Shown here piece by piece: positions 1 to 53,844 of a DNA stretch of 53,844 nt. How positions within the stretch are numbered: the stretch's first letter is position 1; every line of letters starts with the position of its first letter. The translations under genes and the position numbers were made by a program. The stretch is from positions 1-53,844 of the IMG/VR virus record IMGVR_UViG_3300048021_000955; one strand, given 5' to 3'. The stretch is from a virus. The notes below the pieces were generated by a model. It was not told the DNA's origin and ran no database searches. It saw only the letters and a list, made by a program, of their open reading frames with translations.

Positions 1-2480
1 GTATACAATAGTGCTAAGTGTGAAAGAGATACCGGACTTATTATTGATGCAGCAGCATATGACACATTGCTTGGTACAAACTACAATGCAGTTACAGCAG
101 GATTATCATATCAAAGAGCAAACAGTGCATATGTTTTAAGTGATCAAAATACAGAAACAATCGGCGGTATTAATTTTGCAAAAAGTAGATCCAGTGATGC
201 AACAACACATTCGCCCTCGCAATCAGATGTTGAAGCAGCATTTGACGAAGTAATTGATATTATACAAAACGGTGCAGTAAGCACACCGCAGGCTGCTGAT
301 CCACTTACATTTACAGATCCATCAACTGCATCAACAGCCGAAATAAACACAAAATCTCAATTACAAAATAATAGAAATTTTATTGCTGCTGAAACAGTTG
401 CTTACATAAATGAGAATTACGTTAATTTTACATATGACAGTTCAAAATGTGAAAGAGATATTGGATTAATATTAGATGCAATATCAAAAGATGTTGCACT
501 AGGAACAAACTATAATACTGTAACAGCAGGATTAGCCTACTCAAGAGCCACCGCTGCAACTAACAAAGCAGCACAAGGTTTACAAACACTCGAATCATTT
601 AAGTTTGCACGTAAAGAAACAATCGAAAAAGGATTAAGTGATACTGGAGAAGCAAGGGCATTAGCATCGTGGAATGAAGTTATAGATATATTTGAAAATG
701 GCGTTGTTAGTACAGATACCGCAGCCGATGCTATAACATTTACTACTCCGGTTGGTGCAAGCCAAGATCTAGAAGATGCAAAAGATCAATTACAAGCAAA
801 TAGAGATTTTATTGCAGCTGAGATTGTTGCATATGTAAATGATAACACACCGCCGGCAGGTTATAATCAAACTAAATGCAATCGTGATGTAAAATATATT
901 GTAGATGGTTTATCACACGATATACTTTATGGTGGTAACTCAGCAACTAGACTAGTAGCAGCTAGTTATTTTGAAGGTGCAGTAGCACAACTTCCTGTAA
1001 ACCAGCTAACACCAACTACTAATGCCTATACACACTTAAAAGATACTGTGATTCCAGCAATTATCACAAATACTCCACTAACACCTACAACTGGCAACAC
1101 TGAAACTCAAGACACCACAAACGGTGCAGCAACCGCAACAGAAAGTGCAGCACTTGAATTATTGGTAGATATTATTATTGATCACATAAATGGCTACGAT
1201 AATGTTAATCCGTTAGGTGACGAAGTATTACCAAGTGTTACTTGGTCTACATCAGAACTGCAACAAGATTACAGCACTATTGTTGCACAGAAGTCAAGTA
1301 TACAAAGTTTGACAACACAGTTTATTGCAGACACTTTTACTGGATTCAACTTTAATAGCACAAAATGCGATAGAGATACAAAGTATATTGTTGATGCATT
1401 AACATATGATATATTATACGGTGGCAATAGTGCTACGCTTAATGCTGCACGTAGCTATTGGGTAGGTACACAAACACAAGTTGAAGGACAAAAAGCAGAA
1501 ACTGCAACAGCGTTAGAATATACAGCAACTATATTAAATAAAATTATACAAGATCAAGCAGTTGATTATACTTGGCAATCAAGTGAAGCACAAGATACAA
1601 CTGCTGGTGCAGGAACTACAACAGAAGCAGCAACCGCAGCTAACTTGTTGCAAATTATACAAGATGTTATAACTGACGGTCTAGATAATTTGCCTACAGA
1701 AGTCAAGCCAGATTATGCAACATTTGCAAATGCAGATGTGATTGCTGGAGTTAATAATTTATTAACAGAAAAAGATACTATTGTAGCAGATACAATTACC
1801 TATATTAACACAACTTATAATGGATTTAGCTATGATCAAGAAGTATGTAAAAGAGACACAGGCTATATTATTGATGCTATTGTACACGATGCTTTCTACG
1901 AAGCAAACATTAGCACACTAATAGCAACTCGTGCATACTTCCTAGGTAGTACACAATACTTGCCAAATGAACAAGTTGCTCCTACAGTAGCAGCATACAA
2001 CCATTTACAAAGTGTAATTGATGATACTATTCAAGGTGTAGCAGTTATTCCACAGTCAGGAAATAGTCTATCACAAGTATTGAGCGGCAATTACGGAAAT
2101 GCAGCAGTAGGAACAACATTTACAAATTTGATTGGTATATTAAAAACAGCAATAACTAATCAAACTTTAATTGGAACACCGGCTGAAATTGAACCTAATT
2201 ATACCTGGATTAACCAAGCAACTAGAGACGCAGCAGAATCATTTTTTGTACAAAAATCGTATTATGAAACAGAAACAATCAAATACATTGAACAAAATAT
2301 TTTAGGATTCTCATATAATATTGATAAGTGTAAAAGAGATACAGGTTATATTATTGATGCAGCAATATACGATATGATGTATGGTGGTGATAAACAATCT
2401 CGTCGAGCAGCATTAGCATATTATAATGGTGCGATACTTACTGGTATAACAGGCGATTATGGAGATCAAACGGGTATCAC
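1..2480 (+). repeat. Six-copy Cys-RD protein repeat array
   Basis: Codons for the conserved Cys of C-x-RD occur at 19, 448, 877, 1366, 1846 and 2329. The spacings are 143, 143, 163, 160 and 161 codons, so there are two unit lengths. Each unit ends an alpha-like stretch with a Y-I/N-x-x-Y-x-G-F-x-Y lead-in, then C-x-RD-x-G/K-Y-I-x-D-A. The array probably began before the window. Confidence 0.8.
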
Positions 2481-5382
2481 AGCATATGCAAATAAGTATC
2501 TTGCTTCAATTGTAAACAAAGTTTCAAAAAATGAAACAGTTACAAAAAGTTTTGGTAACCCAGCAACACAACTACTAACCATACCAGATGGAAGTACATT
2601 ATTAGAAACTGGTGAACTTCCTGGAGCCGAACTAGAATTATTAATTGCTAGGGTTGCTGATGCAATTGAAGCAAAAACAATGGGCGATTGGTTTGAAAGA
2701 GAGCACAATTTAACATTAGGTAATTCAATATTTTTACAAGAACGAAATGCAATACTTGATGCTGAAGACGATATTGTTGATAATGCCATTAGTTCATTAA
2801 ACTTAGTATACGGTGGTATTTTTGATATCAACGTATTCCCTGGTGTTATTAGTGTAACCACAGATAAACTTGCAGATTTAAATAATGTTAGTACTGTTAG
2901 TACAAGTGGACACGCATTTGAGTATGTCGGTGCTGGTATAACCTACAATGCACTTCCATTCTTTGGCGGTACAGCAATACCTGAAACTGAGATTGTAGAA
3001 TCAAATCAAGGTAAAATATTTGCTGGTGGTACAGTTGACCAAATTGGTAACTTTAGAGTTGGTAACTTCTTTGCTGTTAATGCACTTACAGGTGGTATCA
3101 GCTTAAATGCTAATGAAATTGACCTAGAAGGTTTGACAAGTGTTGGTCCGTTTATTAGAAACGGTATTCCAGTTGGTGTTGAATTAAAAGAGGTTAGTGA
3201 CAACGAAGCATTGTTATCAAGTTTAGGCACACAAGATTTCCAAACAGCACCTACACAAAGAGCTGTTTCAAATTATGTTGAAGCAAGATACTTGAACAAA
3301 ACAACAGGCGGTGATATTGTTGGCGATGTAAGTATGACAGGAGACTTAGCAGTCAACGGTGATGCAATTACAAGTACAAATACAAGTTTTGAATTCCTTA
3401 ATACAGGTGTACAAAGCATAGATATGTTAGCTGCGGCAACCACTATTAATATTGGTGCTGCAACAGGTACTGTTACAATTAATCCAGATGTTACAATAGA
3501 AGGTGTTCTAACTGTTAACGGAAACTTAGTATTTGACGGTGATGTTAATATTAGTATACCAGATGAAACATTACAAGCATATAGTATTACTGAAGGCACT
3601 GAAGATTATATAAGCATCAATACTAGAGAAGGTGAAGAAGCAATTACATTTGGTGAGCAGCCAAGTGTTATTATTGCCAACCAAACAATATCAACAAGCA
3701 AAGACACTGGTGCATTAGTTGTAGACGGCGGTGTTGGTGTTGAAGGCAGTGTGTTTATAAACACTGATTTAACTGTTACTGCAAACGCAAACCTAGGTGC
3801 AGATAGAACTACATCCGAACATACTGTTTCAGGTAAAATAGATATCGATATTCCAGATGATAGTATTAATAATTTTAGAATACACGAAAACATCAGTGAA
3901 TATGTAAACATCTATACTACAGATGGTGATGAACAAATTCTTTTAGGTAGTACACCTAAATTAATTATTCTAAACAACACAAACGCTACAGATAACACAA
4001 CTGGTGCTGTACAAGTCACTGGTGGTATAAGTGCTCAACAAAATATACATTCGGGTATTGACGTTGTAGCAGATCGTGATTTGATTGCTGATAGAAATGC
4101 TAAAATTAACGGTAGTAATATCACAACCGATTCTACCTCATTTGATGTAATAAACACAGTAGCAACAACTGTAAATGCGTTTGGTGATGCTACTACACTT
4201 AACATAGGTGGTGCTACTGGCACAATGACAATTGGCAATGAAGTTGTTATTATAGATAGTGTAGCAGGTTTACAGATTCCGGTAGGTACTACTTCCGATC
4301 GTCCAACTAATGTTACAGGTAGAATCAGATTTAACACTAGTTTAAATGCATTTGAAGGTTATGATGGTATAGCTTGGAATACTTTAGGCGGAGTAATTGA
4401 TGTAGATCAAGATACGAAAATTGTTGCCGAAGATAATCCTGGTGCAGACAATGACGAACTAGACTTCTTTACTGGAGGTGTACTTAGAGCTACATTGAGC
4501 AGTACATCTTTTGATATTGCAGCAACAAACACTTTAAGTATCGCAAATGTTACAGAAAGCGAATCAACAACAACAGGTGCATTAACAGTAGCAGGTGGTG
4601 TAGGCATTAGTAAAAACTTGCACGTAAATGGATACATTAACGGCAACACAAATGGTATACTAACAATTGGTAACTTAGGTAGTGATAAAATCATTATCAA
4701 AGGCGAAACAATCGAAACACCTGATACTATAAAACTTATTGCTAATGCTCCTGACAGTGCAGCTGACGACATTGTATATCCGATGACATTTGCACATCAT
4801 ACAATAAGTGGTGCTATTGTTGCAGGGTCTGGTACAGGTATTAAGTTTGAATTAGAAACAACAAATGACAATTTTGAAATCGGCGGCCAAATTGAAATAG
4901 TATCTCAAGACATTACAGGGTCACAAGAAGACTTTGATATGGTGTTTAGAACAATGGATGCTGGTAGTACAGGTGTAGAAAAACTACGTTTGAGTGAAAC
5001 TACAAGTACATTTAGTACAAACGTTCAAGTTGATCAAAACTTATTTGTAACTGGTATACTTGATGCAGCAGGATTTAGAGGTAGTATATTTGCAGATGAT
5101 AGTACCGAAATGCTTGATGCAATTAACAACAAAATTACTGTAACTGATATAGCTGCTGGTACACTTTCACTTACTACTGATTTAGAAGTTATACACGGTG
5201 GTACAGGCGTAAGTACACTTACCGAAGATGGTATTATGTATGGTGCAGGAACAGGAACAGTGCAAGTTACAGCAGCAGCTGGTACAGCAGATGCTTCAGA
5301 AACATTCCAAGTACTTACTGTAACAAGCGATTCAGATGCGACTCCAATTTGGTCTGACACTATAGATGGTGGTAGCTTCTAA
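1..5382 (+). CDS. Giant tail-fibre-like virion protein, 5' end outside window
   Basis: The reading frame is open from base 1, so the gene starts upstream; 1793 residues are present. The first 870 or so residues hold six copies of a module whose core is C-x-RD-x3-I-x-D-A/G-x3-D followed by GTNY or YGGN. The Cys codons lie at 19, 448, 877, 1366, 1846 and 2329. The rest is Gly/Ser/Thr/Asn-rich beta-repeat sequence typical of phage fibres, with two blocks related to TTVNAFG-ATT-NIG, and the protein ends in a short DGGSF tail with no chaperone domain. I recall similar Cys-RD modules in large cyanophage virion proteins, so a fibre or baseplate-associated structural role is likely; the exact position in the virion is unknown. 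A module around 2908-3110 (EYVGAGITYNALP to VGNFF) is shared with the next gene, so the two are paralogous in part. Confidence 0.8.
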   Translation, partial: VYNSAKCERDTGLIIDAAAYDTLLGTNYNAVTAGLSYQRANSAYVLSDQNTETIGGINFAKSRSSDATTHSPSQSDVEAAFDEVIDIIQNGAVSTPQAADPLTFTDPSTASTAEINTKSQLQNNRNFIAAETVAYINENYVNFTYDSSKCERDIGLILDAISKDVALGTNYNTVTAGLAYSRATAATNKAAQGLQTLESFKFARKETIEKGLSDTGEARALASWNEVIDIFENGVVSTDTAADAITFTTPVGASQDLEDAKDQLQANRDFIAAEIVAYVNDNTPPAGYNQTKCNRDVKYIVDGLSHDILYGGNSATRLVAASYFEGAVAQLPVNQLTPTTNAYTHLKDTVIPAIITNTPLTPTTGNTETQDTTNGAATATESAALELLVDIIIDHINGYDNVNPLGDEVLPSVTWSTSELQQDYSTIVAQKSSIQSLTTQFIADTFTGFNFNSTKCDRDTKYIVDALTYDILYGGNSATLNAARSYWVGTQTQVEGQKAETATALEYTATILNKIIQDQAVDYTWQSSEAQDTTAGAGTTTEAATAANLLQIIQDVITDGLDNLPTEVKPDYATFANADVIAGVNNLLTEKDTIVADTITYINTTYNGFSYDQEVCKRDTGYIIDAIVHDAFYEANISTLIATRAYFLGSTQYLPNEQVAPTVAAYNHLQSVIDDTIQGVAVIPQSGNSLSQVLSGNYGNAAVGTTFTNLIGILKTAITNQTLIGTPAEIEPNYTWINQATRDAAESFFVQKSYYETETIKYIEQNILGFSYNIDKCKRDTGYIIDAAIYDMMYGGDKQSRRAALAYYNGAILTGITGDYGDQTGITAYANKYLASIVNKVSKNETVTKSFGNPATQLLTIPDGSTLLETGELPGAELELLIARVADAIEAKTMGDWFEREHNLTLGNSIFLQERNAILDAEDDIVDNAISSLNLVYGGIFDINVFPGVISVTTDKLADLNNVSTVSTSGHAFEYVGAGITYNALPFFGGTAIPETEIVESNQGKIFAGGTVDQIGNFRVGNFFAVNALTGGISLNANEIDLEGLTSVGPFIRNGIPVGVELKEVSDNEALLSSLGTQDFQTAPTQRAVSNYVEARYLNKTTGGDIVGDVSMTGDLAVNGDAITSTNTSFEFLNTGVQSIDMLAAATTINIGAATGTVTINPDVTIEGVLTVNGNLVFDGDVNISIPDETLQAYSITEGTEDYISINTREGEEAITFGEQPSVIIANQTISTSKDTGALVVDGGVGVEGSVFINTDLTVTANANLGADRTTSEHTVSGKIDIDIPDDSINNFRIHENISEYVNIYTTDGDEQILLGSTPKLIILNNTNATDNTTGAVQVTGGISAQQNIHSGIDVVADRDLIADRNAKINGSNITTDSTSFDVINTVATTVNAFGDATTLNIGGATGTMTIGNEVVIIDSVAGLQIPVGTTSDRPTNVTGRIRFNTSLNAFEGYDGIAWNTLGGVIDVDQDTKIVAEDNPGADNDELDFFTGGVLRATLSSTSFDIAATNTLSIANVTESESTTTGALTVAGGVGISKNLHVNGYINGNTNGILTIGNLGSDKIIIKGETIETPDTIKLIANAPDSAADDIVYPMTFAHHTISGAIVAGSGTGIKFELETTNDNFEIGGQIEIVSQDITGSQEDFDMVFRTMDAGSTGVEKLRLSETTSTFSTNVQVDQNLFVTGILDAAGFRGSIFADDSTEMLDAINNKITVTDIAAGTLSLTTDLEVIHGGTGVSTLTEDGIMYGAGTGTVQVTAAAGTADASETFQVLTVTSDSDATPIWSDTIDGGSF

Positions 5383-5406
5383 TAAAGCTGCCACTTTTAC
5401 TCCTAT

Positions 5407-5414
5407 CATAAATA
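5407..5414 (+). promoter_or_regulatory. T4-type late promoter motif CATAAATA
   Basis: CATAAATA matches the T4 late core TATAAATA at seven of eight positions. It lies in the 107-base gap before the 3691-aa fibre gene, 75 bases ahead of its ATG. A second CCTAAATA lies at 5469-5476, only 13 bases from the ATG, and overlaps the Shine-Dalgarno region. Either could drive the fibre gene; the upstream copy leaves room for a normal leader. Confidence 0.5.
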
Positions 5415-5489
5415 ACAATAGAACGATTTATATCGTGTTACTGGGCGTCTTTATAGACTTGACCCGTACCTAAATAGGAGGCAGCCTTT

Positions 5490-8400
5490 ATGGCAACAAA
5501 GATTAGACACAAGCGTAGTGCGGTGGCTGGTAAACAGCCGTTAGTTTCTCAATTAGAATCAGGTGAATTAGCAATCAACACAGCAGATGGTAAAGTATAC
5601 CTATTGCGTGATGATAACACTGTACAAGATATTACAAGAAGAGTATTTGAAGGAAATACACAATTAGAAGTAGATGACTTAGGTGATAGTACATCAGCTG
5701 CAATTACTGCAACTGTTAACAACGACTTAAAAATGTCAGTTACTGATAATGGTATATTTTTAAACGATGATATTAGTATTAATAATGCAAATACATTAAC
5801 GTTCAAAGAACTTACAGGTTCTGGTGCTGATGGTATTTCATTAAAATCTCCGGATACGCTTGACGCAGGGTACAACCTTACATTGCCTCCACAAGTAGGT
5901 ACTACTGGTCAGCTTATAGCTACAGACGCACAAGGAAATTTATTCTTCCAAGATGCAGATATTTTCGGCGGTAACGTTGTTTATGTTAGTGCCGAACAAG
6001 GCGATGATGCAAACGATGGTCAAAGTGCTCCAGTTAAAACTGTAAAACGTGCGTGTCAAATTGCTTCAGGTTTGATTTACAATGCCGATGGCACTACTAA
6101 TGGTACACGAGTAAACGTAAAAGTTGCAGTTGGTGACTATACCGAGGACAACCCTATTATTGTTCCAGATAACACAGTTATCAAAGGTGACGGTTTGCGT
6201 GGTTGTATTATTCGTCCTGCAAACGCTAACAGAGATATTTTACGTGTTAGAAATGCTTGTTACTTTGGTGAATTTACATTCCGTGATGGCGTCGACGAAA
6301 ATCAAGTTCCTTTAATTACTGCTGATTATGCTGTGGCATTTGATGATCCGTTTGATGCTAATATTACTGATCGTGCTGATTATACAAACTTGCCTGACAC
6401 AAGACCTTTTATTACTACTTCACCTTATATTCAAAATGCTTCAATTTTGTCCTTCTTAGGTATGAATGGTGCAAAAATTGATGGTAGCAAAGTTACTTCA
6501 CCGAACATTGGTTTTATTCCACAAGAGCAAGAAAATCCAGTAGTTGGCGCAATACCTGAGCAAGGTAAATCAATGGTTGCCAACGCCTTTACTATTCTAT
6601 CATTTGGTGGTACAGCGTGGCGACTAACCAACGATGCTTATGCACAGATCGTGTCTTGTTTTGAAATCTTCCTACTAAATGGTGTTTATTGTCAGTCAGG
6701 TGGTTATTGTTCCATTACTAACTCCGCTACAAACTTTGGATTGTATGCGTTGAGATCTAGTGGTTATTCACCAAAAGCATTTGAATTTGACCGTGCATTT
6801 GTTACAGGTACAGGTGCTTTTGAAGGTTTACAGACAGTTAGTATTGTAGGTATCAACAGAGATACACCAGTTGAAGAATTTGTTTTACGCTTCAGAGAAG
6901 CCGATTATAAAACAGCATACGAAAGATTGCTAGTTGAAAAAGATCAAATTGCAGCAGATACTGTTACTTGGATCAATCAACAAATAGCAGCAGCATCGCC
7001 AAGTATATGGGCATCATTTGAGTATGATCAAACAAAATGTGCTAGAGATGTAGGATTGTTAGTAGATGCTATCAGGTGGGATGCTGCATTTGATACTAAT
7101 TATAGATCAGTTAGTTCTGCACTTACATATTTTAACGGTAGATTTCCTTCTGCCTTGTTTGCTGCACAAAAAGCACAACACATAGAAGCATTTACACAAG
7201 CAAAATCGTTTACAACTAATATTACACAACAATCTACATATGACTCTCGTGTTAACGCACTTTGGGACGAAATTATTGAAATTTTAGATAATGACAAAAC
7301 ATTTACACCAACTACAGGAACAACATACGATCCTAACACAGGAATATTAGTTGCTAATATCGGTGCACACAATCTGACCGTAGGTACATCGATAATTATT
7401 GCTGATAATAGTTTGACGTTTACTTGTGCATCAGATGGCAACACTGCTCAAGTAACATATCCAAGATCAACTGATCCGGCATCAAAAACAGCATTGACAA
7501 TTTCTGCTGTGACATCTGATACCATTACTGTAAACGTTGGAACAAGTAGCGAAACATCTGCACATACATTTATAACATCAGCTGCTAATAGTGTTACTAT
7601 TGAAGGTGTCGGTGTTACTGGACTTACTGATCCAACTGGATATAATAGTAGCTACCTGGCAGGTTACGGAGATGCCAGAACGCAATTAGAAAGCAACAGA
7701 AATTTTCTTATAAAAGAAATTACTGCCTGGATTGCTGTACAAGTTGCTGGAGAAATATCACCATTTGTATCTACGTTTTCATACGATGTTGCTCAGTGCG
7801 AAAATGATATAGGATTAATTTTAGATGCATTGAGATATGATCTAACATACGGTGGTAATTTACAAACTTTTGATGCAGCAATACAATATTTTGTTGGTAC
7901 AACAAAACAACTTGCTGATGGTCAAAAAGATGCAACATTAGCTTCTTACGCAAGATTAAAAGAAATTATCGGCCAAGTTATTCTTGAACAAGCGGTAACA
8001 GTATCCGCTGGTAATGCTTTGACTCAAGACACATCCGGAACAGCAGGTAGCAGCGATGCGTCTAATGCTGCAAAAGATAGAATACAAGAAATTATTGATT
8101 ATGTTGATAGCGATGGTGCAACTCCTCCAACTAAAATTGAACCAGGTACAACTTGGGTTTCAGCCGCACTTGTAGAAGATAAAGATAGACTATATCCTGA
8201 AGCACAAAAAAATATTGGACAAAATGTTAACGCATACATTGAAACACAAGTAGATGCTGCACAGTGGTATAACTTTACATACGATAATTCAAAATGTTTA
8301 CGTGATACAAAACTGATTGTTGAAGCTGTTGCAAAAGATGCTTGGGATACAGGTAACAGATATTCACGTAGTGCTGGTTTATCTTACTACAATAAAAACA

Positions 8401-11400
8401 TTGGCGATAGTTCGCAGATTAGTATTAGTGGACAAGAAAGACAAACTATAAGTGCTATTAATCAAGCCAAGGCATTAACATTAGCAGAAATTACAAGTCT
8501 GTCATTAGCATCACGAAATTTTGTAGGTAGTAGATTTGACATAGTAACAACTATTATTAATGATGGTGATGATTTACCAGATGCACAAGATGTAAGTTCA
8601 GAAGGCGATATTACAAACGATTTTAAAACCAATGCTACCGAAAGTACATTTAATGGTTCAACGGATGTAAACGTAAATGTTGATGTATTTACAATTGTAG
8701 ATCACGGATTTACTAACGGACAAAAAGTAATTTATGATCCAGATAACAATCCAGTCATACAAGGACTAGATGCAGAACAAACATATTATATTAAAATTAT
8801 TAATGATGACGAATTTAGTTTAACATTTGACGAATCGGGCGATTTTGATGTTAATGTTCTTGCTACAAGTACCGGTACACATAAATTTTTATCAGGTGTT
8901 ATTGAATTCTTTGTAAATGAGATTACTGATTCGCATACAACTTATCAAACATTAGAATTAGAATCGGGTTCTGAGAGTTATGAGTTTGTACCGGGTAGAC
9001 AGATTACCGGTGTTACAGGTACAAGTAATAATGCTGCTATTGTGTTTAGTTGGAAGCCTGCCATAAGAGAACTTATAGTTAGTATAGAACAAGTAGCAGT
9101 TGGTCAAAGTTTGTTGCGTATCCAATTCGACGAAACTAGTACTATTACAGCAGATCACGCTGGCACACCAAATACCACTATTGGTGTAAATGCTGCGCAA
9201 TCTAAATTAGGACTTGGTACTGCAACTTTTGCTATTAAAGCAACTGACGGTAGTAGTTCTTTAAGTAACCTATCAGCCTTACCAGAAAATCAGGTTTGGT
9301 TCCACAGACCAAGTATTGTTAACTCATCATCACACACTTGGGAATATGCAGGTTCAGGTACAGACTATAACGCATTACCACAAAACGGCGGTAACACAAA
9401 AAGTGAATTTGAACAGTTTGAAGAACTACCCGGTCGTGTTTACTCTTCAGGTACAAACGAACTTGGTGACTTTAAAGTTGGTGACTTTATTACAGCGTTT
9501 AACAGAACAGGTAATATCACATTTAGAAACAAAGTTCAGGTTGATGAACTTGATGCTTTGAGACTAAGTTTGTCAGATGTTGCAATTGAAGAAATTTCAA
9601 CAAGTGTAAACTTAGGCGATGACGAGCTAGGTGGTGCAAGTAATGCAAGACTTTCAACTCAGTTAGCTGTTAGAGCATTTATTAGTAATAGATTAGGAGG
9701 CTTTGTTGACAAAACTGTGTCAACTGCTGCTGTTCCGGGTGCCATTGTTCAATTAAACACAAATGGACAACTTAATGGAGACTTAATTCCAGCAACACGT
9801 CAGTTTACAAATACCAACACACAAGGTTATCAATCAAGACTTGAACAAGTTGATAATATACCACCTGTTGATTTGAAAGCTGGTGACATTGCTACAGAAA
9901 ATTATGAACAAGTAGAACTTACTCTAAGTGGAAATATTAGTGCTGCTGACGGAGCTATTATTACACAACCTACTGCATTTGGCGCAACTGGTTATGCCAA
10001 AGGACTATATGGTAACAGCGGTAACATTCTTGTAGCAAGTATTGGCGGTGAATGGATTGTTGGAGACGATAGTACAGGCTCACAATTCCAAACTGGTGTT
10101 GGAAACAACATTTTTGTTGACGGTGTTGACAGTGGTGTATATCCTACAGGTATTGGTCTATCAAGTCAAGTTATTGACAACTTCTTTTTAAGAAGTTCTA
10201 ATTCAAGTCAATTCCTGATACTAGATCCAACAGATGATTATACATTTACTACAAATACAATTACAAACTTAGAACGTACTTCAAATGTTACAACTGCTAC
10301 AACAAGCGGTGCTCACAATCTCTTAATTGGTAATCAAATCAGTATTACCTGTTCTGATAATGAAACTTTTGAAACAAATGGACAAGTTATTAGTACGCCA
10401 ACAAGTACAACATTTACATATTCAAATGTAGATCCGGATGACGTTGCAAGTTTTGCTGTATCTGACGGTTTTGTTGGCAGTGTTGTAAGAAGTGCTGACG
10501 GTAATGCTCAGGGTAGAGTAACTGAATTGAGAGAAGGTGTGTTATCAGGTATTGATAATTCTAATATTACAGGCGGTACTTTATACACTCCAACAGTAGG
10601 AAACCAAACATATCTCGATGTAGTATTAACAAATGTAACAGGAAGTGGTACGGGTGCTACAGCAGATATTACAGTCACAGCGGGACAAGTTACCGATGTT
10701 GATATTAAAACAGGCGGCACAGGTTATGCGATTGGAGATTTATTAAGTGCAGCTTCTAGTAGTGTAGGAAACACAGGAAGTGGATTCCAGATAGAAGTTA
10801 CTGCTTTTGAAAAACGTGCTTACATTGACATTATTGGCGGCGAACTTTTTGTTGCAAGTAGTTCAAGTGTTGACTTTGTAGAAGATAACACTGCTGTACA
10901 AACGGCACGAGACATAAACTTAGATGATTTTATCACACATAACTTCTTAGCAGGTTCTTCCGGCGCAGGCGGTGCTGTTGACTATACCAACTTTAGAATT
11001 ACCATACCAAATCACGGATACTCAAATGGTGATCCATTAAAATACGATACATTAGGTAATGCTCCAATCGGTGGTATTTTGAACGGACAAGTTGTTTATG
11101 CAAAATTCATAGACAATAATACAATTGAATTGTACGAAGGATTTGCACTACTTAACAAAATAGAATTTGCAAGTACTCCTGCTAACAACAATCATAATTT
11201 GACAAGAAGTACAGTTAACATAACTGACAACAGCGTTATTATCGAGAATCACGGATACACAACAGCCGATGCTGTTAGATTAAACACACTATCAGACGGT
11301 AGTTCAAGTAATGCATTACCTATAGTTGATGGTGCCGATCCTATTCCAGACGGTTCTAGATTCTTTGTTGGTTCTGTAACTACTAACTCATTTACACTAC

Positions 11401-14400
11401 ACGTTCTACGCAGTGATGCTCTAAGCAGTATTAATGATCTTGTAACAAATCCAGAAGATTTAACAAGTGTAGGAATTGGTACTGCTAGAAGTACACGAAG
11501 TAATGCTCAAGTTACAGGTCAAATTAATACATCAAGTAGATTAAAGAAAAATTGGAATACACTCGCTGTTACAAATATTGATGCTGAAAATATTATTTCA
11601 GGTATTATATCACCAAGTAGACTTGGCGGTAGCGGTGTTCCAAATAGTGACACATTCCTAAGAGGTGATAGTGCATATTCTGTTGTTGTACAAAAACTTA
11701 AAAAGGCAAGTACAACTGAAAACCCAATTACACTTGTAGGCAATAGCGTAAGTCAAGAGTTTTACGGCACTGTTAGTATTGGTGTCAATAATGTTGACCT
11801 TGATCCGGGCGGAACATTCTCTACACTAGGTGTTTCAAAATTTTTACAATCACAATTTGATGTAAACGCTAATGCTAGTGGCGAAGTATTCCTTAAAGAT
11901 GGTGTTGTTGATGCTGGTACACTGGATTCATTAGATAGTGCATACTTTCTTAATCCTGCAAACTTAACAAGTCCTGTTCCTGTAAACAGAGGAGGGACAA
12001 ACATTACTTCTTATGCTAGAGGCGATTTGCTTTATGCAGAAACAACTGGTACACTTAATCCATTATCTATAGGTAGAAACAATGCTATCTTAAAATCAAA
12101 CGGTGAAACACCTGAATGGGGCACAGCACTTGATCTTGCAGAAGGATTAGACGTTGGTGCTGCTGCACTTACTTCTGCAAGCACAGGTAGTGGTACTGTA
12201 TATAATGATAATGTCACAAGTTTAAATATTGGCGGCGATGCAACTAATATCGATATAGGTAGTACAGAAGGTACAAGAAACTTATTTCCATTTTTAGACG
12301 GATATGATGCTAGTGCAAGTCAAAATGTTGTAGGTAATTTAAAAAGCATAACTGCTACCACAAATGATCCAACTGACAACGGATTAAACGAAATTCCATT
12401 AGATGATACATCTAGTGTACTTGCAGGAATGATTGTAACTGGAAGTGGTAGTATCCCTGCAAACACAACAGTAAGCGGTGTTACAGGTGATTACATTTAT
12501 TTAAGCAACAATACAACTGGTACTATTTTAAGTGGAGCAACATTAACATTTACATACACACCAAAAACACTTGGTATCGATGTAGGTGATACAATTAATA
12601 TTGGCTCAAGTACAAAAACTAATCTAGACGGTACTTGGCCAATAATTGGTGCTACATCTAATGCTACATCGTTTACATTCCAGACTGATGCAAATGTTAC
12701 ATCAAATCCAGTTGATGTTCCTGCAGGCCAATTAACTATAAACGCAAACTTCGTTGTAAAAAATCCTAATATGTTTATCGGTAATGCGCAAAACTCTACT
12801 GCTCCTGTAAGTGGTATTATAGCTGGTACAAGTGCAATAGGCATAGACACAGAAGGTGGTGATTTAACACTACAAGCTGGTTTAGGTACAGGTAATGCAA
12901 CAGGTGGTGACTTTATTATTAGAACCGGTGAAGCGTTAACTACAAGCGATATTCAACATATTGCAACAACACGTATGACCATTGATACTGCTGGTAAAGC
13001 AGCATTTACCGGCGAAGTTGAAGTAAATGACACAATCAGTACAACAGAAACTACTGTTGGGTTGTTAGACGATACTGCTACTACAATTAATATGGGCGGT
13101 GATGCAACCACAGTTGAAATTGGTGCTGCAACAGGCACAACAACTGTACATAACAATTTAGATGTTGATTTAGATCTTAATGTAGATGGCGGTGATATCA
13201 CTACTAACCAAACTACAATGAATGTGATAAATGCTAATGCAACAACAGTAAATGCATTTGGTGCAGCTACAACTATTAATTTAGGTACCGGCGGTGACGG
13301 CGGCGGCACAACTACTATTGGACACGACCTAGTAGTAAGCGGAGATCTTACTGTAAACGGAGATACGACAACTATTAATTCGACAGAATTAACTGTTGAT
13401 GATAAAACTATTACAATAGCAAGCGGAGCAGCAGATGGGTCAGCAGCCAACGGAGCTGGTATACTTGTTGATGGCGCAAATGCAAGTCTACTTTGGGATA
13501 ATGCTAATACAAGTTGGGATAGTACTGAAGATTTTAACTTAGCAAGTGGTAAACAGTACTATATAAACGATGCTAGTGTTCTTAGCAGTACAACACTAGG
13601 TGGTGCTGTTGTAAACAGTAGTTTACAAACATTAGGTACAATTGGTACTGGTGTGTGGCAAGGCACAATAATTTCTCCAACATACGGCGGAACTGGTGTA
13701 AACAATGGCACTAAAACAATAACACTAGGCGGCAATCTTACGCACAGTGGAGCGCATACATTAACACTGACTACAACAAATAACACAAATATTACTTTAC
13801 CAACAAGTGGCACATTATCGATAACAGGTAATCCATTAAGTCAATTCGCATCAACAACTAGTGCGCAACTAGCAGGTGTGATAAGCGACGAAACAGGTAC
13901 TGGTAATTTGGTGTACAACAACAATCCAAACTTTACAAACAGTGTAACCACATCTAGTGCAACTTTTGCAGCATTTAACACAAATGCAACAACCGTTAAT
14001 GCATTTGGTGCAGCAACAGCATTAGGATTAGGTGCTACATCGGGTACAACTACTGTAAACAACGGATTAGCTGTTTTAGGTAATTTGAGTATTGGTGGAT
14101 TAAGTGATCTTACTGTTAGTGGTGGTACATTTAGTCTTGCAAATACAGGTGCAACAACAGTCAATGCATTTGGTGCAGCTACAACTATTAATATGGGTGC
14201 AAGCACTGGTACAATGAACTTGAACAATGCTAACGTTGTAGTTGCAGGTGATTTAGCAGTAAATGGTAACACAATTGATACAGACGAAACAGGTACATTT
14301 AACTTACTAAAAGATAATGCAACTGCTATTGCGTTTGGACAAGCTGCTACAGCAATTGTAATTGGTGAAACTTCAGGTACAAGTACATTTAGACATAATG

Positions 14401-16565
14401 TAACAATCGATCAAGATCTAACAATTACAGGCAACTTGGTTATTGGTGCTATTGACAATGTGCCAATTGGACAAACTACACCAGCTGCTGGTGGATTTAC
14501 AACATTAAGTGCAAACAACTTTGTAACATTTACAGATGCTACAAATGCAACAGGTGATTTTGCAACTGGTAGTGCTTCGGTAAAAATTACAGGTGGTTTA
14601 CACGTTGCTAAGGACATTAAAGCAGATAACTTTATTGGTGATTCTAGTGCTAATGATTTAACAAGCGGCACTATACCAGATGCAAGAGTTCCATCTAGTG
14701 CAATCACACAACACCAAACAGATATTACTGCAACTGGTATTTTAAATGGTGGTAGTATTACATCAGGATTTGGTAACATTGATATTGGTACAAGCACATT
14801 CAGTGGTAATGGTAGCGGACTTACAACTTTGTCAGCAACACAGTTAACTACTGGAACAATACCAGATGCAAGAATACAATCAAGCGGCGTTACTCAACAC
14901 CAAGGAGATATTTCAGGAGTAGGAACACTTGCTTCAGGTAGTATTTCAAGTGGCTTTGGTAATATTGATATTGGAACAAACAGTATTACAGCAACTGGTG
15001 CAGCAAGCTTAGGTTCAACAAACTTTAATGATAATAACCTAACAAATGTTGGAAACATAGCACTAGACAGTTTAAGTGCAGATAATGGTGCGTCTATAAG
15101 TGTAAATGCTAATGCAATTGTTACAATATTGAATACAAGTAGTGCTACAAGTACAACAAGTGGAGCATTACGTGTAAGTGGCGGACTTGGTGTTGCTGGA
15201 AATATTTACGGCGGAGCAATTTACACAGCAAACGGTGCAAATATACAATCATTAAATGCAAGTAACTTATCAAGTGGTACAGTTCCAAACACTAGAATTG
15301 ATGGAACATATAGTAACTTAACAGGCACTGGTGCATTAGACGCAGGTGAAATTACTTCTAACTTTGGTAATATTAATATTGGCACAAGTACATTTACTGG
15401 TAATGGTAGTGGACTTACTAATGTAGATGCAGACACATTAGATGGTATTAACGGAGCAAGTTTGTTACGTAGTGACGAAGCTGATACAATGGCAGGATTG
15501 TTGACTATGAGTCACGCAGGTGACGAAATGATCAGACTGGCTGACACAAGTTCAACAGGTAATCCATATATCAGTTGGTATCAAGCTGGCACACGTAGAG
15601 CTTATATGCAATATGTTGATAGCGGCGATAGAGTATATATTGCTAACGAAGGCGGAAGTACTGCTATTAATTTAGATGGCGGAACTAGCGGACTTGAATT
15701 TATTGAAGGTTCAAATACATATACAGTTTGGCACAGTGGTAATGACGGTGCTGGTAGTGGACTAAATGCTGATACACTAGATGGTGTAAGTTCAGGTAGT
15801 TTCTTACGCAGCGATGCTAACGATAGTTTCTCAGGAACAATTAGTGGTGCAGGAGATATTAGCATATCAGGTAACATTACCGCTGCTACATTTACAGGTG
15901 ATGGTAGTGGACTAACAGGTGTTACTGCTACAAACGCAAGTACACTAGACAACTTAGATAGTACAGAGTTCTTGCGCAGTAATGCTAGTGATGCGTTTAC
16001 TTCTGGTACACTTACAATTAACGATGATTTAGCATTACAATTGGGCTCTAGCACTTCAAACGCATTTCAATGGAGATTTGAAGATGCAAATGGTAAACTA
16101 CAAGGGCGTTTTTATGGAAGTGCTACTTTTATTGCCTTGTCAGATTATAGCTCAGGAAGTTTTGGCGGCGAAAAGATATTATTAAGGAGAAACGGTAATA
16201 TTGACGCATCAGGTGAAATTACAGCATATTACTCAGATGCAAGATTAAAAGATTTCCAAGGTACAATACCAAATGCACTAGACAAAATTATGAGTCTAAA
16301 TGGATACTATTTCACTGAAAATGATAAAGCCAAAGAACTTGGATACTCAAATGATAAAATGCAAATTGGTGTTAGTGCCCAAGAAGTACAGGCAGTATTA
16401 CCAGAAATAGTAAAACTAGCACCTATATCTCAAAACGAAGGAGTTGATGATTATTATACTGTGTCTTATGAAAAGTTAACTCCTGTGTTAATTGAAGCAA
16501 TAAAAGAACAGCAAACTCAAATCGATGAACTCAAAGAAATGGTACAAAAACTACTAGATAAATAA
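5490..16565 (+). CDS. 3691-aa tail fibre protein with C-terminal S74 chaperone domain
   Basis: This is a very large fibre protein. It starts at an ATG behind AGGAGG (5477-5482). Residues 1-50 are a small GELAINTADGKVYL-type cap seen at the start of many marine phage fibres. From about residue 164 (VYVSAEQGDDANDG) there is a pectin-lyase-like beta-helix segment. Three Cys-RD modules follow (Cys codons at 7038, 7797 and 8295), then a long Gly/Thr/Asn-rich shaft with six NAFG/NMGG-type repeats, and near residues 3310-3500 the ADTLDG..FLRSD repeats common in fibre tips. The last ~110 residues are a Peptidase_S74 intramolecular chaperone: Ser3582-Asp3583 in YYSDARLK is the self-cleavage site, and a C-terminal coiled coil (IKEQQTQIDELKEM) would aid trimer assembly before release. 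Role: receptor-binding or long tail fibre. Confidence 0.88.
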   Translation: MATKIRHKRSAVAGKQPLVSQLESGELAINTADGKVYLLRDDNTVQDITRRVFEGNTQLEVDDLGDSTSAAITATVNNDLKMSVTDNGIFLNDDISINNANTLTFKELTGSGADGISLKSPDTLDAGYNLTLPPQVGTTGQLIATDAQGNLFFQDADIFGGNVVYVSAEQGDDANDGQSAPVKTVKRACQIASGLIYNADGTTNGTRVNVKVAVGDYTEDNPIIVPDNTVIKGDGLRGCIIRPANANRDILRVRNACYFGEFTFRDGVDENQVPLITADYAVAFDDPFDANITDRADYTNLPDTRPFITTSPYIQNASILSFLGMNGAKIDGSKVTSPNIGFIPQEQENPVVGAIPEQGKSMVANAFTILSFGGTAWRLTNDAYAQIVSCFEIFLLNGVYCQSGGYCSITNSATNFGLYALRSSGYSPKAFEFDRAFVTGTGAFEGLQTVSIVGINRDTPVEEFVLRFREADYKTAYERLLVEKDQIAADTVTWINQQIAAASPSIWASFEYDQTKCARDVGLLVDAIRWDAAFDTNYRSVSSALTYFNGRFPSALFAAQKAQHIEAFTQAKSFTTNITQQSTYDSRVNALWDEIIEILDNDKTFTPTTGTTYDPNTGILVANIGAHNLTVGTSIIIADNSLTFTCASDGNTAQVTYPRSTDPASKTALTISAVTSDTITVNVGTSSETSAHTFITSAANSVTIEGVGVTGLTDPTGYNSSYLAGYGDARTQLESNRNFLIKEITAWIAVQVAGEISPFVSTFSYDVAQCENDIGLILDALRYDLTYGGNLQTFDAAIQYFVGTTKQLADGQKDATLASYARLKEIIGQVILEQAVTVSAGNALTQDTSGTAGSSDASNAAKDRIQEIIDYVDSDGATPPTKIEPGTTWVSAALVEDKDRLYPEAQKNIGQNVNAYIETQVDAAQWYNFTYDNSKCLRDTKLIVEAVAKDAWDTGNRYSRSAGLSYYNKNIGDSSQISISGQERQTISAINQAKALTLAEITSLSLASRNFVGSRFDIVTTIINDGDDLPDAQDVSSEGDITNDFKTNATESTFNGSTDVNVNVDVFTIVDHGFTNGQKVIYDPDNNPVIQGLDAEQTYYIKIINDDEFSLTFDESGDFDVNVLATSTGTHKFLSGVIEFFVNEITDSHTTYQTLELESGSESYEFVPGRQITGVTGTSNNAAIVFSWKPAIRELIVSIEQVAVGQSLLRIQFDETSTITADHAGTPNTTIGVNAAQSKLGLGTATFAIKATDGSSSLSNLSALPENQVWFHRPSIVNSSSHTWEYAGSGTDYNALPQNGGNTKSEFEQFEELPGRVYSSGTNELGDFKVGDFITAFNRTGNITFRNKVQVDELDALRLSLSDVAIEEISTSVNLGDDELGGASNARLSTQLAVRAFISNRLGGFVDKTVSTAAVPGAIVQLNTNGQLNGDLIPATRQFTNTNTQGYQSRLEQVDNIPPVDLKAGDIATENYEQVELTLSGNISAADGAIITQPTAFGATGYAKGLYGNSGNILVASIGGEWIVGDDSTGSQFQTGVGNNIFVDGVDSGVYPTGIGLSSQVIDNFFLRSSNSSQFLILDPTDDYTFTTNTITNLERTSNVTTATTSGAHNLLIGNQISITCSDNETFETNGQVISTPTSTTFTYSNVDPDDVASFAVSDGFVGSVVRSADGNAQGRVTELREGVLSGIDNSNITGGTLYTPTVGNQTYLDVVLTNVTGSGTGATADITVTAGQVTDVDIKTGGTGYAIGDLLSAASSSVGNTGSGFQIEVTAFEKRAYIDIIGGELFVASSSSVDFVEDNTAVQTARDINLDDFITHNFLAGSSGAGGAVDYTNFRITIPNHGYSNGDPLKYDTLGNAPIGGILNGQVVYAKFIDNNTIELYEGFALLNKIEFASTPANNNHNLTRSTVNITDNSVIIENHGYTTADAVRLNTLSDGSSSNALPIVDGADPIPDGSRFFVGSVTTNSFTLHVLRSDALSSINDLVTNPEDLTSVGIGTARSTRSNAQVTGQINTSSRLKKNWNTLAVTNIDAENIISGIISPSRLGGSGVPNSDTFLRGDSAYSVVVQKLKKASTTENPITLVGNSVSQEFYGTVSIGVNNVDLDPGGTFSTLGVSKFLQSQFDVNANASGEVFLKDGVVDAGTLDSLDSAYFLNPANLTSPVPVNRGGTNITSYARGDLLYAETTGTLNPLSIGRNNAILKSNGETPEWGTALDLAEGLDVGAAALTSASTGSGTVYNDNVTSLNIGGDATNIDIGSTEGTRNLFPFLDGYDASASQNVVGNLKSITATTNDPTDNGLNEIPLDDTSSVLAGMIVTGSGSIPANTTVSGVTGDYIYLSNNTTGTILSGATLTFTYTPKTLGIDVGDTINIGSSTKTNLDGTWPIIGATSNATSFTFQTDANVTSNPVDVPAGQLTINANFVVKNPNMFIGNAQNSTAPVSGIIAGTSAIGIDTEGGDLTLQAGLGTGNATGGDFIIRTGEALTTSDIQHIATTRMTIDTAGKAAFTGEVEVNDTISTTETTVGLLDDTATTINMGGDATTVEIGAATGTTTVHNNLDVDLDLNVDGGDITTNQTTMNVINANATTVNAFGAATTINLGTGGDGGGTTTIGHDLVVSGDLTVNGDTTTINSTELTVDDKTITIASGAADGSAANGAGILVDGANASLLWDNANTSWDSTEDFNLASGKQYYINDASVLSSTTLGGAVVNSSLQTLGTIGTGVWQGTIISPTYGGTGVNNGTKTITLGGNLTHSGAHTLTLTTTNNTNITLPTSGTLSITGNPLSQFASTTSAQLAGVISDETGTGNLVYNNNPNFTNSVTTSSATFAAFNTNATTVNAFGAATALGLGATSGTTTVNNGLAVLGNLSIGGLSDLTVSGGTFSLANTGATTVNAFGAATTINMGASTGTMNLNNANVVVAGDLAVNGNTIDTDETGTFNLLKDNATAIAFGQAATAIVIGETSGTSTFRHNVTIDQDLTITGNLVIGAIDNVPIGQTTPAAGGFTTLSANNFVTFTDATNATGDFATGSASVKITGGLHVAKDIKADNFIGDSSANDLTSGTIPDARVPSSAITQHQTDITATGILNGGSITSGFGNIDIGTSTFSGNGSGLTTLSATQLTTGTIPDARIQSSGVTQHQGDISGVGTLASGSISSGFGNIDIGTNSITATGAASLGSTNFNDNNLTNVGNIALDSLSADNGASISVNANAIVTILNTSSATSTTSGALRVSGGLGVAGNIYGGAIYTANGANIQSLNASNLSSGTVPNTRIDGTYSNLTGTGALDAGEITSNFGNINIGTSTFTGNGSGLTNVDADTLDGINGASLLRSDEADTMAGLLTMSHAGDEMIRLADTSSTGNPYISWYQAGTRRAYMQYVDSGDRVYIANEGGSTAINLDGGTSGLEFIEGSNTYTVWHSGNDGAGSGLNADTLDGVSSGSFLRSDANDSFSGTISGAGDISISGNITAATFTGDGSGLTGVTATNASTLDNLDSTEFLRSNASDAFTSGTLTINDDLALQLGSSTSNAFQWRFEDANGKLQGRFYGSATFIALSDYSSGSFGGEKILLRRNGNIDASGEITAYYSDARLKDFQGTIPNALDKIMSLNGYYFTENDKAKELGYSNDKMQIGVSAQEVQAVLPEIVKLAPISQNEGVDDYYTVSYEKLTPVLIEAIKEQQTQIDELKEMVQKLLDK
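12180..14430 (+). repeat. Tandem NAFG/TINMG fibre-shaft repeats
   Basis: The shaft has at least six related units of the form N-x-x-ATTVNAFG-x-ATTINMG-x-x-TGT. The DNA repeats as well: the 30 bases at 13251-13280 and 14163-14192 are identical, and a third copy from 13998 shares the first 17. Two weaker copies occur in the preceding gene. Such identity could let copies recombine and change fibre length. Confidence 0.75.
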
Positions 16566-16569
16566 TATT

Positions 16570-16597
16570 AAGGTATCCAGTTTTATCTGGATACTTT
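16570..16597 (+). terminator. Rho-independent terminator after the fibre gene
   Basis: A perfect 8-bp stem GTATCCAG/CTGGATAC (16573-16580 and 16587-16594) closes a TTTTAT loop and is extended outward by further A-T and G-T pairs. The following T-tract is short. It sits just after the fibre stop codon and before the next promoter. Confidence 0.7.
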
Positions 16598-16598
16598 A

Positions 16599-16627
16599 TT
16601 GACAAAAATTAAATATAATGTTATTAT
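16599..16627 (+). promoter_or_regulatory. Sigma70-type promoter TTGACA-N17-TATTAT
   Basis: A consensus -35 TTGACA at 16599-16604 is followed after exactly 17 bases by TATTAT at 16622-16627. The placement between a terminator and the next gene supports it. It would start the 16655-21105 operon with host polymerase, not the phage late machinery. Confidence 0.7.
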
Positions 16628-16654
16628 AGCAAGATAACAAACTAGGAAACAAGT

Positions 16655-16825
16655 ATGGCACTACCAAATACGGGAAGCACAATTACAATGAGCCAGATAT
16701 CCAACTACTTTAGTGGGCCATCTAGCAACATTAGCATAGGTGCTGATTTAGGTCCATACATAGGTATATCAAATGGCACTACAATTTCTATGAGTAGTTC
16801 ATTTGGCGGATACTACTTTCCTTAA
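16655..16825 (+). CDS. Small fibre-like peptide, 56 aa
   Basis: A short ORF of 56 codons starts at an ATG behind TAGGAAA and reads MALPNTGSTITMSQIS at its N-terminus, with ISIGADLGPYIG, TTISMSSSFGG and a YYFP end. Two S-x-T-I-S/T-M-S elements frame it. Many marine T4-like phages encode short proteins of this MALP-x-SG-x-ISMS type, which resemble isolated fibre or collar modules; I recall the family but not a proven function. It is the first gene after a sigma70-type promoter and lies 16 bases before the next ORF. A virion attachment peptide is the best guess. Confidence 0.65.
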   Translation: MALPNTGSTITMSQISNYFSGPSSNISIGADLGPYIGISNGTTISMSSSFGGYYFP

Positions 16826-16841
16826 ACACACAGGAGAAGTT

Positions 16842-17216
16842 ATGAAAACATTATATGAAGTAATGAATATTGATCTAGCTGATGAATATACAAAAACAAG
16901 AAAAGTTGCTAAAGGTGCAACACTAGGGTTAGATGAAAAATTAGCTGATAAGGTTTCGGCTGCTATCGACGAACTTGATATTCCACAAGACGACGAACGT
17001 CATCATTGGATCCAAAAGCTTGGTAAAGCAGCTGGTGTAGACTTACTTACATTAGGTAAAGTACAACCTGAAAATATGTTAGCAATGGCAGGATTAGGTG
17101 ATGATTTCCAAGAAGCAGTAAAAGTTGCAACAAGCACAGCAAGGAAATTAAATCAAAAAACAATCGATGCTGAAAAAGACTTGAACGAAGAATTGATACC
17201 GACTAACACATTATGA
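16842..17216 (+). CDS. Hypothetical helical protein, 124 aa
   Basis: I do not recognise this protein. I chose the ATG at 16842 because AGGAG lies seven bases upstream; an earlier GTG-type extension would overlap the preceding small gene. The product is soluble, charged and largely alpha-helical by composition, with a Lys/Asp/Glu-rich C-terminus and no membrane segment or known motif. It overlaps the following glycosyltransferase gene by four bases (ATGA), so the two are probably translationally coupled. Confidence 0.7.
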   Translation: MKTLYEVMNIDLADEYTKTRKVAKGATLGLDEKLADKVSAAIDELDIPQDDERHHWIQKLGKAAGVDLLTLGKVQPENMLAMAGLGDDFQEAVKVATSTARKLNQKTIDAEKDLNEELIPTNTL

Positions 17217-17797
17217 AATTAAGTATCTGTGTGCCTTGTAGAGATCAAGTGCATACACTGTTTACTCAAAGTTTAGTTAATTTAACTAATAGGCTTACAC
17301 GCAAACAAATAGAGTTTGAACTACATCTATTTGCTGGTAGTGTAATCTGTGAATCACGTACACGTCTTGTTGAAGAAGCACTATCTGTAAACAGTGATAA
17401 AATATTATTCTTAGACAGTGATATACAATTTCCATCAAATATGATAGATAAATTGTATTCTCATAACAAAGATATTGTGGCGGCTAACTACAGCACAAGG
17501 TACCCAATTTATCAAAGTGTTGCATTTACCGATCCAGAAAATATTACAGCAAGATTAGACGCAACACAAGGTCTGCATAAGATCTGGGCAGTCGGAATGG
17601 GATGTATGCTTATTGATATAGATGTTTTTCATACATTGCCTAAGCCTTGGTTTGTACACGAATATAATAAAATAGACGATACGTTCAGCGGCGAAGATAT
17701 ATACTTTTGCAATCAAGCAATGCATCACGGCATTGATGTTTGGGTAGACTCTGATATAAAATTAGGGCATATAGGAACAAAGGCTTACACACTATGA
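17213..17797 (+). CDS. Small GT-A type glycosyltransferase
   Basis: The 194-aa protein starts with the beta-strand ICVPCRDQVHTLF typical of GT-A nucleotide-sugar transferases. It has a D-x-D metal-binding motif at residues 68-70 (FLDSDIQF), and near the end a GEDIYFC acidic patch and a final HIGTKAYTL that resembles the closing motif of related phage enzymes. The donor and acceptor sugars cannot be told. It overlaps both neighbours by four bases and so is co-translated with the large repeated protein that follows, suggesting that the two act together in glycan transfer. Confidence 0.75.
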   Translation: MKLSICVPCRDQVHTLFTQSLVNLTNRLTRKQIEFELHLFAGSVICESRTRLVEEALSVNSDKILFLDSDIQFPSNMIDKLYSHNKDIVAANYSTRYPIYQSVAFTDPENITARLDATQGLHKIWAVGMGCMLIDIDVFHTLPKPWFVHEYNKIDDTFSGEDIYFCNQAMHHGIDVWVDSDIKLGHIGTKAYTL

Positions 17798-20700
17798 GAG
17801 CAATAGATAGATTTGAAAAATTTTCTAAGCCGTTACACAACGGTCAAGATCAATTAAAAAATTTAATATTTGATAGATATCCAGTTTTGAAAATGGACGA
17901 TTATTGCAACTTAGATAAAGCTTTGGCAGCCGCTTCAAATTTTGATAGCGATTATGTTTGGATTGTAGACACAAATATAAGAGTATATGATAGCTTTCCT
18001 TGGTGGTTCAAACCACGAGCAATTGACGAAGTACAAATACACGAATTTCCTTATGTATATAAAGAAAGTAGAAAAGTAAAATCTTGGGATAAAGTTAGAT
18101 TAGTACCAACAAAAAAAGTAGATACTGAGCCAAGACAACATATACACATATGCGGTGAATACGATGTATATAAAGGAAACGACAAATTTGATGCATTTTA
18201 CATAGGAAGCAATCAAGAAGATATTGATAAACTTACACAAAAAGTTCCACATTTACAAACTGTTGAGAACTGGTATGAAGCACAGGCTAAATCATACACA
18301 GGTATGTTTTGGGTAGTGTGGGAAGATATTGATGTTAGAGATACATTTAAATTTAGTTATAAACCAGATGAGTGGAGTCACGATAATGTACACGTTTTTG
18401 GTAACGGAGATATAGATACATTAGATGGCGTTGCTTTGTTTCCTAAAAACTATAAAATCACAGACAAAGAACTTGAACACAGATTTTATGTTAACAAAAA
18501 AGAAGTAAGGATAATGGCAAGTACGCCTAAGCCTTACAATAAGTTTTCTATAAACAGCTACAAAGAATATGAATATGCACTGCAAAATTCTGAAACAGAT
18601 TTATTTTGGGGTGTTCCAGACGATATAGAAATTACTGATAATAATATTTTTAATTTTTATATTGATCATCATAATCAATCTTTAAAAAACAAAAATCACG
18701 TCTGGCTTAACAATAACAAATACAACGGATTGGTTTTGTTTAGTAAGAATAGTATTGTTACAAATAAAGAAATCGAATATAGATTTATTGCTGATAGAAT
18801 AGAACACGATACGATTGTTAGTAAATCAAAACCTTTTAATGTTTTTGTTATCAACAATTATAAAGATTATTTAAATGCATTAGATAAAACCGAAACACAG
18901 ATGTTTTTAGGTGTGCCAAGCGATGTGATATTAAATGATTTTGATATAAATGAATATTTTTATGATTTAGATGAACTTGATACTGGAACTACACATTTAT
19001 TTTTAAATGGAGAAAACTTTGACGGAGTTGCTTTGTACAGCAAAAGTAATTCTGTAACTGAAAAAGAAGTTGAGCACAGATTTTATACAAATAAAAAAGA
19101 ACACAATATCGTTGTAAGTAATCCACGTGCATATGAAAAATTTGTTATTAATAATTATAACGATTATCTAAATGCACTAAAAGAAACAAAATCAGATATG
19201 TTTTGGGGAGTACCTTCTGATGTAGATGTGTGTGAAGATTTTGATTTTGATTTATATTTTAGTCATCATAATAAATTTGATAGAGAAATAAATCACGTTT
19301 TTTTAAATAAAGAATTTTATGACGGTATTGTTCTTTTTAGTAAAAAATCTATTTGTACAGAAAAAGAAGTTGAAGCACGTTTTTATGTCAATAAAAAAGA
19401 ACATAAAATAGTAGCAAGTAATCCAAAAAAATACGAAAAGTTTATTATTTCAAGTTATGATGATTATTTACGAGCAAGAGATCAATCAAAAACAGATTTA
19501 TTTTATATTGTTTATAACGACATAGAAATTTTGGATACTTTTGACTTTGATGTTTATATTTCACATCATAATCAATACGAAAGAAAAATTAATCACGTAT
19601 GGAAAAATGGAAATTTTTACGACGGAGTAGCATTGACTACAAAATCTATTATGCTCACAAAGCACGAAATTGATTATAGATTTTTTGCAGTAAAGAAAGA
19701 ATATAAAGAAGTTGCTAGTATTCCAGATTCATTTGAAGTAGTGTTTATTAGTAATGGCGAAATAAATGCTGATAAAAATTACAATAAATTATTACTAGAA
19801 TATCCTAATGCAAAGCGTGTAGATAAGGTTAAAGGTATTCACCAAGCTCATATTGCTGCTGCAAAATTAGTTGACACAAAAATGTTTTGGGTTGTTGACG
19901 GAGATGCAGAAGTACTAGAAGATTTTGAGTTTGATCATCAAATTGCACACTACGATATAGATGGTTATAAAACAGTTTTTGTATGGCGAAGCTTAAATCC
20001 TGTAAATAATTTAATTTACGGATATGGAGGTGTAAAACTTTTACCAACTGAACTTACTTTGAATATGGATGTAGAAACTGCTGATATGACTACAAGTATT
20101 AGTAAAAACTTCAAAGGTGTAAACAGAATGAGCAATGTTACTGCATTTAACACTGATGCCTTTAGTGCGTGGCGAAGTGGATTTAGAGAGTGTGTAAAAC
20201 TTGCAAGTAAAGCTATAGATAGACAAGTCGAAGATGAAACTACCTTTAGATTAAAAGCCTGGTGTTCAAGAGGAGCAGACAACCCTTTTGGGCTAGAAAC
20301 TATTGCTGGAGCGTATGAAGGAGCAAAGTACGGTTTAGCATTTAAAAACAACAAGGATGCACTAAGAAAAATTAATGATTTTAAGTGGCTAAACGATAAA
20401 TTTAAAAATACATTTGATCCCAATGTAAAAGAGTATGATTTAAATTTTTTAGACGAATCAGAAGAACAAGCAATGCTTAGATTTAATCCTATTACAAAAT
20501 CAATTTTTCAACAAATAGAAAAAAAATTAGGAAAAAATTATAGATATAAATCAGGTACGGTCAAGTTTGTGATTGAAAATGTAGGAGATATTTATTTTGA
20601 TAGTAAAGGTGTAAGAATAAGTAAAGCCTATGCTGATGCTGAAATAATTGTTGATTTAAAAACTGCACTAAAAGCTCTTGCTGGAGAAGCCGATACATTG

Positions 20701-21105
20701 GCTTTGTATAAAGCAGGCACTATAGTAATCGAAGGCGATGCTGATCTTGCTCAGCATTTTTTTGCAGACTTACGTAAAAATATTGAAGCTGGTATCCAAA
20801 CAGATATTTCCTTATATATTATCGAACTCAACAATTTTTTAATTGAAACAGCACATTTAAATATATCATTTGAAATTGAAGATGTTGGCAATATATCTAT
20901 AAACGGAACTGGTATAAAAGAATCTGCGGAAACATTAGAAACTAATGTTAAGTTAGTAGAAGATAATTGGAAAAAATTGCTAGATGGCGAATTAACAATA
21001 GTAGATCTTATTCAAGAAAAGATGGCAATTTTTACTGGCGATATACTTCAAATTATAGAACTTAATCAACTATTTCATTATCGAAAAAAACATCAATTAG
21101 TTTAA
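17794..21105 (+). CDS. Multi-module glycosyltransferase-like protein with SCP2-like tail
   Basis: This is a 1103-aa protein built of repeats. An F/W-W-x-V-x-x-D-x-x-V/I motif recurs near residues 55, 171, 270, 370, 469, 569 and 697; modules 2-6 are spaced 99-100 residues apart. Each repeats HHN, H-V-W/F-L-N, D-G-V-A-L and T-x-K-E-x-E-x-R-F elements. Only the last module has a GT-A-like D-x-D (VVDGDAEV, D702 and D704) and is followed by VFVWRSLNPVN and YGYGGVKLLP, motifs I recall from marine phage proteins, then a WCSRG/INDFKWL segment. Residues ~900-1000 match the SCP2 lipid-binding pattern (VKFVIENVGDIYFDSKG, AGTIVIEGDADLAQ), and ~1015-1090 look like a weaker second copy. Function is inferred: a glycan transferase with substrate- or lipid-binding appendages. 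The 3' end overlaps the convergent Nudix gene by 44 bases. Confidence 0.75.
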   Translation: MRAIDRFEKFSKPLHNGQDQLKNLIFDRYPVLKMDDYCNLDKALAAASNFDSDYVWIVDTNIRVYDSFPWWFKPRAIDEVQIHEFPYVYKESRKVKSWDKVRLVPTKKVDTEPRQHIHICGEYDVYKGNDKFDAFYIGSNQEDIDKLTQKVPHLQTVENWYEAQAKSYTGMFWVVWEDIDVRDTFKFSYKPDEWSHDNVHVFGNGDIDTLDGVALFPKNYKITDKELEHRFYVNKKEVRIMASTPKPYNKFSINSYKEYEYALQNSETDLFWGVPDDIEITDNNIFNFYIDHHNQSLKNKNHVWLNNNKYNGLVLFSKNSIVTNKEIEYRFIADRIEHDTIVSKSKPFNVFVINNYKDYLNALDKTETQMFLGVPSDVILNDFDINEYFYDLDELDTGTTHLFLNGENFDGVALYSKSNSVTEKEVEHRFYTNKKEHNIVVSNPRAYEKFVINNYNDYLNALKETKSDMFWGVPSDVDVCEDFDFDLYFSHHNKFDREINHVFLNKEFYDGIVLFSKKSICTEKEVEARFYVNKKEHKIVASNPKKYEKFIISSYDDYLRARDQSKTDLFYIVYNDIEILDTFDFDVYISHHNQYERKINHVWKNGNFYDGVALTTKSIMLTKHEIDYRFFAVKKEYKEVASIPDSFEVVFISNGEINADKNYNKLLLEYPNAKRVDKVKGIHQAHIAAAKLVDTKMFWVVDGDAEVLEDFEFDHQIAHYDIDGYKTVFVWRSLNPVNNLIYGYGGVKLLPTELTLNMDVETADMTTSISKNFKGVNRMSNVTAFNTDAFSAWRSGFRECVKLASKAIDRQVEDETTFRLKAWCSRGADNPFGLETIAGAYEGAKYGLAFKNNKDALRKINDFKWLNDKFKNTFDPNVKEYDLNFLDESEEQAMLRFNPITKSIFQQIEKKLGKNYRYKSGTVKFVIENVGDIYFDSKGVRISKAYADAEIIVDLKTALKALAGEADTLALYKAGTIVIEGDADLAQHFFADLRKNIEAGIQTDISLYIIELNNFLIETAHLNISFEIEDVGNISINGTGIKESAETLETNVKLVEDNWKKLLDGELTIVDLIQEKMAIFTGDILQIIELNQLFHYRKKHQLV
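18295..19700 (+). repeat. Five ~100-residue tandem modules within the 1103-aa protein
   Basis: The motif F-W/L/Y-x-V-x-x-D occurs at residues 172, 271, 371, 470 and 570, a period of 99-100 aa. T-x-K-E-x-E-x-R-F follows in each at about residues 222, 322, 421, 521 and 621. First and last modules (residues 55 and 697) lie outside this regular array. Confidence 0.8.
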
Positions 21106-21514
21106 TTGTAGTTTCCAGCTTTGTGGCGTTTATTTTTTTACGCAGTGTATTAGCAAGTCCGTTGTGCAGCGGCTTAGGCCATTTACCAAAACTTACCCAC
21201 GCATAGCCATCGTGTTCGTTATTCAATAAAGGCAAAAATTCTTTGTCAACTACACAAAGATATGTATGAAAATAAAAATGTTGGTCATTAGATATAAAAC
21301 TTTCCAAAGGAACAACTTTTTTTATATCTGTTATTGTACCAATTTCTTCTTTTATTTCTCGTTGTAATGCTTCCCAAGGAGATTCTGAACTTTCGTTAGT
21401 ACCGCCTACAAGTCCCCACTGATTTTTTGTTTTACTTTGTGTACGATGTAATAGCAAAAAACGTTTGGTACTTAAAGAATAAAATAAAGCACCACTACAA
21501 ATTATCTGGTTCAT
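21062..21514 (-). CDS. Nudix hydrolase
   Basis: The 150-aa protein carries a complete Nudix box, G-x5-E-x7-REIKEEIG, at residues 38-60 (G38, E44, R52, E53, E56, E57, G59). Such enzymes cleave nucleoside diphosphates linked to another group, often damaged nucleotides, nucleotide sugars or RNA caps; the substrate here is not evident. It is the last gene of the minus-strand gp14-gp15 unit, 12 bases after gp15. Its 3' end overlaps the convergent 1103-aa gene by 44 bases. No clear Shine-Dalgarno precedes the ATG. Confidence 0.88.
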   Translation of the reverse strand: MNQIICSGALFYSLSTKRFLLLHRTQSKTKNQWGLVGGTNESSESPWEALQREIKEEIGTITDIKKVVPLESFISNDQHFYFHTYLCVVDKEFLPLLNNEHDGYAWVSFGKWPKPLHNGLANTLRKKINATKLETTIKLIDVFFDNEIVD

Positions 21515-21526
21515 ATAGTAATTATT

Positions 21527-23260
21527 TTATATAATTAAATCCCAAGCGCCTCTTGGATATAATCCGTCAATTGCATATTGCCAATAATATTGATTGTAGT
21601 AAAATTGTTGATCTGTATTTAAGTTTGTAATATAAACTGGATTAGTAGATTCACTAGCATCAAATATTATATTCCACTGAGATCCGTCCCATTCCACTAT
21701 GTCGTGTGTATCAGCAATAAAGTCTCTGCTACTTGTGCTCTTCCAAGCATCGGCACCGTCTTCATTTATATATAAAACATATCTTACTTCATCACCGGGT
21801 CTAGGAGCGTCTGATAATCTAATTACCAACGATCCGTCAATTGTTTCTTGTGTAGCAGCATCTGTAACTCTAGTATTTTCTACAAATACATCAAAATCAT
21901 AAACTACATCTGCATCTACTTCGGTTTCTATTCTTGTTGTGCTACCTGTAACTGTATAAATTCTTTCAATTGCACCACCAATGGGTTGTAATAATAAAAG
22001 CCTTATACCGTCTGCTTTTACAACATTTGGATTAAAATCACGTGGATTTATAATATAATCAATTGTACCTCTACTTGTTACACCAGTTATTACAGTATCA
22101 CTTGGTTTTGTGTCAATGTCATAATTTAAAACTAATTCCTGTGAGTTATTTCCATTTATTTGAAATGTTGCTACAATAGGTGTAAGCAGTTCGCCTCTTT
22201 TTAATCTTATCTGACTTATACCTGGTTGATACTTAGCAGGGGCTTCTGCTTCTATTACATTGTACCAATTTATTTCTCCAATACGTGCAGCATTTTTTCC
22301 TAGTTTAACAATATCACCTTCAACAATAATATCAAAATTCCTATAACTTGCAGTGTTTACATTTGCAACATTTAAGTTACCATCTGGAGAAGTTTTAATT
22401 ATGGTTGCACGAGTGTCATCAGGGGTAAGTTTTTTATAATTAATTTGTCCGTTGTCGTCGACTACTGCACCTGGAGGAGTAGAAGGTTGTTGTGTTATTA
22501 CAGTACCATCTGGCATTACAACTGTTCCTGTTGCTGCTTTTGTTGTATCTCCTGTGTCAGGATTAAATCCTTCTAATTCTATAGTACCAGCATCAAAGTT
22601 TAGAACGCTGTTGATTATTTCTGTAATTACACCAAGTTTCTTAACTTTTGTTGGTGGTGAAATATACACAGGAGCTATAAAGCTTAATGTTGCGATATCT
22701 ATTTCAGATTCTGTTCCAGTAGGAATACTTCTACTACTAAAGTTAATATTTTCTAATTGCAAAACACTTAAACTTGTCCAGTCAACATAATTATCATTAG
22801 TTTGGAATTCTAAGTCAGGATTAAATAACATAAAAATTTGTTCTAGTATTTGTAATTTTTGTTCAGTATTCGTACTCCAAATATCAACATTTACACTTAA
22901 TGTATATGGAGTAGGATGTAATCTTTCAACAGTATAACCTTTTCCTTGTTGATTTTTGTATTCTTGCGCAGAAGTATCAAAATCTCTTTCTTTTACATTT
23001 ATTTTACTAACAAAACTACTATCACTTAATCTAGCTCTATCCATTTGCATACTAGTAATGTATACACTCATTCTAGGAGCACTTGGTAATTTATTTTCGC
23101 TGTTTTCTCTAATTATATTTGAAACTTGACGTGTCAAATCTCCATATGTTACAGGTACTACACGCAAATCTCCGTCGCCGTCTTTATAACTAAAATTACT
23201 AAAAGCTCTAATAATTTGTGTAAGATATCTACGTATCTGTCCGTCATAAAAATATTGCAT
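21527..23260 (-). CDS. gp15: Tail sheath stabilisation / completion protein (T4 gp15 family)
   Basis: The N-terminus (FYDGQIRRYLTQIIRAFSNF followed by VVPVTYGD) parallels T4 gp15, which starts FYNSSFRRY and continues VPITYAS. The HPTPYTLSVNVDIW and ILEQIFMLFNPDLEFQ regions also fit. gp15 caps the tail and joins it to the head through the neck. T4 gp15 is about 270 aa; this one is 577 aa, with an added C-terminal half rich in beta-type sequence and ending in WNIIFDASESTNPVYITNLN and a Tyr/Gln-rich stretch. The ATG shares a base with the gp14 stop (TAATG), so translation is coupled. Confidence 0.8.
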   Translation of the reverse strand: MQYFYDGQIRRYLTQIIRAFSNFSYKDGDGDLRVVPVTYGDLTRQVSNIIRENSENKLPSAPRMSVYITSMQMDRARLSDSSFVSKINVKERDFDTSAQEYKNQQGKGYTVERLHPTPYTLSVNVDIWSTNTEQKLQILEQIFMLFNPDLEFQTNDNYVDWTSLSVLQLENINFSSRSIPTGTESEIDIATLSFIAPVYISPPTKVKKLGVITEIINSVLNFDAGTIELEGFNPDTGDTTKAATGTVVMPDGTVITQQPSTPPGAVVDDNGQINYKKLTPDDTRATIIKTSPDGNLNVANVNTASYRNFDIIVEGDIVKLGKNAARIGEINWYNVIEAEAPAKYQPGISQIRLKRGELLTPIVATFQINGNNSQELVLNYDIDTKPSDTVITGVTSRGTIDYIINPRDFNPNVVKADGIRLLLLQPIGGAIERIYTVTGSTTRIETEVDADVVYDFDVFVENTRVTDAATQETIDGSLVIRLSDAPRPGDEVRYVLYINEDGADAWKSTSSRDFIADTHDIVEWDGSQWNIIFDASESTNPVYITNLNTDQQFYYNQYYWQYAIDGLYPRGAWDLII

Positions 23261-24417
23261 TAATTGTCCGCCTTAGGTTTTAGTGCCTTACTTAAACTTT
23301 GTCTTTCGATAACTTCTTCTCCAGCAATGTTATTTACAGCAGTGTTGTTAATAAATGTTCCTTTTAGAGTATTACGTTCTATATTAGGTGTAAGTGTAGT
23401 GCGTACTTTGTCTTCTACCTTGCGCCAGCTATTTCCATCATATCGAAACAAACGATTAGGAATAAAATCCGTTCTTAAAAAATAATCACCTAATGCTGAA
23501 TTACTAGGAAATCCTACACCACTTCCTAGTGGAGCACCATTTGGCGGTAGCCCGTCGCCTACTAAGTAACCAGGATATCCCGATCTTGGAGGATTTTCTA
23601 CAAGTTGACTAACATCAACTTCTTGATCTACTAGGAACTCCTCATCTGCTGTAACCAAATTAACTTCGCCATTTGCTAATACGCTAATAGTATAAAAATG
23701 GCTGGTATCATATCCTGATGCTGGAGTATTCTCTTCTGCTTGAGCAATTACAGCATTATTGATTTGCATTTCTTTTTCATATGTTGACATCAACTCACGT
23801 AGCGTTGTATTAGGATTCTCTTCATCGCCTGCTGGTAAATCAAGTATATCTTTGTATTCTTGACTATCATAAATTTGTTTTAACTTTAATCTATACAGGT
23901 GAGGATACCAAGTTTGACTGAATCCTTCAGCTGCACGATTTACATCTTCTACAACATAGAATCTTTTTAACGATACACTTAAATCATTTAACGCATATTC
24001 ATCATTTAAATGCGGTAATTCAATAACATCTCCGCTTATAATTTTTCTGCCTAAAGTTTTAACACTACTATTTAAATGTATTGTTAAGAACAATGTATCG
24101 TTTTGTAAAAACAAACCAAATTGACTTAAATCAAAATCTTGATCTTGTACATTGTAATGTCCACGCAGTGTGTAAATATCTTCGTCGTATTTTCTATCTC
24201 TATTTTCTAAGAAAAGTAAATCTTGTATGTTTGTTACATCTTGTTCAGCGTATTGCGGCTGTTCTTTTGTAATATTGTCACCTGTAGGATTTTTTGTTCC
24301 AATGTATTTGTGAATAAAAAGATCTGTACCGCCTACAGTAAATTGTTCATAGATAATTTTATCTAGGAAATCGTAATCGTGACTTTTTTCTGGTCTGTAT
24401 AAACTTAAACGTGGCAT
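23260..24417 (-). CDS. gp14: Neck protein (T4 gp14 family)
   Basis: I place the start at the ATG at 24417 (MPRLSLYRPEKSHDYDFLD). This matches the N-terminus I recall for marine T4-like gp14; an in-frame extension to 24588 would run through the divergent promoter and into gp13. The 385-aa protein has EQFTVGGTDLFIHKYIG, FLENRDRKYD, LSQFGLFLQNDTLFL, SGDVIELPHLNDEYAL and FSQTWYPHLYRLK, characteristic of this neck family. With gp13 it forms the collar to which the finished tail attaches. It is transcribed on the minus strand, opposite to gp13, from a promoter only 38 bases away. No strong Shine-Dalgarno is visible. Confidence 0.82.
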   Translation of the reverse strand: MPRLSLYRPEKSHDYDFLDKIIYEQFTVGGTDLFIHKYIGTKNPTGDNITKEQPQYAEQDVTNIQDLLFLENRDRKYDEDIYTLRGHYNVQDQDFDLSQFGLFLQNDTLFLTIHLNSSVKTLGRKIISGDVIELPHLNDEYALNDLSVSLKRFYVVEDVNRAAEGFSQTWYPHLYRLKLKQIYDSQEYKDILDLPAGDEENPNTTLRELMSTYEKEMQINNAVIAQAEENTPASGYDTSHFYTISVLANGEVNLVTADEEFLVDQEVDVSQLVENPPRSGYPGYLVGDGLPPNGAPLGSGVGFPSNSALGDYFLRTDFIPNRLFRYDGNSWRKVEDKVRTTLTPNIERNTLKGTFINNTAVNNIAGEEVIERQSLSKALKPKADN

Positions 24418-24422
24418 AGTTA

Positions 24423-24430
24423 TATTTATG
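24423..24430 (-). promoter_or_regulatory. Late promoter motif CATAAATA for gp14-gp15
   Basis: On the minus strand the bases read CATAAATA, ending six bases from the gp14 ATG. It lies back to back with the gp13 motif in a 38-base divergent gap. The short distance suggests a very short or absent leader. Confidence 0.55.
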
Positions 24431-24431
24431 C

Positions 24432-24439
24432 GATAAATA
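24432..24439 (+). promoter_or_regulatory. Late promoter motif GATAAATA for gp13
   Basis: GATAAATA lies 16 bases before the gp13 ATG, with TGGAG (24444-24448) between as the ribosome-binding site. It is immediately adjacent to the oppositely directed gp14 motif. Confidence 0.6.
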
Positions 24440-24455
24440 TATATGGAGAACTTCA

Positions 24456-25223
24456 ATGGCAGATAGCAATTTAGTAACACAAAAACAACAAGTATTTGAT
24501 TATGTAAACGCATTTTTAGGCGGAGGTATGGTCGATGTTGAACTTGATCCGATGCATTATGAAGCTGCATTGTTAAAATCATTAACAAAGTATAGGCAAC
24601 GTAGTGAAAATGCTGTAGAAGAAAGTTATATCACTGTAAAACTAGCACAAGATCAAAATACTTATACCCTTCCTCAAGAAGTTATAGAAGTAAGAAAAAT
24701 ATATAGGCGTAGTGTTGGCAGCAGATTAGGCGGAAGTGCTGACGGCGGAAGTTTATTTGAACCATTTAACTTAGCCTATACAAATACATATTTGTTAGCA
24801 GGTTCCGGAATTGGAGGCCTTGCTACATATGATTTGTTTGCTCAACAACAAGAACTAGTAGGAAGAATGTTTGGTAGCTTTATGGAGTTTAAATGGAATC
24901 CTGCTACCTCTGTGCTAACTATTTTACAAAGACCAAGAGCTGACGAAGAAGTTTTACTTTTTGCATACAATTATCGTCCTGATATGCAACTATTGAAAGA
25001 TTACAAAGCAATACAATGGTTGAAAGATTATACATTAGCAAGTTGTAAACATATGCTTGGTGAAGCAAGAAGTAAATTTTCAACTATTGCCGGTCCAGGC
25101 GGGGGCACCACTCTTAATGGAGATAGTCTAAAAGCAGAAGCGCAGGCCGAAATGGAAAAACTTGAAATGGATCTTTCAATGGCTGTTGCTGGTGGCACAG
25201 GTTATGGCTTTCTAATTGGATGA
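24456..25223 (+). CDS. gp13: Neck protein (T4 gp13 family)
   Basis: The 255-aa protein begins MADSNLVTQKQQVFDYVNAF, then LGGGMVDVELDPMHYEAAL, KYRQRSENAVEESY and LPQEVIEVRKIYRRSVG. These match the gp13 head-completion/neck proteins I recall from marine T4-like phages. The protein joins the portal ring after packaging and, with gp14, forms the docking surface for the tail. Length is close to the family norm (T4 gp13 is about 310 aa). A late motif and TGGAG lie upstream. The stop codon overlaps the TTG start of the following SGNH-like gene. Confidence 0.82.
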   Translation: MADSNLVTQKQQVFDYVNAFLGGGMVDVELDPMHYEAALLKSLTKYRQRSENAVEESYITVKLAQDQNTYTLPQEVIEVRKIYRRSVGSRLGGSADGGSLFEPFNLAYTNTYLLAGSGIGGLATYDLFAQQQELVGRMFGSFMEFKWNPATSVLTILQRPRADEEVLLFAYNYRPDMQLLKDYKAIQWLKDYTLASCKHMLGEARSKFSTIAGPGGGTTLNGDSLKAEAQAEMEKLEMDLSMAVAGGTGYGFLIG

Positions 25224-26043
25224 CATAAAAAAAGTTGTTGCAGGTGGATGTAGTTTTACAGCTGGAGCAGAATTAGCTGATCATAGTCCTATTTGGCCTT
25301 TTTCAGGATGTATAAGATTTAAAGGTGAATCTACTTGGGCACATTGGGTGCAAAGAAAATTATATACAAATGCAGTAGTTGATAATGTAGCTATGCCAGG
25401 AAGTGATTTTGGTAGTTGTGTTAGAAGAGTAGTATTCCACATAGACAATTTATTAAAATCATACCAACCACAAGAAATTGTTGTTGTAGTAATGTGGACT
25501 AGTTTTTTGCGTAGAGAATATCTTCGTATTTTACCAAAAGATAAAATTCCATTTTTTGAAGATGACGAAGATAAATTTTGGTGTTCTTTACCCTCGGATG
25601 CAGAAGGTTATCTTAACTGGAAATCTGAAACAGTAAAACAACGTAAAGATTTAATAAATGACGAACATCTCAAAAGAACAGTGCTAGATTTTTATAGGAA
25701 ACGTGCTGATAATACAAACATAATATATTATCCTTTACAACAAATAGAATACTTGATGAGTTATTTAAATTTACAAGGTGTAAAATTTTACTTTACAAGT
25801 GCTTTTGACGATTTCAACAGGTATGTAAATTACGAAAGAGAATCTAATATTTTTATAGATAGTATGGTAAAACGTTTGAATCTAGATAACATAATACACA
25901 CAGAGGACAATTTAGGCTTTAATGATTGGTCAGTAAAAAGGGGATATAAATGTGGTCCGCGATCTCATCCACTAGAGGCAGCACATAAACATTGGGCAGA
26001 TAGATTTTGTACGTTTATTGAGAATCAAAGGTCGTTGTCGTGA
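25216..26043 (+). CDS. SGNH/GDSL-like protein
   Basis: The N-terminus VVAGGCSFTAGAEL carries a G-x-S-F-T block I with Ser13 as the candidate nucleophile. NVAMPGSDFGS is a possible block II, and SHPLEAAHKHWAD near the C-terminus provides the block V His. The fold is used by esterases and deacetylases acting on lipids or glycans; I recall similar proteins of unknown substrate in marine phages. I chose TTG at 25216, inside the gp13 stop, because no ATG or GTG lies in frame before block I. The 275-aa product ends in a 19-base convergent overlap with the DUF3310-like gene. Confidence 0.7.
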   Translation: MDDIKKVVAGGCSFTAGAELADHSPIWPFSGCIRFKGESTWAHWVQRKLYTNAVVDNVAMPGSDFGSCVRRVVFHIDNLLKSYQPQEIVVVVMWTSFLRREYLRILPKDKIPFFEDDEDKFWCSLPSDAEGYLNWKSETVKQRKDLINDEHLKRTVLDFYRKRADNTNIIYYPLQQIEYLMSYLNLQGVKFYFTSAFDDFNRYVNYERESNIFIDSMVKRLNLDNIIHTEDNLGFNDWSVKRGYKCGPRSHPLEAAHKHWADRFCTFIENQRSLS

Positions 26044-26300
26044 ACGTATAATTGAATTAAAGCATAATGTAAAATTTTCATTAAGTCTTTTCTGGCATCG
26101 TCTTTTGTGCCTTTTTTACCATATCTATTTGCATACTTGTCAACATTGCCCATACAAAATCCTGTGCCGTGTCCTCTATCAATTATAACCTCAGTTGACT
26201 GAAACTTATTTGTACTATAATGTCCGTTATACGTTTTATCAATGTACTTCGAGAATTCTTCAATATATTTGTTTTCGTCAAATTTGTAGTTTATATCCAT
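26025..26300 (-). CDS. DUF3310-like small protein
   Basis: The start at 26300 is supported by AGGA seven bases upstream; an in-frame extension to 26348 would begin within the promoter -35. The 91-aa product has GHYSTNKFQSTEVI, GFCMGNVDKYANRYGKKG and DARKDLMKILHYALIQL. This fits the DUF3310 pattern, in which a HY element is followed by GN-V-x-KY-x-x-R and a D-L-x-K-x-x-HY helix. Function is unknown; it is common in phage early regions. It stands alone on the minus strand between SGNH and gp18, with its own sigma70-type promoter. Confidence 0.75.
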   Translation of the reverse strand: MDINYKFDENKYIEEFSKYIDKTYNGHYSTNKFQSTEVIIDRGHGTGFCMGNVDKYANRYGKKGTKDDARKDLMKILHYALIQLYVHDNDL

Positions 26301-26319
26301 AAGCAATCCTTTTCTTTTT

Positions 26320-26348
26320 ATAATAGTGTATTTTTTAAAAAAAGTCAA
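26320..26348 (-). promoter_or_regulatory. Sigma70-type promoter TTGACT-N17-TATTAT
   Basis: Read on the minus strand, TTGACT (26343-26348) is followed after exactly 17 bases by TATTAT (26320-26325). The start point would fall near 26313, leaving a ~13-base leader that contains the AGGA of the DUF3310-like gene. Confidence 0.65.
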
Positions 26349-26399
26349 CAGAAAAATGCGTGTATTACTTGTTATAAACCTTAGAATTTCACCAAATCA

Positions 26400-26407
26400 G
26401 CTAAATA
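26400..26407 (+). promoter_or_regulatory. Late promoter motif GCTAAATA for the tail sheath gene
   Basis: GCTAAATA lies 36 bases before the gp18 ATG, with AGGAG at 26432-26436. This CTAAATA variant recurs before the gp16-like gene. Confidence 0.55.
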
Positions 26408-26443
26408 ATAGTAATAAAGAAATTGACCCATAGGAGAATTAAA

Positions 26444-29400
26444 ATGGCTTTAACATCACCAGGTGTACAGGTTAGCGTAATTGACGAGAGTTTCTATACT
26501 CCAGCTGAACCAGGCACAACACCTATTATCTTTGTAGCAACTGCTCAAGACAAATTAAATGGAGCAGGAACCGGTATTGCCCCAGGTACAACAAAAGCAA
26601 ATGCTGGTAAAGTGTATTTGATGACATCTCAAAGAGATTTGGTAGAAACGTTTGGGGATCCATCGTTTTACACTGATTCAAATAATAATCCAATACACGG
26701 TGGCGAACAAAACGAATACGGTTTACAAGCTGCTTACTCGTATTTAGGTGTAAGTAACAGAGCATATATCGTAAGAGGTGATGTTGACTTATCAAATATA
26801 TCAGCAAGTGCAACTCCAACTACTGCAAATCCAGCAGATGGAACTTGGTGGTTGGATACACAAACATCGTTGTTTGGTATTCAAGAATGGAATTCATCAG
26901 CAATTACAACTACAGGTGGACAAACGTTTGGAAATAAAACACCTATTGTAATTACAGATGTTACGCAGCTAGTAGGCGGAAGCGCAACAGGCGCACCAAA
27001 AGGGTCAGTTGGTGTAGTTGGTGATTATGCGGTTAGAGCTACAAGCACAACATTAAAAACATATTACAAAAATAAAAGCGGAGCGTGGGTAGAAGTAGGT
27101 AGTGCAGCTTGGAAGAAAAGTTGGCCATCAGTTACAAGTACAGCCGGGGGCACAACTGGCACAGGTGAAACACTTACTATTGATATAAGTGGAGTACCTG
27201 TTACTATTACAACCTCAGGTACAACACTTACATCTTTGGCATCTGATATTACCGGTGCAGGTATTACAGGCATTACAGCAGCAGTTGTTGATAACAAACT
27301 AGAAATTTACAACGACGGTAGTGGAAGAGACTATATAGTAATTGCAGACGGTACAGGTACTCCATTAGCAGATGTAGGCGTAACAGCAGCTACATATTAT
27401 ACCACTGCATTAACTATTGCACCGCATACAAGTGTTCCAGAATACAAGTCAGGAGATACAAATCCTAGACCAACAGGAAGCTTGTGGGTTAAAACTACAG
27501 AACCAAATTTAGGAGCAAATTGGAAAGTACGTAGATGGAATGGTTCTACAGAAACTTGGGATTTAACATCTTCACCAATTTATACTGATAATGCAACAGC
27601 TATACAAAAGCTAGATAATTCAGGTGGTGGTGCAAATTTAGCATCTAATTCATTGTATGTAAAATATAATGCTGCTAATGATACTCCAGAATTAGCATCA
27701 TATTATGTATATTATAGAGCCTCATCTGGTGCAACAAATGTTACATCAGAAAAAATTATCGGAACTACATTTGGCTCAGGTGCAAAAACATTTACTGTAA
27801 GTGAATCATTAAAAGGCAATGCTACAATGACTGCGCCTGTAACAGCAACGTTTACAGCAACAGGTGCAATTGGAGATGCAGATTTAATGGCAGAAGCAGT
27901 AAACAACTTAGGTTTAGTTAATGTTTCAGCAACTGTAGATAGTCAAAATAGAGTTACTATTACACATAGACTAGGTGGAGAAGTAAACTTAGTAGATACA
28001 GATAATGCGCTTTCTGATGCAGGATTTGTAGCAGGAACCACTGCTAACTTATACTGGCAACCGGGCGAAGATGGTAGTAATCCAGAAAAACTTACTGCAT
28101 CGTTATGGAAAGGCCTATCATATACAGCAAGTAGCACTGCACCAACTGCACTAGCAGCAGATGGAGCACTATGGTACAGTAGTGTAATTGATGAAATTGA
28201 TATTATGATTCACGATGGTACAAAATGGGCAGGATATCTAAATGCTGATTCTCCAGTGTATAACGCAACTCCTGCAAATGCACCTAGTGCAGCAGGACCA
28301 ATTGTAAGTGCAGCAGAACCAGATAACTCAAGTCGTCCAGATGGTAATAACTTAGTAACTGGCGATGTTTGGATTAGCACATCAGATTTAGAAAACTTTC
28401 CAAAAATATACGTGTACAATAGTGCGTTAACAGGTAATAAATGGGTATTGTTAGACAATACTGATCAAACTACCGAAAATGGTGTACTATTTGCAGATGC
28501 ACGTTGGAGTACAAATGGTGGTACAGCAACAACGCATACCGAAGGTGAAATTGCTGATCTGATTGTAAGCAACTTTGTAGACACAGATTGTCCAGATCCA
28601 GCACTATATCCAAAAGGTATGTTATTATGGAACACACGTAAGAGCGGATTTAACGTTAAGCGTTTTGTACGTAATTATGTAGACGTATCAGGTGTAAATG
28701 TGCGTATGGGAGAAGCAAGCCAAGCAACTTATTATCCACATAGATGGGTAACCGAGTCAGCAAACAATGCAGATGGTTCGGGTGCATTTGGTAGAATTGC
28801 ACAGCGAAAAGTTGTTGTACAAGCATTGCAAGCAATGATTAACAGTAACGATGATATTAGAGATGACGAATCACGTATCTTTAACTTAATTGCAACACCA
28901 GGATATCCTGAATTAATCGGAGAAATGATAAGCTTAAATGCAGACAGAGGATTGACAGGATTTGTTATAGGTGATTCACCAATGCGTTTAACACCAGATG
29001 CAACTTCATTGAATAACTGGGCAACTAATCAAGCATTGGCACCAGAAGATAACGATGACGGCTTAGTAACACGTGATGAATACTTAGGTGTTTACTATCC
29101 AAGTGGGTTTACAAGTGACAATGCAGGTAATAATGTAGTTGTTCCTCCAAGTCATATGGTGCTACGTACAATGGCACTAAATGATCAAGTTGCTTATCCT
29201 TGGTTTGCACCAGCAGGCACAAGACGTGGCGGTGTAAACAATGCAACAGCAACAGGATATATCAATGCTGAAGGCGAATTTGTAAGTATTGCACTTAATG
29301 AAGGTCAAAGAGATACATTGTATCAAAACAATGTTAACCCAATTACATTCTTAACAGGTGCAGGACTAGTTGTATTTGGACAAAAAACTCGTGCTAGAGC

Positions 29401-29731
29401 TGCAAGTGCCTTAGATAGAGTAAATGTAGCGAGACTTACTGTTTACTTACGTAGTCAGCTAAATCAGCTTGCTAAACCATACTTGTTTGAACCAAACGAT
29501 AAAATCACACGTGACGAAATCAAGCAACAAGTTGAAAGTTTAATGATCGAACTAGTAGGACTTAGAGCTCTTTATGACTTCTTAGTAGTTTGTGATGAAA
29601 CAAACAACACACCAGCAAGAATTGATAGAAACGAATTGTATGTAGATATTGCTGTAGAACCAGTAAAAGCAGTAGAATTTATTTACATTCCGCTACGTTT
29701 GAAAAACACAGGAGAAATAGCAGGATTATAA
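26444..29731 (+). CDS. gp18: Tail sheath protein
   Basis: The start MALTSPGVQVSVIDESFYTP follows AGGAG. The N-terminus and the C-terminal third (TRRGGVNNATATGYI, NVNPITFLTGAGLVVFGQKT, DRVNVARLTVYLRSQL and a final VEFIYIPLRLKNTGEIAGL) are characteristic of contractile phage sheath proteins. The sheath surrounds the tube and contracts to drive it through the envelope. The protein is 1095 aa against 659 in T4: residues ~120-720 are a large insertion rich in Gly, Thr and Ala with beta-type repeats and several WK-V-x-x-W/N-G-S-like elements, probably displayed on the tail surface. I recall enlarged sheaths in other marine T4-like phages. Confidence 0.93.
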   Translation: MALTSPGVQVSVIDESFYTPAEPGTTPIIFVATAQDKLNGAGTGIAPGTTKANAGKVYLMTSQRDLVETFGDPSFYTDSNNNPIHGGEQNEYGLQAAYSYLGVSNRAYIVRGDVDLSNISASATPTTANPADGTWWLDTQTSLFGIQEWNSSAITTTGGQTFGNKTPIVITDVTQLVGGSATGAPKGSVGVVGDYAVRATSTTLKTYYKNKSGAWVEVGSAAWKKSWPSVTSTAGGTTGTGETLTIDISGVPVTITTSGTTLTSLASDITGAGITGITAAVVDNKLEIYNDGSGRDYIVIADGTGTPLADVGVTAATYYTTALTIAPHTSVPEYKSGDTNPRPTGSLWVKTTEPNLGANWKVRRWNGSTETWDLTSSPIYTDNATAIQKLDNSGGGANLASNSLYVKYNAANDTPELASYYVYYRASSGATNVTSEKIIGTTFGSGAKTFTVSESLKGNATMTAPVTATFTATGAIGDADLMAEAVNNLGLVNVSATVDSQNRVTITHRLGGEVNLVDTDNALSDAGFVAGTTANLYWQPGEDGSNPEKLTASLWKGLSYTASSTAPTALAADGALWYSSVIDEIDIMIHDGTKWAGYLNADSPVYNATPANAPSAAGPIVSAAEPDNSSRPDGNNLVTGDVWISTSDLENFPKIYVYNSALTGNKWVLLDNTDQTTENGVLFADARWSTNGGTATTHTEGEIADLIVSNFVDTDCPDPALYPKGMLLWNTRKSGFNVKRFVRNYVDVSGVNVRMGEASQATYYPHRWVTESANNADGSGAFGRIAQRKVVVQALQAMINSNDDIRDDESRIFNLIATPGYPELIGEMISLNADRGLTGFVIGDSPMRLTPDATSLNNWATNQALAPEDNDDGLVTRDEYLGVYYPSGFTSDNAGNNVVVPPSHMVLRTMALNDQVAYPWFAPAGTRRGGVNNATATGYINAEGEFVSIALNEGQRDTLYQNNVNPITFLTGAGLVVFGQKTRARAASALDRVNVARLTVYLRSQLNQLAKPYLFEPNDKITRDEIKQQVESLMIELVGLRALYDFLVVCDETNNTPARIDRNELYVDIAVEPVKAVEFIYIPLRLKNTGEIAGL

Positions 29732-29738
29732 TCATTAA

Positions 29739-29766
29739 GTAGGGTGTTATTAATTTAACATCCTAC
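29739..29766 (+). terminator. Intergenic hairpin between gp18 and gp19
   Basis: An 11-bp stem with one G-T wobble (29739-29749 and 29756-29766) closes a TTAATT loop. No T-tract follows, so it may be a partial terminator or an RNA stability or processing hairpin, not a full terminator. Confidence 0.5.
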
Positions 29767-29769
29767 AAT

Positions 29770-29777
29770 GATAAATA
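29770..29777 (+). promoter_or_regulatory. Late promoter motif GATAAATA for the tail tube gene
   Basis: GATAAATA lies 20 bases before the gp19 ATG, with ATAGGAG (29786-29792) as ribosome-binding site. It gives the tube gene its own late start in addition to any read-through from gp18. Confidence 0.65.
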
Positions 29778-29797
29778 CTTGTAGATAGGAGTTATAT

Positions 29798-30424
29798 ATG
29801 GCAATCTCAACACTCACAAATATTACAGTGCCTTTGGCAAATGATACAAGCGCAACCAACCAAGGTTTGCTTATGCCAAAGTTACAATATCGTTTCCGTG
29901 TTACACTAGAAAATTTTGGTGTATCAAATGAAACACAGGAACTTACAAAACAAGTTATAGATGCAAGTCGTCCAACAATTAGTTTTGAAAATCAAGAACT
30001 ACACGTTTACAACAGTAAAGTAAACATTGCTGGTAAGCACAGCTGGAATGAAATTACTGTCAACTTGCGAGATGATGTAAACGGAAATGTTACTAAGCTA
30101 GTCGGCGAGCAACTACAGAAGCAATTTGATTTCTTCGAACAAGCAAGTGCTGCATCAGGTATTGATTACAAGTTCACACAGCGTTTAGAAATACTAGATG
30201 GTGGTAACGGTGTAAATGCTCCAAATGTTTTAGAAACTTGGGAAATTTACGGTGCATACCTAACATCAGTCGATTATGGGTCAGTTGCTTATGCAAGTAG
30301 TGATCCAGTAACAGTTGCACTTACAATTATGTACGATAACGCAATCCAAACACCAGTCGGAACAGGCGTAGGTAGTACAGTAGCAAGAAATGTAAGCAGC
30401 CTTTCAACAGGTGGCGGCAGCTAA
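29798..30424 (+). CDS. gp19: Tail tube protein
   Basis: The 208-aa protein has the tube signature LLMPKLQYRFRVTLENFG near the N-terminus, RPTISFENQELHVYNSK, HSWNEITVNLRDDVNG and ETWEIYGAYLTSVDYG. It stacks as hexameric rings to form the inner tail tube through which DNA passes. Length is close to T4 gp19 (about 163 aa) plus a short Gly/Ser-rich tail. It is preceded by its own late motif and a strong Shine-Dalgarno and followed by a strong terminator, which suits the high copy number needed. Confidence 0.92.
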   Translation: MAISTLTNITVPLANDTSATNQGLLMPKLQYRFRVTLENFGVSNETQELTKQVIDASRPTISFENQELHVYNSKVNIAGKHSWNEITVNLRDDVNGNVTKLVGEQLQKQFDFFEQASAASGIDYKFTQRLEILDGGNGVNAPNVLETWEIYGAYLTSVDYGSVAYASSDPVTVALTIMYDNAIQTPVGTGVGSTVARNVSSLSTGGGS

Positions 30425-30445
30425 CACATAACATAGAGATTGCAC

Positions 30446-30478
30446 AAAAAGGAGTCTTTATGGCTCCTTTTTTTATTA
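30446..30478 (+). terminator. Strong rho-independent terminator after gp19
   Basis: An 11-bp stem with one U-G wobble (30446-30456 and 30462-30472) closes a 5-base loop and runs into a T-tract. It should insulate the next gene from gp19 transcription. Confidence 0.85.
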
Positions 30479-30498
30479 TGTACGTGTTTTTGTAAAAT

Positions 30499-30506
30499 GA
30501 TAAATA
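30499..30506 (+). promoter_or_regulatory. Late promoter motif GATAAATA four bases before an ATG
   Basis: GATAAATA ends four bases before the ATG at 30511. If spaced as in T4, transcription would begin at about the start codon itself. No Shine-Dalgarno is present between motif and ATG. Confidence 0.55.
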
Positions 30507-30510
30507 CGTT

Positions 30511-31842
30511 ATGAGTAAGTTTAATGGATTCTTTGATAATTTTACTAGTTCTTTAGGAAATCCTAAAGGCAATATGGGCGACTATGCTCACGCTAGTGCA
30601 TTGTATGTGCGCAATAATTTACGCCTTGCACCTAACTTCAAATTTTTATATCACGTTGTATTTGATATAAATCAAGTTGCCCTAGCATCATTGGGAAACT
30701 CAGTAGGACAATTACTAAACAAAAAAGAATTTAATCTATTAGTATCATCAGCAGATTTGCCTAGTTACACTTTACAAACTGATACAAAGAATCAATACAA
30801 TAGGAAAAAACTTATACAAACAGGATTGAGATATGATCCTGTAAGTCTTACATTCCACGATGATAATGCAGGTTTAACAACATTACTATGGGAAACATAT
30901 TTTAGATATTACTACCAAGATCCAAATTATGCAAGAAAAAATGCTGCAGGACAACCTGATACAACGGTACCGTTACCTTATATTAACAATCCTGATAATA
31001 TATACGGAAGTGACATTAGGAACAGTTACAGATATGGCTTGGACAAAACTAGACCATCAGCACCTTTCTTTAATAGTATTACAATAAATCAATTGCACGG
31101 TAATAGTGGACAAAGTACATTTACTAGTTATACAATGGTAAATCCTTTGATAACTAGTTTAAGACACGATAATCTCGAACAAGGGTCAAATAGTTTTACA
31201 AAAAACGAAATGCAAGTTGAGTATGAATCTGTTATGTATGGCAGAGGGTTGACTACACAAGACAATCCAGCAGGCTTTGCTGATCCATCACATTACGATG
31301 TTACACCTAGTCCATTATCTATAGAAGGTGGAGGCTCAACTAATTTATTCGGAGACGGTGGTATTTTAAGTGGTATTACATCTGTGTTTAAAGATATAGA
31401 AAATGGTAATAGTAATATAGGCACTGTATTAACTGGTATAAACACGATTAGGAATATTAAAAATTTATCAAATGCTGATCTAAATGCAGAAAAAGATTCT
31501 ATTTTAAATGGTGCATTAGCTATATTTGCAACTTCTGCTATAAACGGATTGAACAACGCAGTATTTCCTTCTGGAAATACTGCTGCACAAACACAATCAT
31601 TACAACTTGCAGATAATAATAATAGTATCTTCAGCTTACCACGTAATGATGCTTTGAATGTTTTAAATAATAATCAACAAGCCAAAGACGACTTTGCATT
31701 TAGAAATCTTTACTTTAATTCACAACAATCGGGAAATTTAAACGATAGAAAAGAAAGTTGGAATAGTTTAAGTAGATCACAAAAAGATGCGTTTGGACAA
31801 GTTGCAATAGATAATTTTGATAATATAAGGAATGCGCAATGA
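30511..31842 (+). CDS. Tail-tube-like structural protein (possibly gp48/gp54 type)
   Basis: This 443-aa protein begins with MSKFNGFFDNFTSSLGNPKG, then LRLAPNFKFLYHVVFDIN, which has the same spacing and character as the gp19 element LLMPKLQYRFRVTLENFG. KEFNLLVSSADLPSYTLQT, YNRKKLIQTGLRYDPVSLTFHDD and LLWETYFRYYYQDPN follow. In T4 the tube-initiating baseplate proteins gp48 and gp54 share the tube fold, so this is likely one of them or a marine-specific relative; I cannot decide which. The C-terminal half is low-complexity and Asn/Ser-rich. Upstream there is a terminator and a late motif but no Shine-Dalgarno. The stop overlaps the next ATG (ATGA). Confidence 0.6.
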   Translation: MSKFNGFFDNFTSSLGNPKGNMGDYAHASALYVRNNLRLAPNFKFLYHVVFDINQVALASLGNSVGQLLNKKEFNLLVSSADLPSYTLQTDTKNQYNRKKLIQTGLRYDPVSLTFHDDNAGLTTLLWETYFRYYYQDPNYARKNAAGQPDTTVPLPYINNPDNIYGSDIRNSYRYGLDKTRPSAPFFNSITINQLHGNSGQSTFTSYTMVNPLITSLRHDNLEQGSNSFTKNEMQVEYESVMYGRGLTTQDNPAGFADPSHYDVTPSPLSIEGGGSTNLFGDGGILSGITSVFKDIENGNSNIGTVLTGINTIRNIKNLSNADLNAEKDSILNGALAIFATSAINGLNNAVFPSGNTAAQTQSLQLADNNNSIFSLPRNDALNVLNNNQQAKDDFAFRNLYFNSQQSGNLNDRKESWNSLSRSQKDAFGQVAIDNFDNIRNAQ

Positions 31843-32219
31843 GTAATAATTACACAGATATAGCAGGTATATCAAAAAATCAAGATAGTGCAGGAGAAGT
31901 AAAAGAATTCTTTAACAAATATTTTACCAAACAAATTAATTTTACATCTAATCAAGTAGATAGTGTTGTTGGTTTTTTTGAAAAAAGAGGTTTTGAAAAA
32001 CAAAGTGCTATTGCTGTATCTACTGTAATATTACAGCAAGCTGAATTAGAAAAGACACCTGTGTATAGTATTTTAGATACTTTAAAAGGATTAACCGAAG
32101 TACAAATTAGTAAATTAGTTACCACAATTATTAATGTAAACAGAAGTAAATCAAGTGCATTAGGTTATCAAGTGTTACCATTGGTACAAAGTAGAGAAGC
32201 TAGAAATATTGTGTTGTAA
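31839..32219 (+). CDS. Conserved small virion-associated protein, 126 aa
   Basis: The protein contains EFFNKYFTKQINFTSNQVDSV and then GFFEKRGFEKQSAIAVSTVIL, TPVYSILDTLKGL and LGYQVLPL. I recall this pattern (FFEKRGF, ALDTL/LDTLKGL) from a small structural protein conserved in cyanophages, always beside tail or head genes, but without a defined role. It is mostly helical and soluble. It is coupled to the tube-like gene (4-base overlap, AAGGA upstream) and to the gp4-like gene (one shared base). Confidence 0.65.
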   Translation: MSNNYTDIAGISKNQDSAGEVKEFFNKYFTKQINFTSNQVDSVVGFFEKRGFEKQSAIAVSTVILQQAELEKTPVYSILDTLKGLTEVQISKLVTTIINVNRSKSSALGYQVLPLVQSREARNIVL

Positions 32220-32656
32220 TGGCTCGTTTTGCTCAAGGAAAGTATGCGCTTAAAAATCCTAGCAAATATATAGGAGGCAGAACGCCAACATATAGAAGTA
32301 GTTGGGAATACGCTTTTATGCGTATGTGTGATACAAATGAAAATATAACAAAATGGGCAAGTGAAGCAGTAAAAATACCCTACAGAAACCCACTAAGTGG
32401 AAAGTACACAATTTATGTTCCTGACTTTTTTATGGTTTATGTTGATCGTACAGGTAAACAAAAAGTTGAACTGGTTGAAGTAAAACCATCAAATCAAACT
32501 ACATTAGAGAAAGCAGGCCGTAGTAGAACTAATCAATTGCACTACGCAGTGAATCAAGCAAAATGGTCAGCAGCTAGAGCCTATTGTAAACAAAAGGGTA
32601 TGCTGTTTCGAGTTGTAAATGAAGGAGATATATTTCATCAAGGCAAACGTAGATGA
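32219..32656 (+). CDS. gp4: Head completion protein (T4 gp4 family)
   Basis: The 145-aa protein starts MARFAQGKYALKNPSKYIGG, then TYRSSWEYAFMRMCDTN, KWASEAVKIPYRNP, YVPDFFMVY, VELVEVKP and ending in WSAARAYCKQKGMLFRV. These match the T4 gp4 (also called gp50) head completion family, which has a TnsA-like endonuclease fold: E29, D94-like PDF and the E-V-K triad positions are all visible. In T4 it acts on filled heads before tail joining. Overlaps the next gene by four bases. Confidence 0.85.
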   Translation: MARFAQGKYALKNPSKYIGGRTPTYRSSWEYAFMRMCDTNENITKWASEAVKIPYRNPLSGKYTIYVPDFFMVYVDRTGKQKVELVEVKPSNQTTLEKAGRSRTNQLHYAVNQAKWSAARAYCKQKGMLFRVVNEGDIFHQGKRR

Positions 32657-33279
32657 TAATATATTGTGCAGCTGATCCTGTATACTTTAATCTTTACTTT
32701 GATTTATGGATTAAACAATTAAATAAATTTTATAACAATAAAAAAATAATTGCTTTGTATAAACCAAGCAACAGTATTATACAAAAATGTAAGAAATACA
32801 AAGTAGAAAGTGTAGATGTTACAAATTTATTTCCTACTAATCCTACAAGAGAACACTTTTATCTACTACGTTGGCTTTGTTTACCTTATTACAAAAAAGA
32901 AAATATATTATGTACACAGATAAATTGTTTAGCAGTCAAAAAACAAAACTTTCCTAAAATTGATGTAGAACAATGGCGTATACAAAGACAAAAAAGAGGG
33001 TACTTAGGAGGAGTGTCAGCAAGTGTATTCACACCTAGTGCAGCACAAAAAGTTGTAGAACAAGCAAAAACAATGTTAAATAATCCACCTACAACAGATC
33101 ATCCTATGAATATTTGGCAAATAGAAAATTTAGTACAGTATCAACATAAAAGCGAACAACAACTTAAGACAGAAAACAAACAAGAATTACAAGATTACAC
33201 ACATTGGATAACTGCTAGGACAAGTATAGTATGGACAGCACAACAAAAAATAAATGCACTAACCAATAATATTGACTAA
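32653..33279 (+). CDS. GT-A-like hypothetical protein
   Basis: A 208-aa protein starting MIIYCAADPVYFNLYFDLWI, with LLRWLCLPYY, ILCTQINCLAV and GGVSASVFTPSAAQ. The alternation of strands and the position of ILCTQINCL resemble the nucleotide-sugar-binding half of a GT-A glycosyltransferase, but the D-x-D is replaced by T-Q-I-N-C, so catalysis is doubtful. I recall no named family. Its place inside the tail/packaging operon, coupled to gp4 by ATGA, is unexpected for a metabolic enzyme. Binding or structural roles are possible. Confidence 0.5.
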   Translation: MIIYCAADPVYFNLYFDLWIKQLNKFYNNKKIIALYKPSNSIIQKCKKYKVESVDVTNLFPTNPTREHFYLLRWLCLPYYKKENILCTQINCLAVKKQNFPKIDVEQWRIQRQKRGYLGGVSASVFTPSAAQKVVEQAKTMLNNPPTTDHPMNIWQIENLVQYQHKSEQQLKTENKQELQDYTHWITARTSIVWTAQQKINALTNNID

Positions 33280-33282
33280 ATA
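33275..33282 (+). promoter_or_regulatory. Late promoter motif ACTAAATA for the gp16-like gene
   Basis: ACTAAATA overlaps the end of the preceding gene and lies 26 bases before the ATG at 33309. The Shine-Dalgarno is weak (TGGA). Confidence 0.45.
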
Positions 33283-33308
33283 ATAGTAGCATATAATGGA
33301 ATAATATT

Positions 33309-33797
33309 ATGACCAAAAAACTAGAAGATTTATTAAATATTGCACCTGATGATATCAAAGAAGAAAATAAAGAAAAAGCACAAAATGCTATTGTAGAACA
33401 AGAAGATACATTTAGAGATATTGCCGACTTTGATAAAATTGCAAGTGCTCTGCCTGCTGTTAAAGGCTTAGGAGATATGGCAGACAAAGAACTTAATGAA
33501 GTTGCAAACAAAGCTATGACTGCATACGATGATTTAATGGATTTAGGTATGAACGTAGAGTCAAGATATTCCGGCAGAGTGTTTGAAGTAGCAGGAACAA
33601 TGCTTAAAACATCATTAGATGCTAAAATTGCAAAACTAGATAAAAAATTAAAGATGGTAGACTTGCAACTTAAAAAAGAAAAAATGGACAAAGACGGCGG
33701 CGTAGCTCCTGATGGTATAGTCAATGGTGAAGGATATGTTGTCACTGACAGAAATAGTCTACTTGAACGCTTAAAAGGTCTAGATAAAGATAAATAG
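33309..33797 (+). CDS. gp16: Terminase small subunit (T4 gp16 family)
   Basis: The 162-aa protein has an acidic N-terminus, then a helical core with YDDLMDLGMNVESRYSGRVFEVAGTM and LKTSLDAKIAKLDKKLKMVDLQLKKEK. The R-x-x-E-V-A-G-x-x-L-K motif in a coiled-coil hairpin is what I recall of gp16 from T4-like phages. gp16 oligomers recognise the DNA and regulate the gp17 motor. It is separated from gp17 by two genes here. The product ends in a DK stop that happens to create the GATAAATA before the next gene. Confidence 0.72.
   Translation: MTKKLEDLLNIAPDDIKEENKEKAQNAIVEQEDTFRDIADFDKIASALPAVKGLGDMADKELNEVANKAMTAYDDLMDLGMNVESRYSGRVFEVAGTMLKTSLDAKIAKLDKKLKMVDLQLKKEKMDKDGGVAPDGIVNGEGYVVTDRNSLLERLKGLDKDK
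33789..33796 (+). promoter_or_regulatory. Late promoter motif GATAAATA at the gp16 stop codon
   Basis: The motif overlaps the last codons of the gp16-like gene (GAT AAA TAG) and lies 21 bases before the next ATG, with TAGGAA at 33805-33810. The codon coincidence means it could be fortuitous. Confidence 0.4.
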
Positions 33798-33817
33798 TTT
33801 ATAATAGGAATACAATT

Positions 33818-34372
33818 ATGAAAAGTTTTACAGAGTACTTAGCCGAATCCAAAAAAGTATATTCTTTTAAAGTAGGCGTGGCAGGTGAACTACCTGAACA
33901 TTTTGAAGATCATATGGAAAGAGGATTGCAAAAATTTGGCGTTGGCAAAATGTCAACAGGCAAAAAAACACCAATTCAAGAACGCCCACTAGATTTTCCA
34001 CAGTTGGAGAATACAGAAGTACACTACTATGAAGTGGATTTAATGTATCCAACAACTAGTAGAGTATTACAAGAATACTTAGGAAGTGTTTGCAAAGTTC
34101 CACAAAGCCATATAATTGTACGTAACCCTAACGAACCACAAGAACTTTATCAGCAAGAAAAAGACGACGAAGAATATATAGCAAAACTTACACAAGAAGA
34201 ATTAGGTGGTGAATCAGCACAGGAAAATGCTGGAGCAAATAGAGTAATGGATTTATTAAAAGAATTAGAAGCATCTCGCAAAGATCGCGAAGTTGATCCA
34301 ATGGCAGAAGTGCCAACAGGTGAAAGCAAAGACATTGGCGATGTTGAAAATAGTAAGGCGGTATTATCGTGA
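33818..34372 (+). CDS. Probable internal head / packaging-associated protein
   Basis: The 184-aa protein starts MKSFTEYLAESKK, closely resembling the T4 internal-head-protein leader MKTYQEFIAEA, with the L-A-E tripeptide at residues 8-10 where the prohead protease would cut. A basic segment (KVGVAGELPEHFEDHMERGL, GKKTPIQERPLDFPQLE) and an acidic C-terminal half (DDEEYIAKLTQEELGGES onward) follow. I recall similar VYSFKV/TPIQE-PLDFP proteins in marine phages, unnamed. It is preceded by a late motif and TAGGAA, and its stop overlaps the GTG start of the next gene. Role inferred: packaged core protein. Confidence 0.6.
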   Translation: MKSFTEYLAESKKVYSFKVGVAGELPEHFEDHMERGLQKFGVGKMSTGKKTPIQERPLDFPQLENTEVHYYEVDLMYPTTSRVLQEYLGSVCKVPQSHIIVRNPNEPQELYQQEKDDEEYIAKLTQEELGGESAQENAGANRVMDLLKELEASRKDREVDPMAEVPTGESKDIGDVENSKAVLS

Positions 34373-35382
34373 GTAAAAAAGAACAAATAAATGAAGTAGC
34401 ACCATTAGTGGCAGCGTTAATGGGCGCTCTAGTCGGTATGGGGCTAGAAAAAAATAAAGCAAAAAAAGCAGCACAGCAAGCAGTGAATAAAACACAAGGT
34501 GGATCACAAGGTGGTAGTACTTGGAATGATCCTGACAAAGCACCTAGAGTTCCACAAGGACGCGATGATGCCGAGCAAGCAGGAGCAAGAGCTGCTCAAG
34601 CAGTTTATGACAAAAACAAAGCAGCACAAGCAGCACCTAAAGCTCCAGGCGGTGTATACTATAACAAAAAAATGATTAGAACAGGCCCTATGGTAAAAGA
34701 ATTACAAAAATTATTATATGGGCAAAACTCTAAAAAAGTAGACGGCAAATGGGGACCACAAACTTCAAAAGCTGTAATGACTTTCCAAAAAAATCAAGGA
34801 CTCAAAGTTGATGGTATTGTAGGTCCTAATACTATGAAAAGATTAGAAAAACTAGCTGCACCTGATAATAATAAAAATCAAAAAATTCAAAGCAAAAGTT
34901 TTGCACCTCCATCTAGAAATACACAAAGCGGTAATCCAAATGTACCAAGGAGTAACCAGATGGCAAGTACAAACAACACAAATACACCTATAAATGAAGA
35001 TATAACTATTTCGGGTAGTGCAGAGGATTTAATTCGTATGATGCAACTAGCTGGAGCAGCAGATGCAAAAGCAGTTGATGCAAATGATATAAATCAAGAT
35101 TCTTCTTGCGGTTGCGATTCAGAACCAGATATGGGCGATATGGTAAGAATGATTTCTGCTACAGAAGAAGATGATGGAGTAATGGGAGACGAATATGACG
35201 ACGAACCAAGTGCTCCAGACGAAGTTTACAGCAACGATGTAAGTGCAAGTATACCACACGGTGACGACTTACATAAGAAGAAAAAATCATATGCAAAAGT
35301 TGCTGGCGGCGATAATCCAATGGCACTAGAAGATACATTACGTGCGCAATTAAGTGCAGCTTTACAAGAAAAGAAAAAATAA
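34369..35382 (+). CDS. Protein with peptidoglycan-binding (PG_binding_1) domain
   Basis: The 337-aa protein starts at a GTG overlapping the upstream stop. Residues 10-26 are a hydrophobic Gly/Ala-rich helix (VAPLVAALMGALVGMGL) right after an I-N-E tripeptide at residues 7-9. Residues ~104-165 match PG_binding_1: MVKELQKLLYG, VDGKWGPQTSKAVMTFQKNQ and VDGIVGPNTMKRLEKL. A short SAEDLIRMMQLAGAAD helix, a CGCDSEPD cysteine cluster and an acidic, Lys-tailed C-terminus with DNPMA follow; these I recall from marine phage proteins. A wall-binding protein released with the DNA, or a structural adhesin, would fit. A UUCG terminator follows. Confidence 0.65.
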   Translation: MSKKEQINEVAPLVAALMGALVGMGLEKNKAKKAAQQAVNKTQGGSQGGSTWNDPDKAPRVPQGRDDAEQAGARAAQAVYDKNKAAQAAPKAPGGVYYNKKMIRTGPMVKELQKLLYGQNSKKVDGKWGPQTSKAVMTFQKNQGLKVDGIVGPNTMKRLEKLAAPDNNKNQKIQSKSFAPPSRNTQSGNPNVPRSNQMASTNNTNTPINEDITISGSAEDLIRMMQLAGAADAKAVDANDINQDSSCGCDSEPDMGDMVRMISATEEDDGVMGDEYDDEPSAPDEVYSNDVSASIPHGDDLHKKKKSYAKVAGGDNPMALEDTLRAQLSAALQEKKK

Positions 35383-35402
35383 AGTAAATACCCCCAGAAC
35401 TC

Positions 35403-35429
35403 AATAGCGCCTTCGGGCGCTATTTTTTT
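35403..35429 (+). terminator. UUCG-loop terminator before gp17
   Basis: A perfect 9-bp stem AATAGCGCC/GGCGCTATT (35403-35411 and 35416-35424) closes a TTCG tetraloop and runs into T residues. It is among the strongest terminators in the window and lies only 13 bases before the gp17 ATG. Confidence 0.9.
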
Positions 35430-35430
35430 G

Positions 35431-35438
35431 ATTAAATA
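35431..35438 (+). promoter_or_regulatory. Late-like motif ATTAAATA before gp17
   Basis: ATTAAATA ends four bases before the gp17 ATG, directly after a strong terminator. It departs from the consensus at positions two and three but is the only candidate start for gp17 mRNA. No Shine-Dalgarno is present. Confidence 0.45.
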
Positions 35439-35442
35439 CAAT

Positions 35443-37023
35443 ATGTCTAAATCACTCGACGGTGTCCTTACCAAAAAAGCAAATAAACAGGAAACATATA
35501 CAGAAGCGCAAATACAAGATTTAATGTCTTGTATGGATAAAGATATAGGCTATCTATATTTCGCACGTAAGTTTGCACATATACAACATCCTGTTCAAGG
35601 TAAACTTATATTCGATCCTTTTGAATACCAATTAGGACTTATGCATAGTTACCATAATTATCGTTTCAACATTAATATGATGCCAAGACAAACAGGAAAA
35701 ACAACTTGTGCAAGTATATATTTGGCTTGGTTTGCAATGTTTAATCCAGATCAAACCATCCTTATTGCTGCACACAAATATACCGGTGCACAGGAGATTA
35801 TGCAACGTATAAGATATGTTTATGAACTTTGTCCTGACCATATACGTGCAGGTGTTACTAGTTATAATAAAGGTAGTATAGAGTTTGAAAATGGTTCACG
35901 GATTATCAGTCAAACAACAACAGGAACTACAGGACGTGGTCTTTCTATTTCTTTATTATACTGTGACGAGTTTGCATTTGTGCAACCTAACATCGCAGAA
36001 GAGTTTTGGACATCAATATCACCTACACTAGCAACAGGTGGTCGTGCTATTATTACTAGTACACCTAATAGTGATGAAGACACATTTGCTACTATTTGGA
36101 AGCAAGCAGAACAAAAGTTTGATGAACACGGTAACGAACGTGAGGTAGGTATTAATGGATTTCATTCATTTATTGCACATTGGAGCGAACATCCAGACAG
36201 AGATGAAGATTGGAAAATAGACGAAATAGGGCGCATCGGCGAAGAAAAGTTTCGTCGTGAATACGGCTGCGAGTTTTTGGTATTTGATGAAACATTAATT
36301 AATAGTCTTAAACTTGCAGTTATGGAAGGAAATAATCCAACATTAAATATGGGACAAGTGCGCTGGTATAAAACTCCGTCTTTAGACAAAAACTACACAG
36401 TTGCTTTAGATCCTGCAATGGGCACAGGTGGGGATAATGCTGCAATACAAGTTTTAGAACTACCAACATACGAACAAGTAGCAGAATGGAAACATAATTT
36501 AACAGCAATACCTGGGCAGATTAGAGTAATGCGTGATATATGTAAATATATTTCTGATACAACAAAAAGTGAAGGTAGTAATATTTACTGGAGTGTTGAA
36601 AATAACGGTATAGGAGAAGCAGCACTTATTGTTATCCAAGACTTTGGCGAAGAGAATATACCAGGATTGTTTATTAGTGAACCTATACGGAAAGGGCATA
36701 TTAGGAAGTTCCGCAAAGGGTTCAACACAACACACGGTAGTAAAACTACAGCTTGTGCAAGATTAAAGACTATGATAGAAAATGATAAACTTGTAATAAG
36801 AAGCAAACCTTTAATTACAGAATTAAAAGGGTTTATTGCTACAGGAAGTAGTTTCCAAGCAAAACCAGGAAACACTGACGATTTGGTTAGTGCGTTAATT
36901 TTAACATTGAGGATTATAAATGTTATGAAAGATTGGGATCCAACTGTTTATAATACGTTTACACAAGTAGATCACGAAGAGGATTACGAAATGCCAATGC
37001 CGATCTTTATAAGTAGCAATTAG
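35443..37023 (+). CDS. gp17: Terminase large subunit
   Basis: I chose the ATG at 35443 (MSKSLDG); an in-frame TTG at 35428 lies inside the terminator T-tract. The 526-aa protein has the packaging ATPase Walker A PRQTGKTT at 81-88, Walker B LLYCDEF at 171-177 (D175, E176) and the coupling motif TSTPN at 205-209. In the nuclease domain, D323 (VALDPAMGTGGD), E386 (SVENNGIG) and D479/D480 (NTDDLVSALI) fit the RNase H-like triad. Length is close to T4 gp17 (610 aa) minus N-terminal residues. It powers DNA translocation and cuts the concatemer. It has no Shine-Dalgarno and sits right behind a strong terminator. Confidence 0.95.
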   Translation: MSKSLDGVLTKKANKQETYTEAQIQDLMSCMDKDIGYLYFARKFAHIQHPVQGKLIFDPFEYQLGLMHSYHNYRFNINMMPRQTGKTTCASIYLAWFAMFNPDQTILIAAHKYTGAQEIMQRIRYVYELCPDHIRAGVTSYNKGSIEFENGSRIISQTTTGTTGRGLSISLLYCDEFAFVQPNIAEEFWTSISPTLATGGRAIITSTPNSDEDTFATIWKQAEQKFDEHGNEREVGINGFHSFIAHWSEHPDRDEDWKIDEIGRIGEEKFRREYGCEFLVFDETLINSLKLAVMEGNNPTLNMGQVRWYKTPSLDKNYTVALDPAMGTGGDNAAIQVLELPTYEQVAEWKHNLTAIPGQIRVMRDICKYISDTTKSEGSNIYWSVENNGIGEAALIVIQDFGEENIPGLFISEPIRKGHIRKFRKGFNTTHGSKTTACARLKTMIENDKLVIRSKPLITELKGFIATGSSFQAKPGNTDDLVSALILTLRIINVMKDWDPTVYNTFTQVDHEEDYEMPMPIFISSN

Positions 37024-37030
37024 ATAAATA
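37023..37030 (+). promoter_or_regulatory. Late promoter motif GATAAATA after gp17
   Basis: GATAAATA overlaps the gp17 stop and ends six bases before the ATG at 37037, with no Shine-Dalgarno between. It is the third case of a late motif almost touching a start codon. Confidence 0.55.
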
Positions 37031-37036
37031 ACAAGT

Positions 37037-38917
37037 ATGATGAATTTAGATTTAATAGCAGAACAACTGTTTAATTCAGTTAAAGGTCGCTTTGGCAATT
37101 TGACAATTGGCAATGATCAGGGCGATGTGACTAATGTTCCAAAAGAAGCAAGATTTTTTGATTTTGATTTTGGTCCACAGGCTAAACCCATTGGAAAAGT
37201 TAGTGTTAGCTTAGACGAAGAAAACGGAATTGTTATTATATACAACAAAGATATGATTGACGAAAATTATGGTCAACATAAAAATGATTGGTTTACGTTC
37301 TTAAAAGATATGCGAATGTTTAGTAAAAGAAGATTACTTAAATTTGAAGTGAGAGATATCACACGTTCAAACCTACAGAAAAGAGATTACAAATTTTTAG
37401 CAACAAATCGTCCCGGAGATAATACAATGTCAGAATCAAAAATGTATGGAAATCATAAAACAAGTTTCCAAAAATTTGGAAGTGCCAAACTTTCTATTAA
37501 ACACAATGGTACAATTGGTGAAGGTGAAAGTAGAACAAGTAAAATTGGTTCTTTGTTTATTGAAACAGTAGATGGTGAAAAATTTAAATATCCATTTAAG
37601 CATTTGAGTGGCGCTAGAGCATTAGCAACACATATTGGTGAAGGTGGACACGCATATGACGACTTTGGTAAACATATTACAGGACTAAGTGAAGAATTAT
37701 CAAAGTTAAGAAAATTTAATCAATACTTAAATCGTAGTAGTGTAATGGCAGAAACTTTATCTAAATATACCGGCAATGTTAAAGAGCGTATGACTAGTAT
37801 AAAAAAAGAAATTGCAAATTTACAAAAGCCATCTTATTACACCGAAGCAGTAAAAAATTATACAGTGCCGGTAATGGAAGAAGTGCCAAATGATGTTGCA
37901 GAAAATTGGATTGATCAATTAACCGTAAAGCAATTTAATGAAGAATTAAAAGATATATTTCCTTACATATACAATTTAGTAAGTGAATCAACATTAGCAG
38001 AAACACTTACACCAGAAAGCTTTTTATCGGAACAGGATACATATCACAAAGTATCTCCTGGCGAAACAATTACAAGTATAGCACAAAAGTATGCCGATCA
38101 TTTTCCAGGTGGCGTACAACAAGGTGTTGAAGAAATTGTGGATGCAAATGGTATTGCTAATCCAAAATTAATACAAGTTGGTACTGAATTAGTGATTCCA
38201 AGAGTAGCATCCGAACCAGTTGATATTGGAGGAATGCCAGGCGGTAGCACAAGAGGTATTGATCCAAAAGACAATTACAGTGCTGCTGATTTTAAACGTC
38301 TTACAAATCCTAGTATGGAGGCTGCATTTGAAGCAGCACTCAACACACTTATGGGTCAGTTTGCTGAGTCTATAAATGAAACAAAGTGCAATTGTGATGA
38401 TGAAAAGTGTGATGATCCTAGAAATCATATGGACGAAAATGAAGGCAATGCCTATGCACACGCTGTAAGAACTGCAAAAATGAATGGTAAGAAAAAAGGC
38501 GACAAAATCGATCACCCAGATAAAGACGAAGATGATATTGTAATCGAAAAAGAAAAAACACCATTAGGCGAATTTGTACTAAGTTACTTTGATAGAGAAC
38601 AAGGCACATTTCCAAAAGGCCCAACAGCCGTACTTACTATGGTAGAAAAAGAATACGGAGAAGCATATATAAAACCAGCAATGGAGTTCATAGAACGCAT
38701 CGACGCAAAGGTCGCAGAAATAATGGGATACAAAGAAACAGATGTTGAAGAATCAGGATTACAGTACTACACAGGTAAAAAGAAGTACGGTAAAGACGGA
38801 ATGGCTAAACTAGCACAAGCAGGCAGAGATGGCGCAAGTGAAGAAGAATTAGGCCGTATTAAAGACAAGTACAAAAAAGAATCTCAAGATATTCTAAAGT
38901 TAGCTGGTTTAAATTAA
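37037..38917 (+). CDS. Large structural protein with LysM domain
   Basis: The 626-aa protein starts MMNLDLIAEQLFNSV; an I-A-E tripeptide sits at residues 7-9. Residues ~160-240 (SKIGSLFIETVDGEKFKYPFKHLSGARALATHIGEGG) recall a region of an unnamed protein widespread in cyanophages. Residues ~334-391 match LysM: HKVSPGETITSIAQKY, NGIANPKLIQVGTELVIP. A cysteine cluster CNCDDEKC, an EGNAYAHAVRTAKMNGKKKGD motif, LGEFVLSYFDREQGTFPKG and a C-terminal YGKDGMAKLAQAGRDGAS helix follow. Head-internal or portal-vertex protein with wall-binding ability is a reasonable guess. A strong hairpin overlaps the stop codon. Preceded by a late motif without Shine-Dalgarno. Confidence 0.6.
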   Translation: MMNLDLIAEQLFNSVKGRFGNLTIGNDQGDVTNVPKEARFFDFDFGPQAKPIGKVSVSLDEENGIVIIYNKDMIDENYGQHKNDWFTFLKDMRMFSKRRLLKFEVRDITRSNLQKRDYKFLATNRPGDNTMSESKMYGNHKTSFQKFGSAKLSIKHNGTIGEGESRTSKIGSLFIETVDGEKFKYPFKHLSGARALATHIGEGGHAYDDFGKHITGLSEELSKLRKFNQYLNRSSVMAETLSKYTGNVKERMTSIKKEIANLQKPSYYTEAVKNYTVPVMEEVPNDVAENWIDQLTVKQFNEELKDIFPYIYNLVSESTLAETLTPESFLSEQDTYHKVSPGETITSIAQKYADHFPGGVQQGVEEIVDANGIANPKLIQVGTELVIPRVASEPVDIGGMPGGSTRGIDPKDNYSAADFKRLTNPSMEAAFEAALNTLMGQFAESINETKCNCDDEKCDDPRNHMDENEGNAYAHAVRTAKMNGKKKGDKIDHPDKDEDDIVIEKEKTPLGEFVLSYFDREQGTFPKGPTAVLTMVEKEYGEAYIKPAMEFIERIDAKVAEIMGYKETDVEESGLQYYTGKKKYGKDGMAKLAQAGRDGASEEELGRIKDKYKKESQDILKLAGLN

Positions 38918-38927
38918 TCAGCTAACT
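38898..38927 (+). terminator. Hairpin overlapping the LysM gene stop
   Basis: A 9-bp perfect stem AGTTAGCTG/CAGCTAACT, extendable to 12 bp with one wobble (38898-38909 and 38916-38927), brackets the TAA at 38915. A T-rich stretch follows weakly. It separates late from early genes. Confidence 0.7.
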
Positions 38928-38953
38928 ATTTGAAAATTTTGTCAAAATAATAG

Positions 38954-38982
38954 TTGACAAGATAAATAACATTGTGTAGTAT
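38954..38982 (+). promoter_or_regulatory. Sigma70-type promoter TTGACA-N17-TAGTAT for gp32
   Basis: TTGACA at 38954-38959 is followed after exactly 17 bases by TAGTAT at 38977-38982; a start near 38989 gives a ~53-base leader. A GATAAATA lies within the spacer (38961-38968), so the region might also respond to late polymerase. Confidence 0.7.
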
Positions 38983-39041
38983 AGTAATTGTGCTACACAT
39001 TTAAGGCACAAGACATAGGCAACATTATAGGAGGCATTACT

Positions 39042-40040
39042 ATGGCATCATTAGCAGAAATTAGAGCAAAGCTCAAAGAACAAGAAGCCGGCGCAGGCGG
39101 TCAACGCACAGGCGGTGGCGACAACGCAATTTACCCATTTTGGAATATGAAAGAAGGCGAACAGGCAACTATTCGTTTCTTGCCAGATGGCGACGATTCA
39201 AACACTTTCTTTTGGAAAGAACGTTTGATGATCAAACTTCCATTTGCAGGAATTAAAGGCGAGACAGACTCACGTCCTGTACAAGTGCAAGTTCCGTGTA
39301 TGGAAATGTATGGCGAATCTTGTTCAATCCTACAAGAAGTACGTGGTTGGTTTAAAGATCCAAGTTTAGAAGATATGGGTCGTAAGTATTGGAAGAAACG
39401 TTCGTATGTATTCCAAGGCTTCGTAACAGAAGATCCATTAAAGGAAGATTCACCAGAGAATCCAATCCGTCGCTTTATTATTGGTCCACAAATTTTCCAA
39501 CTAATCAAAGCAGCTCTTATGGATCCAGATATGGAAGAATTACCAACAGATTATACTGCTGGTGTAGACTTCCGTCTATCAAAAGGAACAAAAGGCGGTT
39601 ATGCTGATTATGGCGCAAGTAATTGGGCACGTAGAGAACGTCCGCTAGGTGATGCAGAGATGGCAGCAGTGAATACACACGGCTTGTTTAATCTAAACGA
39701 TTTCCTTCCTAAAAAGCCAGACGAAGTGGCTGTTAAAGTTCTTACAGAAATGTTTGAAGCAAGTGTAGACGGTGAAGCATACGATGCAGAACGTTGGAGC
39801 AATTACTTCCGTCCTGCAGGTATGCAAGCACGTACTGGTGATCCACAAAATAGAACACCAGCAGCAGCACCAGCAGCAGCACCAGCAGCACCAGCAGCAA
39901 CTGATACAGGATGGCAAGATCCTGCTCCAGCAGCAGAAGCAGCACCACAACCTGCTCCAGCAGCAGAAGCAGCACCTGCAGAAGAAAACGCAGGCGGTGC
40001 GCAAGACATTCTTGCAATGATCAGAGCACGTCAAGGTTAA
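39042..40040 (+). CDS. gp32: Single-stranded DNA-binding protein gp32
   Basis: I chose the ATG at 39042 behind AGGAGG (39030-39034): MASLAEIRAKLKEQE is the usual N-terminal cooperativity helix of marine gp32. The core PCMEMYGESCSILQEVRGWF, GRKYWKKRSYVFQGFV, PENPIRRFIIGPQIFQLI, LPTDYTAGVDFRLSKGTKGG, SNWARRERPL, LPKKPDEVAVKVLTEMFEASV matches this family closely. The 332-aa protein coats ssDNA in replication and recombination. Two Cys (86 and 94) lie where T4 gp32 has its zinc site, but the full Cys3-His set is not apparent. Residues ~270-318 are an Ala/Pro-rich linker before a conserved AQDILAMIRARQ tip, which likely recruits partner proteins. Confidence 0.92.
   Translation: MASLAEIRAKLKEQEAGAGGQRTGGGDNAIYPFWNMKEGEQATIRFLPDGDDSNTFFWKERLMIKLPFAGIKGETDSRPVQVQVPCMEMYGESCSILQEVRGWFKDPSLEDMGRKYWKKRSYVFQGFVTEDPLKEDSPENPIRRFIIGPQIFQLIKAALMDPDMEELPTDYTAGVDFRLSKGTKGGYADYGASNWARRERPLGDAEMAAVNTHGLFNLNDFLPKKPDEVAVKVLTEMFEASVDGEAYDAERWSNYFRPAGMQARTGDPQNRTPAAAPAAAPAAPAATDTGWQDPAPAAEAAPQPAPAAEAAPAEENAGGAQDILAMIRARQG
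39921..39975 (+). repeat. 25-bp direct repeat in gp32 tail, 30-bp period
   Basis: Two identical 25-base copies at 39921-39945 and 39951-39975 encode PAPAAEAAP, preceded by a GCA-rich microsatellite at 39859-39899. Slippage here would change tail length in multiples of ten residues. Confidence 0.8.
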
Positions 40041-40045
40041 TAATA

Positions 40046-40077
40046 GAAAGGGCTTCGGCCCTTTCATTCGTTTTTTA
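40046..40077 (+). terminator. UUCG-loop terminator between gp32 and uvsX
   Basis: A perfect 8-bp stem GAAAGGGC/GCCCTTTC (40046-40053 and 40058-40065) closes a TTCG loop; a T-run follows after a few bases. It may attenuate so that gp32 is made in excess over UvsX. Confidence 0.8.
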
Positions 40078-40091
40078 GAATAGGAGATAAT

Positions 40092-41180
40092 ATGGCTACT
40101 AAAGCATTCGATCCTTCAAAGTTTCGAAACAGTTTAACTAAATCAATTAAGGGTATGAGCGCAGGCTTTAACGATCCACAAGACTGGATTAGTACAGGTA
40201 ACTTTGCACTTAATTATCTACTAAGTGGCGACTTTCAAAAAGGTATTCCGCTTGGTAAAGTATCAGTATTTGCCGGAGAGTCCGGTGCTGGTAAATCATA
40301 TATTGTAAGCGGCAACATTGTCAAGGCAGCACAAGAACAAGGTATTTTTGTTGTTCTTATTGATAGCGAAAATGCACTTGACGAAAGTTGGTTACAAGCA
40401 CTTGGCGTCGAAACAACTGACGACAAAATTCTTAAACTTAATATGGCAATGATTGACGATGTTGCTAAAACTATTAGTACATTTATGGATGACTATCGTT
40501 CAATGAACGAAGAAGACCGTCCTAAGGTATTGTTTGTAGTTGATTCGCTCGGTATGCTTATGTCACCAACTGAGGTTACTCAGTTTGAAGCAGGTGATAT
40601 GAAAGGCGACTTTGGTCGTAAAGCAAAAGCACTGAAAGCCCTTGTAACTAACTGTGTTAATATGTTTGGCAGTTACAATGTAGGTATGTGCGTTACTAAC
40701 CACACATATGCATCGCAGGATATGTTTGACCCAGATGATAAGATCTCAGGTGGTTCAGGCTTTGTGTATGCTTCTTCGATGGTGGTTGCTATGAAGAAAC
40801 TAAAACTTAAAGTAGATGCCGAAGGTAATAAAACATCACAAGTACACGGTATTAGAGCAGCGTGTAAAGTAATGAAAACACGTTACGCTAAACCCTTTGA
40901 AGGTGTACAAGTTGAGATTCCATACGAAACAGGTATGAATCCATATTCAGGTATGTTTGATTTATTAGAAGGAAAAGGCTTACTTGAAAAACAAGGTAAT
41001 CGTTACAAGTATATTGATAGTAACGGAGAAGAAACACTAGAATATCGTAAGAAATGGACAGGTGAACTACTCGAGATGGTCATGGCCGATTTACCGGCAA
41101 AAGAAGAACAAATGGTAAATATCGCTAACGCAACCGAAGAAGTTGTGGATCATAACGAGGAGCCGATCTTAGATGAATGA
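40092..41180 (+). CDS. uvsX: RecA-like recombinase UvsX
   Basis: The 362-aa protein follows AGGAG and carries Walker A GESGAGKS at residues 62-69, Walker B VLFVVDSLG (D152), and the UvsX-type STGNFALNYLLSGDFQKGIP, LIDSENALDESWL, ISGGSGFVYASSMVVAM and CVTNHTYAS segments. It forms filaments on gp32-coated ssDNA and catalyses strand exchange for recombination-dependent replication. Length matches T4 UvsX (390 aa). It is downstream of gp32 and overlaps the next gene by eight bases. Confidence 0.95.
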   Translation: MATKAFDPSKFRNSLTKSIKGMSAGFNDPQDWISTGNFALNYLLSGDFQKGIPLGKVSVFAGESGAGKSYIVSGNIVKAAQEQGIFVVLIDSENALDESWLQALGVETTDDKILKLNMAMIDDVAKTISTFMDDYRSMNEEDRPKVLFVVDSLGMLMSPTEVTQFEAGDMKGDFGRKAKALKALVTNCVNMFGSYNVGMCVTNHTYASQDMFDPDDKISGGSGFVYASSMVVAMKKLKLKVDAEGNKTSQVHGIRAACKVMKTRYAKPFEGVQVEIPYETGMNPYSGMFDLLEGKGLLEKQGNRYKYIDSNGEETLEYRKKWTGELLEMVMADLPAKEEQMVNIANATEEVVDHNEEPILDE

Positions 41181-41403
41181 AGAATTTGTGGCGGATTTGT
41201 GGATGCTTTTTAAAGAGTATTTTGATAAAAAGCATATTGAAATGGCAGCTGAAAAATATGTCGACACATTAATAGATTATGGTTTAGCAGATGATCAATT
41301 ACAAGAAATGTTAGGAACTGACAAACACTTAGATTATGCTATTCAATATTATTTAGAAATGGATCATAGTGACATTGACGATGATGATGAATGGGATGAG
41401 TAA
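41173..41403 (+). CDS. Small acidic companion of UvsX, 76 aa
   Basis: A 76-aa acidic protein with LWMLFKEYFDKKHIEMAAEKYV, LIDYGLADDQLQEML and a C-terminal IDDDDEWDE. I recall a short acidic gene immediately after uvsX in many cyanophages with the same MNEEFV-x-D-x-W start. Function is unknown. It is embedded in a chain of overlapping recombination genes (8 bases with uvsX, one with the next). Confidence 0.7.
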   Translation: MNEEFVADLWMLFKEYFDKKHIEMAAEKYVDTLIDYGLADDQLQEMLGTDKHLDYAIQYYLEMDHSDIDDDDEWDE

Positions 41404-41858
41404 TGGGTTGGTACAGTCGTGTAAGTCGAAATGTAAATGAAATACCTGCAGCGATTCAGCATTTTGAATCTGAACTTATAGAAGCTAAAAAAGAGTGTAA
41501 GTTTGTAGGTAATGTTGAAAAACAAGCATCGTTAATGCCAGGTATTGTTGAACATAGATTTAATCAGTTGCAAGAAATTGAAGCCATACTAGAATATTTA
41601 AACATAGAGCTACGTAGATTACGTAGCTCGTTTTTCCGAAAGTATTTAGAAAACTATCAAAGAGCATTAAGTAGTCGTGATGTTGAAAAATATGTCGATG
41701 GCGAAGCTGATGTTGTTGACTATGAGAAAATTATTAACGATTTTGCACTAATGCGAAACAAATGGTTAGGTGTACTTAAAGCACTTGATCAAAAACAGTG
41801 GCAAATTACTAACGTTGTAAAACTCAGAGTTGCAGGAATGGAAGACGCAACTTTGTAA
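41403..41858 (+). CDS. Conserved helical protein, possible recombination mediator
   Basis: The 151-aa protein starts MGWYSRVSRNVNEIPAAIQHFESEL, then GIVEHRFNQLQEIEAILEYLN, RKYLENYQRALSSRDVEKYVDGE, KWLGVLKALDQKQWQITNVVKLRVAGMEDATL. I recall this exact layout from cyanophages, adjacent to uvsX, without a named function. The long amphipathic helix ending in a QITNVVKLRVAG element is loosely like the C-terminus of UvsY, which loads UvsX onto ssDNA, and T4 uvsY has no other candidate here. The UvsY idea is inference. Confidence 0.6.
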   Translation: MGWYSRVSRNVNEIPAAIQHFESELIEAKKECKFVGNVEKQASLMPGIVEHRFNQLQEIEAILEYLNIELRRLRSSFFRKYLENYQRALSSRDVEKYVDGEADVVDYEKIINDFALMRNKWLGVLKALDQKQWQITNVVKLRVAGMEDATL

Positions 41859-41865
41859 ATAGAGT

Positions 41866-42594
41866 ATGACCCTAACAGTTATACTTCCAGCCGCAGGCAA
41901 AGGTACTAGATTAAACTTACCTTATCCTAAAGAAATATTAAGACTAGATAAAAATCAAGCACTTATAGATTATAGTTTTGACTGGTTCAAAGACTATGAT
42001 AGAAACAGTGTTGATTTTGTTGTAGTAATAAATGAATACAAAACCGAAATAGTAGAATATTTGTCAAAGTACAAACACAAATATAATATTGCTTTCGTAT
42101 ATCAAAATCCTAAAGAATTAGAATACACTGGTGCGATAAAAAGTGCATTTAGTTGGTTTGGAGAAGATAATGTTGTATTATTGCCTGATACTATTTTAAA
42201 ATTAAAAGGCACTGAAGATTTATATACACAAGTCAAAGACAAATTAAATAACAATGAATTTGTATTCTTTTACAAAAAAGAAAAAGATCCATTGATGTTA
42301 TCTACAAAAGGTGCATTACAAATGGAGAATAATATTGTAAAATATTATGAAGACAAACCTCAAACTGACTTTACAAAATTTAATGCATATTGGTGTAGCT
42401 TTGCATTTAGAGCTAGTTCGTTTATGCCTGCAATAGAATATATGGAAAAAAGCACACTAAAACAAAAGTTTAGTCCTAAACAAATGACAGCTACTCCGTT
42501 TTATAATTCAGAAGGTATCGAAGTTAATGACTATATAGACTTAGGTACGTGGAATGAAATACGTAGATTGTTAGCAGAATATCAGGAAGAATAA
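41866..42594 (+). CDS. Sugar nucleotidyltransferase
   Basis: The 242-aa protein has the NTP_transferase start VILPAAGKGTRL (residues 5-16), PYPKEIL with the catalytic Lys, and TGAIKSAF and VVLLPDTILKL, the D of which binds metal. Such enzymes couple NTP with a sugar-1-phosphate to give NDP-sugar and pyrophosphate. The substrate sugar is not evident. It opens the glycan island directly after the recombination genes (7-base gap) and shares its last base with the GT-B gene that follows. Confidence 0.8.
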   Translation: MTLTVILPAAGKGTRLNLPYPKEILRLDKNQALIDYSFDWFKDYDRNSVDFVVVINEYKTEIVEYLSKYKHKYNIAFVYQNPKELEYTGAIKSAFSWFGEDNVVLLPDTILKLKGTEDLYTQVKDKLNNNEFVFFYKKEKDPLMLSTKGALQMENNIVKYYEDKPQTDFTKFNAYWCSFAFRASSFMPAIEYMEKSTLKQKFSPKQMTATPFYNSEGIEVNDYIDLGTWNEIRRLLAEYQEE

Positions 42595-43520
42595 TGTATT
42601 TTTATGTTGGTGATAAAGAACACAATAGATATAGTTTTAGATCAAGAGGAACTTTATTACTTGAAAATATGGATAGTAATAATAATGGGCTTATTACAGA
42701 TATAAATCAAATACAACATAATGACAATAGATTATTTGTATTTGGTAAAAAATTTACAAATGAAATATTAGATGTATTGATAGAAAAAAATGCAAAATTT
42801 ATTTGTGATATATCTGACTATAAATTTTATAAACAAGATGTAATAAATTTATATACAAAGGCTGCAAAGTATTGTAAGTTTTTTGTTGCTACTTGTGAAT
42901 ATCTAGCAAAAGATGTAGAAAGATTATTTAAAAACAAATGTTATGTTATAGCAGACTTAACAGAAAGAAAACAAAGCAAGCCAACAAAAAAAGTGTTTAC
43001 AAAAACCGACATTGTAAAACTTGTATGTTATGGAGCAAGAAAAAATATTCATAAAGTAAACTTTGATATGATACTTGCTAATATGAAAACTATACATCCA
43101 AACGTACATATAGATGTTGTTACAAATAAAAATATAGACGATCCAAGTTGGTGGACAGATTGGAGTTATGAAACACAAGAAGAAATGGTCAATAATAGCG
43201 ATGCTATTTTGTTGCCAATTTTTTACAAAGACAAAATAGAAAAATTTGTAAAAGGTAAAGGAAACAACAGACCAATTGATGCACTACAGCAAGGAAAGTT
43301 TGTTATCACACAAAGTTACATACCAAGTTATGTTGACTTGCAAGATTACATTTGGACAGGTAATTTAACAGCAGGATTTCAATACTTTGTACATAATCCA
43401 GAAGAAGTTTATCAAAAAGTTTTAATGGGCCAAGACCATATTACTAAGTACTATACACCAATTAAAGTAGTAGATAAATGGCTTGAGCTAGAAAGAATTA
43501 TTAATGAAAAAAGTTCATAA
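42594..43520 (+). CDS. GT-B type glycosyltransferase
   Basis: A 308-aa protein with two Rossmann-like halves. The second half reads KLVCYGARKNIHKVNF, HIDVVTNKNID, EMVNNSDAILLPIFYKD and NNRPIDALQQGKFVI, the pattern of a GT4-like sugar-nucleotide-binding C-terminal domain (E-x7-G replaced by a P-x-D-A-L-x-x-G-K variant). The N-terminus reads FYVGDKEHNRYSFRSRG, followed by an ENMDSNNNGLI segment of uncertain role. Donor and acceptor unknown. Overlaps the FkbM gene by 17 bases. Confidence 0.68.
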   Translation: MYFYVGDKEHNRYSFRSRGTLLLENMDSNNNGLITDINQIQHNDNRLFVFGKKFTNEILDVLIEKNAKFICDISDYKFYKQDVINLYTKAAKYCKFFVATCEYLAKDVERLFKNKCYVIADLTERKQSKPTKKVFTKTDIVKLVCYGARKNIHKVNFDMILANMKTIHPNVHIDVVTNKNIDDPSWWTDWSYETQEEMVNNSDAILLPIFYKDKIEKFVKGKGNNRPIDALQQGKFVITQSYIPSYVDLQDYIWTGNLTAGFQYFVHNPEEVYQKVLMGQDHITKYYTPIKVVDKWLELERIINEKSS

Positions 43521-44124
43521 TTATTATTTGCCAGATACAGATATACACTTTGAAAAAATGATAAACAAGCGTATTAGTCAAGGCGGGCCTCCTGAATATC
43601 AAGATGATGTTAGAAACGCAGCATACAAATATGTTAAAGAATTTAATACAGCAATTGATGTTGGTGCAAATGTAGGATTATGGACTGTTCCTCTGTCAAA
43701 GAAATTTAACAAAGTAATTTCGTTTGAACCTATGGCACAAGTTTTTGAATGCTTAATAGAAAATACAACAGGTATTGAAAATGTTATTATCAATAATTTT
43801 GCACTAGGTAGTGAACAAAAAAACGTAGCTATGACTTATGATCCAAACAATACAGGAAACAGTTTTATCAACGGTAAAGAAGGCGACATTAAAGTAAAAA
43901 CACTTGATCAAAGTTTTATGCCTCCATTTGAACTAATAAAAATTGATTGCGAAAGACACGAATTAGAAGTTTTAAAGGGTGGTATAAACACTCTAAAAAA
44001 ATACAAGCCCATTGTAATAGTCGAACAACATCCTGATACAAAATACTGTGCAGGAGAATTTTTGAAATCACACGGTGCTGTTGAATTAACAAACGTTAGG
44101 AAAGATTTTATTTTTGGATGGTAA
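43504..44124 (+). CDS. FkbM-type SAM methyltransferase
   Basis: The 206-aa protein has the SAM motif IDVGANVGLW at residues 51-60, VISFEPMAQVFECL, and the FkbM signature IDCERHELEVLKGG with IVIVEQHPDT. FkbM enzymes O-methylate sugars or polyketides. Within a glycan island the probable acceptor is a sugar residue of the product. The stop codon overlaps the TTG start of the cytidylyltransferase-cupin gene. Confidence 0.8.
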   Translation: MKKVHNYYLPDTDIHFEKMINKRISQGGPPEYQDDVRNAAYKYVKEFNTAIDVGANVGLWTVPLSKKFNKVISFEPMAQVFECLIENTTGIENVIINNFALGSEQKNVAMTYDPNNTGNSFINGKEGDIKVKTLDQSFMPPFELIKIDCERHELEVLKGGINTLKKYKPIVIVEQHPDTKYCAGEFLKSHGAVELTNVRKDFIFGW

Positions 44125-44884
44125 AATTGTAATTGTAACTGGAGGATTTGATCCGTTACATAGTGGACACATTGAGTATTTTAAATCAGCACGTTCTTTG
44201 GGCGATAAATTAGTTGTAGGGCTTAATAGTGATACGTGGCTTGAGAATAAAAAAGGTCGTGCATTTATGCCGTTTGAAGAACGTGCAAATATTGTCAAAC
44301 ATCTTGAAATGGTTGACGATGTTATGCTAGTCGAAGACGACGAAACTGGCGGCACAACAAAAGCAATTGGATATCTTTTACAAACAACAACTGGTAAACT
44401 TATTGTTGCAAACGGTGGGGATAGAGTTGAAGGCGAAATTCCAGAACAAGCAACATACGGCGATCATCCAGACGTAGAGTTTGTATTTGGTGTTGGCGGC
44501 GAAGATAAAAAGAATAGTAGTAGTTGGATACTCAAAGAATGGAGTCAGCCTACTACAGAACGTGCGTGGGGCGAATACAAAATATTAGACAAAGGCAATG
44601 GCTGGCAAGTTAAACAACTTGAGTTTTATCACGGCAAAGCATTAAGTGACCAAAGACACTTTAAACGTAGTGAACACTGGCACGTTGTAGATGGAGTAAT
44701 TAATATGTTCCTAGAAGATAAGCAAGGTAATAAAACAAGCACATTGTTAGTACCAGGAGATAGTATTGACATCCCAGTAGGCTATTGGCACAAAGCTGTA
44801 AATTTAGATAATAAATCTGCAAAAGTTATTGAAGTATGGATTGGCAATAATTTAACCGAAAATGATATAGAAAGAAGAGACTAA
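44114..44884 (+). CDS. Cytidylyltransferase-cupin fusion
   Basis: The 256-aa protein fuses two enzymes. Residues 1-140 are a cytidylyltransferase-like domain: TGGFDPLHSGHIEYF with H16-x-x-H19, and a SSSWILKEW element. Residues ~145-256 are a cupin of the type II mannose-6-phosphate-isomerase kind: RAWGEYKIL, RHFKRSEHWHVVDG, PVGYWHKAVN and a closing TENDIERRD. Candidate metal ligands are H188/H190, E187 and H226. It could activate a sugar phosphate and isomerise a related one. The TTG at 44114 is the only plausible start before the active site. AGGA lies 12 bases upstream. Confidence 0.78.
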   Translation: MDGKIVIVTGGFDPLHSGHIEYFKSARSLGDKLVVGLNSDTWLENKKGRAFMPFEERANIVKHLEMVDDVMLVEDDETGGTTKAIGYLLQTTTGKLIVANGGDRVEGEIPEQATYGDHPDVEFVFGVGGEDKKNSSSWILKEWSQPTTERAWGEYKILDKGNGWQVKQLEFYHGKALSDQRHFKRSEHWHVVDGVINMFLEDKQGNKTSTLLVPGDSIDIPVGYWHKAVNLDNKSAKVIEVWIGNNLTENDIERRD

Positions 44885-46623
44885 TGACCGAACCCCTTAA
44901 AGTATTTGTAGGATGGGATAGCAGAGAAGATATTGCATTCCAAGTTTGTAAACAAAGTATTTTAGAACACGCCAGTGTACCTGTAAAAGTTATACCTTTG
45001 AAACAAGATGATTTAAGAAAAAAAGATCTCTACAATAGACCTATTGATGCACTTGCAAGTACAGAATTCACATTTACAAGATTTTTAGTTCCTTACTTAA
45101 TGGGATATCAAGGATGGGCATTGTTTATAGATTGTGATTTTGTGTTTTTAGATGATGTTAAAAAATTATTCGATCAGATTAATAACAAATATGCTGTAAT
45201 GTGTGCGCAACACGACTATACGCCCAAAGAAGGCACAAAAATGGATGGGCAAGTTCAAACAGTTTATCCACGTAAGAACTGGTCAAGTATGATGCTAATA
45301 AATTGTGGCTCTTATACAAACGGTGTATTAACCAAAGAACTTGTAAACGATCCTTTAAAAACTGGCGCATATTTTCATAGATTTAGTTGGGTGCCTGATG
45401 CCGAAGTAGGAGAATTAAGTCACGAGTGGAATTGGCTTGTAGGATGGTATAACGAACCAAAAGATGGAAGACCAAAAGCATTGCACTATACTGAAGGCGG
45501 GCCCTGGTTTAAACAATACGAAGACTGCGAGTATGCCAAGGAATGGTACAAAGCAAAAGGTAAGTACTTTGAAAACGCCTATGTACACGCAAATGCCAAA
45601 GCCTCAAGCTTAGGCGAAAAAAGAAAACGTGATAGAGAAATAGACATAAGTGAAAGAATACATCCAACAAATTTAATAATGGATGATCAAAAAAAAAAAT
45701 TAATTGAAAAATTTTTTAACTATCTTAAAGATCCAGATGGTAATTTTTACGATACAAATTTTAAGGAGGATTTAATGGCAATACGAGGTGATAGAGTAGC
45801 AGCAATCTTTCCTGATTCTGACGATGAAGATGGCAATTTTAACCCACAAAAAAAAGGATACGAGTTTGATGAATACTTAGAAGCATTAGTACAGGGCATT
45901 CCTAAAGGTATGCTTAGTACTTGGGAACAAGAAAAAACATCAAATGTTCCTTTACTTATAAGAGGCTTAGGTAAAAAGAGTCAATTAGCTATAAAAAACT
46001 GCTGGGAAAAACAACAAACATTTTATGCAATTGATAGTGGGTATTTAGGCAATGAAAGAACTAAAAGTAAAGTATGGCATCGTATAACTAAAAATGCTTT
46101 ACAAAATTTAGGACCTATCAAAGATAGAGCAAATGACAGGATGAATAAAATAGGTTACAAATACCTTAAATTTCATCCAGGAAGTAAAATATTAATTTGT
46201 CCGCCTAGTGAGAAAGTTATGAAATTTTGGGATCAACCTACACCTGAAGAATGGACACAACAAACTATTAAAGAGTTGAAACGTTACACAGACAGACCGA
46301 TTGAGGTAAGGTTAAAACCTAAACGTAACGAAAGAATAGCAGATGGTAATATTGTACACGCTTTGCAAAATGACGTACACTGTGTAGTTACATATAATAG
46401 TATTGCAGCAACTGAAGCATTACTTAATGGTAAACCTGCTATTGCTTTAGGACCCAATGCTGCAACTGTGTTATGTAATACAAGTTTATCCGAAGTTGAA
46501 AATTTAAATACTTTTGATAAATTGACAATTGAAGGATATGCTGCACATCTAACATATTGTCAATTTACAAAACAAGAAATGCAAGACGGAACGGCGTGGC
46601 GAATTTTAAATGAAAGTAGTTAA
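44884..46623 (+). CDS. Two-domain glycosyltransferase (GT-A N-terminus, GT-B-like C-terminus)
   Basis: The 579-aa protein has an N-terminal GT8-like domain (VFVGWDSREDIAFQ, FTRFLVPYLM, D83-C-D85 in FIDCDFVFL, HANAKASSLG) to about residue 250. From ~298 there is a separate domain: FYAIDSGYLG, RITKNALQNLGPIKDR, ILICPPSEKVMKFW, IEVRLKPKRNER and VVTYNSIAATEALLNGKPAIALG. The latter resembles capsule-type or CDP-glycerol-like transferases and is shared with the next two + strand genes. A consensus AAGGAGG and in-frame ATG lie at the junction (45763 and 45775), so the second half may also be made alone. Confidence 0.8.
   Translation: MTEPLKVFVGWDSREDIAFQVCKQSILEHASVPVKVIPLKQDDLRKKDLYNRPIDALASTEFTFTRFLVPYLMGYQGWALFIDCDFVFLDDVKKLFDQINNKYAVMCAQHDYTPKEGTKMDGQVQTVYPRKNWSSMMLINCGSYTNGVLTKELVNDPLKTGAYFHRFSWVPDAEVGELSHEWNWLVGWYNEPKDGRPKALHYTEGGPWFKQYEDCEYAKEWYKAKGKYFENAYVHANAKASSLGEKRKRDREIDISERIHPTNLIMDDQKKKLIEKFFNYLKDPDGNFYDTNFKEDLMAIRGDRVAAIFPDSDDEDGNFNPQKKGYEFDEYLEALVQGIPKGMLSTWEQEKTSNVPLLIRGLGKKSQLAIKNCWEKQQTFYAIDSGYLGNERTKSKVWHRITKNALQNLGPIKDRANDRMNKIGYKYLKFHPGSKILICPPSEKVMKFWDQPTPEEWTQQTIKELKRYTDRPIEVRLKPKRNERIADGNIVHALQNDVHCVVTYNSIAATEALLNGKPAIALGPNAATVLCNTSLSEVENLNTFDKLTIEGYAAHLTYCQFTKQEMQDGTAWRILNESS
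45763..45777 (+). promoter_or_regulatory. Internal Shine-Dalgarno and in-frame ATG
   Basis: AAGGAGG at 45763-45769 is one of the best ribosome-binding sites in the window and lies five bases before an in-frame ATG (codon 298 of the 579-aa gene). It falls at the domain boundary and would yield a 282-aa product. Confidence 0.6.
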
Positions 46624-47542
46624 TTATCTAACTAGTGTTCCTAGAGGTAATACCAATAAGCAAAAAGAAGAATTGCTTATGAAATTTCATAATGGTGTGC
46701 AACGTACTGGCGACGAGTCTCATTTGCATAGAGAATATTTTACCGTAGACTGCGATGCGGCACTTATACAAGGATGGGTATATAATGATACTACACCATC
46801 ACATTTAAGTTTACGCAAAAAGGTTATAGAACATCAACAAAAAACAAACAGATACACAATAGTTGCTGATGCAAATTTGTTTTTGTATGCAAATAAGATT
46901 AATCCTCAAGGCTATTTGCGTTATAGTTTGAACGGTGTTTTTCCAGATACGGGAATTTATTGTGATAATAATATTGATGAAACAAGATGGAATCAAATAT
47001 CTATCAATACAGGAATACGTTTAGAAGAAAACAAAAAAAACGGAAGTCATATTCTTATACTTTTGCAAAGACAAGGCGGCTGGAGTATGGGCGGAGAAAA
47101 CGTAATTGATTGGACAAACAAAACTATTAGACAAATTAGAAAAGCAGGATGTGATCGAATGATTAGAATCAGACCGCATCCGGGTTGTAAAAAATCTAAA
47201 CAATTTTTAAACCCAAGAACTAATCCTTTTTATAAATTAAACAAAGTTATGATATGCGATCCTGCCAACAGATTAGAAAATGACTTAAAAAATTGTTATG
47301 CAGTTGTTAATAAAAATAGTAGTGGTATAGTAGGGCCAATTATAAAAGGATATAATGCCTTTGTTACAGAGCCAAATAAAAGTCAATGTTCAGAAGTAAG
47401 CAATCATAATTTACAAGATATAGAAAACCCAAAAACTTTTGATAGATTAAAATGGTTACAAAGAATTAGTATGTTTCATTGGAATTTTAGTGAACTCGAA
47501 ACAGGACAATGCTGGAGTCATATAAAAAATTACGTCCAGTAA
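46610..47542 (+). CDS. GT-B-like transferase, paralogue 2
   Basis: The 310-aa protein shares with its neighbours the motifs ILILLQRQGGWSMGG, MIRIRPHPGCKKS, and NKNSSGIVGPIIKGYNAFVTEP, the pattern of a capsule-type GT-B nucleotide-binding half. The N-terminus has WVYNDTTPSHLSLRKKVIEH. Overlaps the preceding gene by 14 bases, and its 3' end overlaps the convergent glycosyltransferase by 13 bases. Confidence 0.6.
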   Translation: MKVVNYLTSVPRGNTNKQKEELLMKFHNGVQRTGDESHLHREYFTVDCDAALIQGWVYNDTTPSHLSLRKKVIEHQQKTNRYTIVADANLFLYANKINPQGYLRYSLNGVFPDTGIYCDNNIDETRWNQISINTGIRLEENKKNGSHILILLQRQGGWSMGGENVIDWTNKTIRQIRKAGCDRMIRIRPHPGCKKSKQFLNPRTNPFYKLNKVMICDPANRLENDLKNCYAVVNKNSSGIVGPIIKGYNAFVTEPNKSQCSEVSNHNLQDIENPKTFDRLKWLQRISMFHWNFSELETGQCWSHIKNYVQ

Positions 47543-48372
47543 CTTTCGGTTCTTTTTACCATTATATCTTTAGGTAAACTTTTACCAGTATTCTTCCTAT
47601 CACCTTTCATATGATCTATCCATCTACCAAGTTCAGTGTTAATTAACGGATGTCCACCGCCGCCAGTTTTTGCTTCTTTCAAATACATATCGGCACTATA
47701 ATCCAATACATTATTGTCAATTTTTGTTAGTTGGTTTAAAATGTGTCCAAAAACAAAACTATCGTGCCATTCTTCTAATTCAAAAATACCGTTTTCGGCT
47801 TCTTCATAAAATCTTTCAAACTCTTTTATAAATTGTATACACATTGGATGGTTTTTATTTAATCCATAAAACCCGCACTCCGGCCAAGTTTGCGAACCTT
47901 TACCTCTACCTACATATGTAATCCATTTATCGTCTGGCAACAATTTTTTAAATTGTTTGTAACTCCACTTATTATGTACAAATGTATCGGCGTCCATCCA
48001 CACACACCAATCTGTGCTTTTTTCAAATGCATCAAAAACAGCATAAACTTTGTTTGCAAAACGAATTGCATTCCATTTAAACTCTTTATGCCAATCTCTT
48101 GGTCTACGTGCTTTAATATCAGCAGGCGGTATACCATTTGCTTTTGGTATATCTTTCCAACGCTGTTTAAATTTATTTAATTTAGGAAGTTCTCTGGTTG
48201 CTTGTATTTCTATTATTTGCGATCTATTAGTTATAGCAGGAAAACAATTCTCTGCATAAACAAGTAAATTTATGTTTGGATCAACATTTTCAGCAAAACT
48301 ATCTAGGAAACGTTGTCCGTATTTGTCTAGTCCTTGTTTATGAAATGTTGTTACCACAGTTATGTTTGCCAT
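47530..48372 (-). CDS. GT-A type glycosyltransferase on minus strand
   Basis: The 280-aa protein has VWMDADTFVH with D127-A-D129, a start MANITVVTTFHKQGLDKYG, RFLDSFAENV, FKWNAIRFANKVYAV, and GFYGLNKNHPMC, HDSFVFGHIL. This is a GT-A glycosyltransferase of the kind seen in phage and LPS loci. It is the only minus-strand gene in the island; AAGGAAG precedes its ATG. Donor and acceptor unknown. It diverges from the 283-aa gene across a 37-base gap. Confidence 0.78.
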   Translation of the reverse strand: MANITVVTTFHKQGLDKYGQRFLDSFAENVDPNINLLVYAENCFPAITNRSQIIEIQATRELPKLNKFKQRWKDIPKANGIPPADIKARRPRDWHKEFKWNAIRFANKVYAVFDAFEKSTDWCVWMDADTFVHNKWSYKQFKKLLPDDKWITYVGRGKGSQTWPECGFYGLNKNHPMCIQFIKEFERFYEEAENGIFELEEWHDSFVFGHILNQLTKIDNNVLDYSADMYLKEAKTGGGGHPLINTELGRWIDHMKGDRKNTGKSLPKDIMVKRTESYWT

Positions 48373-48383
48373 ATTTCTTCCTT

Positions 48384-48391
48384 GTTAAATA
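48384..48391 (+). promoter_or_regulatory. Possible late motif GTTAAATA
   Basis: GTTAAATA lies 18 bases before the ATG at 48410, with TGGAG (48396-48400) between. It departs from the GATAAATA consensus at one position; the divergent gap makes a promoter here likely in some form. Confidence 0.35.
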
Positions 48392-48409
48392 GTACTGGAG
48401 TATTTAAGT

Positions 48410-49261
48410 ATGAAATTTAAATTATGGAATGAATATGGAGCAATGAATTCAAAGCCAGTATTTGATGCTTTTAAAAATAGTTTGCTTAATGCAGGACATA
48501 GTTTGTCTGACAATGATTCAATAGGCAGTGCTGATGTACACGTAATATGGAGTGTATTATTTGCCGGAAGAATGACTCCAAATAGGCATATATGGAACGT
48601 ATGTAAAAAACAAAATAAGCCTGTTATTGTACTTGAAGTAGGTGGTATAAAACGTGGAACAACTTGGAAGGTAGGACTAAATGGAATTAATCGTGACGCT
48701 TATTTTGGTGGACTTCATAATAATAGTTCTCGCGCTGATTCTCTTGGGTTATTTCTAAAACCTTGGAAGACAAGCGGAACTCATATTTTAATTTGTGGAC
48801 AACACGATAAAAGTTTACAATGGGAAAATATGCCACGTATGAGTAATTGGTTGATGAGTATAATTGACGAAATAAAAAGTTATACAGATATGCCTATTGT
48901 GTTTCGGCCACATCCTAGATGCAGATTAGAACATATAGAAAGGCAATACCAAAATGTTTATAGAGACGAACCTGTAAAACTTGATAACACATATGACGAC
49001 TTTAACCTTAGTTTCAAAGATGTTTTTGCAGTGGTTAATTGGAGTAGTAATCCCGGTGTGCAAGCAGCAATTGCAGGCATACCTGTTTTTACAGGACCGA
49101 GTAGTTTGGCTTATGAAGTAGCAAATCAAGAATTGTCGCAGATAAAAAATCCAATCACACCCGAAAGACAACAATGGTTAAATGATTATGCTTGGACAGA
49201 ATATACCATAGATGAAATAGAAAAGGGTATTCCTTTAAATAGATTGACTAATCATTTATAA
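48410..49261 (+). CDS. GT-B-like transferase, paralogue 3
   Basis: The 283-aa protein has FKLWNEYGAMNSKPVFDAF, HVIWSVLFAGRM, VIVLEVGGIKRG, HILICGQHDKSLQW, MPIVFRPHPRCRLEH, and VVNWSSNPGVQAAIAGIPVFTGPSS. The R-P-H-P-R and N-W-S-S-x-P-G-x-Q-A-A-I-A-G-I-P elements match the two preceding + strand transferases, so the three are paralogues. Such domains occur in capsule and teichoic-acid-like polymerases. Preceded by TGGAG. Confidence 0.65.
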   Translation: MKFKLWNEYGAMNSKPVFDAFKNSLLNAGHSLSDNDSIGSADVHVIWSVLFAGRMTPNRHIWNVCKKQNKPVIVLEVGGIKRGTTWKVGLNGINRDAYFGGLHNNSSRADSLGLFLKPWKTSGTHILICGQHDKSLQWENMPRMSNWLMSIIDEIKSYTDMPIVFRPHPRCRLEHIERQYQNVYRDEPVKLDNTYDDFNLSFKDVFAVVNWSSNPGVQAAIAGIPVFTGPSSLAYEVANQELSQIKNPITPERQQWLNDYAWTEYTIDEIEKGIPLNRLTNHL

Positions 49262-49278
49262 TCTGTTATAGTTAAATT

Positions 49279-50514
49279 ATGAATGAAATACAATACATCG
49301 AAGACTTGTTAGCGTGTGTCTTAGGCAAATGGGGACACACTTTCGCATTGAGAGATTCTGACTTATCGTTATTGAATAGTTTTGATAGACAAATTGTTAA
49401 GGGTGTTGCTCTCACAGATAGACAATATAATTTACTAAAATTAAAATTAGAAATATATACAAAACAATTTGAAAAAAATAACATACCTAATTGGAGTGCT
49501 GCATTACAAAGTATAAGCACTGAGTTTAGAGAAATAGATAGATCAAAATATATATCACTTGTTGAATTTGATAATATTGTTAAAAATAGTAGATCACATT
49601 ATTCATTAAAAGAAGGACTATATATAAAAATTAGATTTCCTTTTAATAAAAAATATATAACAAAGTTAGAGTCAATTATACATAGTAACAATAATAAAAC
49701 ATACTTTCACGAAAAAAACTCTCACGAACATTATTTTAAATTTACTGCATTAAATTGTTACAAATTACATTCAGCATTTCCTGATTGGCAAATTGATCAA
49801 ACTATTACAGATGTATCTAAAAAAGTACAGCAAATTTATGATAATAAAGATGCATTTATTCCCCAATATAAAAATAATAAATTTTTAAATGTAGATACAA
49901 ATGTTGCTACGCAATTACAATCGACTGAAAAATTAAAAATTGCAGATTTATCTATTGCGTATGGGTTTTACGTTTCTGATATACAAGACAATACATTATT
50001 AGATAAGATTGCATATCGCAAACAACCAACTGTACTTGCTAACATTGAAACAAATAGTTTATACGATATAGTAAATTGTATAGATTATTTAGAAAGATAT
50101 CCTTTGATAGTTTGTATAGATAAAGACGATGCATTTGATCAAGTTAAAGAAATGCATACAGCAATATCAAAATACGTTCCAAATAATTTACAAAGTGTTA
50201 TGTTTAGAGTTGAAAGTAGTGATAAAAAAAATAATCAACTGAATAATTTTGTTAAAGAAAATATTCTTAACAACTGGGTAGACAAAACAACAAAAGTAGT
50301 GTATATTAAAAAAGATAAACTACCTAAAGTTTTACTTAAAACAGATTTTAAGCCACGAACAGCAGTTTGTAAATCTAGCTTACGTTCTAATAGATTAGTA
50401 ACTAATTATGTAAATTTTAATTGCGATTTGATAGTTTACAATGATATAAGTTTAAGTAGTTTTACTGAAACATACTATACCAAAGGATTTAATAATTGGC
50501 AACTTGTAGATTAA
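49279..50514 (+). CDS. HARP-like helicase-associated protein
   Basis: A 411-aa protein, very AT-rich. The first 65 residues (IEDLLACVLGKWGHTFALRDSDL, LTDRQYNLLKLKLEIYTKQF) resemble a short module I recall at the front of phage helicases and primases. Residues ~105-190 (EGLYIKIRFPFNKKYITKLESII, YFKFTALNCYKLHSAFPDWQID) resemble the HARP substrate-binding domain of annealing helicases. No Walker motif is present. The remaining ~200 residues show no domain I know, ending in SFTETYYTKGFNNWQLVD. It overlaps uvsW by 19 bases, so the two may form one functional unit. Confidence 0.55.
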   Translation: MNEIQYIEDLLACVLGKWGHTFALRDSDLSLLNSFDRQIVKGVALTDRQYNLLKLKLEIYTKQFEKNNIPNWSAALQSISTEFREIDRSKYISLVEFDNIVKNSRSHYSLKEGLYIKIRFPFNKKYITKLESIIHSNNNKTYFHEKNSHEHYFKFTALNCYKLHSAFPDWQIDQTITDVSKKVQQIYDNKDAFIPQYKNNKFLNVDTNVATQLQSTEKLKIADLSIAYGFYVSDIQDNTLLDKIAYRKQPTVLANIETNSLYDIVNCIDYLERYPLIVCIDKDDAFDQVKEMHTAISKYVPNNLQSVMFRVESSDKKNNQLNNFVKENILNNWVDKTTKVVYIKKDKLPKVLLKTDFKPRTAVCKSSLRSNRLVTNYVNFNCDLIVYNDISLSSFTETYYTKGFNNWQLVD

Positions 50515-51959
50515 TAATTGAAGACGAAGTAAATATTAAACTAGAAGGACTAGAAGTCGATGTTCGGCGGAAGTTGTCAAATGCTCTCAAGTTCGATGTG
50601 CCATATGCAAGATATATGCCGCAGTACAAACTAGGACGTTGGGACGGCAAGGTTGCTTTCTTTGGCATAGGCGGTACTGGCTATGTTAATCATCTTGATG
50701 TTGTACAAGAAGTACTTGCTAAGAACAGAGTACAAATTGTTGACATTGATGATAGACGTCATCCAATACAATTAAACTTCAAACCAGTCACAGAAACATA
50801 CTGGAAAGACCAAGGCGTTGTATGGCCTGAAGGACATCCAGCAGAAGGCGAAGATATTATTCTACGTGACTATCAAGTAGAAGCAATTAACAATTTCTTA
50901 GAAAATCCACAGAGCTTGCAACAGATTGCTACTGGTGCAGGCAAAACAATTACCACAGCAACGCTGTCACACATAAGCGAGCCGTATGGCAGAAGTCTTG
51001 TGATTGTTCCTAACAAGTCGTTGGTAGAACAAACAGAAGAGGACTATATTAACTGCGGCTTGGATGTAGGGGTGTACTTCGGAGACAGGAAGAACCTAGG
51101 TAAGACTCACACTATTTGCACTTGGCAGAGTTTGAATATACTCGACAAGAAGAACAAGGACGGATCAGCAGTGTTATCACTTGCAGAGTTCTTGGAAGGT
51201 GTAAGCACTATTATTGTTGACGAAGTACACCAAGCTAAAGCAGAAGTTCTCAAGAACTTGCTTACACGCAACCTACGTAATGCACCCATACGTTGGGGAC
51301 TAACTGGTACAGTACCTAAAGAGAAGTTTGAGTTTGAAAGCATACACGCTTCATTGGGTCCAGTTATTGGAAACATTAGTGCTAAAGAATTGCAAGACAA
51401 AGGTGTACTATCGCAATGTCACGTAAATATTGTGCAACTTATTGATACAGTAGCACACAGAGGTTATCAGGAAGAATTAAAATATCTTGTAACAAATCAA
51501 GATAGAATAAATTATTTAGGCAAATTATTAAAAACAGTAAAAGAATCAGGCAATACTTTAATACTTGTAGATAGGATTAGTGCAGGTGAAATGTTAGCAG
51601 AACTAATACCCGATAGCACATTTGTTAGCGGTAGTGTTAAAGTAAAAGACAGAAAAGAAACTTACGACGAAATTAAAGAAGGTACAAACAAAGTTATTAT
51701 TGCAACATACGGCGTTGCAGCAGTTGGCTTAAACATACCTAGAATTTTCAATCTTGTTCTTATAGAGCCAGGAAAGAGTTTTGTTCGAGTTATACAAAGC
51801 ATAGGCAGAGGCGTTCGAAAGGCAAAAGACAAAGACTTCGTACAAATATGGGATCTTACAAGCACTTGTAAGTTTGCGAAGCGGCACCTTACCCAACGTA
51901 AAAAGTTTTATAAGGAAGCACAATACCCATTCACAATAGAAAAAGTGGATTGGAAATAA
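50496..51959 (+). CDS. uvsW: UvsW-type SF2 helicase
   Basis: The 487-aa protein has an N-terminal domain matching T4 UvsW (ALKFDVPYARYMPQYKLGRWDGKV), Walker A ATGAGKT at 145-151, DEVH at 242-245, GLTGTVP motif III and QSIGRGVRK motif VI at ~434-442. UvsW unwinds branched DNA and R-loops and switches replication from origin-dependent to recombination-dependent mode. I chose the TTG at 50496 because the N-terminal match to T4 needs these residues. AAG-rich codons in the first two thirds contrast with an AAA/TTA-rich stretch from about 51470. Confidence 0.92.
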   Translation: MATCRLIIEDEVNIKLEGLEVDVRRKLSNALKFDVPYARYMPQYKLGRWDGKVAFFGIGGTGYVNHLDVVQEVLAKNRVQIVDIDDRRHPIQLNFKPVTETYWKDQGVVWPEGHPAEGEDIILRDYQVEAINNFLENPQSLQQIATGAGKTITTATLSHISEPYGRSLVIVPNKSLVEQTEEDYINCGLDVGVYFGDRKNLGKTHTICTWQSLNILDKKNKDGSAVLSLAEFLEGVSTIIVDEVHQAKAEVLKNLLTRNLRNAPIRWGLTGTVPKEKFEFESIHASLGPVIGNISAKELQDKGVLSQCHVNIVQLIDTVAHRGYQEELKYLVTNQDRINYLGKLLKTVKESGNTLILVDRISAGEMLAELIPDSTFVSGSVKVKDRKETYDEIKEGTNKVIIATYGVAAVGLNIPRIFNLVLIEPGKSFVRVIQSIGRGVRKAKDKDFVQIWDLTSTCKFAKRHLTQRKKFYKEAQYPFTIEKVDWK

Positions 51960-52466
51960 ATGAATATTTTAACATTAGAAAACAAAAGTTTTAATTTAAA
52001 TACAGTACCAGAAGAAGTAGACGATTCAGTAAGATTTAGTGTGCTAGATAATAGTAATCCTCAAGATCCAGATTTCTTTTTTATCCCATTAATTTTTTTA
52101 GAAAGCTTTAGTTCACCGGCAGTTGTACTTGAAATAAATAATAAGCAGATAACAATGCCATTGGATTGGTGTTTAGCAGTGGGTTGTAGTCAAGCAGGAA
52201 GTGACTTAGAAGTACTACCACTAACAAGTTTAAATCAAAGAGGGTTTGAAGCATACCTTTTTAACCCGTTAACAAGTAGTAACCCAAAATTTGGAACAAT
52301 AGAAATAGTAAATTTTTACAATGATGTAAAATGGTATTTTCCAAAGCTTAAAACAGGTCAACTTTTAAGTGTTCCAATAGAAGAAGGCGATAATCCGTAT
52401 TGTGCCTTTTTTGTAAAAGATATAAACCGCCAAAGTGAAGTTATTGACTTTGGAAAATTGTTATAG
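51960..52466 (+). CDS. Conserved phage protein, 168 aa
   Basis: The protein has FNLNTVPEEVDDSVRFSVLD, FFFIPLIFLESFSSPAVVLEI, MPLDWCLAVGC, LEVLPLTSLNQRGFEAYLFNPL, and VKWYFPKLKTGQLLSVPIEEGD. I recall this sequence from an unnamed protein conserved in marine T4-like phages, often near replication genes. The beta-rich pattern suggests a small globular fold. Its ATG directly follows the uvsW stop. Confidence 0.75.
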   Translation: MNILTLENKSFNLNTVPEEVDDSVRFSVLDNSNPQDPDFFFIPLIFLESFSSPAVVLEINNKQITMPLDWCLAVGCSQAGSDLEVLPLTSLNQRGFEAYLFNPLTSSNPKFGTIEIVNFYNDVKWYFPKLKTGQLLSVPIEEGDNPYCAFFVKDINRQSEVIDFGKLL

Positions 52467-52475
52467 GAGATTAAT

Positions 52476-52820
52476 ATGAAAGCAGGAAAGATTTGGGGAC
52501 AAACTGAACTTATCCACGCTAACGGTGTACTAGAGTTTCACCGGATTGAATTCAAAGGTGGCTACAAGTGTAGCGAACACGAACATCAATTTAAATGGAA
52601 CGGATTTTTTGTCGAGTCGGGAAAAATGCTAGTTCGTGTATGGCAAAAAGATTACGACTTAGTAGATGAAACTATTCTTGGTCCAGGAGACTTTACACAA
52701 GTCAAGCCAGGAGTAATTCATCAGTTCGAAGGATTAGAAGACGGTATTGCTTTTGAACTGTATTGGGCTGAGTTTAATCACAATGATATTGTAAGAAGGT
52801 CTGTTGGTACAACTGTATGA
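52476..52820 (+). CDS. Single-domain cupin
   Basis: The 114-aa protein has IWGQTELIHANG, HRIEFKGGYKCSEHEHQFKWNGFFVESGKM, GPGDFTQVKPGVIHQF and FELYWAEFNHNDIVRRS. The H-x-H, E/N and distant H place it in the cupin superfamily; the NDIVRR end echoes mannose-6-phosphate-isomerase-type cupins, as in the fusion protein earlier. Preceded by AGGAG. It starts the run that leads to kdsA and overlaps the methyltransferase gene by four bases. Confidence 0.75.
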   Translation: MKAGKIWGQTELIHANGVLEFHRIEFKGGYKCSEHEHQFKWNGFFVESGKMLVRVWQKDYDLVDETILGPGDFTQVKPGVIHQFEGLEDGIAFELYWAEFNHNDIVRRSVGTTV

Positions 52821-53365
52821 GTTTATCAAAAGAATATCTAGATCAACTTTCGCATCTGCATAACACAACTAAATTCGGAAGTGGTGGAACAAACTTACCT
52901 AAAACAATTTTGCCTTATTTAGAAAAAATAAAAAGCTTATTGGATTTTGGAAGTGGAAAGGGATTCTTTTCTAATACTGTAAAAGAACATTATAAAGATA
53001 TTAATTTATATACATACGATCCTGTAACATCTTGTATAGATTTACCAACTACTGTTGATATGACATATAGTAGCGATGTCCTAGAACACATAGAGCCGGC
53101 ATATCTTGAAGAAACACTAGATATGCTTTTTAATATTACAACAAAATATCAATATCATTTAATTGCTTGTCATCCAGCAAAGAAAAAACTAAAAGACGGA
53201 AGAAATGCTCATTTAATTGTAGAAACACCTGACTGGTGGAAAAACAAACTTTCAAAATATAACTGGAAGATTGTGTTTGAAAAAGTTAAAGAAAAAGAAA
53301 AATTTATACAAGGACAGCAAATACATATGGTTAAGTATATTGTTTTGTTAGAAAAAAATGAGTAA
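52817..53365 (+). CDS. SAM-dependent methyltransferase
   Basis: The 182-aa protein has the class I motif LLDFGSGKGFFS at residues 41-52, an acidic loop TYDPVTSC, and a YSSDVLEHIEPAYLEETL motif IV region typical of Methyltransf_11/23 type enzymes. The acceptor is unknown; linkage to kdsA and a cupin suggests a sugar or glycan. It overlaps both neighbours (4 and 8 bases). Confidence 0.75.
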   Translation: MSLSKEYLDQLSHLHNTTKFGSGGTNLPKTILPYLEKIKSLLDFGSGKGFFSNTVKEHYKDINLYTYDPVTSCIDLPTTVDMTYSSDVLEHIEPAYLEETLDMLFNITTKYQYHLIACHPAKKKLKDGRNAHLIVETPDWWKNKLSKYNWKIVFEKVKEKEKFIQGQQIHMVKYIVLLEKNE

Positions 53366-53621
53366 ACTTGTTACAGGGGAAGCATTGATTTACGAACGTG
53401 CAAACGGAGTAGTTTGGGCAAGGTATCGAGATCCTCCTCATAACACTAAACCAAGATGGATTATCGGAGGAGATCCGGGTGCAGTTGCCAGAGCGCAAGG
53501 TGAGTTGTTGGATTATGGTAGTTGGAAAGAACTATGTGAACTAGCATTACAAAACAAAACTTTGATGAAACAACTTGATAAACTAGTAACAACTTACTAT
53601 CTTATAAAGGAATCAAAATGA
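53358..53621 (+). CDS. Conserved small phage protein, 87 aa
   Basis: The protein reads ALIYERANGVVWARYRDPPHN, then PRWIIGGDPGAVARAQGELLDYGSWKELC and LDKLVTTYYLIKE. I recall the YERA-DGV-YARYRDPPHN pattern in cyanophage genomes without a function. Overlaps kdsA by four bases (ATGA). Confidence 0.7.
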   Translation: MSKLVTGEALIYERANGVVWARYRDPPHNTKPRWIIGGDPGAVARAQGELLDYGSWKELCELALQNKTLMKQLDKLVTTYYLIKESK

Positions 53622-53844
53622 GAATTATTGCAGGACCGTGTCAGCACGAGACATTAGCACAAAGTTCAGAAATTGCACGTGAATGTAAACGAGTATGTGA
53701 TAGGTATAACATTGAATATTACTTTAAGGCAAGTTTTGATAAGGCAAACCGTAGTAGTATGCAAGGCAAACGTGGTGCCGGCTTTGGACCTACTATGACA
53801 GATTTCAAAGCGATCAAAGAAAAATTCAATGTAAAAACATTAAC
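53618..53844 (+). CDS. kdsA: Kdo-8-phosphate synthase, 3' end outside window
   Basis: The first 75 residues read IIAGPCQHETLAQS at the N-terminus and then YYFKASFDKANRSSMQGKRG, a signature of KdsA, which condenses phosphoenolpyruvate with arabinose-5-phosphate. K37, K42, N44 and R45 are the family's substrate-binding positions. The product feeds Kdo into lipopolysaccharide. The gene runs off the window end. AAGGA precedes the ATG. Confidence 0.85.
   Translation, partial: MRIIAGPCQHETLAQSSEIARECKRVCDRYNIEYYFKASFDKANRSSMQGKRGAGFGPTMTDFKAIKEKFNVKTL

Follow-up and report, generated by a model that had tools for sequence, protein, structure and literature searches.

In Citrobacter rodentium, tssM1 carries an A11 tract at which about 20% slippage occurs, and tssM3 of Yersinia pseudotuberculosis, which is in frame, shows 15-25% slippage (PMC4256274). 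Transcriptional slippage is also described for dnaX of Thermus thermophilus, the source of tau and gamma, where each of the two other frames holds a stop near the slip site (PMC5009743). Internal translation initiation is known from genes within genes, with RpnL/RpnS and Cas10d/Cas11d as examples (PMC10327210).

The gene considered here lies in a viral sequence of 53,844 nt (IMGVR_UViG_3300048021_000955), the whole of which was analysed and is called the window below, and encodes two putative glycosyltransferases in one reading frame (Table 1). It shares with tssM1 and tssM3 a poly-A tract in the coding region (A11 in tssM1), a nearby stop in another frame, in-frame and out-of-frame DNA states, and two length variants. 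It differs from them in that it is a phage glycosyltransferase gene, the tract lies between two enzymes and slippage is only predicted; moreover, a second Shine-Dalgarno (SD) sequence and ATG after the tract would let the C half be made alone, and the tract moves among relatives. Compared with Thermus dnaX, the gene would have a similar in-frame long product and has stops in both other frames by the proposed slip site, whereas the protein is a different one and its downstream domain has a candidate internal restart, of a kind not described for dnaX in that account. The likeness to RpnL/RpnS and Cas10d/Cas11d is an in-frame start within an ORF from which the C-terminal domain alone would be made; unlike those genes, the window gene adds a slippery tract, and its predicted C product is an enzyme domain rather than a small regulator. 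No comparable case of slippage in a phage glycosyltransferase was found in a search of the open-access literature.

We think it fairly likely that this is a slip-and-restart gene, and comparison with its relatives makes it probable that the fusion, the GT8-like half alone and the Kdo-transferase-like half alone are all made from it. The tract, the stops, the SD, the start, their conservation and the frame-split variants can be read from the DNA itself, and the mechanism would use them as follows. Read in frame, the gene would yield a 579-aa fusion of the GT8-like and Kdo-transferase-like enzymes. Should RNA polymerase slip on the A11 tract, the altered number of A's would lead to an immediate stop and to a GT8-like protein of 272-274 aa alone. 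Ribosomes may start at the internal SD and ATG on any transcript to make a 282-aa Kdo-transferase-like protein; because this start would be usable on slipped mRNAs, those mRNAs would still give both enzymes. Given the length of 10-11 A's, we infer that the slip is made by RNA polymerase, and not by the ribosome or during DNA replication. Our statements on initiation at the internal ATG, on the ratio of the products and on their substrates are predictions of the same kind, and the benefit would be to set the ratio of fused to free enzymes.

Table 1. Features of the fused glycosyltransferase gene and its paralogues, in window coordinates.
Feature	Position	Strand	Remarks
Fused glycosyltransferase gene	44884..46623	+	ATG start, 579 aa; N and C profiles both match the ORF
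N half, residues 1-231, GT8-like, GT-A fold (predicted)	44884..45576	+	PF01501, phrog_28018, Foldseek
Variable linker, residues about 232-304	45577..45795	+	helices predicted at residues 218-258 and 268-282
Run of eleven A's, A11 (Q269-K272), candidate site of slippage	45689..45699	+	75 nt before internal ATG
TAA, read in frame once one A is lost	45701..45703	+	N-only product of 272 aa
TGA, read in frame once one A is added	45705..45707	+	N-only product of 274 aa
AAGGAGG Shine-Dalgarno	45763..45769	+	computed duplex -10.8 kcal/mol
Spacer ATTTA, 5 nt	45770-45774		between AAGGAGG and internal ATG
Internal ATG, codon 298 of the 579-aa ORF	45775..45777	+	in frame
C-only predicted product, 282 aa	45775..46623	+	from internal ATG to gene end
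310-aa paralogue of C half	46610..47542	+	start overlaps 3' end of fused gene
283-aa paralogue of C half	48410..49261	+	sequence comparison

The N half matches phrog_28018 (E 1.8e-52) and PF01501 (E 2.7e-5). Like the GT8 enzymes LgtC and GlyE, it has a GT-A fold in the predicted model and a pair of aspartates, D83 and D85, that are invariant across 37 alignment rows; unlike them, its profile score is just at the Pfam cut-off (24.3 for both; 22.7 with the whole protein). Foldseek places GT8 and related GT-A structures (LgtC, GlyE, UGGT) among the top matches to the N half, and we predict that this half is GT8-like. The full-length model has a pLDDT of 86.6 and a pTM of 0.56. The C half alone is compact and GT-B-like in the AF2 prediction (pLDDT 87.6, pTM 0.87), which suggests that it is able to fold by itself. 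Its best matches among solved structures are the Kdo transferases KpsC, KrkA and WbbB (E 1.4e-5 to 6e-4), with 6mgb at the top (E 1.4e-5, TMq 0.50). However, the better matches share 10-16% identity, TMq does not exceed 0.50, and the Pfam profile Capsule_synth scores 12.9, below the cut-off of 20. Because of this last result we call the C half Kdo-transferase-like, on the strength of its predicted fold, and do not assign it to the family. Neither the N nor the C profile matched any solved structure when searched at the sequence level. The function may be sugar transfer, perhaps Kdo-like, onto a glycan of the phage or host surface. In Synechococcus phage S-SCSM2R, KdsB and KdsA are annotated a few genes past the N-half homologue (L004:5111-6532), which fits a link to Kdo.

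The fused gene belongs to a glycosyltransferase cluster that presumably lies between uvsY-like and uvsW-like genes. Adjoining it is a TTG-start ORF (44114-44884) that is another fusion, of a cytidylyltransferase domain with a mannose-6-phosphate isomerase C-terminal (cupin) domain. A GT2-like gene of the cluster is on the opposite strand (47530-48372, - strand; PF00535 E 0.0054, below the cut-off).

Both profiles fall on one ORF at 244 of 337 listed loci, or in 97 distinct proteins, and two further scans raise this to at least 106, each scan retaining no more than its 80 best matches out of several hundred. Many of the loci repeat one contig, and locus counts are therefore not genome counts; the window's own copies (L337 and L338) are left out of this and later counts, and L067 of the first profiles and the first SD test. 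The preliminary description had suggested a search for relatives with separate genes and would have taken universal fusion as evidence against its reading. Such relatives are present: in Pelagibacter phage Mosig the two halves are adjacent, overlapping genes, and Mosig-like pelagiphage loci likewise have two genes. The C gene of this split clade starts, in alignment, at window residue 297 (median; 10-90% range 292-302) across 77 loci, which include two copies of the frame-split contig described below as L057; split loci with a short N match or without a called C start are left out of these statistics. In most of these loci the overlap between the C start and the N stop is a few bases long, and the SD is weak (median -2.2). 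In the N-domain tree the fused rows form one group against the split rows with support of 90/85 (37 fused, 6 split), although the root is a midpoint, branches are long, the bootstrap is unsettled and split rows number six. Given this grouping, the fusion is old rather than recent: on the tree, it is one old clade with the split Mosig-type as its sister. Caulobacter phages (L002, L003) also have both halves side by side, but there the C half comes first and the N half second, and an FkbM methyltransferase follows the pair. Fused-clade genes also occur on contigs of 330 kb (L343, IMGVR_UViG_3300042564_002819) and 382 kb (L301/L403, IMGVR_UViG_3300043399_000877), and thus the family may extend beyond T4-sized phages.

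Within the window, AAGGAGG occurs once on the + strand. Across the 29 + strand ORFs of at least 150 aa, each taken from its first ATG, there are 176 in-frame internal ATGs, and the one at codon 298 is the sole case with an SD duplex of -9 kcal/mol or lower; it surpasses all 29 ORF starts as well (best -10.2, median -2.8 kcal/mol). The SD, the spacer, the in-frame ATG and the 282-aa remainder had been reported in the preliminary description, and direct reading of the sequence confirms them. The 283- and 310-aa ORFs had also been called paralogues there, which is borne out weakly for the second half: in single comparisons, it shares 24-25% identity with the 310-aa ORF (E 3e-8) and the 283-aa ORF (E 6e-12).

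The conservation of this start was judged against synonymous reshuffles that preserve the protein, using the best SD at any in-frame start per 40-residue window. With 48 representatives, the signal peaks at residues 280-319 (P 1e-12, any start). Across 53 representatives less than 80% identical, the mean best SD in the linker is -5.49 against -2.09 in the null (Fisher P 4.9e-14), and the excess holds in 38 representatives less than 70% identical (P 9.4e-9); these Fisher tests assume independence, and thinning at 80% and 70%, together with the saturation check, reduces shared ancestry without removing it. That check found synonymous sites near saturation among members less than 70% identical (0.684, with 0.659 expected), and therefore an unused SD should have decayed. 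A small hold-out of five later-added representatives gave P 0.007, with two of the five individually significant. An SD of -7 or lower is found in 16 of 53 linkers versus 4 of 530 control windows, and of -5 or lower in 26 of 53; it is only weak in about half of the representatives, and two tract-bearing loci, L301 and L405, have none in the linker test. A Met is present within residues 280-319 in 89% of 37 representatives less than 70% identical, and the internal start sits at differing alignment positions (MAIR.., MKIIQNKF.., MG.K..). Elsewhere in the gene, the one other spot is a much weaker SD excess before in-frame GTG/TTG at residues 60-119 (about 45061-45240; P about 1e-3, 48 representatives). 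Around the internal start the mRNA has less structure than it does over the gene as a whole (t 10.5), but hardly beyond the synonymous null (z 0.32, t 1.95), and we do not use this as support; nor do we use the count of G-ending codons (48/86), which carries a best-start selection bias. Judged by the reshuffles, an in-frame start with an SD at the domain boundary is under selection in the fused clade, and the internal ATG is likely to be a live second start.

No other run of A's or T's in the window reaches a length of nine besides the A11 tract, whereas a first-order model expects about 5 such runs. Runs of at least nine A's are present in 21 of the 53 representative genes, all at aligned residues 229-290 in four positions and 20 of them inside the 236-305 linker, with none elsewhere in these genes (26,278 codons outside the linker). 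Permissive sites are those whose encoded amino acids are compatible with A10 or longer; such a run is present at 19 of 22 of them in the linker, versus 0 of 64 among the 1,048 other ORFs that these loci contain (P 2.8e-16). Across the 80 fused-clade loci (831,789 bases, redundant), A/T runs that reach nine bases come to 22 distinct cases, 21 of them in the fused gene and the other at the equivalent tract site in L057, versus 52 expected by the first-order model in distinct fused-clade DNA. Split-clade loci have six A/T runs of at least 9, every one of length 9. Stops in both other frames follow 16 of the 21 runs versus 16 of 336 control runs, which have at least seven A's and come from other ORFs (P 4e-15). 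When A-run length was compared in sliding windows with synonymous codon choice alone, no significant excess appeared; the signal emerges against other genes and permissive sites. Among the matches listed, a run of nine or more A's is present in 46 of 106 distinct fused proteins and absent in 60, so slippage cannot be universal; 38 of the 46 have 10 or more A's. By these comparisons the A tract, which the preliminary description had missed, is a stronger signal than the internal start.

In three contigs, a difference of one A from their close relatives splits the frame, although homopolymer sequencing error is possible. One of them (IMGVR 3300017763_000092; L057, L165) matches the window base for base across 11.7 kb, except that it has A10 in place of A11. 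As a result, its N ORF is 272 aa, the same as the product predicted from the window after loss of one A, and its C half would need the internal ATG. The other two, L343 and a 31-kb contig (L344), have A10 where L324 and L339 have A11, and are 86-90% identical to L324. Past the tract, their linker is still conserved protein in the frame of the C half, with 4-5 amino-acid changes in 31 codons, too few for a selection test.

These one-A differences, in the 11.7-kb pair and between L343/L344 and L324/L339, would also be expected if tract length changed in the DNA at replication, so that a phase-variable population mixed fused and split genes while the internal start kept the C enzyme. Poly-A phase variation in O-antigen genes is reportedly the subject of a published study. 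We nevertheless consider this unlikely, given that three out-of-frame contigs, beside 46 distinct in-frame proteins with runs of nine or more, are fewer than a phase switch would be expected to produce, and that stops in two frames fit slippage at the RNA level at least as well. Ribosomal shifting requires about A7, and the 38 tract-bearing proteins with 10 or more A's go beyond this, making a slide or shift by the ribosome on these A-rich lysine codons, with the internal start still in use, an improbable alternative to slippage by RNA polymerase. The stops would act identically in that case, and ribosomes are reported to slide along AAA runs (PMC4363877). If instead the internal start alone were functional and the tract a by-product of a lysine-rich neutral linker, the 60 fused proteins without a long run and the flat relation of A-run length to codon usage alone would be accounted for; we doubt this reading strongly, given the excess at permissive linker sites, repeated at four positions, and the excess of two-frame stops.

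The location of the SD at a domain boundary would also suit an SD-like sequence that pauses ribosomes so that the first domain folds, with the second start unused. However, the signal tested was an SD placed at the right distance from a start codon in frame, and the C genes of the split clade begin at the matching aligned residue, so that we give pausing little chance. The preliminary description had proposed either a relic of a recent fusion or a live second start; the conservation in the linker favours the latter, and the single old clade in the N-domain tree speaks against the former. Separate genes in Mosig-like phages would agree with a neutral relic of a recent fusion, but we regard this as very improbable, in view of the age of the clade and of conservation beyond synonymous chance. 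Moreover, since the C genes of the split clade mostly start in a stop-start overlap behind a weak SD, the strong SD would not be their relic.

For the slip-and-restart gene, we think the chances somewhat better than even that it represents a widespread marine phage family, in which a cassette of A10-11, two-frame stops and an SD with a start makes two glycosyltransferases in fused and free form. The tract would have come to occupy four or more different places along the linker with the logic of the cassette kept, and fused and split DNA states would interconvert by one A. In annotation, the split copies would be taken for broken genes, and the locus serves as a warning in this respect. If true, this would be a tailed-phage gene in which programmed slippage on an A tract is conserved and is coupled to an internal restart such that no product is lost, and it may offer a simple model of how the parts of a fused gene stay separately available.
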